The translations under genes were made by a program, and so were the position numbers. The notes under the pieces were generated by a model. That model saw only the letters and a list, made by a program, of their open reading frames with translations. It ran no database searches and had not been told where the DNA came from. 64,000 nt of DNA from Pseudoxanthomonas sp. JBR18. GTDB lineage: Bacteria > Pseudomonadota > Gammaproteobacteria > Xanthomonadales > Xanthomonadaceae. Shown here piece by piece: positions 1-64,000 of this stretch. Positions within the stretch are counted from its first letter, which is position 1; every line of letters starts with the position of its first letter. The stretch is from NCBI RefSeq assembly GCF_028198165.1, contig NZ_CP116339.1, positions 1 to 64,000 of the forward strand, in the 5' to 3' direction.

Positions 1-62
1 GTGTTCTGCTCGCCTTCCCCGGGATTTTGATTGCCGGTCTCGGCTGAGTTTTCAGTCGTCAT
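1..62 (-). CDS. N-terminal fragment of a phage gene (possible scaffolding protein)
   Basis: An ATG at 62-60 opens a frame that runs off the left edge of the window and starts MTTENSAETGNQNPGEGEQN. It overlaps the end of the Bbp19-like gene by 11 nt, the tight spacing seen throughout this operon. The polar, acidic start and the place directly after portal and Bbp19-like genes fit a capsid scaffolding protein, but only 20 codons are visible. Function is inference from position. Confidence 0.4.
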   Translation of the reverse strand, partial: MTTENSAETGNQNPGEGEQN

Positions 63-405
63 CGTCGTTGCCCTCTGCTGCGGTGAGCTGCTGCTGCAGC
101 TGTTTCAGTGCCTTGTTCGCTTCGGCGCGCATCTGCGGCTCGCGCTCCGGGCAGTTGTCGCGGATGGCGCGCAGCCACCACTGCGCCGCCTCCTGCCGGC
201 CGATGGCGCGCGCCTGGGCCATGGCGTTGGTGTTGAAGGGCGAGCCGTCGATGTTCATGGCCTGCACGAAGGACCAGACCAAGCGCCGGGCGGCCGGCTG
301 TTCGAGCACCGCGCGCACGTCGTCCTGCAACTGGCGGAACTGCGCGTCCTCCAGCAGCTTGGCCGTGCGTTCGGCTGCATCGTTGCGGCTTAGCGGATGC
401 GTCAC
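52..405 (-). CDS. Bbp19-like phage structural-module protein
   Basis: This 117-residue protein resembles the Bbp19 family found next to the portal gene in BPP-1-like temperate podoviruses. The recognisable part is the central stretch with WSFVQAMNIDGSPFN followed by RAIGRQEAAQWWL; the C-terminus is a Gln/Ala-rich helix ending in four Asp. The family's exact job in the virion is not established to my knowledge. It overlaps the portal gene by an ATGA junction, so the two are probably translationally coupled. Identification rests on recognition of the family and position; no catalytic motif is present. Confidence 0.65.
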   Translation of the reverse strand: MTHPLSRNDAAERTAKLLEDAQFRQLQDDVRAVLEQPAARRLVWSFVQAMNIDGSPFNTNAMAQARAIGRQEAAQWWLRAIRDNCPEREPQMRAEANKALKQLQQQLTAAEGNDDDD

Positions 406-2114
406 TGGGCGCCTCCAGCAAGCGCGGTGCTCAGCGTCTGCGCGATCGATCCTTCCTGCGGCACGGCGTCACTGGCCGCCTTGACCGCCTGAGCACCGTC
501 CTTGAGCGCCGGCGCCATCTGGGCCAGCTGCGCCATCCGCTCCCGCTGCGCGCGCGCCTCGCGGATGCCGGCCACCGCGTCGTCGGAGCGGATCATCGAC
601 GCCGGGACATCGATCCCGCGCGTGTAGACATCGACGGTCTGATCCGCGTCCAGCTTGTCCAGCACGTCCGGGCTGCCGGTGGCCTGCGCCAGATTTCCGA
701 TGAACATGACGGCGCGCTCGATCGTGCCATTGGTGTTTGCCCGCTGCGCCTGGGCAAGGATCGAGGTGTATTCGATCTTCAGCGGGATGTTGTTCAGCGC
801 CTCGGGCGCCTCCGGGATGCGGCCGGCGCGCTCCAGCAGCCGGTAGACGCGCACCACGACCGGGTCCAGCACCTCGTCGGTCAGCGACTCCAGCGTCGGC
901 CCGAGCACTGCGGCCTTTTCCTCGCGGCGCTGCGCGATCTCGTAGGCGGTGCGGCCGGTCTGATCGCCGAGCTGTTGCAGCATCAGGAACAGGTTGTAGA
1001 AAAACGCGTTCTCGATGCGGGTTTCGATCGTGGCGATCTCCTCGCGCACCTGCTGCAGGGCGGCGTAACTCGGCTGATACAGCACCTCGGCCTTCGCGCC
1101 ATGGGCATCGTCTGGCAGGTAGGTCTTGGCGCCCGGGGCCAGGCTTGCGCCTTTGTTGCGCAGCGACTCGGGCAGCGACAGCGGCGGCTTGCCCAGCAGG
1201 TCGATCAGCCGAAGCTTTTCGCCCTCCAGGTACTGGAGCTGCTTGATGTCGCCCAAGCAGTCCAGCGCTGGCGAGGCCGAGTAGATGTCCTCGGCAACCG
1301 GGTTCCACCGCGCCACCACGAACGGCGCCTCGTAATGCCCACCGATGTCCAGGATGCCGTGGCCATCGCCCTGCTGGCCCACGATCCAGACCACCTCGCG
1401 GTAGGGCCGGAACTTCGGCGCCTGCAGGCCCAGCGGTCCCATGCCAGGGCGGGCGTCGGGGTTCGCCTCGATCAGCGACTCCACGGTGAACTTCTGGTCG
1501 CCGTTCTGCTTCAGGGCGTGGCGCACCGCCACGGGCAGCTTGTCCTCGCCATAGCGGTCCTTGAGCTGGCGCGCGGTCTTCTGGTAGCAGCGCCAGAGGC
1601 TGTCCACGCGGCCCTGATCGTCCAGGCCGATGGCATAGGTGCCGGCAGTCAGCGAATAGAACCGCACCACCTCGTCATTGTCCTGGAGCACCAGCATGGG
1701 CGCGACGCCGAACATGCCGTCCTCGGTGTAGACCACCGGCATGGCCTTGTAGAAGTTCGACTTGGCCAGGGTGTCGCGGATCAGCTGGGCCACCTCGTCG
1801 AGCCACACGCGCACACCGAACAGCTCCGACAGCTGCGCATCCGGGGTGGCCAGCTTGAACCAGGGCTGCGCCTTGCTGGTCATGTGCGAGGTCATGCCCG
1901 CGGTCATCACCCGCAGCACCTCGGTCGCCTTGCTGTTGATGATCTTCGTGCGGTTCCGCTTGCACGGCTTGCCGTCCTTCTCTTGGAAGCGGCCGCGTGC
2001 CGGGTCGATGTATTCGGAGATCTGGCGCCAGTCAGGAAGCCAATCGTTCAGCTCATCGCGCATCGCCGTCTTGCGGCGATCACAGTGCTGCCGCAGTTCG
2101 GTGAGCTCGGTCAT
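402..2114 (-). CDS. Podovirus-type portal (head-to-tail connecting) protein
   Basis: This 570-residue protein matches the podoviral head-to-tail connecting protein family in length (about 500-600 residues) and character. It forms the dodecameric ring at one capsid vertex through which DNA is packaged and ejected and to which the short tail attaches. Recognisable parts are the N-terminal region with DWLPDWRQISEYIDPARGRF, the conserved block around residues 65-80 (EVLRVMTAGMTSHMTS), and the Gln/Ala-rich C-terminus. The ATG at 2114 lies 3 nt from the stop of the small gene upstream. It indicates that the prophage is a podovirus. No truncation is seen. Confidence 0.88.
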   Translation of the reverse strand: MTELTELRQHCDRRKTAMRDELNDWLPDWRQISEYIDPARGRFQEKDGKPCKRNRTKIINSKATEVLRVMTAGMTSHMTSKAQPWFKLATPDAQLSELFGVRVWLDEVAQLIRDTLAKSNFYKAMPVVYTEDGMFGVAPMLVLQDNDEVVRFYSLTAGTYAIGLDDQGRVDSLWRCYQKTARQLKDRYGEDKLPVAVRHALKQNGDQKFTVESLIEANPDARPGMGPLGLQAPKFRPYREVVWIVGQQGDGHGILDIGGHYEAPFVVARWNPVAEDIYSASPALDCLGDIKQLQYLEGEKLRLIDLLGKPPLSLPESLRNKGASLAPGAKTYLPDDAHGAKAEVLYQPSYAALQQVREEIATIETRIENAFFYNLFLMLQQLGDQTGRTAYEIAQRREEKAAVLGPTLESLTDEVLDPVVVRVYRLLERAGRIPEAPEALNNIPLKIEYTSILAQAQRANTNGTIERAVMFIGNLAQATGSPDVLDKLDADQTVDVYTRGIDVPASMIRSDDAVAGIREARAQRERMAQLAQMAPALKDGAQAVKAASDAVPQEGSIAQTLSTALAGGAQ

Positions 2115-2117
2115 CGC

Positions 2118-2318
2118 TTACTGCCCCAGTGCGGTCTTGGCCGACGTGGTCGGCGGCGCGCCGGTGTTGCCGGCGAGGATGGTGGACTGCCGGCCGGAGC
2201 GGACACGCTGGCGCTGGCGCTCGCGGTCACGCTCGGCGACAGCGGCGTCATCGATGGTGACCGGGCTGACGACGGGCGCGGCGGCCACGGGCTTCACCTT
2301 GGGCTTGCTGCTGCACAT
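2118..2318 (-). CDS. Small phage protein between terminase and portal genes
   Basis: This 66-residue protein begins MCSSKPKVKPV and has a very basic middle (RDRERQRQRVRSGRQSTIL) and a polar C-terminus. It sits directly upstream of the portal gene and just downstream of a 53-codon gene, so it belongs to the morphogenesis operon. The early Cys at residue 2 is not preceded by a hydrophobic signal, so it is unlikely to be a lipoprotein. Small proteins of this composition are common next to podoviral portals, but I do not recognise a defined function. Confidence 0.55.
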   Translation of the reverse strand: MCSSKPKVKPVAAAPVVSPVTIDDAAVAERDRERQRQRVRSGRQSTILAGNTGAPPTTSAKTALGQ

Positions 2319-2320
2319 GG

Positions 2321-2482
2321 TCAGGCGCTCCGGACGCGATTGAACTCGCCGGCCAGGAAGGCATCGCGGTCTCCCGCCAGGTCAGCCAGGGCCGCGTCCA
2401 CAATCACCGGCGGGCCCGGATTGCCAGGGTCTGTCACGGCGTACATATCGGCGTCGCCGATCTTCACTCGCTGGATTTCCAT
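2321..2482 (-). CDS. 53-residue phage protein of unknown function
   Basis: An ATG at 2482 preceded by a good ribosome site (GAGGTG, 6 nt upstream) opens a 53-codon frame starting MEIQRVKIGDADMYAV and ending FNRVRSA. It fills the gap between terL and the 66-residue gene with almost no spare sequence: 5 nt after terL and 2 nt before the next ATG. The ribosome site, tight packing and ordinary amino-acid composition support a real gene. It resembles no family I can name. Confidence 0.55.
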   Translation of the reverse strand: MEIQRVKIGDADMYAVTDPGNPGPPVIVDAALADLAGDRDAFLAGEFNRVRSA

Positions 2483-2487
2483 CGGTT

Positions 2488-3996
2488 TCACCTCATCGGG
2501 TTGTAGGGGCCATCGGCATTGCCGGCGGCGTAGTTGTCTTGATCGCGGATGGCCATCGGCGTGCCGTCCGGGAAGCGAGGCTTTGCCTGGACCGGGTAGG
2601 CGAACGAAATCACCAGCGCATCGGCCCGGTTCGGCGAGGGCTGCCCGCGCTTCTTCATGTCCTTCTTGCTCTCGATCTGGATCTTCCCGTCCAGGCGGGC
2701 GACGGTTTCCGGGGCCGTCAGCTCGTCGCGCAGCTGCGGATCCTCCTCGATCGCCGCGCCTTCCTTGAGCCAGTCACGGGTCAGCTTCCACATCTCGGCG
2801 CGCTTGTTCAGGCAACCCCGGTCGCCGGCATCAGCCGCGAACCAGACCAGGCGCCAGTCGCGCTGCCAGGTCGTGCCGACCGACTTGATGCCCGTGCCGT
2901 AGCCGGCGTCGATGAACACCGCATCGGCTTTGTGCTCGTCCTCAAGCTGCGCCAGGATCGTGGCCACCAGCACGTCGTTGTCGTTCTTTCCCATGGTCCG
3001 CAGCACGCGGAACATCAGGCCCTGCCGCAGGCCGAACACCAGCTCGTCGTCGCCCTCCCAGGCCGGGTCCAGCGTCAGGATCTTCGGCGCGAAGTTGTAC
3101 TGTTCCGGCCGCAGGTGCCGCCCGTAGGCCGCATCCACGTCCTTCTCGGAGATGAACTGCTTGGCCGACATCGACGGGAACAGGCCGCGGATACGGACCT
3201 TGACCCGGTCCGAGTCCTCGCCGTACTCGTCCACCATGGCCTGCATTTCGACCAAGTTGGTGCCTTCCACCGTCCGGGTGTCGATCTGCTCGCAGTCCCA
3301 GCGCCGGGCGTGCTTGCGGAAGCACTCGCGGAACTCGCCGGTGTTGCGGGTCGGGTTGCCGAACGCGGCCCAGATGATCTCTGTGTCCTTGTCCGTAAGC
3401 GCACCCTCGGCCACCTCCCACACCTTGTCGGCGATGGCGGACGCCTCGTCGAAGATCAGCAGCAGCCGCTTGCCTTCGTTGTGCAGGCCGGCGAACGCCT
3501 CGGTGTTGCTCTCCGACCAGGGCACCGCGTCGATGCGCCAGGTCTTGTCGTGCCCGGGCGCCTTGCTGATCAGCGCCGTGGCCGTCAGCGTCGACCAGTG
3601 CTGCGTCAAGCTCATCTCGTGCCACTTGGACACCTCGGCCCAGGTCTTGGTCCTGAGCTGGTTGTCGGTGTTGGCCGTGACGACCCCGCGCGTGTCCTCG
3701 AAGGTGTCGAAAGCCCACTTGATGAGCATCGCCACCAGCGCGGACTTGCCGATACCGTGGCCGGACGCCCGGGCCATGCGGATCACCTCGCCCGCATCGG
3801 CAGCTCCCGCGCGCAGCTTCTCGCCGACCCTGGCCAGGAACTTGCGCTGCCACTTGCGCAGCGTCTTGCCCTCCAGGGCCGTGCCCTTCTCCCCCCAGGG
3901 GAAGACGAACAGCACGTAGCCCAGCGGGTCCAGTTGGAACGAGGCGACCGCCTCGATCAGCTCCTGCTCGGGATCAGCCGCCAGCTGTGCGTTCAC
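2488..3996 (-). CDS. Terminase large subunit (packaging ATPase/nuclease)
   Basis: The large terminase subunit cuts concatemeric phage DNA and pumps it into the prohead through the portal. In the 502-residue form, a Walker A-like SGHGIGKS lies near residue 80, a Walker B with catalytic acid (LLLIFDEAS) near 180, and RNase H-fold nuclease acids in LTLDPAWEGDD near 310, VFIDAGYG and the C-terminal NRADALV. The frame stays open upstream to 4062, but GTG at 3996 with an AAGGCGG site just before it, overlapping terS by 23 nt, is the better start. The intact ATPase and nuclease motifs suggest an active enzyme. Confidence 0.9.
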   Translation of the reverse strand: MNAQLAADPEQELIEAVASFQLDPLGYVLFVFPWGEKGTALEGKTLRKWQRKFLARVGEKLRAGAADAGEVIRMARASGHGIGKSALVAMLIKWAFDTFEDTRGVVTANTDNQLRTKTWAEVSKWHEMSLTQHWSTLTATALISKAPGHDKTWRIDAVPWSESNTEAFAGLHNEGKRLLLIFDEASAIADKVWEVAEGALTDKDTEIIWAAFGNPTRNTGEFRECFRKHARRWDCEQIDTRTVEGTNLVEMQAMVDEYGEDSDRVKVRIRGLFPSMSAKQFISEKDVDAAYGRHLRPEQYNFAPKILTLDPAWEGDDELVFGLRQGLMFRVLRTMGKNDNDVLVATILAQLEDEHKADAVFIDAGYGTGIKSVGTTWQRDWRLVWFAADAGDRGCLNKRAEMWKLTRDWLKEGAAIEEDPQLRDELTAPETVARLDGKIQIESKKDMKKRGQPSPNRADALVISFAYPVQAKPRFPDGTPMAIRDQDNYAAGNADGPYNPMR

Positions 3997-4414
3997 GTGC
4001 CGCCTTGAGCCGGTCAGCCAGGTTGCCAACCACGTCGTGGTCCACGGCGAGACGCTGGCCATAGCGCTTGGACGCCAACTTCTCCATGCGCCAGCGCTTG
4101 TTGGTCAGGACGACGTTTGCCGCCTTCGGATCCAGTGCGCCCGACAGCACGTCCGCCTCTATCTCACCCATCTGGTCGTGGTGCACCTCTGCCTGATCCT
4201 CGCGCGCGCGCGCGCACTTGGCGGCGAAACTGGCATCCACCTCCATCCACCGCTCTACGGTTCGGCGGTCTGGCATGCCGTCACGCATGCACACCTGCCG
4301 GAGGCTTTCCCCCTCCGCGATGGCGTCACAGATGGCGTCGGCCAGCTCAGGCGTGTACAGGCTCGGCCGTCCGCCCTTGGACTTGGGCGCCTGGTCCTTG
4401 GCCTGCCTGGTCAC
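3974..4414 (-). CDS. Terminase small subunit
   Basis: This 146-residue protein recognises the packaging site on phage DNA and presents it to the large subunit. The N-terminal third holds a helix-turn-helix (LADAICDAIAEGESLRQVC, then RRTVERWMEVD), the usual DNA-binding part of the Terminase_5/Sf6-type family. The middle has the acidic oligomerisation segment, and the conserved NVVLTNKRWRMEKLASKRYG lies in the C-terminal half. It overlaps both neighbours: ATGA with the spanin gene upstream and 23 nt with terL downstream. Confidence 0.82.
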   Translation of the reverse strand: MTRQAKDQAPKSKGGRPSLYTPELADAICDAIAEGESLRQVCMRDGMPDRRTVERWMEVDASFAAKCARAREDQAEVHHDQMGEIEADVLSGALDPKAANVVLTNKRWRMEKLASKRYGQRLAVDHDVVGNLADRLKAARERTAGG

Positions 4415-4911
4415 GGTTTCACTCCTTCCCGGCTGAAGCGGGCGGCCTCGTATCGGTCGATAGCCTCGTTCCGCTCGGACTGGGCGAGCTCGACGGCTCG
4501 TACAATTCGCGCCGCACTTGCTCGGCGTAGTCGGTCTTCTTCACCAGCTTCTGCGGCAGCGGCTGCATCACTGGACAGACGGGCGGTGGCGTCTTTGGCT
4601 GCCCAAAGCTGCCGCAGCCGGCCGAGCTCAGCATCACGACCAGCAAGAGCAGCCGTGAGACGCGCTTCGTAGTCCGCATTGATCTTCTCCTCGCGCGCGT
4701 CGGCGCTGTCTGAGGCCACCTGGGTGGCTTGGGCCTGCTGGTGTTCCTGGATACGGGTATCCGCCTGGGCTTGGGCCTGGGCGGTGGCGGCCTGCCCCTG
4801 CTGGGTGGCCACGTCCCGCTCTGCCCTGTCGCCGCGCCAGGCCCAGCCGGCGCCGAACATGGCGACCGACCAGGCGGCCGCGAGCAGCAGCTTGATCATC
4901 GTGGTGTTCAT
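4411..4911 (-). CDS. Rz-like inner-membrane spanin
   Basis: The i-spanin subunit joins an outer-membrane lipoprotein partner to fuse the two membranes in the last step of lysis. The 166-residue protein has one N-terminal membrane segment (residues 6-25, LLLAAAWSVAMFGAGWAW) and then a long Ala/Gln/Glu-rich coiled coil in the periplasm, the standard Rz architecture. A second gene in another frame, with a lipoprotein signal, lies entirely inside it, which is the classic Rz/Rz1 arrangement and strongly supports the call. It lies between the other lysis genes and terS. Confidence 0.82.
   Translation of the reverse strand: MNTTMIKLLLAAAWSVAMFGAGWAWRGDRAERDVATQQGQAATAQAQAQADTRIQEHQQAQATQVASDSADAREEKINADYEARLTAALAGRDAELGRLRQLWAAKDATARLSSDAAAAAEAGEEDRLRRASAARIVRAVELAQSERNEAIDRYEAARFSREGVKP
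4419..4679 (-). CDS. Rz1-like outer-membrane lipoprotein spanin, embedded in Rz
   Basis: This 86-residue frame lies wholly within the Rz-like gene in a different frame. It has basic N-terminal residues, a hydrophobic stretch LLLLVVMLSS and a lipobox SSAG-C (Cys22), followed by a Pro-rich segment with PPPVCPVM, as in o-spanins. It would be cleaved by signal peptidase II, lipidated, and pair with the Rz periplasmic coiled coil. At 86 residues it is longer than lambda Rz1 (60) but within range for the family. The nested layout and lipobox make the identification secure. Confidence 0.82.
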   Translation of the reverse strand: MRTTKRVSRLLLLVVMLSSAGCGSFGQPKTPPPVCPVMQPLPQKLVKKTDYAEQVRRELYEPSSSPSPSGTRLSTDTRPPASAGKE

Positions 4912-5051
4912 CGCTGGTCCTCACGGGGAATCCCGCAGCGGGCGCAGTAGCAGCCGTCGCCGGGCATTGGCCCCCATTCGTAGGCGTGGAGGTCGTGGCG
5001 GCACAGCAGACCGCCCAGCCACGCGACGGTGGTCTTCAGGATCCGCCTCAT
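4908..5051 (-). CDS. 47-residue Cys-rich phage protein
   Basis: The frame starts MRRILKTTVAWLGGLLCRH and contains four Cys, the last three as CYCARC, with nearby His residues, so a small zinc site is plausible. It overlaps both neighbours: ATGA with the upstream gene and ATGA with the Rz-like gene. The pattern, LLCRHD followed some 20 residues later by CYCARCG, recalls small prophage proteins of the DUF1660 kind, though I am not sure of membership. It is too short for many gene finders, but the double stop-start overlap argues for a real gene. Confidence 0.55.
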   Translation of the reverse strand: MRRILKTTVAWLGGLLCRHDLHAYEWGPMPGDGCYCARCGIPREDQR

Positions 5052-5362
5052 GCCGCAGCCGCCATTTCGTGGATCCGGTGCATCGCCCAGTTGTAGGCGA
5101 GCTGGTCTGTGATCTTGACCCTGGTGACCTTCTGCCCGTTGCGCACGACCTGCACCACCTCAGTGCTTTCCACCAGCATGGCCACGGCCAGCAGGGCGCT
5201 GCGGGTGGCCGGGTCGCGCTCGCGGATGATCTCCATCGCATCGGCGACCATCGTCCGCAGGGCGTCCAGCAGTCCCGCTGTCGGGCGCGCGTTGCGCGTG
5301 TCGATCAGCGTGAGGGCCTTCTGCAGGCCTGACAGGGCGTCTTTGTGCGACTTACTGGTCAC
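5048..5362 (-). CDS. Phage protein of unknown function in the lysis cassette
   Basis: From GTG at 5362 the product has 104 residues (V/MTSKSHKDALSGLQ...). The frame is open further upstream, but that part is Arg/Ser/Pro-rich antisense-like sequence and overlaps the previous gene heavily; the GTG overlaps the preceding stop by 11 nt, like other joints here. The protein is soluble, mainly helical, with no recognised domain. Its place between small membrane proteins and the spanins links it to the lysis/packaging block only by position. Confidence 0.55.
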   Translation of the reverse strand: MTSKSHKDALSGLQKALTLIDTRNARPTAGLLDALRTMVADAMEIIRERDPATRSALLAVAMLVESTEVVQVVRNGQKVTRVKITDQLAYNWAMHRIHEMAAAA

Positions 5363-5573
5363 AGCGCCGGTTCTCCAGGGCGGCAATCCGCCTTTCCAAT
5401 GAATCGATTTCCCGGTTCCGCGACGGCGTGGCCCGGTCGATGGCCGTCTGCTGCTGGGCGAGCTGCACCTTGACGGCCAGGAAGCCACCGCCGGCGACCA
5501 GCGCCAGGCTCCAGATCAGCCCGATGTGCGCGTGCCACCACGGCTTCGATGGCTCGCGGCGGCGCGGGGTCAT
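5352..5573 (-). CDS. Small single-pass membrane protein with coiled-coil tail
   Basis: This 73-residue protein has a basic N-terminus (MTPRRREPSKPW), one membrane segment (about residues 17-35, LIWSLALVAGGGFLAVKV) and a short heptad-like C-terminus (IDSLERRIAALENR). The positive-inside rule places the tail in the periplasm. It lies immediately after a holin candidate, overlapping it by an ATGA. It could be a second holin, an antiholin or a spanin-associated protein; the sequence does not decide between these. Confidence 0.6.
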   Translation of the reverse strand: MTPRRREPSKPWWHAHIGLIWSLALVAGGGFLAVKVQLAQQQTAIDRATPSRNREIDSLERRIAALENRRCDQ

Positions 5574-5806
5574 CGCTCAGCCCTCGGTTGCTTCCACATG
5601 CGAGCGACGTATCCGGCAAGCACCAAGATGCGGATGCCCCACTTCGCCCCGTCCGGGATCGCCGCATAGCGGTCGGACTCGGCCAGGACGTTGTAGATGT
5701 CCGGGAACGCGCCCAGCACCGCCAGCACCATGACCGACCAGTAGCGCCAGGGACGCTTCCACGCCGGCACCAGCTTGTCGTCGAGCTTGGCCTTCAGCTT
5801 TCGCAT
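5570..5806 (-). CDS. Holin candidate
   Basis: From the ATG at 5806 the product is 78 residues, with a basic N-terminus, a first hydrophobic segment (WSVMVLAVLGAFPDIYNVL) and a second (WGIRILVLAGYVARMW), then a charged end. Two short membrane spans, small size and position between the endolysin gene and other lysis genes fit a class II-type holin, which would release or activate the endolysin by permeabilising the inner membrane. It overlaps the endolysin stop by 13 nt. Holins diverge too fast for certainty by eye. Confidence 0.6.
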   Translation of the reverse strand: MRKLKAKLDDKLVPAWKRPWRYWSVMVLAVLGAFPDIYNVLAESDRYAAIPDGAKWGIRILVLAGYVARMWKQPRAER

Positions 5807-6276
5807 AGCGCACGCTCCGCGGCGCGGCGCCGCACCAGGCCGCGCAGCTTCTGGCCCTTGGCGTAGACCCACCGGTCCAACTGGGCGCAGGCTCCGGCCA
5901 GGTCGCCCGCGTTTGCCTTGCGCTGCAGGGTCGAGCCGCAGACCACGCTGGGGCCGAGGTTGTAGGCCGCCGAGGTGAACGCGACGGCCTGGTTCTGGTT
6001 CAGCGGCACAGAGATGCACAGACGCACCTGGCTGTAGGCGCGGCCTATGTCACTCATCAGCCAGACGTCGCACTCGGCCGCGGTGTAGGTCTTGCCTGCC
6101 TGGATGTCCGGGCCGGTATGCCCGTCGCATGCGGTCAGCACGCCCACAGCATCGCGGTACGGCTTGAACTCGCGGCCTTCCCACGGCTGCACGAAGAGCG
6201 CCGCGGCAGCCAGGACGGCGGCCGTAATCGCCCCGCCGACGGCGGTCTTTTTGCCGGTCGGCTTCTTCGTGGTCAT
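5794..6276 (-). CDS. SAR-type endolysin, GH24 lysozyme
   Basis: This 160-residue muramidase cuts peptidoglycan at lysis. The T4-lysozyme-type catalytic triad is visible with correct spacing: Glu33 in WEGREF, Asp42 in PYRDAVG and Thr48 in VLTACDGHTG. The N-terminus has a basic patch and then a weakly hydrophobic Ala/Gly-rich segment (residues 12-30) directly ahead of the catalytic domain. That is the signal-arrest-release layout of P21-like endolysins, which are exported by Sec and released when the membrane is depolarised. The holin candidate follows immediately. Confidence 0.88.
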   Translation of the reverse strand: MTTKKPTGKKTAVGGAITAAVLAAAALFVQPWEGREFKPYRDAVGVLTACDGHTGPDIQAGKTYTAAECDVWLMSDIGRAYSQVRLCISVPLNQNQAVAFTSAAYNLGPSVVCGSTLQRKANAGDLAGACAQLDRWVYAKGQKLRGLVRRRAAERALCES

Positions 6277-6413
6277 GGGTGACTCGCATAGGTGCCCGTC
6301 CGCGCTACGGCATGCGCAGATGCTTGGTCCGTCGAGGGATGCGGGCGTGGAAGGATGGCGGTTACGGTTCCGCCGCCCCGAAGGGCCGTCAGCTCACTGA
6401 GAGCTTGTAGGGC

Positions 6414-6444
6414 GCCCGGCCTGGGCGGGGAGACCCAGCCGGGC
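6414..6444. other. Strong hairpin ahead of the lysis cassette
   Basis: GCCCGGCCTGGG and CCCAGCCGGGC pair almost perfectly around an 8-nt loop, with one bulge. It lies in the 273-nt gene-free stretch 6277-6549 between the putative late regulator and the endolysin, about 30 nt from a second hairpin with a U-tract. No long U-run follows it on either strand. A structured late-leader or terminator site is inference. Confidence 0.45.
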
Positions 6445-6474
6445 TTCGGCGCTACCGGGGGATTCGGCAGGCCG

Positions 6475-6507
6475 GAAACAGAAAGACCCCGGCTTTTGGC
6501 CGAGGTC
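6475..6507 (-). terminator. Intrinsic terminator after the putative late regulator gene
   Basis: On the minus strand GACCTCGG pairs with CCGGGGTC around a short loop containing CAAAAG, followed by CTTTCTGTTT. One G-T type mismatch lies in the stem. It is about 45 nt past the stop of the gene at 6550-6951, and would stop leftward early transcripts before the lysis genes unless antitermination occurs. Confidence 0.65.
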
Positions 6508-6549
6508 AGTATTTCAGCGTGCCTAGGTTTTCAGGCTTTTAGTCTAGAC

Positions 6550-6951
6550 TCAAGCGGCAGAAGCCTGTCCTTGAAGGGCGCCAGCGATATAGGCCTTCGC
6601 CTGGGCCAGGTGGTCGTAGTAGCTGGCCCTGCTGAGCTGGATCCCGATGGCGCGGAGATTACGGAACCGGACCTCAAGCGGGGCATTCGGCAGAAAATAA
6701 TCGCAGCGCAGCACCCTGCCCTGCTTGAACCAGCCTTCAGCCTCCATCCTGTTGACGGCCTTTTCGACCTCATCCGCCGCAGACCTGATCGGGACCGGGA
6801 CATAGCCGCGGCTGCTCGGGATGAATCCCTGGTGCTCGATGATGGTCTGGAGCATTGTCCGGCTATGCCAGCCGACGTGCTCGTATTTCCCGCCGCCGTA
6901 CTCATCCGCCCAGCCTTTAAGGCGCGCCTCAAGTTCATTGCGCTGCATCAC
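6550..6951 (-). CDS. Putative phage late-gene regulator (antiterminator Q-like position)
   Basis: This 133-residue protein is the last gene before a terminator and the lysis cassette, the position of Q in lambdoid phages. Notable stretches are YGGGKYEHVGWHSRTMLQ, GYVPVPIRSAADEVEKAVN and GRVLRCDYFLPNAPLEVR; the C-terminal half (IQLSRASYYDHLAQAKAYIAG) looks like a helix-turn-helix with a serine-rich turn. I recall similar proteins at this place in other proteobacterial prophages, sometimes called antitermination proteins. The regulatory role is inferred from location and the HTH-like end. Confidence 0.55.
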   Translation of the reverse strand: MMQRNELEARLKGWADEYGGGKYEHVGWHSRTMLQTIIEHQGFIPSSRGYVPVPIRSAADEVEKAVNRMEAEGWFKQGRVLRCDYFLPNAPLEVRFRNLRAIGIQLSRASYYDHLAQAKAYIAGALQGQASAA

Positions 6952-7145
6952 TTGTCCCCCTCTCGTGTCCTGCGTTTGATCTCGTGCCGCAACAGCGCGG
7001 CCTTGCGTTGCAATTGCGATGCTTTCTCGCGGTACGGGTGCGCGCGGTCCTTGCGAACGAACTTACGCTGCAGGCGATCGGCCTCGGCCTGGGTCGCGCG
7101 CTCCAAGACCTTCAGCTGCTCGACGTAGGTGTCAGGCCGCGGCAC
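6948..7145 (-). CDS. Small basic helical phage protein
   Basis: The 65-residue product is almost entirely charged helix ([20 protein letters not shown], then [18 protein letters not shown]), with predicted coiled-coil character and a high Arg/Lys content. It overlaps the RusA gene by 14 nt and the putative late regulator by an ATGA. No family recognised. Tight coupling and a plausible protein composition support it as real. Confidence 0.5.
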
Positions 7146-7503
7146 CAGGGCCTCCCGTGATCCTCACGACCACCTGGCCTCCCTTGCGGGACTCGTCTTT
7201 CACGAATGGATGGCTCACGAAGCGCTTGTCATCGATCCCCAGCGCGTCAGCGATCCCGTCGCGGTACGCTTTGCACCGGGCCAGCATGTTGTCGTCGTCG
7301 GGCAGGCGCTTGGTCGGTGGGTAGAAGTCCCACCACAGGTGCAGGCGACCCTCTGGCAGCGCCAGAAGCGGCCACCCAGCGTGCCGGGCGATCATCGCCG
7401 CCTCGAACCGGGAAAGTTTGGTGGCCTTGGCTTTCTTTGACCAGTGCGCGCGGCCATTTGGCGAAAGATCCTTGCTTGGCCACGGGAGGATCAGCTGGCT
7501 CAC
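7132..7503 (-). CDS. rusA: RusA-family Holliday junction resolvase
   Basis: RusA is a homodimeric, metal-dependent endonuclease that cuts four-way junctions arising in phage recombination and branched replication DNA. The 123-residue length is typical. The catalytic acid cluster is visible as KRLPDDDN at residues 65-72, followed by [11 protein letters not shown] near 82-92. The N-terminus ([19 protein letters not shown]) is also characteristic. It lies in the nin-like block with NinB and DUF968-like genes, as in many lambdoid phages. Confidence 0.88.
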
Positions 7504-7673
7504 TCGACCGGCTCCAGATCCGTGTTCCCCTTCATCACCCCCGTGCAGTCGATGACCTCCAGGCCCTCGGGTGCTGGTGCTGGACAGCCCTCGACCTCCA
7601 GCAGCGCCAGGCGGATCGACTCGGGGACGACCCAGCGGGGGTCAGGCTCGCGCGCGATGTTGGCGGGGTTCAT
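7500..7673 (-). CDS. 57-residue phage protein of unknown function
   Basis: The ATG at 7673 overlaps the previous stop (ATGA) and the stop overlaps the RusA start, so it is embedded in the operon. The frame is open a little further upstream, but the ATG start fits the overlap rule of this operon. The product begins [20 protein letters not shown] and has no recognised motif. Confidence 0.45.
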
Positions 7674-7843
7674 GCGCGCCACCTCACTCGCCCCATGCCC
7701 CAAGGACCGTAGGCCATCCACATGCGTCCGAACTTGTCCTCATACAGGCCGACCGGTAGTCCGACGACGCGGTCGATGAACAGGCAGGGTTCGACCATGC
7801 GCATCGGACGACCGCCGGTCATCTTGGCTATGATTTGATTCAT
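7670..7843 (-). CDS. 57-residue phage protein of unknown function
   Basis: Start chosen at the ATG at 7843 because GAGG lies 5 nt before it; an in-frame GTG five codons upstream lacks a comparable site. The product starts MNQIIAKMTGGRPMRM and is rich in Gly, Met and aromatic residues toward the end (YGPWGMGRVRW). It ends in an ATGA overlap with the next gene. No family recognised. Confidence 0.5.
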   Translation of the reverse strand: MNQIIAKMTGGRPMRMVEPCLFIDRVVGLPVGLYEDKFGRMWMAYGPWGMGRVRWRA

Positions 7844-7854
7844 CTTGTCCTCGC

Positions 7855-8025
7855 TCACGACATGATGTAAGCGGCGCAGCGCCTACAAAACCGCTTGCTG
7901 CCCAGAAGTGGAAGACAGCAAGTAGCCCCAAGGACACCGCATACGCAGCAAGGGCGCTCGCGCTGGATACGCTTCGCCTTTCCAAGTTGGAACATCGCGA
8001 TTAGCCATCCGATTGGGTCAGTCAC
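7855..8025 (-). CDS. 56-residue Cys-rich protein, likely zinc-binding
   Basis: A GTG at 8025 overlaps the stop of the upstream nuclease gene (GTGA) and opens a 56-codon frame. The second half holds seven Cys: CCVC, then CC seven residues after the last of these, and FCRRC near the end, a pattern suited to one or two zinc ribbons. It ends 11 nt before the ATG of the next gene and overlaps that gene's potential upstream GTG. The start-stop overlap and the Cys pairs argue against chance, but no homologue is known to me. Confidence 0.5.
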   Translation of the reverse strand: MTDPIGWLIAMFQLGKAKRIQRERPCCVCGVLGATCCLPLLGSKRFCRRCAAYIMS

Positions 8026-8345
8026 GCCAGCTCCTTAGCCGCTCGGGCATCAACGACCAGCACGCCCATTGAGGCCGCGCGGTCTAGGGTTTGGAAAACG
8101 TGCCGCCACTGGGCGCCTTGTCGCGCCTCCCATGCCGGCCAGTCGGAATGCAGCTCGGTGTGGCAGTCCGGGCATAGGGGCATGCAGGCCAGGTCGCTGT
8201 GCTTGCTGCTGCCATACCGGTCGGCGATGCAGTGATGGGCGTGCACCCTGCCCTGCACCCCGCAGCCGCAGCACGGCAACGACCTCACCCAGCCCAGGTA
8301 GGCCTCGCTGCGCAGCTTCGGCAGCCTCATCAGGTCGCGGATCAT
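8022..8345 (-). CDS. HNH-like nuclease of the DUF968 type
   Basis: The 107-residue protein has the small, Cys/His-rich nuclease layout seen in DUF968-like proteins of lambdoid nin regions: SLPCCGC near residue 23, VHAHHCIADRYG near 34-46, and PLCPDCHTELHSDW near 57-70. This looks like a treble-clef zinc site carrying the HNH-type catalytic His. The N-terminus (MIRDLMRLPKLRSEAYLGWV) is typical. The start at 8345 overlaps the NinB stop (ATGA). The role in recombination is inferred from its neighbours RusA and NinB. Confidence 0.72.
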   Translation of the reverse strand: MIRDLMRLPKLRSEAYLGWVRSLPCCGCGVQGRVHAHHCIADRYGSSKHSDLACMPLCPDCHTELHSDWPAWEARQGAQWRHVFQTLDRAASMGVLVVDARAAKELA

Positions 8346-8740
8346 GCGGCCTCCCGGAAATCTCGCGGGTTGAAGCCCTGCCCCAGCAGGACAACGTCCG
8401 ACCATCGGACAGGCTTGCAGCGCAGCCCCTGGTCTTCTGGCCTATCGCCGATGTCGAGGCCGAGATTGATCGCCTCGGCCGCCTGAGTTTTCGACAGGTC
8501 CAAGCTTGACCGGCCCAGCATCACCAGCCCCGGCTGTCCCTGCCCCGTGTTGATCCCTGGCACGAAACGGAAGCCAAGCACCGTGCCGGCGAGCGTGTGG
8601 CGCCAGTCGTCCTTATCCAGCCGGTGGCCGTGCCAGTTGATCTGTTCCAAGTCGCCGCAGACAGCGTTTAGCATCTTCTGCTGCTTGCGGGTCATGGGCT
8701 CGGCTCCGGCAAGTTGCCAGTCGCACGGTTCTACATTCAC
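8342..8740 (-). CDS. ninB: NinB-like recombination protein
   Basis: NinB (Orf in lambda) binds single-stranded DNA and helps RecA-independent recombination, modulating strand assembly in place of RecFOR. The 132-residue protein carries the family's hallmark stretches: MTRKQQKMLNAVCGDL from residue 16, HGHRLDKDDWRHTLAG, LVMLGRSSLDLSKTQAAEAI, and a C-terminal RWSDVVLLGQGFNPRD. Length agrees with the family. It is embedded between DUF551 and DUF968-like genes by ATGA overlaps. Confidence 0.85.
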   Translation of the reverse strand: MNVEPCDWQLAGAEPMTRKQQKMLNAVCGDLEQINWHGHRLDKDDWRHTLAGTVLGFRFVPGINTGQGQPGLVMLGRSSLDLSKTQAAEAINLGLDIGDRPEDQGLRCKPVRWSDVVLLGQGFNPRDFREAA

Positions 8741-8973
8741 GCCACACCCCCTTCAGCCCGGGCCGGAGGGTCGATGGGAGGCATCCAGTGCGTAGGTTCA
8801 CTAGGGTGGTCACACAGCACATTCGCGTCAGTTGAGAACCACCCCGTCTCCCCCCAGTGATTCTTACTGGCATCACCCATCCAGCGACCCTCCTCGGAGT
8901 GGCTTCCTGCGTATCCGAGGATGATGTAGCTCCCATCCTTCGGCGCCGTCTCGATTGGCTGCCACTGGCTCAT
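8737..8973 (-). CDS. DUF551-family phage protein
   Basis: This 78-residue protein shows the DUF551 signature: an N-terminal WQPIETAPKDGSYIILGY and a C-terminal PTHWMPPIDPP, with a variable middle. The family is widespread in prophages and has no known function. It overlaps NinB and the upstream HTH gene by ATGA joints. Confidence 0.75.
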   Translation of the reverse strand: MSQWQPIETAPKDGSYIILGYAGSHSEEGRWMGDASKNHWGETGWFSTDANVLCDHPSEPTHWMPPIDPPARAEGGVA

Positions 8974-9227
8974 GCGCTTTTCGTCCTTGTGATGAGCGGA
9001 GTCGCCACGGAGTCCGCGTGGATAGTGGTGTAGACCACGGTCTTCCGAAGACCTAGCTTTTCCAGCACCTCTTCGCTTGGGTTGTCCTTCTCGCCGCTCG
9101 CAAGCCTGCTTAGGTATCCAACATCTATACCCAGTGAATTGGCGTAGGCGCGCAGTGATCCACTTACCGCAGCCCTCAAGGCGATGTGCTCTTCCAGCGT
9201 CGTGGTTATTCCTGGCTTCTCGCTCAT
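8970..9227 (-). CDS. Small helix-turn-helix regulator-like protein
   Basis: From the ATG at 9227 the product has 85 residues. The segment SLRAYANSLGIDVGYLSRLASGEKDNPSEEVLEKLGL (residues about 24-60) reads as an XRE-like helix-turn-helix with the usual Leu/Gly turn. The frame is open further upstream, but that part is Arg/Ser-rich and the ATG overlaps the neighbouring stop. It may bind DNA; the target is unknown. Confidence 0.55.
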   Translation of the reverse strand: MSEKPGITTTLEEHIALRAAVSGSLRAYANSLGIDVGYLSRLASGEKDNPSEEVLEKLGLRKTVVYTTIHADSVATPLITRTKSA

Positions 9228-9439
9228 CGGGACTTCTCCAGCTCGGCTAGGAGAGCGTCGGCGAAAACTACCGCGCGCCTCGCTTTCTCTCCTTCCCCCA
9301 AGTTGCATTCCTGGGGGGAAGGGTTTGCACATAAGCCCTGCATCGCCATCGCAGCTATCAGCTCGAGTTTGCTTAGGCCTCCCTCACGGAAATCTCCACC
9401 GCTGCAAACTGGCATGGCCCGCTCTTCTCCGATCTTCAT
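9224..9439 (-). CDS. Phage protein of unknown function
   Basis: This 71-residue protein resembles small prophage proteins with a hydrophobic helix KLELIAAMAMQGLCANP and a conserved end AVVFADALLAELEKS. The type is common in tailed prophages of proteobacteria, often as one of several tiny early genes; its function is unknown. It overlaps both neighbours by ATGA. Confidence 0.55.
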   Translation of the reverse strand: MKIGEERAMPVCSGGDFREGGLSKLELIAAMAMQGLCANPSPQECNLGEGEKARRAVVFADALLAELEKSR

Positions 9440-9606
9440 GCAATCCCCCTCTTTGTAAATGCCATCGCCGCCTCAGCACTCGGGCACACCGCCACCAGCC
9501 GCGCGGCGCGGAACAGGCGGTAGCACGGCCCATCAATGAACCACCCCTTGGCGATCAGCCACGGCGGGCACGACATCGTGTCGGTGCTTGTGCGGGTCCA
9601 GGTCAT
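9436..9606 (-). CDS. 56-residue phage protein of unknown function
   Basis: An ATG at 9606 overlaps the stop of the cytosine methyltransferase gene (ATGA), and its own stop overlaps the next start. The product begins MTWTRTSTDTMSCPPWLIAK, has a central GPCYRLFRAARLVAV and no recognised domain. The paired overlaps support translation. Confidence 0.5.
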   Translation of the reverse strand: MTWTRTSTDTMSCPPWLIAKGWFIDGPCYRLFRAARLVAVCPSAEAAMAFTKRGIA

Positions 9607-10874
9607 GCGACCTCCTTCAACTGCTGAGCGAAGGCTTCGGCCGCCTGGATCTTCTGTCCGATCCAGCGGATCACCGGCACCGCGAACGAGTTGCCCAGCA
9701 TCTTGTAGCGCGGGCCGTCGGCCATCGGCTTGCCCTTGGCGTTCGGGATCAGCGTGTGGTTGTCCGGCGCGCCCTGCAGGCGCTCGCACTCGATGGGAGT
9801 CAGACGGCGGACCTGCGCGCCGGCGTGCACGGCCGGCGTCTGGCCTACCGAAAGTGTGGGCGTAGTGCCTAGGTGCGGGTCGTAGCCAAGCGTGGTTTGC
9901 ACGCCGCCGCCTTGGTGCGCGAAGGCCACCGGCACCAGCGGCGTGCCGCGCCCCGTTCCGTCCTCGCTGGCGTCGAACCCATCGGCGCGCAGGGTGTGAG
10001 CCACTTCCTGTACCAGGAACGTCTCGGATTCAAAGTCCATCCTGCCGCTGGCGCTGGCGCATGCGTTGCGTGCCGTCGCCACATCAATCGGGCCGGATGT
10101 GTTGTTTCCCCCGAACGCCTTGATCAGGTGTCCTGCAGCGGCTTCATCTGGTCCGATGCGCCATCCGCCACCTGGCGAAGTGCCAACGAGAGCGCCAACG
10201 GCAGATCCCGCCCCCGCTTCTCGGCGCGGCGCAGAATCCCGCTGCACGCCCTGGGGCTCAAAAAGTACCTGGAAGGGATCGAACCCGTCTCGAGCACTTG
10301 CGACAACGAACACACGGCGGCGTCGTTGGGCCAGGCCGAAGTATTGGGCGTCGAGTACACGCCAGGCGAGAGTTCGCCTTGGGCCAACGACAACACCAGC
10401 GTCCGGCCACCGATCCCCTGGCGGGATAAGCGCACATTCTTCCCCAGCCAACTCACCAAGGAAACATCCGAAGGCGTTGTCCCCCGTCGAAAGGACGCCG
10501 GGGACGTTCTCCCACACGGCGATGCATTCTTGCTCGCTTCGAGCGCGTCGAACATCGTCAATTGCATTGACTATCTCGCAGTAGGTGAGGGCAAGGTTTC
10601 CTCGGGAATCGGCAAGTGAGCGGCGGGCGCCAGCCACGCTGAACGACTGACACGGCGTCCCCGCGATGAACACTTCGGTCGCCTCGACCACCCCGGCCCG
10701 CACCCGCTCGGGGATGGTCGTCATGTCTCCGAGGTTTGGCACCTCGGGCAGGCGGTAGGCCAGCAGCGCGCATGGTGCCGGGTCAAGTTCCGCGACCCAC
10801 GCAGTCGTCCACCCCAGCGGGGCCCACGCCAGATGCGCTGCCTCCATGCCGCTACAGGCGCTTCCGTACCTCAT
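9603..10874 (-). CDS. C5-cytosine DNA methyltransferase
   Basis: This 423-residue enzyme transfers a methyl group from SAM to C5 of cytosine in a DNA sequence motif. Motif I appears as GSACSGMEAA at the very N-terminus, motif IV as AGTPCQSFSVAG with the catalytic Cys at residue 75, motif VI as WENVPGVL near 121, motif VIII as AQRRRRVF near 182, and motif X as KMLGNSFAVPVIRW near the end. The target-recognition region is about residues 200-350. No cognate restriction gene is adjacent, so it is an orphan phage methyltransferase, probably for protection against host restriction. Motif I is unusually abrupt: see the remnant upstream. Confidence 0.9.
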   Translation of the reverse strand: MRYGSACSGMEAAHLAWAPLGWTTAWVAELDPAPCALLAYRLPEVPNLGDMTTIPERVRAGVVEATEVFIAGTPCQSFSVAGARRSLADSRGNLALTYCEIVNAIDDVRRARSEQECIAVWENVPGVLSTGDNAFGCFLGELAGEECALIPPGDRWPDAGVVVGPRRTLAWRVLDAQYFGLAQRRRRVFVVASARDGFDPFQVLFEPQGVQRDSAPRREAGAGSAVGALVGTSPGGGWRIGPDEAAAGHLIKAFGGNNTSGPIDVATARNACASASGRMDFESETFLVQEVAHTLRADGFDASEDGTGRGTPLVPVAFAHQGGGVQTTLGYDPHLGTTPTLSVGQTPAVHAGAQVRRLTPIECERLQGAPDNHTLIPNAKGKPMADGPRYKMLGNSFAVPVIRWIGQKIQAAEAFAQQLKEVA

Positions 10875-11266
10875 TGGGTGCGCTCCAAGTAGTCGAGCGC
10901 GGCCAAGTAGTGAGGCCAGCGATCAAGGGAGTGCAGCTTCACGTTGCACGGGTGGCAAAGCAGGCCGCGCACTTTCCCGCTTTCGTGGTCGTGATCCACG
11001 CACTCGCGGTTCATGGGTTGCCGGCAGATGCCGCATACGCCGCCCTGGCGCTCGCGCATGGCGTCCACGTCGGCAGGCGTGAGTCCATAGCGGGTCTTGA
11101 GCCCCCACTTTGCCCGTTGCTCGGGGCTTCCCTTGCGCTCCCGCTTGCGGGTGTTCATGCACGCTTTGCACCAGCCATGCAGGCCATTGGGTCTGCTGGC
11201 GCGCTTGGACATGGCATCGCGCGGCTTCTCGACTTGGCAGCGCGAGCAGCGGAACAGCGCGGTCAT
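10871..11266 (-). CDS. Recombination endonuclease VII-like HNH nuclease
   Basis: The 131-residue protein has an N-terminal zinc site (LFRCSRCQVEK, then GWCKACMNTRKRERK) and the Endonuclease VII core: RYGLTPADVDAM, GVCGICRQP, CVDHDHESGKVRGLLCHPCN, LHSLDRWPHYLAALDYL. The DHDH...CHPCN part carries the catalytic His-Me finger. T4 Endonuclease VII resolves branched DNA; small homologues like this also behave as mobile nuclease genes. The start at 11266 is chosen by overlap with a 14-codon methyltransferase remnant. It is flanked by two near-identical 17-bp copies of dcm motif I DNA. Confidence 0.82.
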   Translation of the reverse strand: MTALFRCSRCQVEKPRDAMSKRASRPNGLHGWCKACMNTRKRERKGSPEQRAKWGLKTRYGLTPADVDAMRERQGGVCGICRQPMNRECVDHDHESGKVRGLLCHPCNVKLHSLDRWPHYLAALDYLERTQ

Positions 11267-11307
11267 TGCGCAGCCTCCATGCCGGAGAAGAGGGAGAGGT
11301 AGTTCAC
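11263..11307 (-). pseudogene. 14-codon remnant of a DNA methyltransferase N-terminus
   Basis: A GTG at 11307 opens a frame reading MNYLSLFSGMEAAQ and then stops in an ATGA overlap with the Endonuclease VII gene. This is the canonical start and motif I of a phage Dcm protein (LSLFSGMEAA). The last part, at 11267-11283, matches 16 of 17 bases at 10834-10850 inside the intact methyltransferase. It looks like the original methyltransferase 5' end, severed when the nuclease gene entered. It could still act as a short leader coupling translation, since its GTG overlaps the preceding stop. Confidence 0.6.
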
Positions 11308-11492
11308 GCCGCCAACTCCCGCAACTGCCGCAGCGCCAGCCGGTCAAGGTGCCGGATCGTCGCGCCGCGGGTGCGCCCCATGGCCTCGTCGATCATGCAG
11401 CGGGCCACGTCCTCGTCCACGCCCCCAGCGGCCGCGATCTCGGCGGCGTTGAAGCCCTCCTGCAGGAGGTGCCAGACGGTTGCGGCGTTCAT
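11304..11492 (-). CDS. Small phage protein with helical repeats
   Basis: This 62-residue protein (MNAATVWHLLQEGFNAAEIA...) is helical with a likely helix-turn-helix-like hairpin (FNAAEIAAAGGVDEDVARCMID) and a basic Leu-rich end (HLDRLALRQLRELAA). It is locked into the operon by ATGA and GTGA overlaps on both sides. I recognise no specific family. Confidence 0.5.
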   Translation of the reverse strand: MNAATVWHLLQEGFNAAEIAAAGGVDEDVARCMIDEAMGRTRGATIRHLDRLALRQLRELAA

Positions 11493-11890
11493 GCGTCCGG
11501 CCCCGCTGAGGCGAGCTTGCCGCTCTGGAGGGGCTCACCAGCGCCAGGCACGCGGCGAAGGGTGCGAGCGATTTCGTCCATTGCGCGCTTGGCTCGCTCT
11601 GGATCCGCCCTGATCGTCTGCTTCGTCAGCGCCAGCTGCTCACGGGGCGGCATGGCTTCCAGGAAGTGCAGCGGCGCCGGCCAGCTCGTCCGGGTCCGCG
11701 CCAGGGTCGAGAAGGCGGCGCGGAACCGCGGCGCGTCCAGGCGCTCATCAAACACGCGCTGATGCATGATCGCCTCGCACCACATCGCCGCCGTGCCTTC
11801 GACCATGTCAAAGGCCGGTGTCCGTTCAAGGCTCAGGCAGAGCAGGCGGCTCAGGCCGTCCATGATTTCGTTGTGGATCCACGTTTCCAT
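11489..11890 (-). CDS. Phage protein of unknown function
   Basis: The 133-residue product has a helical N-terminal half (METWIHNEIMDGLSRLLCLS, then EAIMHQRVFDERLDAPRF) and a basic helical C-terminal part. It is preceded by AAGGA at 7 nt and overlaps the last 65 nt of the DUF1376 gene in another frame. It lies in the replication module, but no domain was recognised. Confidence 0.6.
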   Translation of the reverse strand: METWIHNEIMDGLSRLLCLSLERTPAFDMVEGTAAMWCEAIMHQRVFDERLDAPRFRAAFSTLARTRTSWPAPLHFLEAMPPREQLALTKQTIRADPERAKRAMDEIARTLRRVPGAGEPLQSGKLASAGPDA

Positions 11891-12626
11891 GCTTCATTCC
11901 TTGGAGTTTCTGGATTGCTGCGAGGGTCTTACTGGGGGGCTGAGCAGCTGGCGGTCCAGCGCGCCCATGCGGCATAGCGAAGTCGGCATGCAGCCCTGCC
12001 CAGCCCTTCTCCGCGCAGAACTTCACAGCGTCGGCCACGGACATGCCCGCCTTTTCCGCAGCACGCCGGAAGCCTTTCGCAGCCGTCTCTGTCAGCGGGA
12101 GCTTCTTGGCCTTCCGGGCAGCCACCCAGTCCCGCAGGTGCCCTGGATCGACATCGGGGAACAGGTCGGATGGACTTGGCGCGCTCGGCGCGACCCGTTT
12201 TTGCTTTTGCTCTTCTTGGTGATTGGTGTCTGGTGTCTGGTGAGCTTTCGGTTGGGTTTCCAAATCGAAAGCCGGTAAAAAGGGTTGGGTTTCTTTGGGT
12301 TTCTTCGGGGGGCGCCCGCCCTTCTTCCCGTTCTCCCGGGCGGCATCAACCTTTGCCCGGTATCGCTCGATTTCCTCGTCGGCGCGCTTGTTGTGCCAGC
12401 CGTCGTCTTCCAGGTGGAAAAACTCATCGAGCACCACACCCACGGCTGCCACCTCATCCGGCGATCGCGCCCCGCACAGGCGCGCAACCTGGGCGACATC
12501 ACCAGGAAGCGGAGTCTCTTGGAGGTAGTAGCGACGGAGCATGCGGCTGAACAGCGCGTCCTCGATCAAGGACAGGTGCGCCGTGGCTGCCGCGTAGTCG
12601 CCGATGTGGTGCTCGTAGTAATTAAT
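11826..12626 (-). CDS. DUF1376 (YdaU-like) replication protein, AUU start
   Basis: DUF1376 proteins are phage replication-module proteins thought to act at initiation or helicase loading. The N-terminal domain is plain: NYYEHHIGDYAAATAHLS, then DALFSRMLRRYYLQETPLP, with a basic linker (KKGGRPPKKPKETQ) near residue 100 and a C-terminal helical part. In this family Met precedes N-Y-Y; here that codon is ATT (12626-12624), with GGAGG 8 nt upstream. No in-frame ATG, GTG or TTG lies between the ribosome site and N-Y-Y. The next usable codon is TTG at 12569, which would delete the conserved start and has no ribosome site. The product from AUU is 266 residues. Confidence 0.75.
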   Translation of the reverse strand: MNYYEHHIGDYAAATAHLSLIEDALFSRMLRRYYLQETPLPGDVAQVARLCGARSPDEVAAVGVVLDEFFHLEDDGWHNKRADEEIERYRAKVDAARENGKKGGRPPKKPKETQPFLPAFDLETQPKAHQTPDTNHQEEQKQKRVAPSAPSPSDLFPDVDPGHLRDWVAARKAKKLPLTETAAKGFRRAAEKAGMSVADAVKFCAEKGWAGLHADFAMPHGRAGPPAAQPPSKTLAAIQKLQGMKHGNVDPQRNHGRPEPPALPEP

Positions 12627-13413
12627 GGCGGCATCCTCCGATATGGAGGCGCGCCTTAGCCGCCATGCAAGCGGTAGCCCTCAATGCAGCCGGCCGGGGA
12701 AGATGCGCCCAGGTGCGGCCAGCGGCTATGTGGGCGATGGTCTGGCGAGAGACACCAAGATCCGCAGCGATCGCGTCAGACTTCATACCCGATGCGATCA
12801 TTTCAATCGCCTTGCACGCATCAGCCTCGGTCAGCTTCGCCATGCCATGGCGCTGGCCTCGGTTGTGGTGCCCATCCCGGTAGATCGTCTTCCTGCAGCT
12901 GTAGTCAGGCACAGGAATGTGCTTCCAGGTGTACCCATGCACAGCGGCATGCATGTTCGCGGGGTTGATTGGCCAGCGAATCAGCAGCTCGGAGTACTGC
13001 ACGCCCTTTGCGTACAGATCTCGGATTTCAGCAACATCGGCGGCGGTCAATCGCGAGCCATGTACTTGCTCGCCACGGACACGCCGGCCGTGCCGCTCCT
13101 TGTCAGCCTCGTTTTCAGCAGGTGTGCCGTAGGCGAGGTTGTTTACGGATGGGTTCTGCGGGTTGCCATCAAGGTGACGGCAAACGTAGCCCTCAGGGCG
13201 TGGGCCCAGGAACGCATCAGCAACCAGGGAATGAACGCTCTTAGTGAGCGTATCGCCTAGGCGACATAACGAGACAGCCGGGTATCCGGTGCTCTTGATG
13301 CTCCAAACAAGAAGGCGTGGGGTGCCACCGCGACAGGAAACAATTTGCCCCGCATCCGTAACGAAATAGCCAGGGAATCCTGACACCGGGCGGCAGAACT
13401 GATCGGCGCTCAT
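12622..13413 (-). CDS. NUMOD4/HNH homing-type endonuclease
   Basis: This 263-residue protein has the domain order of free-standing phage homing endonucleases: a NUMOD4-like start (FCRPVSGFPGYFVTDAGQIV), an HNH_3 core (VHSLVADAFLG, CRHLDGNPQNPSVNNLAYG), then two helix-turn-helix DNA-binding modules (LTAADVAEIRDLYAKG; MKSDAIAADLGVSRQTIAHI). The ATG at 13413 has AAGGAG 6 nt upstream and is preferred over a longer frame to 13506. It sits between the 92-residue gene and the DUF1376 gene, and its TAA stop overlaps that gene's AUU codon. The last 20 residues look like read-through into former intergenic DNA. Confidence 0.82.
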   Translation of the reverse strand: MSADQFCRPVSGFPGYFVTDAGQIVSCRGGTPRLLVWSIKSTGYPAVSLCRLGDTLTKSVHSLVADAFLGPRPEGYVCRHLDGNPQNPSVNNLAYGTPAENEADKERHGRRVRGEQVHGSRLTAADVAEIRDLYAKGVQYSELLIRWPINPANMHAAVHGYTWKHIPVPDYSCRKTIYRDGHHNRGQRHGMAKLTEADACKAIEMIASGMKSDAIAADLGVSRQTIAHIAAGRTWAHLPRPAALRATACMAAKARLHIGGCRH

Positions 13414-13424
13414 GCTGCTACTCC

Positions 13425-13703
13425 TTACGACACAGGCCACCAGGTGACGGCCTGATTCCCCGTCACGCGGCATTTGCGCGCCGGGCCCTTCTTCAGGGCC
13501 GCGCACTCAGGCAGTCGCCGCGCAACCTGATGCCGCTCCAGCGGACACAGACGCGACAGCTCGAAGCTGGTCAGCCCCGGATTCTTGGTGACTGCCTCGA
13601 TGACCAGCGAGCGCTGGTGAGCGCTCTTGCCGGACTTCACCATGTGCTCGGCGGCGTCCCAGCTGGTCGCTGGATCTGTTGCGCGTGCGGGTAGATGGTT
13701 CAT
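13425..13703 (-). CDS. Winged-helix-like small phage protein
   Basis: The 92-residue protein begins MNHLPARATDPATSWDAAEH and contains a winged-helix-like region (QRSLVIEAVTKNPGLTSFELSR in part, then LERHQVARRLPECAAL). Proteins with a TDPATSxxAA start are common in prophages between the cII-like gene and replication genes. DNA binding is plausible, function unknown. It overlaps the upstream 41-codon gene by ATGA. Confidence 0.65.
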   Translation of the reverse strand: MNHLPARATDPATSWDAAEHMVKSGKSAHQRSLVIEAVTKNPGLTSFELSRLCPLERHQVARRLPECAALKKGPARKCRVTGNQAVTWWPVS

Positions 13704-13825
13704 CGGTCCTTCCTCACAGGCCGGGCATGCGCCGGCACCGTCTTCTCGTTTCGGTTGCGGTCGGAGTTGAGCCAGCCGGGCGCGTGGACGCGCCAGGGGT
13801 GCGGCTTGGGGGTCGGCTTGGTCAT
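13700..13825 (-). CDS. 41-residue basic phage protein
   Basis: The frame (MTKPTPKPHPWRVHAPGWLN...) is Pro/Arg-rich and lies exactly between ATGA overlaps with the CII-like gene and the 92-residue gene. Similar tiny basic proteins occur at this point in other prophages. No function can be read from it. Confidence 0.42.
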   Translation of the reverse strand: MTKPTPKPHPWRVHAPGWLNSDRNRNEKTVPAHARPVRKDR

Positions 13826-14199
13826 GCGACCTCCCCCATCGCGATCGCGGCGATCTCGCCGATGCGGTCGTTCTCGCAGCGCACGCCGGAGGCCTCGCGC
13901 ATGGCGCGGTGCATGGCGAGGTACTGCTGGACCAGCAGCGTGCCGGTGGCGTTGCAGAAGGCCCGCACGCGGCCACCAGGGATGCCCTCGCGGACCCACT
14001 TGGACAGTGCCTGCTTGCTCACCCCCACCCGGGCCGCGATCTCCTTCTGCGACAGCTTGGAGATGCGGATCGAGACCAGCACCGCGTCGCGCTCGCTGTT
14101 GCACAGGCGTAGCACGTCGAACGGCGCGTTCTTCGGGGATGGCACGGCCTCGATCCTTGCGGGGAGAAGGCCGGTCAACTGCTGTCTACCTACGTCCAC
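13822..14199 (-). CDS. CII-like phage regulator
   Basis: The protein (125 residues from GTG at 14199) has a clear helix-turn-helix: LSQKEIAARVGVSKQALSKWV, preceded by RDAVLVSIRISK. Size and position as an early leftward gene after cro match CII-type activators, which favour lysogeny by turning on cI and int. A TTG at 14208 is in frame, but the AAGG ribosome site sits right against it; it is 9 nt from the GTG. A CII assignment is by position; it could be another lytic/lysogenic regulator. Confidence 0.6.
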   Translation of the reverse strand: MDVGRQQLTGLLPARIEAVPSPKNAPFDVLRLCNSERDAVLVSIRISKLSQKEIAARVGVSKQALSKWVREGIPGGRVRAFCNATGTLLVQQYLAMHRAMREASGVRCENDRIGEIAAIAMGEVA

Positions 14200-14257
14200 T
14201 ACGGTCAACCTTGTCGAAAATGGGAAAAAAGAGGCCTGCCCAACAAGGACAAGCCCG

Positions 14258-14392
14258 ATGGATTTAGTGCGTCACGCCTCGCCCAACGTCACCGCGCTGG
14301 TGCGCATCGCAGGCAACTGGTTTTCCGTGCGATGGGTGCGCGGCAAGCTGGTCATGCGGAAGCTGCGCAGTGGCACCGGCCGCTTCCAGTGA
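14258..14392 (+). CDS. 44-codon plus-strand ORF opposite the cro operon
   Basis: An ATG with AAGGA 8 nt upstream opens a frame starting MDLVRHASPNVTALVRIAGN and ending LRSGTGRFQ. The alternating hydrophobic/basic pattern (WFSVRWVRGKLVMRKL) looks more protein-like than the antisense frame. It would need its own promoter and would run against the leftward operon. Listed as possible only. Confidence 0.28.
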   Translation: MDLVRHASPNVTALVRIAGNWFSVRWVRGKLVMRKLRSGTGRFQ

Positions 14393-14524
14393 TCGCCACG
14401 CTTTCTTGGCCAGCCGCAGGTCACCGCGCGCCACTGCTCGCCGGAACCTGGCGTACTGCGGCAGCGTCTCTGGCGTGAGGTCGCAGACCCACCGCATACC
14501 TGGGCGTCTGATCGGCTCGTCCAT
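14264..14524 (-). CDS. Small phage protein downstream of cro
   Basis: The ATG at 14524 lies 1 nt from the cro stop, giving an 86-residue product. The N-terminal half (MRWVCDLTPETLPQYARFRR, then GDLRLAKKAWRSLEAAG) looks like a compact helical domain, while the C-terminal 35 residues are low in hydrophobics and lie antisense to the plus-strand ORF at 14258-14392. No family recognised. The gene may be real only in its first half. Confidence 0.42.
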   Translation of the reverse strand: MDEPIRRPGMRWVCDLTPETLPQYARFRRAVARGDLRLAKKAWRSLEAAGATAQLPHDQLAAHPSHGKPVACDAHQRGDVGRGVTH

Positions 14525-14525
14525 C

Positions 14526-14756
14526 TCAGGCCGCCTCGCTGCTGTCCGCAGGCCAGAGGTCGGGACGCAAGTCACCGCGTTGCACGGCTCCCTCGGTCGC
14601 GCGTTCGATCTCCACGACGCGTTCGGCCGGGATCGTGGCGCCCTTCTCCCATTGGGAGACGAGGCCCTGGGTCGCGGCAACGCCGCGTTCTGTCAGGTAG
14701 GCGGCAAGGGCCGACTGGGACAGGCCATGGGTCTTACGGAAGGAAAGGATGTCCAT
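14526..14756 (-). CDS. Cro-like YdaS-family repressor
   Basis: The 76-residue protein has an XRE helix-turn-helix: GLSQSALAAYLTERGVAATQ followed by LVSQWEKGATIPAERVVEIE, and ends with the YdaS/Cro-type GDLRPDLWP. Proteins of this type are the first leftward gene and oppose the CI repressor. Start at ATG 14756. The predicted promoter puts the transcription start only about 4 nt before this ATG, so the mRNA is probably leaderless. It is divergent from the CI gene across the operator region. Confidence 0.82.
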   Translation of the reverse strand: MDILSFRKTHGLSQSALAAYLTERGVAATQGLVSQWEKGATIPAERVVEIERATEGAVQRGDLRPDLWPADSSEAA

Positions 14757-14766
14757 GGGGACGAGA

Positions 14767-14794
14767 GTATTAGCGCCCCTATTCTTTCAGTCAA
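14767..14794 (-). promoter_or_regulatory. Leftward early promoter (cro operon)
   Basis: On the minus strand TTGACT (14794-14789) and TAATAC (14772-14767) are separated by 16 nt. One operator copy overlaps the -10 end and another the -35 end, so repressor binding would block polymerase. Confidence 0.65.
14770..14780. promoter_or_regulatory. Operator copy 1 (TTAGCGCCCCT)
   Basis: An imperfect dyad of the form TAG-CGCCC-CTA that overlaps the -10 of the cro promoter. The same core occurs five times between 14770 and 16131 and nowhere else I noticed. Confidence 0.6.
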
Positions 14795-14804
14795 TAGCGC
14801 CCCT
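14794..14804. promoter_or_regulatory. Operator copy 2 (ATAGCGCCCCT)
   Basis: Same core as copy 1, spaced 24 nt from it centre to centre, touching the -35 of the cro promoter. Confidence 0.6.
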
Positions 14805-14828
14805 CATGGCAGCCGACGAACGGTGTCA

Positions 14829-14839
14829 TTAGCGTTCCT
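14829..14839. promoter_or_regulatory. Operator copy 3, diverged (TTAGCGTTCCT)
   Basis: Two mismatches to the core. It lies 5 nt before the CI start codon, a position suited to autoregulation of the repressor. Confidence 0.45.
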
Positions 14840-14843
14840 CATC

Positions 14844-15545
14844 ATGGAGAACACCCGGAAATCGAAGCCGACGGACGAAGACGTCGCTGCGGCCGCCAAG
14901 CTGAAAGCGGTCTGGCAGGCGAAGGCGCGCGGACTGGGCCTGACGCAAGACTCTGCCGCGGCCGAGTTGAACATCACGCAGGGCGCAGTGTCCCAGTACC
15001 TGGGCGGCAAGATCCCTATGAACTACCTCACCCTGCACGGCTTCTGCCGCCTGCTGGGCATCGAGGCCTCGTCTATCCGCACTGACTTGCCCGAGCAGCA
15101 GCTGGGCATCGAGCCTGACACCAGCGACTGGGCCGACGTCGAAGGCTTCCAGGCCAACATCGCACTGGGCGACGGCGCGGCCAATGAGGAATGGCAGGAG
15201 GCGCACAAGTTGAAGTTCCGCGCGTCCAGCCTGCGCCGGCAGGGCCTGTTCCCAGGCAACCTCCAGGTGTTCTACGGCCGCGGCGATTCCATGGAGCCAC
15301 GCATCCACGACGGCGACGCGATCCTGGTCGACCGCAGTGACACGCGCCCGGTGGACGACGGCATCTTCATGCTGGAAAACGAGGACGGCGCCTACGCCAA
15401 GCGCCTGAGCAAGATCGACGGCCGATGGTTCGTCACCAGCGACAACGGGCACGACCCGAAGTGGCGCAAGCCGGTGGCATTAGAGGGGCGCAAGCCCTTC
15501 AAGATCCTGGGTCGCGTGCGTTGGGTGGGGAGTTGGGTTAAGTGA
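14844..15545 (+). CDS. LexA-like CI prophage repressor
   Basis: The repressor maintains lysogeny by binding the operators on both early promoters and is inactivated by RecA-stimulated self-cleavage. The 233-residue protein has an N-terminal HTH (LGLTQDSAAAELNITQGAVS, residues 31-50) and a C-terminal S24 peptidase domain with the catalytic Ser149 in YGRGDSMEPRIHDGD and Lys186 in AYAKRLSK. The frame extends far upstream, but the ATG at 14844 starts the recognisable protein, right after the operators. Its stop overlaps the GTG of the next gene, coupling the two. Confidence 0.88.
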   Translation: MENTRKSKPTDEDVAAAAKLKAVWQAKARGLGLTQDSAAAELNITQGAVSQYLGGKIPMNYLTLHGFCRLLGIEASSIRTDLPEQQLGIEPDTSDWADVEGFQANIALGDGAANEEWQEAHKLKFRASSLRRQGLFPGNLQVFYGRGDSMEPRIHDGDAILVDRSDTRPVDDGIFMLENEDGAYAKRLSKIDGRWFVTSDNGHDPKWRKPVALEGRKPFKILGRVRWVGSWVK

Positions 15546-15997
15546 AAACCAGCTTTGAAAACATGGTCGAACAACTCCCTAAGGCAGAGCAAATCGTCGC
15601 GTGGGTTGCGCTTGAAAAGTACGCAACTGGCGATGTCGGTGGATCCATATCAACACTCAAAGACAGCCGCATCCCTTCCGAAGCGGGCCTGATCCTTTAT
15701 CAGGCCATCAAGGACCATGCGGCGACCAAGCCTCATGGCTACACATCATCTAGCGAGAAGGAATTTGCGCGCAGGGTGGCGATCATCGTCGCGGGAGCCT
15801 GGCTTCTGCTTTGGGTGTGGCGGGCATTCTCTGGAATGCTCTACGGGTTCGAGCATGAGCTTACCGCCCCGTTTCCGGGGCGATTCCAGAACGACCAAAA
15901 TGAGATCCTGATCCGCTTAGCTATAGGGCTCGCGGGCATCCCTTTGTCCTTCGTCGCGAAGCGCGCTTGGCTCTGGATTCAAAGCGCCCGCGCTTGA
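15542..15997 (+). CDS. Membrane protein coupled to the CI repressor
   Basis: This 151-residue protein starts at a GTG that overlaps the CI stop (GTGA), so it should be made in the lysogen. It has a soluble N-terminal region (about 75 residues), then a membrane segment (VAIIVAGAWLLLWVWRAF), a loop of about 28 residues and a second segment (LAIGLAGIPLSFVAKRAWLW). I recognise no family. Genes expressed with a prophage repressor are often morons such as superinfection-exclusion or abortive-infection proteins; that role is inference. The GC content appears lower than its neighbours, a sign of separate acquisition. Confidence 0.7.
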   Translation: MKTSFENMVEQLPKAEQIVAWVALEKYATGDVGGSISTLKDSRIPSEAGLILYQAIKDHAATKPHGYTSSSEKEFARRVAIIVAGAWLLLWVWRAFSGMLYGFEHELTAPFPGRFQNDQNEILIRLAIGLAGIPLSFVAKRAWLWIQSARA

Positions 15998-16095
15998 GGC
16001 GTTGGCGAGCTGCGCAATGAGCAGCCTCAGTCTCATTTCTGATTGTTGATCGGCGACAGAGTTTGCCTACCGTCCGTCGGCAATTTGCAATTTAA

Positions 16096-16106
16096 TTAGC
16101 GCCCCT
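16096..16106. promoter_or_regulatory. Operator copy 4 (TTAGCGCCCCT)
   Basis: Identical to copy 1. It ends 1 nt before the -35 of the rightward early promoter. Confidence 0.6.
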
Positions 16107-16107
16107 A

Positions 16108-16136
16108 TTGACTGGGGACATAAGCGCCCCTAATCT
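16108..16136 (+). promoter_or_regulatory. Rightward early promoter (recombination operon)
   Basis: TTGACT (16108-16113) and TAATCT (16131-16136) are separated by 17 nt. Operators 4 and 5 flank and fill the promoter. The predicted start lies about 36 nt before the first ATG (16179), which has an AAGGA-type ribosome site. The rest of the 181-nt gap 15998-16178 shows nothing else recognisable. Confidence 0.68.
16121..16131. promoter_or_regulatory. Operator copy 5 (TAAGCGCCCCT)
   Basis: It lies in the spacer of the rightward promoter and touches its -10, 25 nt from copy 4, almost the same spacing as copies 1 and 2. Confidence 0.6.
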
Positions 16137-16178
16137 TATCCCCGTCGGCCCACACCGGGCCATCCGAAGGACGGGGCA

Positions 16179-16397
16179 ATGAACTGGACCGCAGACTTCC
16201 ACGGCGTTAGCCACCTGAAGGGCACAAAGCCCGGCTTTCAGGTGACGACCACGTTCCGTGGCAACGGCTTCTCGGAATGCGCTATCTGGAAGCCGGGCAC
16301 CGGCCTGGATGCGGATGTCACCACGCACGACAGCATCACCAAGGCCAAAGCCCATGGCGAGCGTCAGGCCGAACTGCTCAACGCAGTGGAGGCCTGA
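16179..16397 (+). CDS. First gene of the rightward early operon, unknown function
   Basis: The 72-residue product begins MNWTADFHGVSHLKGTKPGF and has a mixed strand/helix look with no membrane segment. The start has AAGGACGGGGCA just upstream. As the first early gene under the repressor it may be an anti-host or regulatory factor, but there is no sequence evidence for a specific role. Confidence 0.55.
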   Translation: MNWTADFHGVSHLKGTKPGFQVTTTFRGNGFSECAIWKPGTGLDADVTTHDSITKAKAHGERQAELLNAVEA

Positions 16398-16399
16398 CC

Positions 16400-16564
16400 A
16401 TGGACCAGACCTACCACACCGAGCAGATCACCCCGCACTTGTTCGTGTGCGTTTACGGGGACGACTTCGCGACTGCGACGCTGCACGACACGTTTCTGGA
16501 CGCCTTCGAGCGGGCGACCTACCTCAACGCGCTGCGCGGCACCTTTGATGTGGTGGGGGGCTGA
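16400..16564 (+). CDS. 54-residue early phage protein
   Basis: ATG at 16400, 2 nt after the previous stop. The product (MDQTYHTEQITPHLFVCVYG...) is small and acidic, with no recognised family. The spacing to the next ATG is 3 nt. Confidence 0.5.
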   Translation: MDQTYHTEQITPHLFVCVYGDDFATATLHDTFLDAFERATYLNALRGTFDVVGG

Positions 16565-16567
16565 GGG

Positions 16568-16948
16568 ATGGCGACCGCATACGACAATTGGCTGGAAGGC
16601 GCCTGCGGCGTTGACGACGATGCCGAGGCGATTGGTGATCTGATCGCCAACTTCGCCGCCGACCCGGAGAAAGTTGCCGAGGCCGACGAGCTGGCGGACG
16701 GCGAACAGTCCGGCGAGCACTACAGCGAACTGGAACGGGCGATGGCGGATCTGGACGGCGTTGAGCCGGCCGATTTGCTTGGCTCGGAAGTCCTGACACG
16801 CCTGTACCGGCTGGCGAAGGTCCACGGCGCGGCGCGGCGCGAGAAGCTACAGGAACTGGCAGAGGCCGCGTTCGAAACCCACCGCGAAGAATCGGCCGAG
16901 ATGCGCGCAGAGATGCGCCGGGACAGTCGGCAGGAGTGGGCGGCATGA
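16568..16948 (+). CDS. Acidic helical early phage protein
   Basis: This 126-residue protein is strongly acidic in its first half (GVDDDAEAIGDLIANFAADP, then EADELADGEQSGEHYSELE) and helical with Glu/Arg pairs at the end. High acidity can indicate a DNA mimic or a protein-binding inhibitor, but many phage proteins share it. It overlaps the next gene by ATGA. No family recognised. Confidence 0.6.
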   Translation: MATAYDNWLEGACGVDDDAEAIGDLIANFAADPEKVAEADELADGEQSGEHYSELERAMADLDGVEPADLLGSEVLTRLYRLAKVHGAARREKLQELAEAAFETHREESAEMRAEMRRDSRQEWAA

Positions 16949-17343
16949 GCGTCTGCATCTTGGCGCCAGGCGCACTAACGAGTCATGGCTATGGCCGATT
17001 CAAATCATCTGGTGTTGTCCATGCCGCACATCGGGCTGCCTATGAATCGGCTCATGGGCCGATCCCGGCGGGGATGGTGGTTGATCACCTTTGCCGAAAC
17101 AGGGCCTGCGTGAACGTTGATCACCTCGAGCTTGTTACCCCTCGTGAAAACACTTTGCGAGGCGTTGGCATCACTGCAAAAGCTGCCCGTGCCACGCATT
17201 GCCCCGCTGGGCACGGCTACGACGAATCAAACACATACGTCACTCCCAAAGGCCATCGCGATTGCCGCGAATGCAGGAGGGCCGCAGGGAGGCGCAGGAA
17301 CGCCCGCGCCGCGTTGCGCAAGGCCACCGGAGAGCAGGCATGA
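16945..17343 (+). CDS. HNH endonuclease (HNH_3 type)
   Basis: The 132-residue protein has an HNH_3 core: VVHAAHRAAYESAHGPIPAG, then MVVDHLCRNRACVNVDHLEL and VTPRENTLRG, where the D-H and N..HL residues form the nuclease site. The C-terminal part adds a Cys/His zinc site (THCPAGHGYDESNTY, RDCRECRRAAG). The start at 16945 overlaps the previous stop (ATGA) and its own stop overlaps the next start, so it is neatly embedded in the operon rather than disrupting it. It could be a mobile nuclease or serve packaging/recombination. Confidence 0.8.
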   Translation: MSVCILAPGALTSHGYGRFKSSGVVHAAHRAAYESAHGPIPAGMVVDHLCRNRACVNVDHLELVTPRENTLRGVGITAKAARATHCPAGHGYDESNTYVTPKGHRDCRECRRAAGRRRNARAALRKATGEQA

Positions 17344-17585
17344 GCACCTACCAGATTACTGTCAGCTTCACTCCGTTGTGCCCGTCGTGCGGCAAGGAGT
17401 GCTTCGCTGGGTTCGCCGAGTCTCGTCCGAGCCCTGGCCCGCTCGAGCATGACAGTCCCGAAGAACGTTGCGCTCAGCGGGTTTTCGTAACGCCATGCCC
17501 CGACTGCTTCGTGTTCCAGCCGAAGGGTGCTCCTTCCCAGTTGACCCCAGCCCAGCAAGCGCAGGAGGCCAACCTCCGTGGATAA
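17340..17585 (+). CDS. Small zinc-ribbon-like phage protein
   Basis: The 81-residue protein has two Cys pairs, CPSC near residue 14 and CPDC near 53, with another Cys after the first, suggesting a zinc ribbon. It overlaps the HNH gene (ATGA) and the next tiny gene. No family recognised. Confidence 0.55.
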   Translation: MSTYQITVSFTPLCPSCGKECFAGFAESRPSPGPLEHDSPEERCAQRVFVTPCPDCFVFQPKGAPSQLTPAQQAQEANLRG

Positions 17586-17676
17586 GCCCTACGCCCGCGC
17601 CTACCGGATCGCCAACTGGGTCTGTTCTGCCTGCTGGTGGATGGTCATCGGGTTCTGCATTGGGGCGGCGGTATGA
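17578..17676 (+). CDS. 32-residue membrane microprotein
   Basis: A GTG overlapping the previous gene by 8 nt opens a 33-codon frame (V/MDKPYARAYRIANWVCSACW...) that is mostly one membrane span (WVCSACWWMVIGFCIGAAV). It ends in an ATGA overlap with the next small membrane gene. The double overlap and clear hydrophobic segment suggest that it is translated. Confidence 0.42.
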   Translation: MDKPYARAYRIANWVCSACWWMVIGFCIGAAV

Positions 17677-17819
17677 CCCTCCGCCGCGCCGAGCGCATCG
17701 CCTTCTGGGCTGTCCTGGTCCTGGGCCTATACGCAGTGCCGCACATCGCGCAGCACGTCGTCACTTACGTGCTGACGCACACCACCACTGATCTGCCGGC
17801 CTGGCCGGCGAGGAACTGA
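17673..17819 (+). CDS. 48-residue membrane protein
   Basis: ATG at 17673 within an ATGA overlap. The product has a basic start (MTLRRAER), a membrane span (FWAVLVLGLYAVPHIAQHVV) and a short polar tail. It is the second of two adjacent microproteins just before recT. Function unknown. Confidence 0.5.
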   Translation: MTLRRAERIAFWAVLVLGLYAVPHIAQHVVTYVLTHTTTDLPAWPARN

Positions 17820-17822
17820 GCA

Positions 17823-18734
17823 GTGAACAACATCATCAACATCGAGCATGAGATTTACAGCACCAAAGATGCATTCATGTCGGTGCTGGCTGATCGTTCG
17901 ATCAGTTTCGATCGGGAAGCAGAGTTCGCCATCCAGCTGCTTTATGGCAACGACTACGCGATGAAAATCGCGATGGCAAACAAGCAGTCCGTCATCAATG
18001 CGGTGGTGAACATCGCCGCCATCGGCATCAGCCTCAACCCAGCGAAGAAGCAAGCATATCTGGTGCCGCGCGACGGCAAGATCTGCCTGGATATCAGCTA
18101 CATGGGGTTGATGGATTTAGCCATCGAATCAGGCTCCATCCGCTGGGGTCAGGCTGAGCTGGTGTACAGCAATGACACCTTCATGCTCAACGGCGTGGAC
18201 AGGGAGCCTGTGCACAAGCGCGACCCGTTCAGCCGTGACCGTGGCGAGGTCGTTGGCGCGTATGCGGTGGTCAAGACGCCCGAAGGCGACTACCTGACCG
18301 AGTGCATGAGCCGCGATGAGATCGACGGGATCATGAGCCGCTCACAGTCTGTGCGCTCCGGAAAGGCGTCCCCCTGGAAAACCGACTGGGGCGAGATGGC
18401 AAAAAAGACGGTGGTGAAACGAGGCTACAAATACTGGCCGAAGACCGACCGCCTGGACCAAGCAATTCATCACCTGAACACCGATGCGGGCGAAGGCCTC
18501 GCTATCCTCGAACACAAGAAGGAGCCAGCACGTGCGGCGCTGCCGGCACCCGTGGATAGCCCGGAGCGAGACGCCCTGTATGCGCGGCTAAGCGACATCG
18601 CAGAAGGTGGCACCGAAGCCTACGCCAAAGAGTGGAAGGCGCTCACTCCCGAGCAGCGGAAGATGATCGGCGGCCCGGCCCACGAGGGCCTGAAGGACAA
18701 GGCCGAGCTGGCTGATGCGGAGGTGGCCGAGTGA
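17823..18734 (+). CDS. recT: RecT-family single-strand annealing protein
   Basis: RecT coats single-stranded DNA and anneals complementary strands, working with a 5'-3' exonuclease in phage recombination. The 303-residue protein shows the family's core: QSVINAVVNIAAIGISLNPA, KKQAYLVPRDGKICLDISYM, GLMDLAIESGSIRWGQAELV, and WKTDWGEMAKKTVVKRGYKY. Length agrees with the family (about 270-330). It starts at GTG 17823 and its stop overlaps the exonuclease start (GTGA), the usual pairing. Confidence 0.88.
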   Translation: MNNIINIEHEIYSTKDAFMSVLADRSISFDREAEFAIQLLYGNDYAMKIAMANKQSVINAVVNIAAIGISLNPAKKQAYLVPRDGKICLDISYMGLMDLAIESGSIRWGQAELVYSNDTFMLNGVDREPVHKRDPFSRDRGEVVGAYAVVKTPEGDYLTECMSRDEIDGIMSRSQSVRSGKASPWKTDWGEMAKKTVVKRGYKYWPKTDRLDQAIHHLNTDAGEGLAILEHKKEPARAALPAPVDSPERDALYARLSDIAEGGTEAYAKEWKALTPEQRKMIGGPAHEGLKDKAELADAEVAE

Positions 18735-19501
18735 TCGTCATCAACTGCGAGCAGGGCAGCCCCGAGTGGCATTGCGCCAGGGCTGGGGTGATCACCGCCA
18801 GCATGTTCGGCGTCGCTCGCAAGCGCGTGGGCGTGCTGGATGAGCGGCAGGCGCTCTATGTGCAGGCACGGCAGTCCGGCATGCCGGAGAAGGAGGCGAT
18901 GGCACTGGCCGGCTACAAGGTCGCGCCACGCTCGGACATCATCACCCGCGCGCTTCGTGGCGAGCAGGTTGGCGACTGGAGCGAGGAGGCGAAGAACTAC
19001 GCATTCCGCCTGGCAGTGGAGCGCCTCAACGGCGAGCCGCTGGATGAAGGTTTCGAGACCTACGCCATGCGCCGCGGCCATGAGCTGGAACCCATGGCCA
19101 GGGCCGAGCACGAGATGCAGTCTGGCCTGATCGTGCAGCGCGCCGGGTTCGTCAAGACGGACGACGGCCTGTTCGGTGCTTCCGCTGACGGCCTGATCGG
19201 CGACGACGAGGGCGCCGAGTACAAGTGCTTCATCGCGCCGGATCGTTTGCGCACCTTCCACATCGACAACGACGCCAGCGAGCTGTTCGAGCAGGTGCAG
19301 GGCTGCATGTGGATCACCGGGCGACAGCGCTGGCACGTGGGTCTGTACTGCCCCGCCCTGGTCCATTGCAACCGACACCTCTGGTGGAAAGTCTTCGAGC
19401 GCGACGACGCTTTCATTGAGGCCATGGAGCGCGACCTGCGCGCGTTCGCCGAGATGGTCGGCGCGTTCCAGGTGCAGCTCGAGCAGCCCATGGCCGCCTA
19501 A
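18731..19501 (+). CDS. YqaJ-type (lambda exonuclease-like) recombinase nuclease
   Basis: The 256-residue 5'-3' exonuclease would resect double-strand ends to make substrate for RecT. The YqaJ/lambda-exo fold residues are visible: CEQGSPEWHCARAGVITAS at the N-terminus, GHELEPMARAEHE near 116-128, the catalytic acids in GASADGLIGDD...EYKC near 155-170, and QVQGCMWITGR near 193. It starts at GTG overlapping the recT stop. Together they form a complete annealing-recombination pair. Confidence 0.86.
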   Translation: MIVINCEQGSPEWHCARAGVITASMFGVARKRVGVLDERQALYVQARQSGMPEKEAMALAGYKVAPRSDIITRALRGEQVGDWSEEAKNYAFRLAVERLNGEPLDEGFETYAMRRGHELEPMARAEHEMQSGLIVQRAGFVKTDDGLFGASADGLIGDDEGAEYKCFIAPDRLRTFHIDNDASELFEQVQGCMWITGRQRWHVGLYCPALVHCNRHLWWKVFERDDAFIEAMERDLRAFAEMVGAFQVQLEQPMAA

Positions 19502-19718
19502 CGACTACGGAGAGGAATGCGCAGGCTGATGCGCAGCTACGGTCGGCCCAGCTTGTACCGCCAACCCATTTCGAGGCGTGCCACTGCCGATACCCAGCGC
19601 GGATCGGTAAGGAACAAGAAAGCACCTGGGTAAGCCGGAGATCAGCACCGGCCCTCTCCACCCATTCCAACGCCAGCCGGCGGCGCCTGTGCCGGCACCT
19701 ATCCACCGGAGCGATGGC
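19502..19718. other. Intergenic stretch in the early operon
   Basis: No convincing gene in these 217 nt. TACCCAG and CTGGGTA form a wide inverted repeat around 19593-19635, but the loop is too long for a terminator. It may hold a promoter for the downstream genes; none is clear. Confidence 0.35.
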
Positions 19719-19883
19719 ATGCGACCCGAGCAGCAGACCGACATTTTCAGGGACGACCCGCGCGCGATGGCCGAAGTCTGGAGCCAGGCCGCAGAGACAT
19801 CCCGGCAGCAGTTCCCCGACGACACCGCGCGATACGCGCACTACATCCACGAGGCCGAGCGCCCGGAGGCGATCCCGCGATGA
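19719..19883 (+). CDS. 54-residue acidic phage protein
   Basis: ATG at 19719 gives MRPEQQTDIFRDDPRAMAEV..., ending HEAERPEAIPR with an ATGA overlap with the next gene. An ATG 10 codons upstream is also in frame. The protein is helical and acidic; no family recognised. Confidence 0.45.
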   Translation: MRPEQQTDIFRDDPRAMAEVWSQAAETSRQQFPDDTARYAHYIHEAERPEAIPR

Positions 19884-20584
19884 CACCGAACTCCAGCTAC
19901 AACCAGTCCGCGCATATCCGCGATGTCATCAAGGCCAGCCCGGAGCCGATGAGCTTCGGCGAGATCGCTGCGGCGGCCGGCGTCGCCACGCTTGGCCTGG
20001 GCACCTCACTGAATCGTATGGTCGAGCGCGGCCACCTGATCCGCACCGGCAAGCTCGGATCGTTCCGCTACCAGATCGGGACTGGCGAGATCCGCTATGT
20101 GCGCTGCCAGACCGAGGAAGAGCGCCGAGAGCGCTACCTGTTCTGCCAGCAGCGGCGCCGGGACAGGCGTCGGCTTGAGAACGGCGGCCGGACGCTGGAG
20201 CAACGCCGTGCTGAGGCGGCCGAGAGAAAGGCGACCAAGGCGATCCGGGTGGCAGAGAACCGTGCCAAGCGTGAAGCAGCACATGCGCTGAAGCTGGCCG
20301 AGCAGGAGGCCCGCAGGATGAGGCGTGAGGCGAAGGAAGCCGCTCGACTCGAGGCTCAGCGGAAGGCCGAGCAGCGCCGTCTTGCACGGCTGGCGCCGAA
20401 GCCCGTTCCCAAGCCGCGAGCCCTGCCCCGCCTGGACGTGGCCAAGAGCAAGCCGGCCCCGGCTCCGCGCCCGACCTACACGTCCGAGGACTTCATCGCG
20501 GCCGGTGGCGTGATCGAGATCTTGCCGGGATTTCAGCGCATCGCCCCGCGCAATTCAATCAACCATTCACGAGGTGCAGCATGA
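19880..20584 (+). CDS. Winged-helix protein with long basic coiled coil
   Basis: The 234-residue protein has an N-terminal winged-helix-like domain of about 75 residues (HIRDVIKASPEPMSFGEIAA, then LGTSLNRMVERGHLIRTGKL), followed by about 100 residues of Arg/Lys/Glu/Ala helix (for example RAEAAERKATKAIRVAENRA), a Pro/Lys-rich linker and a short C-terminal motif TYTSEDFIAAGGVIEILPGF. It looks like a DNA-binding protein with an extended coiled coil. No family beyond the fold is recognised. It overlaps both neighbours by ATGA. Confidence 0.62.
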   Translation: MTPNSSYNQSAHIRDVIKASPEPMSFGEIAAAAGVATLGLGTSLNRMVERGHLIRTGKLGSFRYQIGTGEIRYVRCQTEEERRERYLFCQQRRRDRRRLENGGRTLEQRRAEAAERKATKAIRVAENRAKREAAHALKLAEQEARRMRREAKEAARLEAQRKAEQRRLARLAPKPVPKPRALPRLDVAKSKPAPAPRPTYTSEDFIAAGGVIEILPGFQRIAPRNSINHSRGAA

Positions 20585-21375
20585 CGTCCGAACAAGAACA
20601 GTTGCCCCGCCTGATCGGCACCGGCCGAGACGCCGGCAACGCCAAGGCCGTGGTGCTATACCTGACCGAGCCGGCTACCGATGACCAGATACGCGCGATC
20701 CACGAATTGGTGAAAGCCGGAAGCGCCGCCGTCTCCCAGCCCGCCGGCGTGCCGCCTGGGATGCTGCTGGTGGACCGGGGTGCCATGCAGATGGCGATCA
20801 ATGTACTAACGCGTGCCGGTAAAGCCGAAGTCGTGCAGGCGTTGGAGGATGCTTGCCGGGACGCCACGTCACCGCCAGCCGCGCAGCAGGATGGGTACAA
20901 GGAGATGTTTGAAGCCGCCGTACGTGCGCTTGCAGAAATCGACCAGCTGCTTGGCGTCGGAGACGACGCTTGCGGCGACCCTCAAATAACGGTGTCTGCG
21001 CTTAAGGACTTCATTTCGAGTAGGAATGATTGGATCGACGCGCAATACGCCGCTGAACCTCAATACCCAACCCCGCCAGCCGCGCAGCAGGGGAGCGCGG
21101 AGGCGGTGGCTTACATAGACCCTCGCCATTTGGCTCTTATCCGTAATGGATCCGGCTTCTTCTCCAACACGCTACGGACTCCGAACAATCCGGGCAAAGG
21201 AACTGTCCCGCTGTACCTCCACCCCGCCCCCACCGACCCGGCTGTGCTGCGGGATGCTGATCTGATCGAGGAAATGCGCGAGGCCACCACGGCGCGCGGC
21301 CTGGGCGCTGGCTATCTCACCGAGCTGATCGGACGGGCGCTGAACTCACTGACGGCACAGGCAAAGGGGGAGTGA
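20581..21375 (+). CDS. Modular phage protein with duplicated linker
   Basis: The 264-residue protein is built of blocks joined by a repeated Pro/Ala/Gln linker: PPAAQQDGYKEMF near residue 99 and PPAAQQGSAEAVAY near 166, both encoded by the same 19-bp DNA (20872-20890 and 21073-21091). The C-terminal block (DADLIEEMREATTARGLGAG) is helical. Proteins of this kind vary in block number between phages. No enzymatic motif is visible. Confidence 0.58.
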   Translation: MTSEQEQLPRLIGTGRDAGNAKAVVLYLTEPATDDQIRAIHELVKAGSAAVSQPAGVPPGMLLVDRGAMQMAINVLTRAGKAEVVQALEDACRDATSPPAAQQDGYKEMFEAAVRALAEIDQLLGVGDDACGDPQITVSALKDFISSRNDWIDAQYAAEPQYPTPPAAQQGSAEAVAYIDPRHLALIRNGSGFFSNTLRTPNNPGKGTVPLYLHPAPTDPAVLRDADLIEEMREATTARGLGAGYLTELIGRALNSLTAQAKGE

Positions 21376-21887
21376 TGGCTGAGCTTCCGTCAGTTCTCGA
21401 TCCTTGCTGCGGCACACGAATGATGTGGTTCGACCGCCAGGACCAGCGCGGTCTGTTTGGTGACCAGCGCCGCGAGACGATCACCGTCGTCGACCGAACT
21501 CACAAAGCGGATGGTACGCGAGTGCTGTCGATCGCCCCCGACACGCGCATGGATTTCCGCGCCATGCCCTTCGCCAGTGATTCGTTTCCGCTTGTGGTGT
21601 TCGATCCGCCACACCTGGTCCGCGCAGGAAAGGAAAGCTGGCTGGCCGGGAAGTACGGCAGGCTGGGGAAGGATTGGCGAGAGGATCTGCGCCGCGGCTT
21701 CTCGGAGTGCTTTCGCGTCCTGAAGCCGGAAGGGGTGTTGATCTTCAAATGGTCTGAGGTGCAGGTTGCCACGAAGGAGGTTCTGGCGTTGACCGAGGCG
21801 AGGCCTCTTTTTGGCCATCCATCCGGGAAGCGAGGCGGCACGCATTGGGTCACCTTCATGAAGCCTGCGCAGGAGGTCCGGGGATGA
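21375..21887 (+). CDS. Small phage DNA methyltransferase-like protein
   Basis: The 170-residue protein has the features of a class I SAM-dependent methyltransferase of phages: VLDPCCGTRMMWFD at the N-terminus as motif I, FRAMPFASDSFPLVVFDPPH with the catalytic DPPH motif near residue 80, and RVLKPEGVLIFKWSEV near 115. DPPx suggests an amino-group (adenine or cytosine N4) target. The ATG at 21375 is preferred over the GTG immediately before it. There is no restriction partner. Confidence 0.72.
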   Translation: MAELPSVLDPCCGTRMMWFDRQDQRGLFGDQRRETITVVDRTHKADGTRVLSIAPDTRMDFRAMPFASDSFPLVVFDPPHLVRAGKESWLAGKYGRLGKDWREDLRRGFSECFRVLKPEGVLIFKWSEVQVATKEVLALTEARPLFGHPSGKRGGTHWVTFMKPAQEVRG

Positions 21888-22216
21888 GCGCCGCCGAAGA
21901 CCTCCGGCTTGACGGCGACTGGCTGACCGAGAAGGAGGCTGCGGCCTATTGCCGCGTGTCCTGGAGCCAGTTCAAGGAGCACGCCATGCTGCTCGGCGTG
22001 GTGCCGCGCCGATTCATGGGGAAGAAGCTGTACGAGAAAGCGGCCCTCTATCGGGCCATCTACGAGTCCGAGCAATGGCAAAGGTCACCATCTACTGGCG
22101 CAGCGGCGTCGCCTACCTCAACTGGCGCCAGGCCGGTGAGCGTTTCCGGGCCTCGATCGGGCGGGTCACCGAGCGAGAGGCTGAGCAGGTTCGAGCAGCG
22201 AAGGAAGCAGAGCTGA
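21884..22216 (+). CDS. Excisionase-like helix-turn-helix protein
   Basis: The 110-residue protein starts MSAAEDLRLDGDWLTEKEAA and shows a MerR/AlpA-like winged HTH (WLTEKEAAAYCRVSWSQF, then GVVPRRFMGKKLYEKAALYR). It overlaps the integrase start by 142 nt in another frame; the C-terminal 45 residues are low-complexity. Small HTH proteins directly before the integrase gene are usually excisionases that bend att DNA. The assignment rests on position and fold. Confidence 0.62.
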   Translation: MSAAEDLRLDGDWLTEKEAAAYCRVSWSQFKEHAMLLGVVPRRFMGKKLYEKAALYRAIYESEQWQRSPSTGAAASPTSTGARPVSVSGPRSGGSPSERLSRFEQRRKQS

Positions 22217-23064
22217 CCCATGGGGTACGCATCCTGGCCAGGCTGCCAGCGGTGCGCCCCTACCTGGAGAGCTACCTGGACTGGTACGAGGCCGAGCACC
22301 CGACCACGATCGGCAAGGCGCGCAGCGAGATGCGCCGCTTCATCGGCCAGTTCGGCCACCGCCCGATCGACACGATCAAGCCCTTCGAGATCGAGCAGTA
22401 CAAGCGCCGCCGGCTGATGGACGACAAGGCCGCGCCGGAGACGGTCGGCAAGGAGATCCGCCGGCTGCAGGCGGCCTTTCGACGCGGCGTAGGCTGGCAG
22501 CAGCTGGACGTGAACCCGCTGGAGGGGATCAAGGCGCCACGAGGCGTGCGCAGCGTGGCAGTGCGCTTCTACGACCGGGCGGCTATGCGCCGGCTGTACC
22601 GTGCCAACCCCGCGCGCGCGCCACTGTGGCTGTTCCTGGCCCACACTGGGCTGCGCCGCGGCGAGGTGATTGGACTGCAGCACAGCGCCGTGGCGGCTGG
22701 CCGGCTGTACGTGGAAAGCGAGCCTGACGATACGGGCGCCGGGCGTACCAAGTCCGGGCGCTGGCGCGAGGTGCCTCTGAACCGCTACGCCGCCTGGGCC
22801 CTGCGCCGCCTGCCAGATCCTCTGGTGGACGTGCATAAGGACACGGTCAGCGACTGGTTCGCGAGGGACGCCAAGAAGGCCGGCATCGGCGGAAGCCTGC
22901 ACAGGCTGCGCCACACCTTCTGCGCGCACATGGTGATGGCCGGGGTTCCGCTGCGCCGCGTCCAGCTGCTGGCCGGGCACGCGGACTACGCGACGACCGA
23001 GAAGTACTATGCCCACCTGACGCCAGAGGGCGACGACGGCGCGGTGCGGAAGCTGAGGTTCTAG
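22075..23064 (+). CDS. Tyrosine-type prophage integrase
   Basis: The integrase performs site-specific recombination between attP and the tRNA gene. In the 329-residue form (ATG 22075) the active-site set is complete: Arg194 in HTGLRRGE, His276 and Arg279 in LHRLRHTF, His302 in LAGHADYATTEK and the nucleophile Tyr312 in KYYAHL. The N-terminal arm-binding part starts MAKVTIYWRSGVAYLNWRQA. The frame is open further upstream, but that part is antisense-like to the excisionase gene. It reads toward the tRNA 3' end, the normal layout. Confidence 0.9.
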   Translation: MAKVTIYWRSGVAYLNWRQAGERFRASIGRVTEREAEQVRAAKEAELTHGVRILARLPAVRPYLESYLDWYEAEHPTTIGKARSEMRRFIGQFGHRPIDTIKPFEIEQYKRRRLMDDKAAPETVGKEIRRLQAAFRRGVGWQQLDVNPLEGIKAPRGVRSVAVRFYDRAAMRRLYRANPARAPLWLFLAHTGLRRGEVIGLQHSAVAAGRLYVESEPDDTGAGRTKSGRWREVPLNRYAAWALRRLPDPLVDVHKDTVSDWFARDAKKAGIGGSLHRLRHTFCAHMVMAGVPLRRVQLLAGHADYATTEKYYAHLTPEGDDGAVRKLRF

Positions 23065-23082
23065 ACTGTGACCACTGTGACC
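23065..23082. repeat. Tandem 9-bp repeat after the integrase gene
   Basis: ACTGTGACC occurs twice in a row directly after the integrase stop and 58 nt before the tRNA end. GTGACC recurs at the tRNA 3' end (23141-23146 reads GGTGAC). It could be an arm-type integrase or excisionase site. Confidence 0.4.
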
Positions 23083-23139
23083 AAAGAGTGGCTTTTCACG
23101 GCTTGATATGGCTTTGCGACCTTCCTAAGCCATTGATCG

Positions 23140-23216
23140 TGGTGACCCCGAGTGGATTCGAACCACTGACCTTCCCCTTAGGAGGGGGACGCTCTATCCA
23201 GCTGAGCTACGGGGCC
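23140..23216 (-). tRNA. tRNA-Arg (anticodon CCT)
   Basis: The 77-nt minus-strand gene folds as a standard cloverleaf: acceptor GGCCCCG paired with CGGGGTC, D-arm with AGCTGGATA, anticodon stem TCCCC/GGGGA holding loop CTCCTAA with anticodon CCT, and T-loop TTCGAAT. CCA is encoded. It reads AGG codons. Its 3' end faces the prophage and the integrase gene, so it is the likely attachment site; the gene is intact, as phages normally restore the 3' end. The other att copy should lie left of the window. Confidence 0.95.
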
Positions 23217-23280
23217 GGCCGCGCCATTGTAGCCGCATGCGCCGGGCGCACGGCAGCACGAAGCCGCCGCCCACATCGCC

Positions 23281-23298
23281 TTAGCACGTGCGTGCTAA
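23281..23298. promoter_or_regulatory. Perfect inverted repeat upstream of the cyanophycin genes
   Basis: TTAGCACG-TG-CGTGCTAA, 8-bp arms around 2 nt, lies 146 nt before the cyanophycinase ATG. Compact palindromes like this are typical repressor operators. No regulator gene is adjacent. The rest of 23217-23443 holds no gene. Confidence 0.45.
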
Positions 23299-23443
23299 CG
23301 TCTCGGCTGGCCTGGGGATCGCCCATGATCGTCTGGCCAATTGGGGGAGAACACGGGGTGTCTGTTCCTTGCAGGCCGGCGCCCGCAGCGCGGCAGATGT
23401 CGCGCGCCAAGACCTCTTCCACGACAGGAGCCGCAGCGCCGTC

Positions 23444-24286
23444 ATGTGTCCGAGCAAGGTTGCCCAAGGCGACGAACGCGGCTGGATCGTCCCCATCGGC
23501 GGTGCCGAGAACAAGGACGGCGACCCGCGCATCCTGGCGCGCTTCGTGGCGCTGGCCGGCGGCCCGCGCGCCGAGATCCTGGTCATTCCCACCGCCAGCC
23601 AGCTGCGTGATGCGGGATCGCGCTACGGGCAGTTGTTCGGGGAACTGGGCGCGCAGCGGGTGGAAGTCGTGGATTTCCAGACCCGCCACGACGGGCATGA
23701 TCCCGAGCGGCTGGCACGCATCGAGCGGGCCAGCGCGATCTTCTTCACCGGCGGCAACCAGCTGCGGCTGTCCTCCGTGCTGGGCGGCACGCCGGCCGCG
23801 CAGCTGATCCGGGCGCGCAACGCCGCCGGGATCACCGTGGGCGGGAGCAGCGCCGGGGCGGCGATCCTGTCCGAGCACATGATCGCCTACGGTGGCGAAG
23901 GCGCCTGCCCGCGTGCGGACAGCGTGCATCTGGCCCCGGGGCTGGGGCTGACCAACCGTTTCCTGATCGACCAGCATTTCCGCCAGCGCGACCGCCTGGG
24001 CCGGCTGCTGGCGGCACTGGCCTACAACCCGTTCGCCGTCGGCATCGGCCTGGACGAGGACACCGCCGCCTTCATCGGCCCGGACAACACGCTGGAGGTG
24101 GAGGGCTCGGGCTCGGTCACGGTGGTCGATGCGGGCGCGCTGGGGTTTTCGTCCATGGCCGATGCCGGCGGACGCGATCCGGTGTGCATGCTCGGCCTGA
24201 CCCTGCACGTGCTCATCGCCGGAGCGACCTTCGACCTGGCCACGCGCACGGCATCGCCCGGTGCGCTGCTGGCGGATCGAACGTGA
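23444..24286 (+). CDS. cphB: Cyanophycinase
   Basis: Cyanophycinase is a serine exopeptidase (family S51) that releases beta-Asp-Arg dipeptides from the storage polymer cyanophycin. The 280-residue protein has the nucleophile elbow in TVGGSSAGAAIL, plus the family's WIVPIGGAENKDGDPRI start, ILVIPTAS, the FFTGGNQLRL segment and DQHFRQRDRLGRLL. Length agrees with intracellular cyanophycinases (about 270-290). The ATG at 23444 is chosen because the upstream frame is not protein-like. CphA follows 180 nt downstream in the same direction. Confidence 0.88.
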   Translation: MCPSKVAQGDERGWIVPIGGAENKDGDPRILARFVALAGGPRAEILVIPTASQLRDAGSRYGQLFGELGAQRVEVVDFQTRHDGHDPERLARIERASAIFFTGGNQLRLSSVLGGTPAAQLIRARNAAGITVGGSSAGAAILSEHMIAYGGEGACPRADSVHLAPGLGLTNRFLIDQHFRQRDRLGRLLAALAYNPFAVGIGLDEDTAAFIGPDNTLEVEGSGSVTVVDAGALGFSSMADAGGRDPVCMLGLTLHVLIAGATFDLATRTASPGALLADRT

Positions 24287-24466
24287 GCCAAGGCCGGTTG
24301 ACGCGATTGCGAGACACCCTGCCGCGCCTGGGCACGTGTGGCGAGAGGAACAAGGAGAGCGCTGATGTTGATAAGCAGCCGAATGACGAAGCGGCACCGC
24401 GCGCGCCCAGTCGCGCTCCTTGGACTTGCCGTGCCCCCGCTCTGTCGCGTTGACAGGCCCTAGGCC

Positions 24467-27262
24467 ATGCGCATCCTGGAACGCGCGGTCTACGTCGGCC
24501 CGTCGCTGTATGCGCACTTCCCGGTCATCCGTCTGGTGGTGGACCTGGAGGCGCTGGCGGACTGGTCGAGCGCGCGCCTGGGCGAGGAATTCGTCACGGG
24601 CGTGCTGGCCGCGCTGCCCGGCCTTGGCGGACATGGCGATGGCCACGAGGAACGTGGCGACCTGGCCCAGCGCATGCGTGCCGGTGACGGCGTCGGGCTG
24701 GGCGAGATCCTGGCGGCGGCGGCCGTCGAACTGCAGCGGATCGCGGGCGAAGACGTAGCCTTCTTCCGCAGCCGTGCCATCGCGGGCACTTCGCCCCCCC
24801 TGCACGAAGTGATCTACGCCTACGCGCAGCGTGAGGAGGGCCTGGCCGCCGCTGCGCTGGCGCTGAAGTTGCTGGCCGGGCAGGTCCCCGAGGCACTGCG
24901 CGGCAGCGAGCCGGTCGCCGCTGACTGGCAGTGGGACACCGCGCGGATCGACTTCATCCGTTACGCCCAGCGGCGCGCGTTCGGCCCGTCGACCGCTGCC
25001 CTGGTCAAGGCCGCCGAAGTGCGCGGCATCCCCTGGCTGCGGCTCAACGCCCAGTCGCTGATCCAGTTCGGCCACGGGCGCTACCAGCAGCGCATCCAGG
25101 CCACGATCACCGGCCGCACCTCGCACATCGCCGTCCAGCTGGCCAGCGACAAGGAAGAAACCAACACCCTGCTCGCCGGCCTCGGCCTGCCGGTCCCGCG
25201 GCAGGTGCTGGTCACCAACGCGCAGGGGGCGGTGCGGGCGGCACGCCAACTTGGCGGCGCGGTGGTGACCAAGCCCTACAACGGCAACCACGGCCGCGGG
25301 ATCAGCATCGACCTGCACACGCCGGAACAGGTCATCGCCGGCTTCGAGGCCGCGCGCCTGCATTCGCGCTCGGTGATCGTGGAGACCTTCATCGCCGGCG
25401 ACGACCATCGCCTGCTGGTGGTCAATGGCGAACTGATCGCCGCCACCCGACGCACGCCCGGCCATGTGGTCGGCGACGGCGTAGCCGACATCGCCGAGCT
25501 GGTGGACCGGGTCAACGCCGACCCGCGCCGCGGCATCGGCCACGAGAAGGTGCTCACCCAACTGGAACTGGACGAGCAGGCCGACCTGATGCTCGAGCGC
25601 CTGGGCTACCACCACTTCACCGTGCCCGCCGCTGGCGAGGTGGTCTATCTGCGTTCGACCGCTAACCTGTCCACCGGCGGCACCGCCACCGACGTGACCG
25701 ACCTGATCCATCCGGACAACCGCGACATGGCCGTGCGCGCGGTCAGTGCGATCGGCCTGGACGTGGCCGGCGTGGACTTCATCAGCCCGGACATCGGTGA
25801 GAGCTACGCGAAGGTGGGCGGGGCGATCTGCGAGGTCAATGCCGCCCCGGGCCTGCGCATGCACGTGGCGCCCAGCGAAGGGCAGCCGCGCGACGTGGGC
25901 GGGCCAGTGCTGGACATGCTGTTCCCACCCGGCAGCCCGGCGCGCGTGCCGATCGCGGCGATCACCGGCACCAACGGCAAGACCACCACCGCACGCATGC
26001 TGGCGCACATCGCCAAGATGGCCGGACGCACGCCGGGCATGACCACCACCGACGGGGTCTACATCGACGGGCGACGCACCGTGGAAGGCGACATGACCGG
26101 CCCGGTCGCCGCGCGCATGGTGCTCGGCGATCCGCAGATCGACATCGCCATCCTGGAGACCGCGCGCGGCGGCCTGCTGCGCGCCGGCCTGGCCGTGCCG
26201 GAGGTCAATGTCGGCGCCGTGCTCAACGTGGCATCCGACCACCTGGGGCGGCAAGGCATCGACACCCTGCCCCAGCTGGCGCAGCTCAAGCGCATCGTGG
26301 TGGAGGTGGCCCGCGACTGCGCCGTGCTCAACGCCGATGACCCCAACGTGATCCGCATGTCCGCCCACACCGATGCGCGCGCGGTCTGCTACGTCACCAC
26401 CAATCCCTCGCACGCGCTGGTCCGCGCGCACATCCGCGCCGGCGGCCGCGCCTGCGCGCTGGAGGCCGGCGTCAACGGCCAGATGATCACCCTCTACGAC
26501 GGCGGTCGGCACATCCCGCTGATGTGGACCCACCTGATCCCGGCCACGCTGGAAGGCCGGGCCACGCACAACGTGTCCAACGCGATGTTCGCCGCGTCCC
26601 TGGCCCACGCGCTGGGGTTGAAGCTGGATGCCATCCGCCAGGGGCTGCGCACCTTCGACACGACCTTCTTCCAGGCGCCGGGGCGGATGAACCTGTTCTC
26701 CGAGCACCCGTTCAAGGTGTTGATGGACTACGCCCACAACGCGCACGCCGCCAGCGCGATCGCCGCTCTGGCCGGGCGCATGGACGTGAGCGGGCGGCGC
26801 ATCGTGGTCCTCACCGGACCGGGTGACCGCCGCGACGCGGACCTGGTGGAGATCGCCCGCGCGGTGGCCGGGCGCTTCGACCATTACATCGTGCGCCGCG
26901 ACGACGCGCTGCGCGGGCGCGGACCGGAGGACGTGCCGCGCATCCTGGCCGAGGCACTGCGCGAGGCCGGCGTGCCCGCCTCGGCCATCGAGGTCATCCC
27001 CGACGAGCAACAGGCGGTGGACGCGGCCCTGCGCCTGGGCCGCGCCGGCGACCTGGTCGTGGTGTTCGCCGATGCGCTGGCGCGCACCTGGAAGCAGATC
27101 ACCAAGTTCCGCCCGGCCGGCGCGCCCGAGGCGCACCACACCGTTGCGGTCGGCCGTGACCCCACGCACGACGCTGGCCTGGAGCCGGAAGCCCTGCCCG
27201 ACGGCGTGGTCCGCGATGCACGCGGGCTGGTGTTCGCGCGACCGCCCGGGGCGGACGGGTGA
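24467..27262 (+). CDS. cphA: Cyanophycin synthetase
   Basis: CphA makes cyanophycin by alternately adding Asp to the backbone and Arg to its side chain, using ATP. The 931-residue protein has three parts: an N-terminal domain (ILERAVYVGPSLYAHFP), an ATP-grasp domain from about 210 (HIAVQLASDKEETN; VVTKPYNGNHGRGIS) with the metal-site segment ICEVNAAPGLRMH, and a Mur-ligase domain from about 495 with the P-loop ITGTNGKTTTARML and DYAHNAHAASAI. It is slightly longer than the usual 870-900. Both synthesis and degradation genes are present, so polymer storage is likely. Confidence 0.9.
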   Translation: MRILERAVYVGPSLYAHFPVIRLVVDLEALADWSSARLGEEFVTGVLAALPGLGGHGDGHEERGDLAQRMRAGDGVGLGEILAAAAVELQRIAGEDVAFFRSRAIAGTSPPLHEVIYAYAQREEGLAAAALALKLLAGQVPEALRGSEPVAADWQWDTARIDFIRYAQRRAFGPSTAALVKAAEVRGIPWLRLNAQSLIQFGHGRYQQRIQATITGRTSHIAVQLASDKEETNTLLAGLGLPVPRQVLVTNAQGAVRAARQLGGAVVTKPYNGNHGRGISIDLHTPEQVIAGFEAARLHSRSVIVETFIAGDDHRLLVVNGELIAATRRTPGHVVGDGVADIAELVDRVNADPRRGIGHEKVLTQLELDEQADLMLERLGYHHFTVPAAGEVVYLRSTANLSTGGTATDVTDLIHPDNRDMAVRAVSAIGLDVAGVDFISPDIGESYAKVGGAICEVNAAPGLRMHVAPSEGQPRDVGGPVLDMLFPPGSPARVPIAAITGTNGKTTTARMLAHIAKMAGRTPGMTTTDGVYIDGRRTVEGDMTGPVAARMVLGDPQIDIAILETARGGLLRAGLAVPEVNVGAVLNVASDHLGRQGIDTLPQLAQLKRIVVEVARDCAVLNADDPNVIRMSAHTDARAVCYVTTNPSHALVRAHIRAGGRACALEAGVNGQMITLYDGGRHIPLMWTHLIPATLEGRATHNVSNAMFAASLAHALGLKLDAIRQGLRTFDTTFFQAPGRMNLFSEHPFKVLMDYAHNAHAASAIAALAGRMDVSGRRIVVLTGPGDRRDADLVEIARAVAGRFDHYIVRRDDALRGRGPEDVPRILAEALREAGVPASAIEVIPDEQQAVDAALRLGRAGDLVVVFADALARTWKQITKFRPAGAPEAHHTVAVGRDPTHDAGLEPEALPDGVVRDARGLVFARPPGADG

Positions 27263-27264
27263 GC

Positions 27265-29031
27265 ATGTCCGGGCTTCCGTTCCACGAATCGCGCCGGCTC
27301 ACCGGCTGCAACGTGTATTTCGCAGGCCCCGGCACCGCGCTGGAATCCGCGCCGGGGCTCCCCCTGGACGACGCCGCGCCGCGCCGCTGGCGCGCCCTGG
27401 TGCGGCAGATGCGCCGTGCGCTGGGCTGGCCGGACGATGCACTGCACGTGCGCCGCCACGCCAGCGGCGTAACCCTGGCCTTCGCTGCACCGCTGGATCA
27501 GCTGTACACCGCCACCGTCCTCAACGAGTGGGCCTGGTGGCAGGCCTCCGGCTGCGCGGCCATCCCCTTCCACGCGCCGGGACATCCCGCCACCTGGGAC
27601 ATCACCGCCGCCCTGCCGAGCCTGCGCGCGGCGGCCGTCGCCGAGGCCATGCCGGCCCTGGTGGCGCTCAAGGCCGAGGCCGATGCGCACGCGCTCCCCT
27701 TTCTGCTGGACGACGACGAATTGACCCTGGGCAGCGGTCGCGGCAGCCGCAGCTGGTTCCTGGATGAGCTGCCGACGCCGGCTGAAGTGCCCTGGGCGCG
27801 CCTGCACGACATCCCGACCGCACTGGTTACCGGATCCAACGGCAAGACCACCACCGTGCGCCTGTTGGCCGCGCTGTGCGCCGCGCGCGGCTGGCGCTGC
27901 GCCTACAGCTGCACCGATGGGGTGTTCATCGAAGGCCATGCGCTGGATACCGGCGACTTTTCCGGCCCCACCGGCGCACGCATGGCCCTGCGCCAGGCCG
28001 GTGCCCAGGCCGCCGTGCTGGAAACCGCGCGCGGCGGCCTGCTGCGCCGCGGCCTGGCCACCTGCCGGGCCAGTGTGGCGGTGGTGACCAATGTGGCGAC
28101 CGATCACTTCGGCGAGTACGGCATCCACGGGCTGGACGACCTGGCCACGGTGAAGCTGACCGTGGCCCGGGCGATCGGTGCCGGCGGGCGCCTGGTGCTC
28201 AATGCCGACGACCCACGGCTGCGCGCGCAGGCCGAGGCCTTGTCCTGTCCGCTGGCATGGCACTCGCAAGATTTCGAACACCCGTTGCTGCGTGCCCAGC
28301 GCGCGCGGGGCGAGCCGGCCTGCGGGCTGCGCGACGGACATCTGTGGCTGTCGCTGGCCGGCGTCGACCACGACCTGGGCGCGACGGCCGACATGCCCCT
28401 GAGCCTGGGCGACCGTGCCGGCTACAACCTGGACAACCTGGCCTCGGCGGCCCTCGCCGCGGCCGCGCTGGGCATCCGCCCGGACGCCATCGCGGTGACC
28501 TTGATGCACTTCGGCAACGATCCGCACGACAATCCGGGCCGCCTGCAGCACTGGACCTTCGGCCGGACCCAGGTCTATCTGGACTATGCGCACAACCCCG
28601 ACGGCCTGCATGGATTGCTCGACGCCGTGGGCGCCGGCGAGCGCGAAGGGCGCCTGGCCGTGGTGCTGGGCCATGCCGGCAACCGCGAGGACGCCGACCT
28701 GCGCGCGGTCGCCGCGACGGCCGCGGCCTACCGGCCCGAGTTGGTGGTGCTCAAGGACATCGCCGGCTACGAACGCGGCCGTGCCAGCAGCGAGGTGGCC
28801 GGCATCATGCGCGCGCAGCTGCTGGCCGACGGCATCGCGCCCTCGGCCATTGCCCAGCACCTGAATGAGGTGGACGCCGCGCTTGCGCCCCTGATGTGGG
28901 CGCGCGATGGCGACCTGCTGGTCCTGCCCGTGCACGAGCTGGCGGCCCGCGAACGCGTGGTCGCCCTGCTGGATGCGCTGGCCCAGCAGGGCTGGCGTCC
29001 CGGCCAGCCGGTGCCCCGCGCCGCCCCGTAA
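27265..29031 (+). CDS. CphA-like Mur ligase lacking the ATP-grasp domain
   Basis: This 588-residue protein follows cphA at once (a GTG at 27259 overlapping the cphA stop is an alternative start). It has an N-terminal region resembling the CphA N-domain ([28 protein letters not shown]) joined directly to a Mur-ligase domain with P-loop [14 protein letters not shown] near 188, [23 protein letters not shown] and [13 protein letters not shown]. The ATP-grasp block of CphA is missing. It may add one amino acid to the polymer or act with CphA as a second synthetase (CphA'-like). The precise reaction cannot be read from sequence. Confidence 0.78.
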
Positions 29032-29182
29032 GGGGTCGTCGGCCCGCTGCGACACGCCGTGGCGCCTGGGCCTGCATACGAACCAGCGCGCGGGAGGCGG
29101 CTGGCGCGCCCTGTTAAAATCACCGGCCGCGCCGCGTTCCCCCACGTGCGGCCACTTCTTTCGCATCAAACACGGAGTCTCC

Positions 29183-30715
29183 ATGTCATCTGACCTGCTC
29201 AAGGCCCTGGGCCTTGGCCCGACCAATTCCGGCACCTACCTCGGCCAGGGGGAATGGTCGACCACGACCGACGCCGGCGTGCTGGAATCGGTCAACCCGA
29301 CCACCAACGCCGTCATCGCCACGGTCCATGCCACCGGCAAGTCCGACTACGACACGGTGATCGAACGCGCCCAGGCCGCCTTCAAGACCTGGCGCACCAC
29401 CCCGGCGCCGCGCCGCGGCGAAGCCGTGCGCCTGTGCGGCGAGGCGCTGCGCGCCAACAAGGATCTGCTCGGCTCGCTGGTCGCCCTGGAAATGGGCAAG
29501 TCCAAGCCCGAGGGCGATGGCGAGGTGCAGGAGATGATCGACATCGCCGACTTCGCCGTGGGCCAGAGCCGCATGCTCTACGGCTACACCATGCATTCCG
29601 AGCGCCCCGGCCACCGCATGTACGAGCAGTACCACCCGATCGGCCTGGTCGGCATCATCAGCGCGTTCAACTTCCCGGTCGCGGTGTGGGCGTGGAACGC
29701 CTTCCTGGCCGCCATCTGCGGCGACATTTGCATCTGGAAGCCGTCCAACAAGACCCCGCTGACCGCGTTGGCCACGCAGAAGATCTGCAACGCCGCGCTC
29801 AAGGACGCCGGCTTCCCGGACTTGTTCTTCCTGGTCAACGATGCCGGCATCGAACTGTCCCAGCAGTTGGTCGACGACACCCGCGTGCCGCTGATCAGCT
29901 TCACCGGCTCGACCCAGGTCGGCCGCATCGTCGGTGAGCGCGTGGCCCGCCGCATGGGCCGCAGCCTGCTGGAACTGGGCGGCAACAACGCCATCATCCT
30001 GGACGAGACCGCCGACCTGAAGCTGGCCGTGCCGGGCATCGTGTTCGGCGCGGTCGGCACCGCCGGCCAGCGTTGCACCACCACCCGCCGCCTGATCGTG
30101 CACACCTCGATCTACGACACCGTACTGTCCACCTTGGTCAAGGCGTACAAGCAGGTTGAAGGCAAGATCGGCGACCCGCTGGACGCGGCCAACCTGATGG
30201 GCCCGCTCAACAGCAAGGACGCAGTCGATGCGTTCCTGAAGTCCGTGGAAGCAGCCAAGGCCGCCGGTGGCACCGTGGAGACCGGGGGCATGGCGCTGCC
30301 ACGCGAAGGCAACTTCGTGCTGCCGACGATCATCTCCGGCCTGAAGAACACCGACGCCATCGTCCAGCACGAGACCTTCGCCCCGATCCTGTACGTGATG
30401 CCCTACGAGACGCTGGACGAGGCGCTGGACATGCAGAACGGCGTGCCGCAGGGCCTGTCCTCGGCGATCTTCACCAACAACCTCAAGTCCGCCGAGAAGT
30501 TCCTGTCCGCAGCCGGCAGCGACTGCGGCATCGCCAACGTCAACATCGGCACCTCCGGTGCGGAGATCGGCGGCGCGTTCGGCGGCGAGAAGGACACTGG
30601 CGGCGGGCGCGAATCCGGCTCTGACGCGTGGAAGGCCTACATGCGCCGCCAGACCAACACGATCAACTACTCCGATTCGCTGCCGCTGGCCCAGGGCATC
30701 AAGTTCGATCTGTAA
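29183..30715 (+). CDS. ALDH7-type aldehyde dehydrogenase (aminoadipate semialdehyde type)
   Basis: The 510-residue protein matches the ALDH7A1/AmaB group, which oxidises alpha-aminoadipic semialdehyde (piperideine-6-carboxylate) to aminoadipate in lysine breakdown and also broader aldehydes. Catalytic Cys298 lies in [10 protein letters not shown] and the general base Glu in [10 protein letters not shown]; the NAD-binding [13 protein letters not shown] is intact. The segment [17 protein letters not shown] is typical of this group. It follows the cyanophycin genes by 151 nt with its own promoter-like TGTTAAAAT at 29112-29120. A functional link to cyanophycin (lysine or arginine metabolism) is speculative. 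Confidence 0.85.
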
Positions 30716-30721
30716 ACCGCA

Positions 30722-30779
30722 GGTCCGGCCACCCAGGGCCGGACCCTGCATCGCAACGGCGCCGCATCCCGGCGCCGTT
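30722..30779 (+). terminator. Two tandem hairpins after the aldehyde dehydrogenase gene
   Basis: GGTCCGGCC/GGCCGGACC (9 bp, 6-nt loop) and AACGGCGCCG/CGGCGCCGTT (10 bp, 5-nt loop) are both perfect. The second is followed by GTCGTCTC rather than a clean U-run, so termination may be only partly intrinsic. Confidence 0.6.
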
Positions 30780-30959
30780 GTCGTCTCTGCGGACAACGAC
30801 GACGCACTGACGCCGGGCTTGCACCTGAGCGACCGGCGCCTGGACGCCGGGCTGTTAAAATCCCGGTGCTGTCCCGCGCCCCGCGCGCTGGTTGCCGTCC
30901 ATCTCTGCCCGCTGGCGGGCAGGCGATGTTTCCCCCGACTGAGCACTGCCAGGATCCCC

Positions 30960-31733
30960 GTGACGCTCGAATCCACCGAACGCTTCACCACCCGCGTGGC
31001 CGATTACGTGCGCTACCGACCGGACTATCCAGCGGCACTGCTGGACTGGCTGCACGGCGAGCTGGGCGTGTCGGCCGATGCGCCGGTCGCCGATATCGGA
31101 GCCGGCACCGGCATCTCCAGCAAGCTGTTCCTGGATGGCGGCCATCCGGTGACCGCCGTCGAACCCAACGCCGCGATGCGCGCGGCCGCTGTGGAGTGGC
31201 TGGGCGGCGAGGAACGCTTTTCGGCCGTGGCCGGCACCGCCGAAGCCACCACGCTGGCCGATGCCAGCGTCGGTCTGGTCACCGCCGCGCAGGCCTTCCA
31301 CTGGTTCGACCACGACGCCGTCAAGGCAGAGTGGTCGCGCATCCTGCAACCCGGCGGACTGGCGGTCATCTTCTGGAACTCGCGGCGGCTGACCGGCACG
31401 CCGTTCCTGGAAGGCTACGAGCGGCTGCTGCTGGACTACGGCCTGGACTACACCAGCGTGGCCGAGCGCTACAACGACGATGCGTCGATGGCCGCCTGGT
31501 TCGGCGAGGGCTTGCGCGGCAGCGCGCGCTTCGACCACGGCCAGCGGCTGGACTTCGATGCGCTGCGCGGACGACTGCTGTCCTCCTCCTATGCCCCGCA
31601 GTCGGATCATCCCCGGCATGCGCCGATGCTGGCAGCGCTGCGCGCGCTGTTCGATGCCACCGCGGTCGATGGCGCGGTGTCCTTCGACTACGACACGCGC
31701 GTGTTTGCCGGTACGCTTGCCAACGCTTCCTGA
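30960..31733 (+). CDS. Class I SAM-dependent methyltransferase
   Basis: The 257-residue protein has a standard class I methyltransferase core: motif I VADIGAGTGISSKLFLDGG, then VEPNAAMRAA (motif II), VTAAQAFHWFDHD (motif IV region) and LQPGGLAVIFWN (motif V/VI). It resembles the UbiE/tam-like small-molecule methyltransferases; the substrate is not evident. Start at GTG 30960 with AGGA 6 nt upstream, since no ATG fits the conserved start. TTAAAAT at 30853-30859 may be its promoter. Confidence 0.78.
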   Translation: MTLESTERFTTRVADYVRYRPDYPAALLDWLHGELGVSADAPVADIGAGTGISSKLFLDGGHPVTAVEPNAAMRAAAVEWLGGEERFSAVAGTAEATTLADASVGLVTAAQAFHWFDHDAVKAEWSRILQPGGLAVIFWNSRRLTGTPFLEGYERLLLDYGLDYTSVAERYNDDASMAAWFGEGLRGSARFDHGQRLDFDALRGRLLSSSYAPQSDHPRHAPMLAALRALFDATAVDGAVSFDYDTRVFAGTLANAS

Positions 31734-31743
31734 GGATCCCCCG

Positions 31744-32028
31744 ATGAATACCCCCGTCCGCTCCACCAGCAGTCTGGCCGTGGTCTCGCTGGTCTTCGGC
31801 ATCCTGGGCTGGACCCTGATCCCGGTCATCGGCGCCATCGTCGCGGTCATTACCGGGCACATGGCCCGCGCCGAGATCCGGCGCAGCGCCGGCCTGCTGG
31901 AAGGCGACGGCCTGGCGGTGGCCGGGCTGGTGCTGGGCTGGCTGTCCATCGCCCTGGGCGTGGCCGCGCTGGTGATCTTCCTGCTGTTCTTCGGCGGCGT
32001 TGCCGCGCTGGCCATCTTCAACTCCTGA
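31744..32028 (+). CDS. DUF4190-like small membrane protein
   Basis: The 94-residue protein has two membrane segments (SLAVVSLVFGILGWTLIPVI and LVLGWLSIALGVAALVIFLL) separated by a short basic stretch GHMARAEIRRS, the DUF4190 pattern. Function unknown. It lies 10 nt after the methyltransferase and 3 nt before pyrD, so all three may be cotranscribed. Confidence 0.72.
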   Translation: MNTPVRSTSSLAVVSLVFGILGWTLIPVIGAIVAVITGHMARAEIRRSAGLLEGDGLAVAGLVLGWLSIALGVAALVIFLLFFGGVAALAIFNS

Positions 32029-32031
32029 CCC

Positions 32032-33087
32032 ATGTACGGACTCGCCCGCCCCTTCCTGTTCGCCCTGGATGCCGAGCGTGCGCACGGCGCCGGGCTGCGC
32101 GCCATCGAGGCCGCCTACCGCAGCGGCACCTCCGCGCTGCTGACGCGTCGGCCCGCGCCGCTGGTGACCAAGGCCTTTGGCCTGGCGTTCCCCAACCCGG
32201 TCGGCTTGGCCGCGGGACTGGACAAGAACGGCGCGCATATCGATGCGCTGCTGGCACTGGGTTTCGGCTTCGTCGAGGTCGGCACGGTGACTCCGCGCCC
32301 GCAGCCGGGCAATCCCAAGCCGCGGATGTTCCGCCTGCCGCAACAGCGGGCGGTGATCAACCGTCTGGGCTTCAACAACGGCGGCGTGGACGCGCTGATC
32401 GCCAACGTGCAGCGTGCGCGCCGCCAGGGCGGACTGCTGGGCATCAACATCGGCAAGAACAAGGACACGCCCAACGAATCGGCCGCCGACGACTACCTGT
32501 TCTGCCTGGAACGGGTGTATCCGCTGGCCGACTACATCACCGTCAACATCTCCTCGCCCAACACCGCCGGCCTGCGCGAGCTGCAGGAAGAACAGGCCCT
32601 GCGCCAGCTGATCGGCACCCTGCGCGAGGCCCAGGAGCGCCTGGGCGCCCAGCACGGTAAGCGCGTGCCGATGCTGGTCAAGGTCGCCCCGGACCTGTCC
32701 GACGCCGACATCGACGCGGTCTGCCGGGTCCTGGCCGATCTGTCGGTGGATGGGGTGATCGCCACCAACACCACCGTGGCCCGCAACCTGATCCACACCC
32801 ATCCGCACGCCGCGCAGGCCGGCGGCCTGTCCGGCGCGCCGCTCATGGGCCAGGCCACGCTGGTCCTGCGGCGCATGCGCGCGCGCCTGCCCGACACCAT
32901 CCCGCTGATCGGCGTGGGCGGGATCACGTCCGGTGCCGATGCGGTCGCCAAGGTCTCCGCCGGCGCCGCCCTGACCCAGCTCTACACCGGCCTGGTGTAC
33001 CGCGGCCCGGCCCTGGTGCACGACTGCGTGGAAGCCATCCGCCGCCGCCGCGAGCATCCCAGCGGCGGCCCGGTGGCCCCGTTATGA
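32032..33087 (+). CDS. pyrD: Dihydroorotate dehydrogenase (quinone), class 2
   Basis: PyrD oxidises dihydroorotate to orotate, reducing membrane quinone, in pyrimidine synthesis. The 351-residue protein has the class 2 N-terminal membrane-associating helix ([18 protein letters not shown]), [17 protein letters not shown], the FMN-binding [12 protein letters not shown], the catalytic-region segment [16 protein letters not shown], and [20 protein letters not shown]. Catalytic Ser is in NISSPNT. It overlaps murB by ATGA. Confidence 0.93.
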
Positions 33088-34124
33088 GCGCCCCCTGGCG
33101 TCTGACCGAACACGCCCCGCTCCGCTCCCGCAACACGCTTGGCATCGATGCGCAGGCGCGCTGGCTGCTGGAGGTCGCTCAGCTGTCCGCCCTGCCCGCC
33201 GCACTGGCCCTGCCAGAGCTGAGCGAGCAGCCGCTGCTGCCGATCGGCGCGGGCAGCAACCTGCTGCTGGCCGGCGATCTGGACGGGGTGGCCCTGGCCT
33301 TCACCGCGCGCCAGGTCGCCATCGTCCAGGAAGACGCCGACCAAGTGCTGGTCCGCGCCGAAGCCGGCCTGGACTGGCACATGCTGGTGCTGTGGACGCT
33401 GGAGCACGGCCTGTGCGGGCTGGAGAACCTGGCCCTGATTCCCGGCACCGTCGGCGCCAGCCCGATCCAGAACATCGGCGCCTATGGCGTGGAGGTCGGC
33501 GAGCGCATCGACAGCGTGGAGGCCTGGGACACCCGCGCCAGCGACTTCTGCCGGCTTTCGCGTGCCGAATGCGCCTTCGGCTATCGCGACAGTGTGTTCA
33601 AGCGCCAGCCCGGGCGCTGGATCATCACCGCGGTGACCTACACCCTGAGCCGCACCGCGCATCTGCAGCTGGATTACGCCGGCCTGCGCGCCGAGCTGGC
33701 CGACATGGAGATCGCCGACCCCACCGCACGCGAAGTGGCCGAAGCGGTCATCCACATCCGCCGCCGCAAGCTGCCCGACCCGGCGCTGCTGGGCAACGCG
33801 GGGAGCTTCTTCAAGAATCCGATCGTGCCGGCGTCCGTGGCCGAGCGACTGGAAGCCGAACACCCGGGCCTGCCGGCATTCAACGGGGATGCCGCCGACA
33901 CGCGCAAGCTCTCGGCCGCCTGGCTGATCGAGCAGGCCGGCTGGAAGGGCCATCGCCAGGGCGATGCCGGCGTTTCGCCCGACCACGCCCTGGTGCTGGT
34001 CAACCACGGCCAGGCCAGCGGTGCACAGCTGCTCGCGCTGGCACGGGACATCGCCGCCTCGGTGCATGAACGCTTCGGGGTGGACATCGAGCCGGAGCCG
34101 CGCATCGTGGGACAGACGTGGTGA
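33084..34124 (+). CDS. murB: UDP-N-acetylenolpyruvoylglucosamine reductase
   Basis: MurB reduces UDP-GlcNAc-enolpyruvate to UDP-MurNAc, the second committed step of peptidoglycan synthesis, with FAD and NADPH. The 346-residue protein is the E. coli-type (type I) enzyme: FAD-binding [46 protein letters not shown], and the active-site Ser in [12 protein letters not shown], with a long C-terminal domain ending in [10 protein letters not shown]. Cytoplasmic. It overlaps pyrD and touches the transporter gene. Confidence 0.93.
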
Positions 34125-35035
34125 TGGCGCCGGTCCAGGCCGCACCGCTGCGCGCGGCCCTGCTGATGCTGGCCAGCACGCTGTCCTTCGGCCTGATGGC
34201 CATCAGCATCCGCCTGGCTTCGGCCACGGTGGAGACCACCGAGATCGCCTTCTTCCGCAATGCCTTCGGCCTGCTGGCGCTGCTGCCTGTGATCCTGCGC
34301 CCGGGCAAGCCGCTGCCGCGTACCGCGCACCTGCCGCGCTACCTGGTCCGCACCGTGATCGGGCTGTGCTCGATGCTGTGCGGGTTCTGGTCGATCGGCC
34401 ACCTGCCGTTGTCCCAGGCGGTCTCGCTGTCCTATTCCACGCCGCTGTTCGTGACCATTGCCGCGGTCTTCTGGCTGCGCGAGAAGGTCCACGTGCGCCG
34501 CTGGATGGCCGTGGCCGCCGGCTTCACCGGCGTGCTGGTGATCGTGCGCCCGTGGTCGGAGGCTTTCAGCCCCGGCCTGCTGGTGGCCGTGGCCGCCGCG
34601 GTGATCAGCGCCATCGTGGCCATCCAGATCAAGCAGCTCTCGCGCATCGATGCGCCGGACACAGTGGTGTTCTACACCTACCTGTTCTGGGTGCCGATGT
34701 CGCTGGTGCCGGCGCTGTTCCAGTGGCACTGGCCGCAAGGCATGACCTGGCTGTGGCTGGTGGGCTGCGGCATCTTCGGCACCGGCGGCCAGCTGCTGTG
34801 GACGCGTGCGCTCAGGCTGGGCGAGGTCTCGGCCCTGCAGCCGATCAGCTTCATGCAGCTGCCGGTGGTGATCGTGCTGGGCTGGTGGCTGTTCGGCGAG
34901 ACCCTGGACCTGTCCACGGCCGTCGGCGCGGGCATTATCCTGGCCTCCACCGCCTACATCGCCCACCGCGAGGCGGTGCTGGCAAGGCGCGCGGCGACCC
35001 ATGCCCCATCCGAAGGCGCCAAGCCCGGCGAATAA
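34124..35035 (+). CDS. EamA/DMT-family transporter
   Basis: The 303-residue protein has about 10 membrane segments arranged as two EamA repeats (first from LLMLASTLSFGLMAISIRLA, second from FSPGLLVAVAAAVISAIVAI). Such inner-membrane proteins export metabolites or drugs; the substrate is not predictable. The ATG at 34124 overlaps the murB stop by 1 nt (TGATG). Two GTG codons just upstream are alternatives. It overlaps the HD-GYP gene by 35 nt. Confidence 0.82.
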   Translation: MAPVQAAPLRAALLMLASTLSFGLMAISIRLASATVETTEIAFFRNAFGLLALLPVILRPGKPLPRTAHLPRYLVRTVIGLCSMLCGFWSIGHLPLSQAVSLSYSTPLFVTIAAVFWLREKVHVRRWMAVAAGFTGVLVIVRPWSEAFSPGLLVAVAAAVISAIVAIQIKQLSRIDAPDTVVFYTYLFWVPMSLVPALFQWHWPQGMTWLWLVGCGIFGTGGQLLWTRALRLGEVSALQPISFMQLPVVIVLGWWLFGETLDLSTAVGAGIILASTAYIAHREAVLARRAATHAPSEGAKPGE

Positions 35036-35636
35036 TCCCTCTCGACCCTGGGTGTCACCTCTCTTGCAAGGTTCACTCGACGCACTCTCGATGGCCCTGG
35101 CCGAACGTGACCTGGGCACCCATGACCACAGCGACCGGGTCGGGCAGCTCAGCCTCGCGCTGGGCCAGGCCTGCGGCCTGACCTCCGCGGAGCTGAAGCA
35201 GCTGGCACTGGCCGCGCGCTTCCACGACATCGGCAAGATCGGCATCCCGGACCGCGTCCTGCTCAAGCCCGGCGTGCTGGATGCCGGGGAACGCGCGCTG
35301 ATGTCCGAGCACTGCGAACGCGGCGCACGGATCTTCCTGTCAACCGAGCGTCAGGACGCGGCATGCATCGCCGCGATCATCCGCGGCCATCACGAAGCCT
35401 GGGACGGCAGTGGCTACCCGGACCAACTGGCCGGCGAAGCCATCCCGCTGCTGGCCCGCATCGTGCGCGTGGCCGACAGCTACGACGCGATGATCTCGGC
35501 GCGCCCGTATCAGCGGCCACGTGCGCATGCCCAGGTCATGCACATCCTGCAGCAGGAGCGCGAGCGCAAGTTGGACCCGGCGATCTTCGACCACTTCACG
35601 CGGCTGATCGCACACCACCCGTGGCGCAGCCCATGA
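35001..35636 (+). CDS. HD-GYP domain phosphodiesterase
   Basis: The 211-residue protein is a single HD-GYP domain, a class that hydrolyses cyclic di-GMP (or related dinucleotides). Metal ligands and signature are intact: HD at 75-76 in RFHDIGKIGIPDRVLLKPG, H-H at 130-131 and GYP at 138-140 in HHEAWDGSGYP, and VADSYDAM later. No receiver or sensor domain is fused, so it is a stand-alone enzyme. It overlaps the transporter upstream and the TPM gene (ATGA) downstream. Confidence 0.88.
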   Translation: MPHPKAPSPANNPSRPWVSPLLQGSLDALSMALAERDLGTHDHSDRVGQLSLALGQACGLTSAELKQLALAARFHDIGKIGIPDRVLLKPGVLDAGERALMSEHCERGARIFLSTERQDAACIAAIIRGHHEAWDGSGYPDQLAGEAIPLLARIVRVADSYDAMISARPYQRPRAHAQVMHILQQERERKLDPAIFDHFTRLIAHHPWRSP

Positions 35637-36778
35637 CCGGCATGCAGCGAACGATCGCCAGGCGACTGCGGCGGCCGGCGCTGACCGGCGCCGGCAGGCT
35701 CCTGGGGGCGTGGCTATTGGCAGCCAGCCTGCTCCTGCCCATCGCGCCAATCGTGGCCACGGTGCGGATCCCGCCCTACACCCCAAACGTCGTCGACCCT
35801 GCGCACGCGCTGTCCGCGGCGGACACCACGCGCGTGAACGCGGCCCTTCAACAATTGCGCGCGGAGCGCCACATTTGGGGCGCGGTCTACATCCTGCCCT
35901 CGCTGGACGGCGAGTCGATCGAATCGCTGTCCGAACGCGCCTTCCGGCAGTGGGGCCTGGGCCAGCGTGAGGCCGACAACGGACTGCTGCTGGTGCTGGC
36001 CCTGCGCGAGCATCGCTCGCGCTTCGAGGTCGGCTACGGACTGGAAGGGGCCTTGCCGGACATCGCCGCCAAGCACGCGCTGGACGAGGCGCTGGCGCCG
36101 AAGATGCGCCAGGGCGACACCGCCGGCGCCATCGTCGATGCCTTCGCGTTCATGGGCAAGGCAGCCGCCCAGGACCCGGCCACGCTTGATGCACTGGCAC
36201 GCACCGGCGCGACCGATGGGCATGGCAATGACATGCACTGGGCGCGTGGCTTGGTCGCCTGGATAGGGACAGCGGCGCTGATCTGGCTGCTGCCCCCACT
36301 GCGTCGGCGGAGGATGCGGCAGCAGCGCGCACGCCTGATGGCGCAGCACCCGGAGCTGGCCGGCGAATCCGAACAGGTCGCGCATACGCCACGCAAGCGC
36401 GGTGGCCTGCGCGGTGGCTGGGTGCTACGCGGCTTCCTCACGATCAACCCGGGCGTGTTCGTGGCGATGTTCTCCGCGCTGTTCCTGGCCGGGTTCGTGA
36501 TCGCGCTGCTGGTGGAACTGGCAGTGGCCGGCCTGGTGCTGTGGCGATCCGGACGGCGCTATCGCTCGGCGCAGGATTTCCGCGCCTTCCTCGACCACCA
36601 GGCCCGTACCCGCGAGGCACTCATCAAGCGCGGTCATGTCGCCCGCACCGAGACCGGGGACTACGCCTACACGCCGGCCTACTACGCCAGCCAGGCATCG
36701 TCGTCCTCATCTTCTTCATCGTCATCCTCGTCCGGCGGCGGCAGCTCGGGCGGCGGCGGCGCCAGTTCGAGTTGGTAG
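35633..36778 (+). CDS. TPM-domain membrane protein with poly-Ser/Gly tail
   Basis: The 381-residue protein has a signal-like N-terminal segment (LLGAWLLAASLLLPIAPIVA), a TPM domain (VVDPAHALSAADTTRVNAAL, WGLGQREADNGLLLVLAL, RFEVGYGLEGALPD), a membrane segment near 215 and a second pair near 270-300, and ends in 12 consecutive Ser and Gly-rich sequence. YgcG/TPM proteins of this shape are envelope proteins linked to photosystem II repair homologues; their bacterial role is unclear. A Ser/Gly tail is typical of the family, but the pure Ser run is striking. Confidence 0.78.
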   Translation: MTGMQRTIARRLRRPALTGAGRLLGAWLLAASLLLPIAPIVATVRIPPYTPNVVDPAHALSAADTTRVNAALQQLRAERHIWGAVYILPSLDGESIESLSERAFRQWGLGQREADNGLLLVLALREHRSRFEVGYGLEGALPDIAAKHALDEALAPKMRQGDTAGAIVDAFAFMGKAAAQDPATLDALARTGATDGHGNDMHWARGLVAWIGTAALIWLLPPLRRRRMRQQRARLMAQHPELAGESEQVAHTPRKRGGLRGGWVLRGFLTINPGVFVAMFSALFLAGFVIALLVELAVAGLVLWRSGRRYRSAQDFRAFLDHQARTREALIKRGHVARTETGDYAYTPAYYASQASSSSSSSSSSSSGGGSSGGGGASSSW

Positions 36779-36813
36779 GCGAGAAAGGGAAGCAGCTGCG
36801 GCACAATGGCGCC

Positions 36814-37506
36814 ATGAAGACCATCGGCATGATCGGCGGCATGAGCTGGGAATCCACCCTGCCCTACTACCGCCTCGTCAACGAAACCGTCCGCGACACC
36901 CTGGGCGGCCTGCACTCGGCACGGGTGCTGCTGCACAGCGTGGATTTCCACCAGATCGAGGCCTTGCAGCATGCCGGCGACTGGGACGCGGCCGGCGAGG
37001 CGATGGCTGAGGCCGCACGCGCGCTGCACGCCGGCGGCGCGGACTTCATCGTCTTGTGCACCAACACCATGCACAAGGTCGCCGACGCGATCACCGGCGC
37101 CACGCCCTTGCCGCTGCTGCACATCGCCGATGCCACTGCCGATGCACTGGCCGCTGCCGGCATCGCCCGCGTGGGCCTGCTGGGGACGCGCTTCACCATG
37201 GAGCAGGACTTCTACCGCGCGCGGCTGCAGGCGCGCGGCTTCGAGGTTCTGGTGCCTGAAGAAGAAGACCGCGGACAAGTCCACCGGATCATCTACGACG
37301 AACTCTGTCAGGGCGTGATCCGCGACGACGCGCGCGCGACCTACCGCCAGGTCATGGCCCGGCTGGCCGCGGCCGGTGCGCAGGGCATCATCCTGGGTTG
37401 CACTGAGATCTCGCTGCTGGTGGACCAGACCGACGCGGATGTGCCGCTGTTCGACACCACCACCCTGCACGCACGCGCCGCGGCGCTGCACGCGCTGGCC
37501 GCTTAG
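36814..37506 (+). CDS. Aspartate/glutamate racemase family protein
   Basis: The 230-residue protein belongs to the Asp/Glu racemase superfamily (YgeA type). Both catalytic Cys are present: Cys84 in FIVLCTNTMHKV and the second in GIILGCTEISLLV; the start MIGGMSWESTLPYYRLVNE is characteristic. It likely interconverts L- and D-amino acids (broad-spectrum in E. coli YgeA). It is convergent with the PAP2 gene, only 7 nt away. Confidence 0.86.
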   Translation: MKTIGMIGGMSWESTLPYYRLVNETVRDTLGGLHSARVLLHSVDFHQIEALQHAGDWDAAGEAMAEAARALHAGGADFIVLCTNTMHKVADAITGATPLPLLHIADATADALAAAGIARVGLLGTRFTMEQDFYRARLQARGFEVLVPEEEDRGQVHRIIYDELCQGVIRDDARATYRQVMARLAAAGAQGIILGCTEISLLVDQTDADVPLFDTTTLHARAAALHALAA

Positions 37507-37513
37507 GCCCGGA

Positions 37514-38204
37514 TCAATCCGGCTGCGGTGTCTCCGGCGTCTTCCACGGCCGCCGGTGGCCACGGAACACGGCCGCATACACGCCGACCGTCCAGGCGAT
37601 CGCGGCGGTCCAGCCGCCCAGGATGTCCGAGGGGTAATGCACGCCCAGGTAGATCCGCGAGAGCCCGACCAACAGCGCGAACAGCGCGGTGATGATCAAG
37701 ACCGGCCAGCGTCCGCGCGTGCCCCAGGTCAGCAGCACCAGCACGGTGACCAGGGTCATCGAGCCCATCGCGTGCCCGCTGGGAAAGCTGAAGGTGTCTT
37801 CCGGCGAGATCGATTCCCATAGCGTAGGCCGGGCGCGGCCAAAGGCCTGCTTGGTCGCCAGGTTGAGCAGCGCTGAGCCGACCACGGCCACGCCGACGAA
37901 GGTCGCCTCGCGCCAACGACGCAGCGCCAGCAGCACGATGAGCAGCACGCTGTTGAAGACGATCACGCCCTGGTAGCCGGCCCAGGTGATCTTGAGGAAC
38001 GCCTGGTCCAGCCACGGCCCGGACGCGGCCTGGGCGTGCAGCAGCAAGGGCGTGTCGAAGACGAAGCTCTCCGATTCGTGGACCTCTTCGCCCAGTTCGG
38101 CAAAGCCCCACATCGGCAGGCCGATGGCCACGAACAGCAGCCCCATGCGCCAGCCAATGCGGCGCAGGGTGTGGCCGATGAGCCGCCCCCCTTCGGCGAA
38201 GACC

Positions 38205-38215
<11 letters not shown>
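37514..38215 (-). CDS. PAP2-family membrane phosphatase
   Basis: The 233-residue inner-membrane protein has about six spans and the full phosphatase triad: KQAFGRARP (C1), PSGHAMGS (C2) and [12 protein letters not shown] (C3), with the catalytic His residues on the periplasmic side. It probably dephosphorylates undecaprenyl pyrophosphate or lipid phosphates. It overlaps ispG by 11 nt, and ispG also makes isoprenoid precursors for undecaprenyl phosphate, which fits. Confidence 0.86.
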
Positions 38216-39482
<1,267 letters not shown>

Positions 39483-39503
39483 GGACAACATTTTAGCCCC
39501 TGG

Positions 39504-39580
39504 CAGGTGTGGGAGCCGCCACGGCGGCGATGGCGCCTGAACATGAAGGCCTCTCGCCGCCATGGCGGCTCCCACACCTG
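39504..39580. repeat. REP-like palindrome between ispG and xseA
   Basis: Two 27-nt arms (39504-39530 and 39554-39580) are inverted repeats with one mismatch around a 23-nt spacer. The core, GTGGGAGCCGCCATGGCGGCGA, is the kind of palindromic extragenic repeat common in Pseudomonas and Xanthomonadaceae genomes. It would form a strong hairpin in either transcript and occupies the divergent promoter region. Confidence 0.8.
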
Positions 39581-39603
39581 CGCGCCGCTACACTGGCGCG
39601 CTG

Positions 39604-40947
39604 ATGAACGACCTGCCCGCCCGCGATGTCCTCACCCCCTCCCAGCTCAATACCCTGGCCCGCGACCTGCTGGAAGGCAGCTTCCCGGCGATCTGGGTCG
39701 AGGCCGAGCTGGGCAATGTCACCCGTCCCGCCTCCGGGCACCTGTATTTCACCCTGAAGGACGCGCGGGCGCAGGTGCGCTGCGCGATGTTCAAGCCCAA
39801 GAGCAGCTGGCTGAAGTTCGTCCCGCGCGAAGGCCTGCGCGTGCTGGCGCGCGGACGGGTGACGCTGTACGAGGCACGCGGCGAGTACCAGCTGGTCCTG
39901 GATCACATGGAGGAAGCCGGTGAAGGCGCACTACGCCGGGCCTTCGAGCAGCTCAAGGCAAGGCTGCAGACCGAGGGCTTGTTCGATCCGGAACGCAAGC
40001 GGCCGCTGCCGGCCTTCCCGCGCCGGTTGGCGGTGATCACCTCGCCCAGCGGCGCGGCGGTGCGCGATGTGATCAGCGTGTTGGGCCGGCGCTTTCCGCT
40101 GCTCGAGGTCGACGTGCTGCCCACCCAGGTGCAGGGCGCGACCGCCGCCGCGCAGATCACCGCGCTGGTGCGCGCAGCCGGCAACAGCGGCCGCTACGAC
40201 GCGGTCCTGGTGACCCGCGGCGGCGGCTCCATCGAGGACCTGTGGGCGTTCAACGACGAGGCGCTGGTCCGCGCGGTGGCCGACTGCGCCGTGCCGGTGG
40301 TCTCGGCCGTGGGCCACGAGACCGACTTCACCCTCTGCGACTTCGCCGCCGACCTGCGCGCGCCCACCCCATCGGCCGCGGCCGAACTGCTGGTGCCCTC
40401 AATCGCCGACCTGGGCACGCGCCTGCGCGGCCTGGGACGGCGTCTGCACACCCTGCATGCGCATCGCATGGACCGCGTGCACCAACGCGTGGATCGCGCG
40501 TGGCTGCGCCTGCAGGCGCAGGGTCCCCAAGCGCGTCTGCAGCTGATGCGCCGACGTCACGCCGAAGCATTGCGCCATCTGCAGGCGCAGTGGCAGGTGC
40601 AGTTGGATCGCCGCCAGGCACGGCTGCGCCACGCCGACAGCGTGCTGCGTGCGCATTCGCCGCAGCGCCGCCTGGCCGCATTGGCCGAACGCCTGGCCGC
40701 GCTGCAACCGCGTCCGCGGGCCGCCATCGCCCGCCAGCTGCAGCGCGACACGCTGCGGCTGGGTGGGCTGGTGCGTTCGCTCGAAGCGGTCAGCCCGCTG
40801 GCGACCGTGGCGCGCGGCTACGCGCTGGTGACCAAGGACGACGGCACGCTGGTGCGTTCGACCACACAGGTCGCCGTCGGCGACCGGTTGAACGCGCGCC
40901 TGACCGACGGCCAGCTCACCGTGCAGGTCCTGCCGCCGCGGGACTGA
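39604..40947 (+). CDS. xseA: Exodeoxyribonuclease VII large subunit
   Basis: XseA, with XseB, degrades single-stranded DNA from both ends. The 447-residue protein has the N-terminal OB domain ([36 protein letters not shown]), then the catalytic part with [40 protein letters not shown] and [20 protein letters not shown], followed by the long Arg/Gln-rich coiled coil and the C-terminal TVARGYALV. Start at ATG 39604, close after the REP repeat. Confidence 0.93.
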
Positions 40948-40954
40948 CCGATCA

Positions 40955-40983
40955 GGGCCGGCGTCCTGCCACGGCCGGCCTTT
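40955..40983 (+). terminator. Hairpin after xseA
   Basis: GGCCGGC and GCCGGCC pair around an 11-nt loop and are followed by TTT. The U-run is short, so termination strength is uncertain. Nothing else is seen in 40984-41129. Confidence 0.4.
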
Positions 40984-41129
40984 CAGCCGCCGGTTTCACC
41001 TCCACTCCCGCAAGCACCCGCGCACGCGCGTGCCTCAAGCGCGCAGCGCCGCCTGGCCCGAGACCATCGGCCAGGGGCAGGCACGTGGTGTTGTCGTCAG
41101 CAAGGACGAACGCGAACCACGCCGGCAAT

Positions 41130-42368
41130 TCACCCCGACGGCGGTTGGCCCGCGCTGTCATTGCGCGAGAAGTTGGCGCGCAGGCGCTCGACCATCGCCG
41201 GGATGTTGTGGTCGAAATGATGGCCGCCGCGGGTCTTGGCCACGCGAATGCCTTGCGCGGCCAGCGTCGGGCACAGGGTGTCCCTTTCGTCCTCGCCATA
41301 GACGCACAGCAACTCGCCGGGCGGCAGTTTCGCCAGCTCCGGCGCGACCGGCACATCGTCGGAGGACGGCGTGCCCAGCCAGTCGCCCACCGACACGCGG
41401 AACGACGCCGCATGCCCCAGGCCCAGCAGCGAAATCGAGCGCACGCTGGCGCGGGTGGCCGGCGGCAGGCGGTTGTAGAGGAAGGGCATGGCGTCGGCGC
41501 CGAACGAGTAGCCGATCAATTCCACTTCATCTGCATGCCAGCGCTGGCGGTATTCATCGATCACCGCGGCCAGGTCGGCAGCGGTCTGATCGGGTGTCCG
41601 CCGCGACCAGAAGTAGCGCAGGCTGTCCCAACCCACCACCGAAACCCCCTGCGCGCGCAACCCGTTGCACACGCCCTTGTCCAGACTGCGCCAGCCACCA
41701 TCGCCGGACATGAAGATCGCCAGGCGATGGCTGCCGACCGCCGGCAGCTCGATCAGTGGCAGTCCGCGAAACGCCGGCTGCGGCCGCGGCAGGTGCGCCA
41801 CCACCATATCGGCCACCGACTGCTCCCCGACCCGTTCCAGCACGAAGCCCTGCTCGGCCGAAGACGGCGCCACCGCGCAACCCGCAGGCGCCGCCGATGC
41901 GGGCCCGTTCAACACCGCGCCAGCCACGGTCTGCGGCAGCGCATTGGCCACCGCCAGTCGCGCCAACGCACTGCCCTGCGCATCGGCGCCGACCAGCATC
42001 GGGGCGAAGTAGGCATCCGCACCGCTCTGACGCATCAGCCGCCGGCCCACGCGCTCGACATCGTTGGCGACCAGCGCGCAGTGCTGCGGGTCGACGTGCG
42101 TCAGCACTTGGCGGGCCGGCACCAGCGCCACCAACAGACCACGATCGGCCAGCGACTGAGCCAGCTGCGCGGCCGTTCCGTGGGAGCGCACACGTTCGGC
42201 CACCACCACCACCACGCCACGCGGCTTGCCGGCCGGCTGGAAGGTCAGCGCCATGCCGAACGGCTTGCCCAGATGGTCACGGCGCAGGTGCGCGGCCACG
42301 GCCGCACCGGCGGCAAGGCTCAGCAACAGGACCAGCAGCGTCCAACGGGCCCAGGGGCGGATACGCAT
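41130..42368 (-). CDS. VirJ/AcvB-family alpha/beta hydrolase
   Basis: The 412-residue protein has an N-terminal membrane anchor or signal (WTLLVLLLSLAAGAAVAAHL), a degenerate first half and a VirJ-type hydrolase domain in the second: FMSGDGGWRSLDKGVCN, VVGWDSLRYFWSRRTPDQ, and the nucleophile elbow ELIGYSFGADAMPF, ending in GGHHFDHNIPAMV. AcvB/VirJ proteins are periplasmic; some hydrolyse lysyl-phosphatidylglycerol, and VirJ aids T-DNA export in Agrobacterium. No mprF/lpiA gene lies next to it here, so the substrate is open. Confidence 0.78.
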   Translation of the reverse strand: MRIRPWARWTLLVLLLSLAAGAAVAAHLRRDHLGKPFGMALTFQPAGKPRGVVVVVAERVRSHGTAAQLAQSLADRGLLVALVPARQVLTHVDPQHCALVANDVERVGRRLMRQSGADAYFAPMLVGADAQGSALARLAVANALPQTVAGAVLNGPASAAPAGCAVAPSSAEQGFVLERVGEQSVADMVVAHLPRPQPAFRGLPLIELPAVGSHRLAIFMSGDGGWRSLDKGVCNGLRAQGVSVVGWDSLRYFWSRRTPDQTAADLAAVIDEYRQRWHADEVELIGYSFGADAMPFLYNRLPPATRASVRSISLLGLGHAASFRVSVGDWLGTPSSDDVPVAPELAKLPPGELLCVYGEDERDTLCPTLAAQGIRVAKTRGGHHFDHNIPAMVERLRANFSRNDSAGQPPSG

Positions 42369-42552
42369 CGCGGTTCCTGACGGAAGGAAAAGGTGGCGCA
42401 GCCTAGCGCCAGGTTGCGGCCAACGCGCACACCGGCCTTGCTCCCGTTTCGCCGCGGTTGAGCTGGCCTGGGCCGCACACGAGGCACCGGTGCAAACCCC
42501 GTTGCGGCTGCCCGCGCGTTTGCAGGTCTGTCCATCCCAGGAAGCCACCGAC

Positions 42553-44256
42553 ATGCTCCGCACGCCTCGCACCTGTCTGTCCCTGCTGACCGCCGCCACG
42601 TTGGTGGCTTGCTCCTCCGCGCCCCTGTCGCCCTCCGCCCGCAACGATATTCCAGCGGCCGAAGCCGCCAAGCTCGCCACTTACCCGGCTCAACGCGACC
42701 AGGCCTTCCAGCTGACCGCGCCCGTGGCGCCACCCGCCCCGCCTGCGCCAGCACTGCAGCGCGCCGCCCCCATGGCGATGTACGAAATGCTGATGCCCGC
42801 CCCCGCGCCGCCCCCGATCAATACCGAGCGCTATGCGCGCCACGACGACAACCCGGTCCAGCGGACCGCCGAGCAGCCGGTCTCGACCTTCTCCATCGAC
42901 GTCGATACCGGCAGCTACAGCAACGTGCGGCGCATGGTCCAGCAGGGCCAGCGGCCGCCGGCCGACGCGGTGCGCACCGAGGAATTCATCAATTACTTCG
43001 ACTACCACCTGCCCGCGCCCGCCAGCCGCCACACGCCGTTCAAGGTCACCACCGAACTGGCGCCCGCGCCATGGAATGCCCAACGCCAGGTGCTGATGAT
43101 CGGCATCAAGGGCTACGAGTTGCCCAAACGGGACCTGCCGCCGTCCAACCTAGTGTTCCTGATCGATACCTCCGGGTCGATGGAGGCGCCGGACAAGCTG
43201 CCGCTGCTCAAGCGCTCGCTGGCACTGCTGGTGCCGCAGTTGCGCGCGCAGGACCGGGTGTCGATCGTGGTCTACGCCGGATCGGCCGGGCTGGTGCTAC
43301 CGCCAACGCCGGGCAACCAGCACGACACGATCCTGGCCGCGCTGGATCGGCTGGAGGCCGGCGGCAGCACCAACGGCGGCGACGGCATCCGCCTGGCCTA
43401 TGCGATGGCGCGGCAGGCCTTCATCGCCGGTGGCAGCAATCGGGTCCTGCTGGCCACCGATGGCGACTTCAACGTCGGCACCGTCGACCAGCGCGCACTG
43501 GAGACGCTGGTCGGTGATGCGCGCAAGTCCGGCGTGGCGCTGAGCACCCTGGGTTTCGGCCAGGGCAATTACAACGACGCACTGGCCGAACGCCTGGCCG
43601 ATGTCGGCGATGGCCAGCACGCCTACATCGATTCGGAGAAGGAGGCCCGCAAGGTCCTGGTGCAGCAGATGCAGGGCACGCTGCTGACCATCGCCCGCGA
43701 TGTGAAGATCCAGGTCGAGTTCAACCCGGCCGCGGTCGCGGAGTACCGCCTGATCGGTTACGAGAACCGCCTGCTGCGACGCGAGGATTTCGCCAACGAC
43801 CGCGTCGATGCCGGCGATATCGGCGTTGGCCACGAGGTTACCGCGCTTTACGAGCTGACCCCGGTCGCCTCGGAGGCCGCGCGCCTGCCGGCGTTGCGCT
43901 ACGGAACCGCGCCAGCCCCCGCGGGCGACGCGCGCGAGATCGCCGACCTGCGCCTGCGCTACAAGCTGCCCAGGGCCACGCAGAGCACGCTGATCGACAC
44001 CCCGATCCTGGCCACCTCGGCCACCACACGCCCCAGTGATGCCCTGCGCTTCGCCAGCGCGGTGGCCGGCTATGCCGACCTGTTGCGCGGGGGTGGCGGC
44101 CTGGACGGCTGGGATTGGGAGCAGGTGCGGGCCACCGCCAACGCGGCACGCGGCAAGGACCCGGACGGCCTGCGCGGCGAATTTCTTGCCCTGATCGATC
44201 AGGCCCAGGCGTTGACCGTGCCCGCCGCGGCGATGGTCCAGACCGGTATGGACTGA
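42553..44256 (+). CDS. VWA-domain lipoprotein (YfbK type)
   Basis: The 567-residue protein has a lipoprotein signal (LLTAATLVACSSAP, lipid Cys at 20), a Pro-rich linker, an N-terminal YfbK domain (FSIDVDTGSYSNVRRMVQQG; TEEFINYFDY) and a von Willebrand A domain with the metal site DTSGS at 205-209, then a C-terminal DUF3520-like part (ADLRLRYKLP; SAVAGYADLLRGG). YfbK proteins are envelope proteins of unknown precise role. An ECF sigma/anti-sigma pair lies 3.3 kb downstream; such genes cluster in related genomes. Confidence 0.82.
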   Translation: MLRTPRTCLSLLTAATLVACSSAPLSPSARNDIPAAEAAKLATYPAQRDQAFQLTAPVAPPAPPAPALQRAAPMAMYEMLMPAPAPPPINTERYARHDDNPVQRTAEQPVSTFSIDVDTGSYSNVRRMVQQGQRPPADAVRTEEFINYFDYHLPAPASRHTPFKVTTELAPAPWNAQRQVLMIGIKGYELPKRDLPPSNLVFLIDTSGSMEAPDKLPLLKRSLALLVPQLRAQDRVSIVVYAGSAGLVLPPTPGNQHDTILAALDRLEAGGSTNGGDGIRLAYAMARQAFIAGGSNRVLLATDGDFNVGTVDQRALETLVGDARKSGVALSTLGFGQGNYNDALAERLADVGDGQHAYIDSEKEARKVLVQQMQGTLLTIARDVKIQVEFNPAAVAEYRLIGYENRLLRREDFANDRVDAGDIGVGHEVTALYELTPVASEAARLPALRYGTAPAPAGDAREIADLRLRYKLPRATQSTLIDTPILATSATTRPSDALRFASAVAGYADLLRGGGGLDGWDWEQVRATANAARGKDPDGLRGEFLALIDQAQALTVPAAAMVQTGMD

Positions 44257-44359
44257 CCCGCACCGGCCGGACATGCCCCTGCGTCGCCGACGGGCAAGGC
44301 GCGCGCGGACGAGGCGCCGATGCGAGTGGATGTGATCTTCTAGCGCGGCAGCGGCAGCG

Positions 44360-47272
44360 TCAGCCCAGCGCCTGGCCAAGCACCGGACCCGGCCGCCCCA
44401 GGAAGTAACCCTGGGCGTGGTCGCATTCCAACTCGCGCAGCGCCTGCAACTGCGCGGCCGTCTCCACCCCCTCGGCGATGCTCTCGATGCCCAGGGTATT
44501 GCCCAGCGCCAGGATCGCCCGGACCAGGCCCAGGCTTTCCTCACTGTGCGCGCTCCCCAGCCCGGCAATGAAGCTGCGGTCGATCTTCAACGCCGAGATG
44601 GGGAACCGCTGCAGATAGGACAGCGCAGAGAAACCGGTCCCGAAATCGTCCAATTGGGCGAGCACGCCGTGCGTGCGCAGCAACTGCAACATGCGCAGCG
44701 TGCGCGGCGCATCGTCCAGGAGCGCCATCTCGGTGATCTCCACGCGCAGCTGCGCGGGATTGGCACCGGCATCGCGCAACAGCGCCAGCAGGCGCTCGGC
44801 GAAATCCGGAGCCCGGAAGTGGCGCGGCGAGACATTGACCGAGACGTAGCCGTCCATGCCTTGCGCGATCCGCCGGGCGACCTGTTCGTACAGCAGCCAG
44901 TCGACGTGCTCGATCAGGCCACTCTCTTCCCCAAGCGAAATGAACGAGGCCGGCAGCAGCAGGCCGCGGCGCTCGTGGTGCCAGCGCAACAAGGCCTCGT
45001 GACCGATCACCTTCCCGTCGCTGATGCGCACGATGGGCTGGAAGTGCGGCACGAAGTCGCCCGACTTGATGGCCCGACGCAAATCCGCCTCCAGGTCCAG
45101 GCTCTGCATCGCCGCCTCGCGCATGGCCTGGTCGAACACCGCGCTGCGGTCGCGCCCCTCGGCCTTGGCCCGGTACATCGCCGCGTCGGCGTCGCGCAGC
45201 AACTCCTCGCCACTCTGGTAGCTGGCGTGCCAGGCGGCGATGCCCACACTGGCGGCCGGAAACAGCTCACGCCCGGCCACCCACATGGGCCGGTTCAGCG
45301 TGGTCAGCAGGCGCGCGGCGAAGTCCACCGCTTCCTGCGGATCGACGCGGTAGCCGATGACCATCGCAAACTCGTCGCCTCCCAGCCGCGCGACCAGATC
45401 ACCCTCGCGGACCTGCGAGGTGATGCGGCGCGCCACCTCGATCAGCATTTCATCGCCGGCCGCATGGCCGATCGAGTCGTTGACCAGCTTGAAGCGGTCC
45501 AGGTCCATGAACAGCACCGCGAACTCGTTGCCCGGCTCGGCGTGGGCGCGCGCGATCGCCGCGGCCAGGCTGTCCAGCAGGAAGGCACGGTTGGGCAGGC
45601 CGGTCAGGGCATCGTGGGTGGCCTGGTAGGTCAGGCGCTGTTCGGCGCGCAGGCGTTCGCCCATCTGCGCCATCAGCTTGGCGTTGGCTTCGGCCAGTTC
45701 GAAGGTGCGCTCCTCGACCCGGCGCTCCAGTTCCAGATGGGCCGCGCGCAGCGACTCGCGCGCACGCTGACGGACCAGGCCATTGCCGATGTGGTGGGCC
45801 ACGAAGGACAGCAGGTTCTGGTCATGCGCGCTGTAGCGCACCTCGGGCGAGTAACTCTGCACCACCACGCAGCCGCGCACCTCGCCACTGCTCTGCAGCA
45901 GCGGCACGCCCAGCCAGCTGTGCGCCGGCGGGCCATGCTGGACCACCGCGCCGCTGCGGCTGAGCGCGGCCACCAGCTCCGGATCGGCCAACAGCGCCCT
46001 GGCACTGTTGATGACATATTCGGTCAGCCCGTTGCTGGCCTTCCGCGACTGGCGCATCGGATCGCGCTCGTCGATGGAGTACGGGAAGTGCAGCGTCTTG
46101 CCGTCCTCGTCCAGCAGCGCGATGTAGAAGTTGCGCGCCACGATCAGTTCGTCCACCACCCAGTGGACCGCTTCGTAGAACTGCTCCAGCGTCGGGGAGG
46201 TATTGGCCAGATCGGTGATGCGGAACAGGGCGCCCTGCAGCTTCTCGGCGCGCTTGCGCTCGACGATTTCGGCCTGCAGTTCGCGGTTGGCCAACTGCAG
46301 CTCCCGGGTGCGCTCCTGGATCCTGGCCTCCAGCTCCTCGTGCGCATGGCGACGGTCCATCGCGGTCAGGATGTGCTGGGCCACATAGGACAGCAGCGCA
46401 CGATCCTCGTCGGTATAGCTGGCCGGGGTGTCGTAGCTCTGCACCACGATCGCCCCGCACACGCGGTCGTCGCGACGCATCGGCACGCCCAGCCAATCCT
46501 GGCTGTCCGGTCCATGGCTGGGATCGGGCGGCACCGACAGACCGATCCGCTGGCGCACGGCCACCGAGGGCCCCCGCAGCGGTTGTCCATGGCGCAGCAG
46601 CGCCACGGTCATGCTGCTCTGCATTTCCTCCTCGCTGAACTCGCGGTCCGGATCGGCCACGTAGGGATCGATCAGATCGGCGAAATACAGGAACCGCAGC
46701 GTGCGCCGCACATCGTCGTAGAGGACGATGTAGCAGTTTTCCGCATACATCAGGGTGCCGACCACCGCGTGGATGCGGCGCAGCATGTCGTGCATCTCCA
46801 GATCGGCACTGGCGACATCGGCGATTTCGTACAGGGCCTGTTGCAGACGCTTGGACTTTTCCAGCGACAGCACCCGGGCACGCGAGCGGGCCGTCTCCAG
46901 CGACGAGGCCACCAGGGCCTTGGCCGCTTCCAGCCAGGCCGGGGCCTGGGCCGGCGCGAGCGGCTGACCCAGGCTGGCGGCCACGGCCATGCGCGCGTTG
47001 CCCTGTGGATTGGACCAGGCATGCAGCAGCAGGGTCGGATCGCCGTCTGCACGGGCGGCGTTGTTGTCCCAGAGGGACTGCTCGGCCGCCCGCCGCAAGC
47101 CGGGAGTGGCCCCGGCGGTCGCCGTGCTGCCCGCCCCCACCGCCCAGTCGCGCCAGTAGGCCACCACCTGCGAGCCGGCCGGCAACAGGCCGCACAGCAC
47201 CTGCGCCAGGGCGTCAGTCGCCACAGCGTCGACACCGGTCTGCGCTTGGGCAGTGGCGGTCTGGCCAGACAT
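44360..47272 (-). CDS. GAF-GAF-GGDEF-EAL cyclic di-GMP protein
   Basis: The roughly 970-residue cytoplasmic protein (start MSGQTATAQ at 47272) has an N-terminal region, two GAF domains at about 160-310 and 355-500 each followed by a coiled coil, a GGDEF domain near 555-715 with an intact RLGGDEFAMV, and an EAL domain near 735-965 with GHEALLRWHHERR and the later DDFGTGFSALSYL. Both output motifs look complete, so it could make and break cyclic di-GMP under ligand control from the GAF domains. No membrane segment. It is divergent from the ECF sigma gene. Confidence 0.9.
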   Translation of the reverse strand: MSGQTATAQAQTGVDAVATDALAQVLCGLLPAGSQVVAYWRDWAVGAGSTATAGATPGLRRAAEQSLWDNNAARADGDPTLLLHAWSNPQGNARMAVAASLGQPLAPAQAPAWLEAAKALVASSLETARSRARVLSLEKSKRLQQALYEIADVASADLEMHDMLRRIHAVVGTLMYAENCYIVLYDDVRRTLRFLYFADLIDPYVADPDREFSEEEMQSSMTVALLRHGQPLRGPSVAVRQRIGLSVPPDPSHGPDSQDWLGVPMRRDDRVCGAIVVQSYDTPASYTDEDRALLSYVAQHILTAMDRRHAHEELEARIQERTRELQLANRELQAEIVERKRAEKLQGALFRITDLANTSPTLEQFYEAVHWVVDELIVARNFYIALLDEDGKTLHFPYSIDERDPMRQSRKASNGLTEYVINSARALLADPELVAALSRSGAVVQHGPPAHSWLGVPLLQSSGEVRGCVVVQSYSPEVRYSAHDQNLLSFVAHHIGNGLVRQRARESLRAAHLELERRVEERTFELAEANAKLMAQMGERLRAEQRLTYQATHDALTGLPNRAFLLDSLAAAIARAHAEPGNEFAVLFMDLDRFKLVNDSIGHAAGDEMLIEVARRITSQVREGDLVARLGGDEFAMVIGYRVDPQEAVDFAARLLTTLNRPMWVAGRELFPAASVGIAAWHASYQSGEELLRDADAAMYRAKAEGRDRSAVFDQAMREAAMQSLDLEADLRRAIKSGDFVPHFQPIVRISDGKVIGHEALLRWHHERRGLLLPASFISLGEESGLIEHVDWLLYEQVARRIAQGMDGYVSVNVSPRHFRAPDFAERLLALLRDAGANPAQLRVEITEMALLDDAPRTLRMLQLLRTHGVLAQLDDFGTGFSALSYLQRFPISALKIDRSFIAGLGSAHSEESLGLVRAILALGNTLGIESIAEGVETAAQLQALRELECDHAQGYFLGRPGPVLGQALG

Positions 47273-47518
47273 CAAGATTCCCCATGTTCGCTTGGCGCCC
47301 ACACGGGCGCACAGGTCGATACATCCCGGCACTGGACGGCCCGTTCAATGCAGTGACCCCGAAGCGGATGGCCGGACGTTGAACCCTCCGTGTTCCATGC
47401 CCCCCGCCCCAGGTCGTCAGTATACGCAAGGCGTGAACGCCGCCAGCAGCAGCAAGAACTTCCGTCACGAGCACCGCCAGGCTTTGAGACGCCGGCCACA
47501 CAACGTACGCTTGCCGAC

Positions 47519-48073
47519 GTGAACGACGCCGCCGAGCCCGCCGACGACGCCCTGATGCTGGCCTATGCCGCCGGCGACATCCGCGCTTTCGAGATGCTCT
47601 ACGCCCGCCATCGCGGCCCGCTGTACCGGTTCCTGCTGCGCCAGCTGCGCAATGGCGCGCTGGCCGACGAGCTGTTCCAGGATGTGTGGCAACGGGTCGT
47701 GGGCGCGCGGGCGAGCTGGCAACCGGAGGCAGCGTTCTCGACCTGGCTGTTCCGCATCGCCCACAACCGGCTCAACGACCATTGGCGGGCCCAGCGCCAT
47801 CGCCCGGCCGCCCCGGACGATGCCGACGCCCGGACCGCCCAGTTGGCCGATCCGGACACGCCCGAGCGACAGCTGTCCGCCCTGGAACAGCGTCGTGTGC
47901 TGCAGCGCGCCCTGGATGCGCTGCCAGAAGAACAACGCGAGGTACTGCTGTTGCGCCTGGAACAGGAACTGACCCTGGATCAGATCGGCCAGATCACCGG
48001 CGTCGGCCGGGAAACCGTCAAGTCACGGCTGCGCTATGCCATGGACAAGCTGCGTGCGGGGATCGGGCCATGA
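47519..48073 (+). CDS. ECF-type RNA polymerase sigma factor
   Basis: The 184-residue sigma factor has region 2 (AFEMLYARHRGPLYRFLLRQ; ADELFQDVWQRVV; AAFSTWLFRIAHNRLNDHW) and region 4 (LDALPEEQREVLLLRLEQEL; LDQIGQITGVGRETVKSRLR) joined by a short linker, the ECF layout. The start is GTG 47519; the upstream frame is not protein-like. The next gene overlaps its stop (ATGA) and encodes a probable membrane anti-sigma, so the pair forms an envelope-signalling unit. Confidence 0.88.
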   Translation: MNDAAEPADDALMLAYAAGDIRAFEMLYARHRGPLYRFLLRQLRNGALADELFQDVWQRVVGARASWQPEAAFSTWLFRIAHNRLNDHWRAQRHRPAAPDDADARTAQLADPDTPERQLSALEQRRVLQRALDALPEEQREVLLLRLEQELTLDQIGQITGVGRETVKSRLRYAMDKLRAGIGP

Positions 48074-49149
48074 ACACGCCAGGCGATCGGCTGACGCCGG
48101 AAGAGCGCGCCCTGGCCGACCGGCTGGCCGGCGAGCACGCCAACGCCGGCCCCGGACCCGACCTGGATGCACGCATCCTGGCAGCCGCGCGCGCGGCCCT
48201 CGAAGCGCCGTCGGCACCATCGCCAGTCGCGGCCCTCCCATCCGGCCACCGCGCCGGCCGCACCTCCAGCCGGCGTCCGCGCCGGCGCTGGACCGTCGGC
48301 GCGGGGATCACCGCCTCGCTGCTGCTGGCGGTCACCATCGCCTGGCAGTTGCGCCCACAGCAAACGGCCCATGTGCTGTATGAGGGCGCCTCGGCGCCTG
48401 CGACGCCACCTCCCGAACCGGCCGCCGCCGTGCAGCAGCGCAAGCAAACCCCCGCCCAGCCCGCAGCCGATGCGTCCCCGCCGGCGCCCGCGGTCCGCGC
48501 GCCGGCTGAGGACGCCGCCCCGGTTCCGGCGTCTCCGGAAATGGCGCCGACGCCCGAACCCGCGCTGCCGCAGGCGGTCGCGCCCCCGCCCCCCGCGCCG
48601 AAGCAGCGCGCTGTCCCGCGTGCCCCGTCCAAACCCCAGACACCGTCCTCGCTGGAGCGGGCGGGCGCCCACATCGAGGCAGCCCCGGACACCGCGCAGG
48701 TGCGACCGAACGCGACCTACTCCCCGCCAGCCCCTCCGGCACCGCCCGCGCCCGCCTACGCGCCTCCGCCCCCTCCTCCCGCGCCGGCCCCGACGGTGGA
48801 AGCCTTCGAGGCCCGCACCGCGCCCGCGGTCCAGCAGCACTCCAACCTGAGCGCCGCGCCCCAAACGGATCAGGAGGCTGCACCCGCGGCCCTCGCACCC
48901 CTGCGTGCAGCGGATGCCGACACCGTCCTCCGCAGCACGGGGCGTTCAGCCGGCTTGGCGACCGTGACGCCCGCCATCGCTCGCCAGATCGAGGAGGATC
49001 GACAACTCCCCCCCGAGCAGTGGCTGCGCCGCATCCGTCTGCATCGCTTCGAGGGCCAGGGCGCGCTTGCGCGGGCCAGCCTGGCCGCGTTCGTGCAGGC
49101 CTATCCGCATCGCGCCCTCCCCGACGACCTGCGCGCGCTGCGGCCATGA
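48070..49149 (+). CDS. Membrane anti-sigma-like protein with Pro-rich periplasmic part
   Basis: The 359-residue protein has a short cytoplasmic N-terminus (LTPEERALADRLAGEH), one membrane span (WTVGAGITASLLLAVTIAWQ, about 74-93), then about 150 residues rich in Pro/Ala (for example YAPPPPPPAPAPTVEAFEAR) and a small C-terminal domain (EEDRQLPPEQWLRRIRLHRF; RASLAAFVQAYPHRALPDDL). Position and topology suggest that it holds the sigma factor and senses the envelope. A classical zinc-finger anti-sigma motif is not visible, so the role is inferred from context. Confidence 0.68.
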   Translation: MNTPGDRLTPEERALADRLAGEHANAGPGPDLDARILAAARAALEAPSAPSPVAALPSGHRAGRTSSRRPRRRWTVGAGITASLLLAVTIAWQLRPQQTAHVLYEGASAPATPPPEPAAAVQQRKQTPAQPAADASPPAPAVRAPAEDAAPVPASPEMAPTPEPALPQAVAPPPPAPKQRAVPRAPSKPQTPSSLERAGAHIEAAPDTAQVRPNATYSPPAPPAPPAPAYAPPPPPPAPAPTVEAFEARTAPAVQQHSNLSAAPQTDQEAAPAALAPLRAADADTVLRSTGRSAGLATVTPAIARQIEEDRQLPPEQWLRRIRLHRFEGQGALARASLAAFVQAYPHRALPDDLRALRP

Positions 49150-49760
49150 GCCACACCCTGGCCGGGGCGGTGGACCAGGAAACCCTGATCAAGCACAGCC
49201 GCTTCATCGTCCATGCCGCCCCGGTCGACTCGGCCGACGCGGCGATGGCCCACATCGCCGCGGCCAGCGAGATGGGCGCCACCCACAACTGCTGGGCCTG
49301 GCGGGTCGGCGCGGCCTTCCGCTCCAGCGACGACGGCGAGCCAGGTGGCAGCGCCGGCCGGCCCATCCTGGCGGCGATCGACGGCGCCGGCTTCGACCAG
49401 GTCGCGGTCGTGGTCACCCGCTGGTACGGCGGGATCAAGCTGGGCGTCGGCGGCCTGGTTCGCGCCTATGGCGGCTGCACCGCCAGCGCCCTGCGAGACG
49501 CGCCCCGGGTGGCGCTGGTGGCCATGGCCGAGCTGGCCGTCAGCTGCGGCTTCGATGACCTGGGTCATGTGCATGCCGCCGTCGCCACCTTTGGCGCAGA
49601 AAAGCTGGAAGAGACCTTCGACGCCGATGGCGCCCACCTGCGGTTGCGGCTGCCGACCGGCCAGCTCGCGCCGTTGCGCCGCCATCTGCGCGATGCCACC
49701 CGCGACCGCGTGCAGTGCCGGGCCGATGCCCCGTCCGACCTGGCCGCGCCCGAACCTTGA
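49146..49760 (+). CDS. YigZ/IMPACT-family protein
   Basis: The 204-residue protein has an N-terminal UPF0029 domain with HNCWAWRVG, SSDDGEPGGSAGRPIL and VVVTRWYGGIKLGVGGLVRA, all hallmark stretches, and a C-terminal DUF1949-like domain. IMPACT proteins bind translation-related partners in eukaryotes; the bacterial role is unclear. It overlaps the previous gene by ATGA. Confidence 0.88.
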   Translation: MSHTLAGAVDQETLIKHSRFIVHAAPVDSADAAMAHIAAASEMGATHNCWAWRVGAAFRSSDDGEPGGSAGRPILAAIDGAGFDQVAVVVTRWYGGIKLGVGGLVRAYGGCTASALRDAPRVALVAMAELAVSCGFDDLGHVHAAVATFGAEKLEETFDADGAHLRLRLPTGQLAPLRRHLRDATRDRVQCRADAPSDLAAPEP

Positions 49761-49928
49761 AAAACCAGGGGCCTGCCGCCATCCGCATGGGGTGTGCAGG
49801 TCCGGCCAAGCCGACGGCGCCCCTTCAGATGCGCCCGTCCGGCTCTGCCATGTCGGTCGCGGGGAACCGTCCGGTGCGTGCGTGGTCCATGAACCCGCAC
49901 GGCCCTCCCTCGCTCGACCGGACTCCAG

Positions 49929-51725
49929 ATGACTGCGCCCCAGGCCTCCACCCTCCCCGCCGCCGAACCGACCGACGCGGCGCGACCGAAGAAGGCCAGG
50001 CTGGGCAGCCTGCGTGCCCTGTGGCCGTTCGTGCGCAAACACCTGGGCCTGTTCATCTGCTGGCTGGTCGCGCTGGCGGTGGCCTCGGCCGCGACCCTGA
50101 GCCTGCCGCACGCGGTCAAGCAGATGATCGACCACGGGTTCTCAAGTGGCGACAACATCGACCGCGCCTTCCTGGCGCTGTTCGGCGTGGCGGTGGTGCT
50201 GGCCCTGGCCAGTGCGGCGCGCTTCTTCTTTGTGTCCATGCTGGGCGAGCGCGTGGTGGCCGACCTGCGCCGCCAGCTCTATGGCCACCTGCTGGGCCTG
50301 GATGCGCAGTTCCATGACCGCAACCGCAGCGGCGAGCTGATCTCGCGCCTGTCGGCCGACAGCGAACTGCTGCGCAGCGTGGTGGGCAGTGCCATGTCGG
50401 TGGCGGTGCGCAGCACGGTCACGGTGATCGGCTCGGTGGTGATGATGTTCATCGCCAGCCCGCGCCTGGCCGCCTTCGCCCTGGTGGGCATCCCGGTGGC
50501 GGTGGTGCCGATCGTGCTGGGCGCGCGCAAGCTGGGCCGGATCTCGCGCGCCAGCCAGGACCGCGTGGCCGATGCCAACACTCTGGCGAGCGAGAGCCTG
50601 GGCGCGGTACGCACGGTCCAGGCGCATGCGCGCGAGCCCTACGAGCGGGCGCGCTTCGAGGCAGCGGTGGAGGTCTCGGTGCAGACCGCGCGCAAGCGTA
50701 TCCGCGCGCAGTCATTCGTCACCGCCGGGGCGATCACGCTGGTGTTCGGCGCCATCGTATTGGTGCTGTGGTCGGGCGCGCACGATGTGATCTCCGGCCG
50801 GATGACCGCCGGCACGCTGGGCCAGTTCGTGCTGTACGCGCTGATCGGCGGCGGTTCGGTCGGCTCGCTTGCCGAGGTCTGGAACGAGCTGCAGCGCGCG
50901 GCCGGCGGCATGGGCCGTATCGGCGAACTGCTGGAGGAGACCGCGCAGGTGCGCCCGGCCGCGCAGCCGCTGCCGCTGCCGGCGCCGGTGCGCGGCCAGA
51001 TCCGCTTCGACCACGTGTCCTTCCGTTACCCCACCCGCCCCGACGCCCCGGCCCTGGACGATTTTTCCCTGGAGATCTCCCCGGGCGAGACCGTCGCCCT
51101 GGTCGGGCCGTCCGGCGCGGGCAAGAGCACCGTGCTGTCGATGCTGCTGCGCTTCCATGACGTGGAGCAGGGAGCGATCCGCGTGGACGGCCTGGACCTG
51201 CGCCAGGTTGATGTGGCGGCTCTGCGCGAGCAGATCGGCCTGGTCCCCCAGTCGCCGACGATCTTCGCCGCCAGCGCGGCCGAGAACATCCGTTATGGCC
51301 GCCTAGAGGCCAGCGACGCCGACGTGCAGGCCGCCGCGACCGCCGCCGAGGCGGACGGCTTCCTGCGCGAACTGCCCGAGGGCTACGACAGCCAGCTGGG
51401 TGAACGCGGCGCACGCCTGTCCGGCGGCCAGCAGCAGCGCATCGCCATTGCCCGCGCCTTGCTCAAGGACGCACCGATCCTGCTGCTGGACGAAGCCACC
51501 AGTGCGCTGGACGCGCAGAGCGAGCGCGCGGTGCAGAGCGCGCTGGAGCGGCTGATGGCCGGGCGCACCACCCTGGTCATCGCCCATCGCCTGGCCACCG
51601 TGCTCAAGGCCGACCGCATCGTGGTCATGGACCGCGGCCGCATCGTCGCCCAGGGCACGCACGAGGCCCTGATGGCCGAGGGCGGGCTGTACGCGGAACT
51701 GGCGCGGCTGCAGTTCATCGATTGA
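49929..51725 (+). CDS. MsbA-like ABC exporter (fused TMD-NBD)
   Basis: The 598-residue half-transporter has six membrane segments in its first 320 residues and an ATPase domain with Walker A GPSGAGKST near 395, the Q-loop, signature LSGGQQQR near 498 and Walker B ILLLDEATSALD. It would homodimerise in the inner membrane and export lipid or drug. The family is MsbA/lipid-A-multidrug exporters, but the essential msbA usually lies with lpxK, so this is probably another member. The 168-nt gap before it holds no gene. Confidence 0.88.
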   Translation: MTAPQASTLPAAEPTDAARPKKARLGSLRALWPFVRKHLGLFICWLVALAVASAATLSLPHAVKQMIDHGFSSGDNIDRAFLALFGVAVVLALASAARFFFVSMLGERVVADLRRQLYGHLLGLDAQFHDRNRSGELISRLSADSELLRSVVGSAMSVAVRSTVTVIGSVVMMFIASPRLAAFALVGIPVAVVPIVLGARKLGRISRASQDRVADANTLASESLGAVRTVQAHAREPYERARFEAAVEVSVQTARKRIRAQSFVTAGAITLVFGAIVLVLWSGAHDVISGRMTAGTLGQFVLYALIGGGSVGSLAEVWNELQRAAGGMGRIGELLEETAQVRPAAQPLPLPAPVRGQIRFDHVSFRYPTRPDAPALDDFSLEISPGETVALVGPSGAGKSTVLSMLLRFHDVEQGAIRVDGLDLRQVDVAALREQIGLVPQSPTIFAASAAENIRYGRLEASDADVQAAATAAEADGFLRELPEGYDSQLGERGARLSGGQQQRIAIARALLKDAPILLLDEATSALDAQSERAVQSALERLMAGRTTLVIAHRLATVLKADRIVVMDRGRIVAQGTHEALMAEGGLYAELARLQFID

Positions 51726-51830
51726 ATCGGCCGAAGCGCGCAGGCGCGAGCCAGCGCCCGTGCTCCGGCTCACGCGCCTTTACGGTGGACATTCCCACGC
51801 TGGTCGCCTGTTCCCTACCGCGAGCCAGAC

Positions 51831-52016
51831 ATGAGTCCTGCCGACAATCCCCGCATCCCCAAGGACATCGCCAAGGTCGAACTGACCGAAGAATGGGAAC
51901 TGGCCTACTGGACCGGTCATTTCGGCGTGGACGAGGCGGCCCTGCGCGCCGCGGTCCAGGAAGTCGGCAGCGACAGCGATCAGATCAAGACCCATCTGGA
52001 ATCCCGGCCGGAGTAG
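51831..52016 (+). CDS. DUF3606 protein
   Basis: The 61-residue protein shows the DUF3606 pattern: a start with IPKDIAKVELTEEWELAYWT and then FGVDEAALRAAVQEVGSDSD. The function of the family is unknown. It lies between the ABC exporter and the phosphatase-like gene with only 9 nt to the latter. Confidence 0.75.
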   Translation: MSPADNPRIPKDIAKVELTEEWELAYWTGHFGVDEAALRAAVQEVGSDSDQIKTHLESRPE

Positions 52017-52025
52017 CCACGCGCC

Positions 52026-52613
52026 GTGCGACCGTTCGCCTTTCCGGTTCCGGCAACCTTGGTGGCGCTGGCGCTCTGCGGCCTGCTGGGCGCCTGCACC
52101 ACGTTGTCACCCCCAGACACGGCACACACGGCGCCCCGATCCACCGCCGCTCAGCAGGAGGCACCGCTGCGCTTTGTGCTGGCGGTCAACGCAGCGACCG
52201 AACCGGGCGACGCGCTCAATCCCGCGCTATCCCCTGCCGGCCGCACCCAGGCCGAGGCCCTGGCCGCGCAGCTGGCAAAGACGCCGTTGGTCGCGGTCTA
52301 TGCCAACGAATTCCTGCGCACCCAGCAAACAGCGCAACCCGCACTGGACCAGCATCCCGGACTGGCCCTCCAGGCGTTCTTCTCTCGCGGCCCGCTCGAC
52401 GAAACCGCACGCGCTTGGCGGCAGCGCTACCACCACGGCACGGTCCTGGCCGTGGGCGACCCGGCGCAGATCACCCTGCTGGCGCGCGCGCTGTGCGCCT
52501 GCCCGGTCGCTGCGCTGGAGGAAGGAGAAAGCGGGCACGTGCTTGAGGTGCGTTTCGACGCGCAAGGACGGGCCACGCTGCAGGATCCGTGGATCGGAGA
52601 ACCGCACCAATGA
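52026..52613 (+). CDS. Degenerate histidine-phosphatase-fold lipoprotein
   Basis: The 195-residue protein has a lipoprotein signal ([14 protein letters not shown], Cys near 24) and then a histidine phosphatase fold: [20 protein letters not shown] and [20 protein letters not shown] align with the conserved framework. The catalytic elements are lost: the RHG/RHAE motif reads LAVNAATE and the second histidine motif reads AVGDPAQI. It is probably not a phosphatase but may bind a phospho-ligand. GTG start at 52026; its stop overlaps the endonuclease V start. Confidence 0.75.
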
Positions 52614-53326
52614 TGTCCCCGGAAACGCCTGACGCATTCGCCGGCTGGGACGGCAGCATTGCTGGCGCACGTGCGCTCCAGGAAACCTTGGCGACGCAAG
52701 TCGTCCTGGCCGACCAGGCGCCCGAGACCCCGCGCACGATCGCCGGCTTCGACGTCGGCTTCGAGGATGAGGGGCGCATCACCCGGGCCGCTGCGGTGCT
52801 GCTCGACGGACAGACCCTGCAATTGCAGGCCAGCACCATTGCACGCGTGCCGACTTCCATGCCGTATGTGCCCGGGCTGCTGAGCTTCCGTGAGTTGCCC
52901 GCGCTCCTACAGGCGCTGGACGACCTGCCGTACGCCCCGGATCTGGTGCTGGTCGACGGCCAGGGCATCGCCCATCCCCGCCGGCTGGGAATCGCCGCAC
53001 ACTTTGGCGTGGTCACCGGCCTGCCGACCATCGGCGTGGCCAAGAAGCCACTGTGCGGGCGCGCGGAACCGCCCGGCCCGACGCCCGGCGACCGCAGTGC
53101 CCTGATCCACCGCGGCGAACAGATCGGCTGGCTGCTGCGCAGCAAGCTGCGCTGCAATCCACTGGTGGTCTCGCCCGGACACCGCGTCTCGCTGGGCACC
53201 GCCTTGGAGTGGACCCTGCGTCTACTGCGCGGCTATCGGCTCCCGGAACCCACCCGCCTCGCCGACCGCTTGGCCTCGCGGCGTGGGCCGATGCCGGGCG
53301 ACACACCGCAGTTGCCGCTGCGCTAG
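52610..53326 (+). CDS. nfi: Endonuclease V
   Basis: Endonuclease V cleaves DNA near deoxyinosine, starting repair of deaminated adenine. The 238-residue protein has the metal site Asp in [13 protein letters not shown], the wedge-region [16 protein letters not shown], the second Asp in [29 protein letters not shown], and [15 protein letters not shown]. All catalytic residues appear present. The start at ATG 52610 overlaps the previous stop (another ATG follows directly). Confidence 0.9.
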
Positions 53327-53339
53327 TTGTGCCTATCGA

Positions 53340-55685
53340 TTACGGGTGCGGCAGGGCGACTTCGGCAGGCAATCGGAAGGCCCCAGGCCCGCTCGCTGAT
53401 CCGAGATCCCGCATGCCACCGGGCACCGCGACGACAGGGTGTGTAGCGCGAACAAGCGCGGCTTCCGCGCCCTGCTCCCGGACGCCAAGCTCGAAGTAGC
53501 TCTGGGGTAGCCACTGGATCCGCAACGGCTGGCCCGCATCGGCGATCGATTCGGCGCTCACCGCGCGGCCGGTGCCGTAGTTGATCTGGACATCGGGACG
53601 CTTGGGCACCCCCACCACTGCCACGATGCGGCTTCCAGGCGTCAGCAAGCGTGCGGTCAGCGTCTGGCTCTGAAAGGAGAGCACCTGCGTCCGTCCCGCC
53701 CGTAGCAGATGCCGCTTCGTCCGGTCCTTCATATAGCTTGCTCGGCCCAAATAGGAAGCCAAATCCAGGTAGCGGCCGTCCGGCTTCTCCTCGTAGAAGC
53801 CGACCTCTAGGTCGAAGTCGCATTTGTTGGTGACCACTTGCAGGTTCGCCTGGAACAGGCCATCGATTTCGACAGGTGCCTGGAGTTCTTCAGTCCTGAA
53901 GACCAGCGCGTTGCGTGTATCTGGGGCACCAGGCGGAAGGCTCAGATCGACGTCGTGACGATCCGCCAAATCGACCAGAAGCGCCGGAGGGACCGCCTTG
54001 GTTGGCAGCCCGCTAAACAGCAAACCCTCTCCGTCGCGTGTTCCGGACAGATACAGGCGTCGCCGACCAGTGGCCATGCCTGCCAGGGTCGAGACGTGCC
54101 GCCACGTGTTTGCACCCATGACCTGGAAATTGATGCGATCGCTCAGTATTGCGGGCATGGGCGCACCACGGAAGACATGATCAAACCAGTCCAATCTCAC
54201 GTCTTGAAGATCGATCAGGGCCACCTTGTCCACCACATCCCCACGGACGCTGGCGAGGACCCCGCTCTGCATCGCAGTGTGGTGATAGGGCCCGACGAGC
54301 AGGCGATGATCGGCGTTGGGCCTGTAGCTGTAATGCTCCTCAAGATAATAGAGGGCACCGACCATGCCAGGGTCGTAATAGCCTGTCTGAACCAGCACCG
54401 GGATATCGATCGCTGAAAACTCGCGACCGTAGGGAATAAGCCGCTGCCAGAATCGATCGTAGTCAGGGTGGTCCAGCCAAGCATCAAAGATGGGGTTGGG
54501 CGTGCCATCGATCCTGTCCAGGTCGCGGTAGGGCGCCCCGCTGCGATACCACTGTCGCTGCATCCGCTGCCATCGGGCCCGGTCCTGGTAGGTCTTGTCG
54601 TCCAGGCCCTTGCCGCTGGCGGTGTAGAACGGCCATGGATAGATGAAGCTCTGGAAGACGCCGCCCTGCATCGGGGTGTCGATGCCAGGCGCATTAGTCG
54701 CATTGGTCGCCATCGCCTTCAGCGCCGGTGGACGGCGCTTGGCCGCTGCCCACTGCGTGAATCCGTTGTAGCTCCCGCTGAACATCCCCACCCGGCCGTC
54801 GCTCCACGGTTGGTTCGCAAGCCAATCGATCACCGTGGCGGCATCGTCACCATCGTGGAGGTAAGGCACCACCGGGCCCGGGCTGCTGCCTCGCCCCTTG
54901 CCGCGTGTATAAGCGACCACCCCGACATAGCCACGTCCGGCCATCTGAACCGCGTCGGCGAGCGACCAGTCATCGCGCGCGTAGATGGTGAAATTCAGCA
55001 GCGCGGTCAGCCGCGTGCCATCCGTATGACGCTGGCGCACCATCAGCGCCGCGATCCGCGCGCCATCGGAGGTAGGGATCAGGACCTGCTGTATCGAGAA
55101 ACGCCGGTCCAGGTCGGCCCTCAGCATTGGTTCCAGCGCGGGCCCGAGCGCGCGCCAGACCGCAGTCGCCTCGCGCGCCGTGATCAAGGCCTGCGGCGCA
55201 GCGCACTTGCCCCGGGCAAGATCCGGGCAGGCGCGCTCCTGTTTGGCCTGCTCCTCCCGGAGCGCGTCGAGATTGACCTGGAACCAGGGCAGGATCCGGG
55301 CGATGTCGCGGTCCGGGAGGCTGGCGAAAAGCTCGGAGAACGCCTGAGCCAACGCATCGCCAAGTAACTGATCCTCGGTCTGGTGGACTTTTGCCCTGGC
55401 ATAGAGCTGCCAAGGCACCAAGGCCGGGACGCGCCTTGGTTCGACCGAGCGATACAAGTCGCTCAGCTTGGCCAGCGTCGCTTCCGCCGCGGCATAGCGC
55501 CCGACGAACAGCTGCAGCCGATACAGCGTCGCCAGGTCCTCCGGTTTGCCGGAGGCTGCGTAACGGGGAATCAGCGCCGAGGCCACCGCCACGTCTGACA
55601 CGGCCTCGGTGGAAGCCGATGCCCCGCTGAGGAAACACACAAACAGGCTTGCCAGGACAATGAAACGCAGGCGGGACAGGATCAT
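53340..55685 (-). CDS. Secreted CocE/NonD-family hydrolase
   Basis: The 781-residue protein has a signal peptide (FIVLASLFVCFLSGASAS), an N-terminal helical region of about 200 residues, an X-Pro dipeptidyl-peptidase S15-type alpha/beta hydrolase domain (GYVGVVAYTRGKGRGSSPGP; nucleophile in GMFSGSYNGFTQWA near 302) and a C-terminal beta domain (DVQINYGTGRAVSAESIADA). Such enzymes cleave acyl or aminoacyl esters or peptides; the substrate is unknown. The start at 55685 has GGAGGAG 8 nt upstream. Confidence 0.85.
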   Translation of the reverse strand: MILSRLRFIVLASLFVCFLSGASASTEAVSDVAVASALIPRYAASGKPEDLATLYRLQLFVGRYAAAEATLAKLSDLYRSVEPRRVPALVPWQLYARAKVHQTEDQLLGDALAQAFSELFASLPDRDIARILPWFQVNLDALREEQAKQERACPDLARGKCAAPQALITAREATAVWRALGPALEPMLRADLDRRFSIQQVLIPTSDGARIAALMVRQRHTDGTRLTALLNFTIYARDDWSLADAVQMAGRGYVGVVAYTRGKGRGSSPGPVVPYLHDGDDAATVIDWLANQPWSDGRVGMFSGSYNGFTQWAAAKRRPPALKAMATNATNAPGIDTPMQGGVFQSFIYPWPFYTASGKGLDDKTYQDRARWQRMQRQWYRSGAPYRDLDRIDGTPNPIFDAWLDHPDYDRFWQRLIPYGREFSAIDIPVLVQTGYYDPGMVGALYYLEEHYSYRPNADHRLLVGPYHHTAMQSGVLASVRGDVVDKVALIDLQDVRLDWFDHVFRGAPMPAILSDRINFQVMGANTWRHVSTLAGMATGRRRLYLSGTRDGEGLLFSGLPTKAVPPALLVDLADRHDVDLSLPPGAPDTRNALVFRTEELQAPVEIDGLFQANLQVVTNKCDFDLEVGFYEEKPDGRYLDLASYLGRASYMKDRTKRHLLRAGRTQVLSFQSQTLTARLLTPGSRIVAVVGVPKRPDVQINYGTGRAVSAESIADAGQPLRIQWLPQSYFELGVREQGAEAALVRATHPVVAVPGGMRDLGSASGPGAFRLPAEVALPHP

Positions 55686-55835
55686 GCGGGGCGCTCCTCC
55701 GGACTGGGCCGGATGGCGATGCCTCCTGCTCACCCAGTCATGTTGTTGGAGGGCGATCGTCTTGAATCTACCGCTCGCCGTGTCGGAAATTCGGCGAGCG
55801 GACACTTCCGGACGGCGAACCAGACCTTGCAGCGG

Positions 55836-56726
55836 TCAAAGCACCCGGCTCCGCAGCAGGCTCGCGCCTTCCCGGCTGGTCGAGATGGTCTGCCCGGTCT
55901 CCAGATGCAGCAGCAAGCGCCCGCCGCCCGCAGGCTCCAGGCGCGCGATGCGGTCGGTATTGACGATCCAGGAACGATGGACGCGGACGTACCGGGTCGG
56001 ATCCAGGGAATTGGCGAACTCGGCCAAGGTGACCCGGACCAGATGCTTCGCTGTCAGGGTCGTCACTTCCGCGTAGTCGCCCGCGCCCCCGATGCTGACG
56101 ACCGATTCGATATCGAGCGGGCGAAGCTCGTCGCCGATCTTGACGAAGTAGCGGGACAGCGCGGCGTCCACCCGCGCTTCTGGTTCCTGTGGCCGGAGGG
56201 GTGCCGTCGGTTCAGGCACATGCTCCAGGCACGGCGCATCGTCAGAGGCACCTGCCGTCGCGGCGCCGGCGCCTGCCGACCCGCACGCAACCTCGCCGAC
56301 GTCGGGTTGTGGCGTTGTCCGTGACTGCGCCGAAAGGTAGGACACCGCCGCGATCAGCGCGTAGGTCGTCAGATTCTGGAGCGACTGCCAGGCCGCTCCG
56401 CCGGACTTGAAGGGGCGCACGACGAAGCCTTCGGGCGCGGCGCCGAAGAAAAAACCGAGCAGCACGATGAGCAGCCAGTACGACAGGAGCATGAACATCG
56501 CGCACAGCAGGGCATGGGCCAGCAGTTGAACGACGGCAGGCTTGCCGATCAAGTGTCTGACTACGATCCGCCTCACCACCCAACCGAAGATCACCACGGG
56601 AAGGGTGTTGGCCAAGCCTCCCAGCAGTGCGCCAACGACGTCCAGGCCAAGCGCCAACCGGAGCGTGACCGTGTACGCCCCAAAGATGGCCAGGACCGTC
56701 CAAAGGTCCGAGTTGCGCTGCTTCAT
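55836..56726 (-). CDS. Membrane-bound LytTR-type transcription regulator
   Basis: The 296-residue protein has four membrane segments in the first 150 residues (TVLAIFGAYTVTLRLALGLD; LGGLANTLPVVIFGWVV; LLAHALLCAMFMLLSYWLLI; NLTTYALIAAVSYLSAQ), a linker, and a C-terminal LytTR DNA-binding domain (KIGDELRPLDIESVVSIGGA; YVRVHRSWIVNTDRIARLEP). Such proteins regulate nearby genes from the membrane without a kinase. The gene downstream is the CocE-type hydrolase, a candidate target. The end is 150 nt from that gene's start. Confidence 0.84.
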   Translation of the reverse strand: MKQRNSDLWTVLAIFGAYTVTLRLALGLDVVGALLGGLANTLPVVIFGWVVRRIVVRHLIGKPAVVQLLAHALLCAMFMLLSYWLLIVLLGFFFGAAPEGFVVRPFKSGGAAWQSLQNLTTYALIAAVSYLSAQSRTTPQPDVGEVACGSAGAGAATAGASDDAPCLEHVPEPTAPLRPQEPEARVDAALSRYFVKIGDELRPLDIESVVSIGGAGDYAEVTTLTAKHLVRVTLAEFANSLDPTRYVRVHRSWIVNTDRIARLEPAGGGRLLLHLETGQTISTSREGASLLRSRVL

Positions 56727-57016
56727 CGGTCAACCTGCGCGACAGACGAGCCCAGGCGCCCGACTTTCTTGAGCGGATTTTAGCGGTCCGCATGGGCGCC
56801 GGGCCGCCTGCGAAGGTGTCCCGAGAGGGACCGGCGGCAGGTTCGACCGGCTTTCCCTGCCAGGCCGTGAGGAAGCCTTGCGCCCGGTCTCGCGGCACAG
56901 CGTCGCGCGAGGTCAGCTCGCGGCCGAACCTGCAACGATCCGTTGTATGCGCTCGTCAGACAGAGTCCCCGGCCGGCATGCGATCCTGCGGGCCTCTCGA
57001 ACCGGAGCAGACACCA
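56727..57016. other. Intergenic region between divergent genes
   Basis: About 290 nt separate the LytTR and pirin genes. I see no gene, strong hairpin or clear promoter; it must hold both promoters. Confidence 0.5.
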
Positions 57017-57880
57017 ATGACCGCCACCGTGATCGCCCCACGCGTCCATGACCTGGGCGGCTTCCAGGTCCGCCGCGCCGTTCCGACCCTGCAGGCACGC
57101 AGCGTGGGGCCGTTTGTCTTCGTCGATCACATGGGGCCGGCCGATTTCGCCGCAGGCCAGGGCGTGGACGTGCGCCCGCATCCGCACATCGGCCTGGCGA
57201 CGGTGACGTTCCTGTGGGATGGCGCGATCGGGCACCGCGATACGCTGGGCTCGGACACGATCATCCGACCCGGCGACGTGAACTGGATGACCGCCGGCCG
57301 TGGCATCGCGCATTCCGAGCGCACCCCGGCCCTGGAGCGCGTGGACCATGCGCCCCTGCACGGCATGCAGACCTGGGTGGCGCTGCCCAAGCCGGATGAA
57401 GAGACCGCACCGGAGTTTCACCACCACGCCGCCGACACGCTGCCCCACTGGGAACAGCATGGCGCGCGACTGCGGGTGATCGCCGGTCGCGCCTGGGGCC
57501 ATGAATCCCCGGTTCGGGTGTTCGCCGAGACCTTCAACGTGGCCATGGACCTCCAGCCCGAGGCAGAGCTGGCCATCGACGACAGCGCCGTCGAGCGCGC
57601 GCTCTACATCCTGGAAGGCGAGGCCCAGCTGGACGGTGCCGACATCCCGGCCCGGCATCTGGTCACCCTGGATCGCGGCACCCGCCCAATCCTACGGGCC
57701 ACCACGCCGATCAAGGCGATGCTGCTGGGCGGCGAACCGTTGGATGGGCCGCGTCATCTGTGGTGGAACTTCGTGTCCAGCTCGAAGGAGCGGATCGAGC
57801 AAGCCAAGCAGGACTGGCTGGAAGGGCGCTTCGGCACGATCACCGGCGACCCGGAATTCATCCCCCTCCCCGACCACTGA
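57017..57880 (+). CDS. Pirin family protein
   Basis: The 287-residue bicupin protein shows the pirin metal site: His residues in HPHIGLATVTFLWDGAIGHRD and GRGIAHSERTP, with VGPFVFVDHMGPADF at the N-terminus and PLDGPRHLWWNFVSSSKERI near the end. Pirins are iron-binding proteins; some have quercetinase activity, others act in transcription or enzyme regulation. A second pirin follows on the opposite strand. Confidence 0.86.
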   Translation: MTATVIAPRVHDLGGFQVRRAVPTLQARSVGPFVFVDHMGPADFAAGQGVDVRPHPHIGLATVTFLWDGAIGHRDTLGSDTIIRPGDVNWMTAGRGIAHSERTPALERVDHAPLHGMQTWVALPKPDEETAPEFHHHAADTLPHWEQHGARLRVIAGRAWGHESPVRVFAETFNVAMDLQPEAELAIDDSAVERALYILEGEAQLDGADIPARHLVTLDRGTRPILRATTPIKAMLLGGEPLDGPRHLWWNFVSSSKERIEQAKQDWLEGRFGTITGDPEFIPLPDH

Positions 57881-58114
57881 GGCAAGGCGCGCCGCGCCCG
57901 ATTTGTCACGCCCGCTGTCATCGCTTATGGTGCGGCGCAGGGTGATCGTGCGCGGGGAGCGCGCAATCGCCCCGTTACCGCACCACGCGTCGACCGGAGT
58001 GATGCGCCATCCGCCTGCCGGGGAAGTCCTACGCAGCAGGCCACGTCGGTCACCGTGATCCATGCACCAACCGCACCGCCGCGCGCCGGTGGTGCCCTGT
58101 TTGGGGAACGATCG

Positions 58115-58567
58115 ATGAACGCCTGCCTGTGTTCCGCCGCCGGCCTGCTGCTCGCGCTGGCCGCGCCCGCCTTCGCCCAGTCATCCGGCTGCCCGGCGCT
58201 GCCAGCCGGCTCGGCCCTGCACTGGGAGCAGACCGGCACCGACACTCTTATGATCTGCAAGGCATTGGACGATCAGGGCAATCAGGCCTTCGGCGTGATG
58301 CTCACCGCCGAGCCGTCGATGGACCCCAAGCGCCACAACCGCGAGGAAAAAGGCGTCATCGACGGCAAGGAGATGCGCTGGTACCGCACCGAGATCGCCA
58401 ACCGGCCTGACGCACAGACCCGGGTAGCGGTGGTCGAACTGGACAAGGACCGCTACGCCCAGATCTGGATCGACGCCGATTCACCGGCGGCCCTGCAGGC
58501 CAGCATGACCACGGCCGAGCGGCTGGATTTCCGCCGCGCCGGCACCCCGGTCGCCTCCAGTCCGTAA
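58115..58567 (+). CDS. Secreted protein of unknown function
   Basis: From ATG 58115 the 150-residue protein has a signal peptide (LCSAAGLLLALAAPAFAQS) and a mature part with Cys pairs (SGCPALPAG, LMICKALDD) that may form a disulphide. No family recognised. The longer start at 58055 would put 20 extra residues before the signal. The gap 57881-58114 shows no gene. Confidence 0.65.
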   Translation: MNACLCSAAGLLLALAAPAFAQSSGCPALPAGSALHWEQTGTDTLMICKALDDQGNQAFGVMLTAEPSMDPKRHNREEKGVIDGKEMRWYRTEIANRPDAQTRVAVVELDKDRYAQIWIDADSPAALQASMTTAERLDFRRAGTPVASSP

Positions 58568-58586
58568 GCCGCCGGCCTGGCGGGGC

Positions 58587-59441
58587 TCAGAAGCGGCCTT
58601 CCTGGAAATCCACGAAAGCCTGCATCAGCTCCTGCTTGGTGTTCATCACGAATGGTCCGTGGCGCATCACCGGCTCGCGTAGCGGACGGCCCGCCACCAG
58701 AATCAGCTGGGCGCCCTTGGTGCCGGCCCGTAGCGACAGCGCCTCGCCTCCCCCGAGCACGGCCAGGACCTGGGTGTCCAAGGGGCGTGCATCATCGCCC
58801 TCGCCCACCGTGACCGCGCCTTCGTAGGCATAGGCAAAGACGTTGTGGCCGGTAGGCAGCGTGGTGTCCCAGCTGGCGCCGGGCTCCAGCCGGATGTCCA
58901 GGTACAGCGGGTCGGTCGCCGGCTGCACGATGGGGCCGACCACCTCGCCCACCGCACCGGCGATCACCTTGATCTCTACCCCGCGCGCCGGCGTGGCAAC
59001 CGGAATGCTGTCCGGCGCGAACTCCTGGTACTTCGGCGCGCACAGCTTGTCCTTGGCCGGCAGGTTCACCCACAGCTGGAAACCGCGCATGCGCCCGGAC
59101 TCCTGCTCGGGCATCTCCGAATGCACCAGGCCGCGCCCCGCGGTCATCCACTGCACGCTGCCCGGCGTGAGCAGACCTTCGTTGCCGTGGTTGTCGCGAT
59201 GGCGCATGCGCCCATCGAGCATGTAGGTCACCGTCTCGAAGCCACGATGCGGGTGCTCCGGGAAACCGGCGATGTAGTCCTCGGCCTTGTCGGTGCCGAA
59301 CTCGTCCAGCATCAGGAACGGGTCCAGATCCGGCAATTGCGCGGTGCCAATGACCCGGGTCAGCTTGACCCCGGCGCCATCGGACGTGGGCTGGCCGCGC
59401 ACGGTGCGCAGGATGCGGGCGGATTCGGTTGCGATGCTCAT
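58587..59441 (-). CDS. Pirin family protein (second copy type)
   Basis: The 284-residue protein is a canonical pirin: DPFLMLDEFGTDKAEDYIAG, then metal ligands in HPHRGFETVTYMLDGRMRH and GRGLVHSEMPEQESG, and PLREPVMRHGPFVMNTKQEL at the end. It differs clearly from the pirin at 57017, so the two are not a recent duplication. It is convergent with the small secreted-protein gene, 19 nt away. Start at ATG 59441. Confidence 0.88.
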   Translation of the reverse strand: MSIATESARILRTVRGQPTSDGAGVKLTRVIGTAQLPDLDPFLMLDEFGTDKAEDYIAGFPEHPHRGFETVTYMLDGRMRHRDNHGNEGLLTPGSVQWMTAGRGLVHSEMPEQESGRMRGFQLWVNLPAKDKLCAPKYQEFAPDSIPVATPARGVEIKVIAGAVGEVVGPIVQPATDPLYLDIRLEPGASWDTTLPTGHNVFAYAYEGAVTVGEGDDARPLDTQVLAVLGGGEALSLRAGTKGAQLILVAGRPLREPVMRHGPFVMNTKQELMQAFVDFQEGRF

Positions 59442-59913
59442 GCTGGACCTTCTGTGTTGCACACAAGGTGACGTGCGGGGTGCCCCAGCGTAAGGCCTTT
59501 GACGCGCAACCGTCTGTTCCATCGACGCGCCCTTCGTCGAGCGCAGGAGGAAAAGGGCCGGCCGTGCCGGGGCATGTCCTGCGACGCTCGAACATGCCTG
59601 TGCTTCGCCGCGCAGAGGCACTCCGATCCGTTCATCGGTCAGCCCCCGGCAGGCGCACGTCGCGCGCCTGCATCCGGTCCGCCTCAAGTCGCAGGCGTGA
59701 GCCACCTGGAACCAGGGTTCGTCCGAGGCCGGTGCTTTGCTTGAAGCAGTCAAAGTCAGGCGAGCACCAGATCGCCCGAGGCCTCGGGCGGCAGAGGCCC
59801 GCCCTTAGGTTGCCGAGGCCTGTAGGCGGTCACGGCGCAAGCAGCCGCTCGCAGCGCTGGCGCTGGCGCTGGCGCTCCACGCAGTGGCCGATTACCAGCA
59901 GGCGATCACGCCC
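59442..59913. other. Gene-free stretch with palindrome and hexanucleotide repeat
   Basis: About 470 nt without a credible gene. It contains a perfect 18-bp palindrome CGCCCGAGG-CCTCGGGCG (59773-59790) and three to four copies of GGCGCT near 59855-59875. The first part should hold the pirin promoter. Confidence 0.5.
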
Positions 59914-59940
59914 ACAAAAAACCCCGCCGAAGCGGGGTTC
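59914..59940 (-). terminator. Intrinsic terminator of the cold-shock gene
   Basis: On the minus strand AACCCCGC-TTCG-GCGGGGTT followed by TTTT is a textbook terminator, about 28 nt after the cold-shock stop. Confidence 0.9.
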
Positions 59941-59966
59941 AAGAATTCTGCAATGTCAACCGCGAA

Positions 59967-60173
59967 TCAGGTGGCCGGCGTGATGTTGGACGCCTGTGCG
60001 CCCTTCGGACCCTGCGTCACTTCGTAGCTCACGCGCTGGCCTTCCTGCAAGGTGCGGAAACCCTTTGCGTTGATCGCGGTGTGATGCGCGAAGACATCGG
60101 CGCTGCCATCTTCCGGCGCGATGAATCCGAAGCCCTTGGCATCGTTGAACCATTTGACGGTACCGTACGGCAT
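59967..60173 (-). CDS. Cold-shock domain protein
   Basis: The 68-residue CspA-family protein binds single-stranded RNA/DNA and melts mRNA structure. RNP1 is KGFGFIAP and RNP2 is DVFAHHTAI; the start [18 protein letters not shown] is typical. The frame is open upstream, but the ATG at 60173 with a purine-rich site before it marks the real start. It is monocistronic: a strong terminator follows. Confidence 0.94.
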
Positions 60174-60263
60174 AGCTCTCTCTTTCCCCAGTTGGATCGG
60201 TGGTGGTGGCGCGGCTGGGAAGCCGCACGGCCCGAGTATGCAAAGACGCGGCAGCGTTGACAA

Positions 60264-61010
60264 TCACCCGCGCGCCAGTTCCCCCACCAACTCGGCCATC
60301 CCGGCCGATGCCGCGTCGACATTGGCCAGGACATCGGCCATGGTGATCTCCTCACCGGTTCCGCAGCCGGCTGCCCAGTTGGCGACGATGGCCAGGCAGG
60401 CATAGTCCAGGCCCAGCTCGCGCGCCAGGCCGGCCTCGGGCATCCCGGTCATGCCCACCAGGTCGCAGCCGTCGCGCTTCATGCGGGCGATCTCGGCCCG
60501 GGTTTCCAGGCGCGGGCCCTGGGTGGCGCCGTAGCAGCCGCCTTCGACCACCTTGACCCCGGTCACGCGCGCCGCGGCCAGGATCTTGTGCCGCAGCATC
60601 GGGGTATAGGGATCCCCGAAGTCTACGTGCAGGACTTCGCCCCCTTCCTCGCACAGCGTGGAAATGCGGCCCCAGGTGTAGTCGATGATCTGGTCCGGGC
60701 AGGCCAGCACGCGCGGGCCGAACCGCTCGGTGATGCCCCCGACGGTATTGAGCGCCAGCACGCGCGTGGCGCCGATCTGCTTGAGCGCGGCCAGGTTAGC
60801 GCGATAGTTGATCTTGTGCGGCGGCAGCGAATGCCCCTCGCCATGGCGGGCCAGGAACGCCACGCGCTTGCCCAGCACCGTGCCCACCCGAACCGGACCG
60901 GACGGTGCCCCGTAAGGCGTGTCCAGGTGCCGGGTCTCGACGTCATCGAGCGTGGCCAGCTTGTAGACGCCGGTGCCCCCGATGACCGCCAGGTCGACAC
61001 GCTGGCTCAC
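60264..61010 (-). CDS. S-methyl-5'-thioinosine phosphorylase
   Basis: The 248-residue enzyme belongs to the MTAP/PNP family: VDLAVIGGTGVYKL, the phosphate site in FLARHGEGHSLPPHKINYR, ALNTVGGITERF, and TGMPEAGLARELGLDYACLA. In Pseudomonas the equivalent enzyme cleaves methylthioinosine to hypoxanthine and methylthioribose-1-phosphate. The substrate (thioinosine versus thioadenosine) is inferred from the neighbouring hpt gene, which would recycle the hypoxanthine. GTG start at 61010 overlaps the hpt stop. Confidence 0.84.
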   Translation of the reverse strand: MSQRVDLAVIGGTGVYKLATLDDVETRHLDTPYGAPSGPVRVGTVLGKRVAFLARHGEGHSLPPHKINYRANLAALKQIGATRVLALNTVGGITERFGPRVLACPDQIIDYTWGRISTLCEEGGEVLHVDFGDPYTPMLRHKILAAARVTGVKVVEGGCYGATQGPRLETRAEIARMKRDGCDLVGMTGMPEAGLARELGLDYACLAIVANWAAGCGTGEEITMADVLANVDAASAGMAELVGELARG

Positions 61011-61579
61011 GCGCCTTCCTTCATGGCGTAGATCGCCGGCAGGTTGCGCAGGTGCTCGTGCACGTCCATGCCGAAGCCGAACACGTAGCGGTCCGGAACC
61101 TGGACGCCGACGTAATCCGCCTTGACGCCCGGCACGGCGCGATCGTGCTGCTTGACCGTCATCGCGGCGATGCGCACGTCGGTGGCGCCCTGCTCCAGGC
61201 ACCACTCGCGCACGGCCAGCAGGGTGTAGCCCTCGTCCAGGATGTCGTCGACCAGCAGCACGCGACGGCCGTACAGCGCGGTGGCCGGGCGATGCTTCCA
61301 GACCAGCTCGCCACCTTCGGTCTCGCCGCGATAGCGGGTGGCGTGCAGGTAATCAAACTGCAGATCCAGGCTGCGGCCACCGAGCTCCAGCGCCAGCTGC
61401 CCGGCGAACGGCAGCGCGCCATGCATGATGGTCAGGTACACCGGCACCTCGCCAGCGTAGTCGCGGGCGATGGCATCGGCCATGGTGGCGATGGCGGCAT
61501 CCAGCGTGGGGCGGTCGACCAGCAAGTCGGCATTGGCCAGGGCCTGGCGGATGGTCGGGGCGGTATGGGTCGTGGACAT
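61007..61579 (-). CDS. hpt: Hypoxanthine-guanine phosphoribosyltransferase
   Basis: The 190-residue enzyme converts hypoxanthine (and guanine) with PRPP to IMP (GMP). The PRPP-binding motif is RVLLVDDILDEGYTL near 110; other conserved parts are YLTIMHGALPFAGQLALEL and DVRIAAMTVKQHDR. It lies between nagZ (1-nt TGATG overlap) and the thioinosine phosphorylase (GTGA overlap), forming a coupled salvage unit. Confidence 0.9.
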   Translation of the reverse strand: MSTTHTAPTIRQALANADLLVDRPTLDAAIATMADAIARDYAGEVPVYLTIMHGALPFAGQLALELGGRSLDLQFDYLHATRYRGETEGGELVWKHRPATALYGRRVLLVDDILDEGYTLLAVREWCLEQGATDVRIAAMTVKQHDRAVPGVKADYVGVQVPDRYVFGFGMDVHEHLRNLPAIYAMKEGA

Positions 61580-62583
61580 CAGGCAATTCCCTTGGAAACA
61601 GGCAGGCGCGCGTGCGCCTGGTCATAACGCGTGTCGGCCAACAGGCCTTCCCACGCGCGTGGGCCGCGACCGATCAGGCCGATCAGTGCGGCGGTGTTGA
61701 GTGCGCGGCCTTGCACGGCCCGCAGGGCGTCTTCGACCACATCGGGCTGGCAGGCCAGGACGACGTCGCAGCCGGCGTCCAGGTGCAGGGCGACGCGCTG
61801 GGCGACGCCGCCGGCCGAGTGCGCGGCGGCCATCGAGATGTCATCGGAGAACACCACCCCGCGAAAGCCGAAGCGCCCGCGCAGAACCTCGTTGATCCAG
61901 AACGACGAATATCCGGCCGGCTCGGGCGTCACGGCTGGATAGGCCACGTGCGCGAGCATCACCGCGTCGGCGCCGGTCTCGATACCGGCGGCGAAGGGCA
62001 CCAGATCCTCGGCGAGCAGGGTCTCCAGCGGGCGCGGATCGGTGGCGATGTCGAAATGGGTGTCTTCCAGCACGGTGCCGTGCCCGGGGAAATGCTTGAG
62101 CGTGGCGGCCATGTCGGCGTCGTGCATGCCGCGCACGTAGGCGCGGGTGAAGGCGGCGACCACCTGCGGATCGGCGTGGAAGGCGCGATTGCCGATGGCG
62201 CGGTTGCCACGGGCCAGGTCAACCACGGGAGCGAAACTCAGGTCCACCCCGCTGGCGCGGACCTCGCTGGCCATGAGCCAGGCGTGCTCGCGGGCCTGTT
62301 CCAACGCGCCGTCCGGATCACGCCCGTACTGCGCGCCAAAAGTCTCCAGCGGCGGCAGCGCGGCATAGCCCTCGCGGAATCGCTGCACGCGCCCGCCTTC
62401 CTGGTCCACGGTAATCAGCACCGGGCGCGGCGCGGCGGCACGGATCGCGGCGCTCAATTCAGTCACCTGCTGGCGCGAGACGAAATTGCGCGCGAACAGG
62501 ACCACGCCGGCCACGGCGTCGTGCTGCAGCCAATCGACTTCGTGGGCGTCCAGTTCGGTGCCGGCGATGCCGATCAAGAGCAT
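61579..62583 (-). CDS. nagZ: Beta-N-acetylhexosaminidase
   Basis: NagZ removes GlcNAc from anhydromuropeptides in the cytoplasm during cell-wall recycling, affecting AmpC induction in related bacteria. The 334-residue GH3 enzyme shows VLITVDQEGGRVQRFR, the signature KHFPGHGTVLEDTHFD with the catalytic His, and GFRGVVFSDDISMAAAH containing the nucleophile Asp. No signal peptide, as expected. Confidence 0.93.
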   Translation of the reverse strand: MLLIGIAGTELDAHEVDWLQHDAVAGVVLFARNFVSRQQVTELSAAIRAAAPRPVLITVDQEGGRVQRFREGYAALPPLETFGAQYGRDPDGALEQAREHAWLMASEVRASGVDLSFAPVVDLARGNRAIGNRAFHADPQVVAAFTRAYVRGMHDADMAATLKHFPGHGTVLEDTHFDIATDPRPLETLLAEDLVPFAAGIETGADAVMLAHVAYPAVTPEPAGYSSFWINEVLRGRFGFRGVVFSDDISMAAAHSAGGVAQRVALHLDAGCDVVLACQPDVVEDALRAVQGRALNTAALIGLIGRGPRAWEGLLADTRYDQAHARLPVSKGIA

Positions 62584-62673
62584 GTCAGGGTCTCCAGGCT
62601 GGCGCGCCTTACGCGCCGGTCGGGCATTGTCGCAGAAGCGGCCTGAAGCTTCAGAGCAGGCGGCGGTCGGACT

Positions 62674-63171
62674 TCACTCGCCCTGGGACCAGCGCGCATA
62701 GGGATGCGCGGCCAACGCCAGGTTGTAGTAGCGCGACTGATCGGTCACCTCCGCGCCGATCCAGTCCGGCCGCACGAAGGCCTCGTCGGCCGAGGCCAGC
62801 TCGATCTCGGCCACCAGCAGCCCCGCGTTCTCGCCCAGGAACTCGTCCACTTCCCACAGGTGCGCGCCCACCCGGACCAGGTGGCGGCGCTTGTCGACCA
62901 GGCCGCCCACGCACAGTTCCAGCAGCGCGCGCGCATCGGCCACCGGCACGGGATACTCGTACTCCTGCCGGGTGTGGCCCAGTTCGCGCGACTTGATGTT
63001 GAGATAGGCCAGCTCGCCCTGGACGCGGACGCGGACCGAAGCCTTCTGGGCCCCGGATTGCACCGCGCCCAGGTCGTTGAGGTAGCCCTGGGCCATGGGC
63101 ACGACCGCATGCGCCGCGTCGCGCCAGCCGTCGTTGGTGACCAGGAACTTGCGTTCGATTTCGATTGCCAT
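62674..63171 (-). CDS. CYTH-domain protein (triphosphatase-like)
   Basis: The 165-residue protein begins with the CYTH signature EIERKFLV and has the basic/acidic tunnel residues in ASVRVRVQGELAYLNIKS, RQEYEYPV, KRRHLVRVG, WEVDEFLGENAGLLVAEIEL. CYTH proteins hydrolyse triphosphates (inorganic or thiamine triphosphate) or act as class IV adenylate cyclases; which applies is not certain from sequence. Confidence 0.88.
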   Translation of the reverse strand: MAIEIERKFLVTNDGWRDAAHAVVPMAQGYLNDLGAVQSGAQKASVRVRVQGELAYLNIKSRELGHTRQEYEYPVPVADARALLELCVGGLVDKRRHLVRVGAHLWEVDEFLGENAGLLVAEIELASADEAFVRPDWIGAEVTDQSRYYNLALAAHPYARWSQGE

Positions 63172-63276
63172 GGTCCATTATGCCGACCGCGCGCCATCAC
63201 GCATCCGGACGGCGCAAGGCTGACGCGCGATTCGGCGCCAGGCGACTGTGCGGGTCCCAGCGCGTGGGGTGAACGC

Positions 63277-64000
63277 TCAGCGCTCGAACAGCGCGATCGA
63301 CTCGACGTGCGCGGTCTGCGGGAACATGTCCATCGCCCCCGCCGAGACCAGCTTGAAACCGCATTCGTTGACCAGGTAACCGGCATCGCGCGCCAGCGAA
63401 CCCGGATGGCAGCTGACATACACGATGCGCGAGAACTGCTTGAGCGGCAGCTGCTTGAGCACGTCGATGGCGCCCGAGCGCGGCGGGTCCAGCAGCAGTT
63501 TGTCGAAGCCGGCGCGCATCCACGGCGTGCCGCGCTGGTCCTGGGTCAGGTCTGCGGCGAAGAACTGCGCGTTGTCCAGGCCATTGCGCTGCGCGTTGTC
63601 CTTGGCGCGGGCGACCAGGCCGGCCTCGCCTTCCACGCCGACCACCTCGCCAACCAGGCGCGCCAGCGGCAGGGTGAAGTTGCCCAGGCCGCAGAACAGG
63701 TCCAGCACCCGCTCGCCCGGCTGCGGATCCAGCAGTGCGAAGGCGTGGGCGATCATCTTTTCGTTGAGTTTGGCGTTGACCTGAATGAAATCCAGCGGAC
63801 GGAAGGCGAGTTCGACGTCCCACGGCGCCAGCTTGAACGACAGCGGCACCTCGGCCGGCCACAGCGGATGCACGGTGTGGTTGCCGCCGGGCTGCAGGAA
63901 GATCGCGAACTGCTCTTCTTTCGCGAACGCGGTCAGCTTCTCCAGGTCCTCGGGGACCAGCGGATTGAGATGGCGCACGACGAAGGCGATCACGTCGTCG
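63277..64000 (-). CDS. rlmD: 23S rRNA (uracil-1939-C5)-methyltransferase, C-terminal part
   Basis: RlmD methylates U1939 of 23S rRNA. About 241 residues of the C-terminal half are visible; the gene runs off the right edge. The methyltransferase core is clear: QVNAKLNEKM, the SAM motif ERVLDLFCGLGNFTLPLA, LLLDPPRSGA, and the catalytic Cys in RIVYVSCHPGSLARD. The N-terminal TRAM domain and iron-sulphur Cys residues would lie outside the window. Confidence 0.88.
   Translation of the reverse strand, partial: DDVIAFVVRHLNPLVPEDLEKLTAFAKEEQFAIFLQPGGNHTVHPLWPAEVPLSFKLAPWDVELAFRPLDFIQVNAKLNEKMIAHAFALLDPQPGERVLDLFCGLGNFTLPLARLVGEVVGVEGEAGLVARAKDNAQRNGLDNAQFFAADLTQDQRGTPWMRAGFDKLLLDPPRSGAIDVLKQLPLKQFSRIVYVSCHPGSLARDAGYLVNECGFKLVSAGAMDMFPQTAHVESIALFER

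Follow-up and report, generated by a model that had tools for sequence, protein, structure and literature searches.

Our analysis of the dcm locus in a prophage of Pseudoxanthomonas sp. JBR18 points to an unusual way in which a phage nuclease gene can occupy another gene, namely by bringing a replacement front for the gene that it breaks. We consider it quite likely, judging from the sequence comparisons given below, that a free-standing homing endonuclease of the DHHRN type, resembling F-CphI, cuts dcm genes near motif I and inserts itself together with its own dcm front. The window (that is, the whole stretch of 64,000 nucleotides that was analysed, which is part of a 4.6-Mb single-contig bacterial genome) holds a 14-codon scar of the native dcm 5' end, the nuclease gene, and a full-length dcm gene which looks like a hybrid.

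Results

The prophage and the nuclease

The region around dcm is a prophage, as is evident from structural, repressor, recombination and integrase genes in the window. These encode a head-tail adaptor (402-2114, minus strand), the large terminase (2488-4062, minus strand), a CI-type repressor (14370-15545, plus strand), a RecT-like annealing protein (17823-18734, plus strand), whose activity could help diverged dcm genes to recombine, and an integrase (21949-23064, plus strand); a tRNA-Arg is located at 23140-23216. Other nuclease-like genes near dcm, both on the minus strand, are an HNH_3/phrog_59 endonuclease that weakly matches HTH near its C-terminus (12622-13506) and a DUF968/phrog_96 gene (8022-8405). 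The gene located 5' of the invaded site (11304..11492, minus strand) encodes 62 amino acids and has relatives at 77-84% in L101-L103, which are the closest relatives of the flanks. Other genes follow the 62-aa gene in these contigs, and a perfect empty site, with the same flanks and devoid of the nuclease gene, was not found. Reading L103 by eye from about position 4180, the 62-aa gene is followed by a Dcm/methyltransferase of a different family (MNYYNEFDS...), so that the slot after the 62-aa gene seems to exchange methyltransferases.

The nuclease gene (10871..11266, minus strand) encodes an Endonuclease VII-type (DHHRN) protein of 131 residues, which we propose to be a mobile nuclease and which matches PF02945 with an E-value of 1.4e-17 over residues 57-128 of 131. 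As in most of the DHHRN endonuclease clade, the EndoVII motif is located at the C-terminus. The catalytic residues D, H, H, R and N as well as the zinc-binding CX2C pairs are kept, with D91, H92, H94, R100, N108, C78/C81 and C104/C107 being invariant in a 44-row alignment. The protein is 36.6% identical over 131 residues to F-CphI, a characterised homing endonuclease according to the excerpted text of PMC6083498, and its D-to-R and D-to-N spacings are the same as those given there for F-CphI (D101, R110, N118).

A remnant of dcm in front of the nuclease gene

The first-pass annotation had read the frame at 11307-11263 as the N-terminus and motif I of a Dcm protein which stops where the Endonuclease VII gene begins, and both parts of this reading hold. 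The frame (11263..11307, minus strand) starts with GTG, reads MNYLSLFSGMEAAQ over 14 codons up to its stop codon, and overlaps the nuclease start by ATGA (11266-11263). Its dcm-like part comprises 41 nt (11307-11267), and in its last codon (Q), two bases belong to dcm while the third is the A of the nuclease ATG. Relatives of the YLSLFSG type read YLSLFSGMEAAHLAW unbroken in one frame; when the remnant is aligned with uninterrupted dcm 5' ends, a comparison proposed along with that reading, 38/41 nt are identical to the uninterrupted dcm of L001, and both have a GTG start. The perfect stop-start overlaps noted before are likewise present at the three junctions, that is, GTGA (11307-11304) between the 62-aa gene (11492-11304) and the remnant, the aforementioned ATGA between remnant and nuclease, and ATGA (10871..10874, minus strand) between nuclease and full-length dcm.

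We compared 123 loci with a related Dcm (the best 80 of 215 viral loci and 43 bacterial ones), of which 104 were kept since their main motif I was recognised by a regular expression, while 19 were dropped; 5 of the 104 hold less than 300 nt of upstream sequence. A second motif-I peptide within 1500 nt upstream was found in none of these 104 nuclease-free dcm loci (0/104). The first-pass annotation had named a separate leader in such loci as the observation that would speak against an insertion scar, and the same count bears on the view that the 14-codon frame is a functional leader, acting in translational coupling or as carrier of a Shine-Dalgarno site, rather than a scar. The GTGA and ATGA overlaps accord with such a role, as does a Shine-Dalgarno-like GGAGG (11274..11278, minus strand) located 7 nt before the nuclease ATG; as read from the sequence, this GGAGG is made by the motif-I codons of the remnant, and it presumably represents the Shine-Dalgarno site of the nuclease gene. 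A leader would, however, be absent from 104/104 nuclease-free loci, and similar peptides in relatives are either fused in frame or truncated. We thus regard a leader as very improbable: the remnant derives from dcm, although coupling may be a reason for its retention.

The two occurrences of motif I share a direct repeat, CGGCATGGAGGCWGCGCA, with one copy (CGGCATGGAGGCTGCGCA; 11267..11284, minus strand) at the left junction and the other (CGGCATGGAGGCAGCGCA; 10834..10851, minus strand) in motif I of the full-length dcm. Of the 17-bp repeat with one mismatch described initially, the mismatch stands (16/17 over 17 bp), but the length has to be revised, since the repeat comprises 18 bp with 17/18 identical (11284-11267 and 10851-10834, minus strand). 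It has two matches in the window versus none in 100 dinucleotide shuffles. A loose motif-I signature, searched in six frames, also has two matches in the window, located exactly at the remnant and at the start of the full-length dcm, versus a total of 4 matches in 60 random sequences of the same length generated with a first-order Markov model; a second motif I in the intact methyltransferase after the nuclease had been described correctly.

An apparently mosaic methyltransferase gene

The full-length dcm (9603..10874, minus strand) encodes a protein of 423 residues with the N-terminus MRYGSACSGMEAAHLAW. The product matches PF00145 (E 4.5e-31; motif I is N-terminal) and reaches 100.4 bits with TIGR00675, just below the cut-off of 100.65. 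Reference Dcm proteins, drawn by similarity to the window Dcm and freed from close copies, were typed by motif I as GS-type (n=117) or L/I-S-type (n=54), and a leave-one-out comparison placed the last 100 residues with their own motif-I type in 150/171 references. The window Dcm is GS-type in codons 18-200 (5/5 neighbours in three segments) and L-type in the last 100 residues (0/5 neighbours GS), and a sliding comparison locates the switch near codon 280. The gene thus looks like a hybrid in which codons 1 to ~280 (10035..10874, minus strand; the boundary is approximate) are donor-like and mostly of the GSVCSG family, and codons ~281-423 (9603..10034, minus strand) are native-like and of the YLSLFSG family, with the last 110 residues being 83% identical to L001. 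Because the remnant is of the YLSLFSG (L) type, as is the 3' part of dcm, these two segments have the appearance of the native gene's ends, and the nuclease gene together with dcm codons 1 to ~280 looks like the arrival. Hence, the initial proposal that a nuclease gene entered dcm along with a replacement 5' end is supported, except that the replaced part is larger than was thought, extending to about codon 280 and yielding a hybrid.

The arrived front itself appears to have a finer mosaic structure or to have undergone conversion. Codons around MEAAHLAW resemble the native type, codons 1-25 have their best single match in an L-type protein (L077), and 126 nt within the first 90 dcm codons align to L001 at 79%. 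Given this stretch and the 17/18 bp of the repeat in the downstream copy, the front is not purely foreign, and resistance to the nuclease would need to come from the upstream half-site.

A group I intron or an intein in dcm as carrier of the nuclease gene is at odds with the complete N-terminus encoded by the downstream dcm, because a spliced product would contain motif I twice. Some EndoVII-type nucleases are in fact intron-encoded (excerpted text of PMC6083498), but Rfam yielded no match with E up to 1 between 9500 and 12000 of the window, and none at gathering scores in six related loci. We consider the probability of this explanation to be negligible.

Recurrence in viral contigs

A related nuclease gene is located directly upstream of a C5-methyltransferase gene in 14 places, that is, in the window and in 13 different viral contigs (L149-L157, L166, L237, L319 and L320; duplicate contigs removed); in L154, L319 and L320, PF00145 was found downstream. 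The viral-contig nucleases most similar to that of the window are those located directly upstream of a methyltransferase gene, and its closest relatives, P0002-P0006, were compared as protein sequences. The exact ATGA overlap between nuclease and methyltransferase is present in 13/14 places (12/13 related contigs), with L154 exhibiting a longer overlap and a TTG start. ATGA overlaps are common between phage genes and are weak as a lone feature. A left remnant is found in 8/14 places (the window, L149, L150, L151, L153, L154, L156 and, in short form, L319). Motif I is fused in frame to the nuclease in L149, L151 and L154, L150 has EFGSVCSG in the nuclease frame, L153 contains a separate remnant of about 26 residues, the remnant of L156 comprises about 44 residues, and that of L319 a few residues only (MTLTFGSV). 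The other places (L152, L155, L157, L166, L237 and L320; 6/14) exhibit no recognisable remnant. The right junction is shared and the left junctions vary near motif I, and a fixed right end with a scattered left end is what would be expected if the nuclease gene and the adjoining dcm front move together. In L328 (1854-2433), a dcm remnant of ~58 codons is followed by an EndoVII gene, downstream of which no dcm or other methyltransferase gene was recognised; this is perhaps a case of a lost host gene.

The types of the dcm front and end differ in 6/6 typed remnant loci (the window, L149, L150, L151, with a type call resting on 3/5 neighbours, L153 and L156) versus 21/171 references (Fisher p 7.6e-6), and in 8/11 typed loci overall (p 2.0e-5), these p-values being optimistic because the loci are related (L150, L156 and L157 have similar 5' parts). 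L154, L319 and L320 were left out of the typing, their downstream methyltransferase being of another kind. Conversion of the flank at the target next to the nuclease gene thus appears to be recorded as a sequence signature (6/6 vs 21/171). The type of the dcm 3' part equals that of the remnant in 5/6 typed loci, with the exception of L153, a hybrid in which the remnant type differs from the type of its 3' part. Wherever a remnant is present (8 places), its motif-I residues are not those of the carried front (e.g., YLSLFSG versus YGSACSG), which fits a carried allele that is resistant to the nuclease.

Motif-I starts among related nucleases

The profile used for later nuclease scans was built from dcm-linked members, and the resulting counts thus describe the clade rather than EndoVII genes in general. 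Among the matches listed, 39 of 121 clade proteins (P0002-P0010 and P0163-P0274, the latter from 120 listed of 4454 matches) have dcm motif I fused in frame ahead of the nuclease zinc knuckle. Such a fusion is found in 0/29 other EndoVII proteins (P0014-P0042) and in 0/164 EndoVII ORFs (130 distinct sequences) that lack a dcm downstream, and 6/18 rows of EndoVII ORFs with a downstream dcm, equal to 4/12 different places, have it. The regular expression for motif I is conservative, and P0176, P0202, P0206, P0225 and P0233 may, as judged by eye, also have such starts. The junctions cluster: among the matches listed, 35/39 are located at most 10 residues from SG, and the commonest one, after 7 matched residues as in IEAASVA, accounts for 12/39; the junctions were matched greedily, and in some rows the match runs a few residues too far.

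Two further kinds of starts were observed. P0233 and P0259 are EndoVII proteins starting with MRAATCFSGIGAPE and MIIGSVCSGIGAPE, respectively, apparently scars in other methyltransferase families. In P0178, P0183 and L150 (~1540-1660), FGSVCSG is followed by KSRTGRPAIDLLGQRFGR, which continues LLVVERV in P0178, and then by the EndoVII part. The KSRTGRPAIDLLGQRFGR piece looks like the first residues of a second type of nuclease, HNH; a tblastn search with it in phages yielded no match. Possibly, two nucleases entered the same dcm spot in succession.

The clustering of the left junctions bears on ordinary exchange of phage modules, in which a nuclease-dcm cassette would have recombined into the dcm slot by chance or via short homology while cutting by the nuclease played no role. 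The repeat of 17/18 bp at both junctions could reflect a microhomology crossover, the prophage encodes a RecT-like annealing protein, and L103 has, by eye, a different Dcm in the same slot. With 35/39 left junctions so close to SG among the matches listed, however, and with the nuclease located leftmost in the replaced part in the 14 places, which is not expected to occur by chance each time, we consider module exchange a distinctly improbable explanation.

The main rival, because Hpy99I belongs to the same nuclease class, is that nuclease and methyltransferase constitute a type II restriction-modification pair, similar to Hpy99I, which took the place of an older orphan dcm or was spliced into it. 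Hpy99I is likewise a beta-beta-alpha-metal nuclease related to EndoVII and located beside a methylase, and adjacency of the two genes in 14 places is in line with such a pair. Hpy99I is, however, a sequence-specific restriction enzyme, which implies neither a dcm remnant nor a hybrid methylase, and a restriction-modification pair predicts neither the dcm scars nor the hybrid partners. Moreover, the partner methyltransferases are of several kinds and often internal hybrids, which is unlikely for a pair sharing one specificity, and there would be no reason for motif-I starts in 39/121 relatives among the matches listed. Similarity of the nucleases tracks some dcm front segments slightly better than the end, with correlations that are all weak (r 0.30 for codons 1-25, 0.22 for 18-60, 0.40 for 61-130 and 0.14 for the last 100), and the nuclease has no NCBIfam or PADLOC match at E 0.01. 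We therefore regard a restriction-modification pair as unlikely.

Discussion

Proposed mechanism

For the preferred explanation, insertion by a homing nuclease that carries its own dcm front, we envisage the following course of events. The nuclease would target the motif-I codons of phage dcm genes, and its gene would adjoin, directly upstream, a dcm allele that the nuclease spares. In a mixed infection, or in a superinfected lysogen, the nuclease would cut the dcm of the rival phage just after motif I, and repair would copy the nuclease gene along with the front of its own dcm into the victim. On the 3' side, a crossover within homologous dcm sequence would generate a hybrid methyltransferase; on the 5' side, joining near the cut would leave a short remnant of the old gene, from which the nuclease gene might then obtain a start codon or a Shine-Dalgarno site. 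L154, L319 and L320, whose methyltransferases are of a different kind, are not explained by a simple crossover between homologous dcm genes on the 3' side. From sequence comparison, we infer that the nuclease is mobile and cuts site-specifically, that the allele which it carries is resistant, and that repair takes this route.

Relation to known mobile elements

The nuclease resembles F-CphI and other DHHRN homing endonucleases in its C-terminal EndoVII motif, in the D/R/N spacing, and in being encoded by a phage gene beside its presumed target. F-CphI, however, targets psbA and works together with an intron (collaborative homing), whereas for the window the target would be dcm, no intron was found, and a replacement front is carried.

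In mitochondria, hybrid genes whose 3' end is foreign arise through mobile ORFs, according to PMC3630166, which cites the Allomyces atp6 hybrid as a case. Just as in these elements (Glomus atp6, atp9, cox2 and nad3; Allomyces atp6), an endonuclease ORF is here combined with a foreign gene end, and the native end is displaced. In contrast, it is the 3' end that is affected in fungal mitochondria and the 5' end in the phages and the prophage considered here, which are further distinguished by their common ATGA junction and by the start codon that many relatives have captured in frame. The nuclease works like a mitochondrial mobile ORF but is not classed as one, being located in a bacterial prophage and replacing a 5' end.

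Phage genes that contain a free-standing nuclease gene of the T4 type, and whose products are split, have been described, and the start codon of mobE overlaps a stop codon (PMC2988022). The window case is similar to mobE in Aeh1 nrdA and to mobA in T4 gene 60 in that a free-standing nuclease gene with stop-start coupling is located inside a phage coding sequence. With mobE and mobA, however, the host gene stays split (and was shown to work so for Aeh1 nrdA), while in the window the gene has received a replacement front, the old one being reduced to a scrap. An actinophage methylase carries the ShiLan element, a homing insertion of the HNH type (portions of PMC11855218 and PMC9957025), which shares with the window case a homing nuclease insertion in a phage DNA methylase. 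In those portions, the first 11 residues of the insert are described to resemble the residues following the insertion site, which is a further likeness; unlike the window case, the element continues the reading frame of the methylase, while its nuclease is encoded in another frame, and neither a replaced gene end nor an EndoVII-type nuclease is described in them. PMC10448857 deals with nuclease genes that lie at the boundaries of phage-to-phage exchange.

Our searches of the open-access literature did not reveal any account of an EndoVII-type nuclease that enters dcm and brings along a replacement for its 5' end. The window case would extend what is known of intronless homing.

Implications

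Homing genes located in a gene normally survive by splicing out, as introns and inteins do, or by leaving a working split gene. If a phage nuclease supplies the gene which it breaks with a replacement front, this would constitute a third way to survive; to our knowledge, a replacement gene end brought by an invading nuclease is known only from fungal mitochondria, at the other end of the gene. We lean towards the view that an entire EndoVII-type homing lineage has specialised on the motif-I codons of phage C5-methyltransferases, with each member carrying a resistant front, producing hybrids, often seizing a start codon by in-frame fusion, and driving methyltransferase mosaicism. The scars in dozens of natural sequences indicate where cutting is likely to have occurred, so that the target of these nucleases may be predictable. 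Annotation of genomes is affected as well, because many EndoVII proteins of the clade begin with a piece of a methyltransferase. Finally, invasion of this kind offers a possible cause for the hybrid methyltransferases of phages, enzymes that bear on restriction, on evasion of defence and on phage mosaicism.
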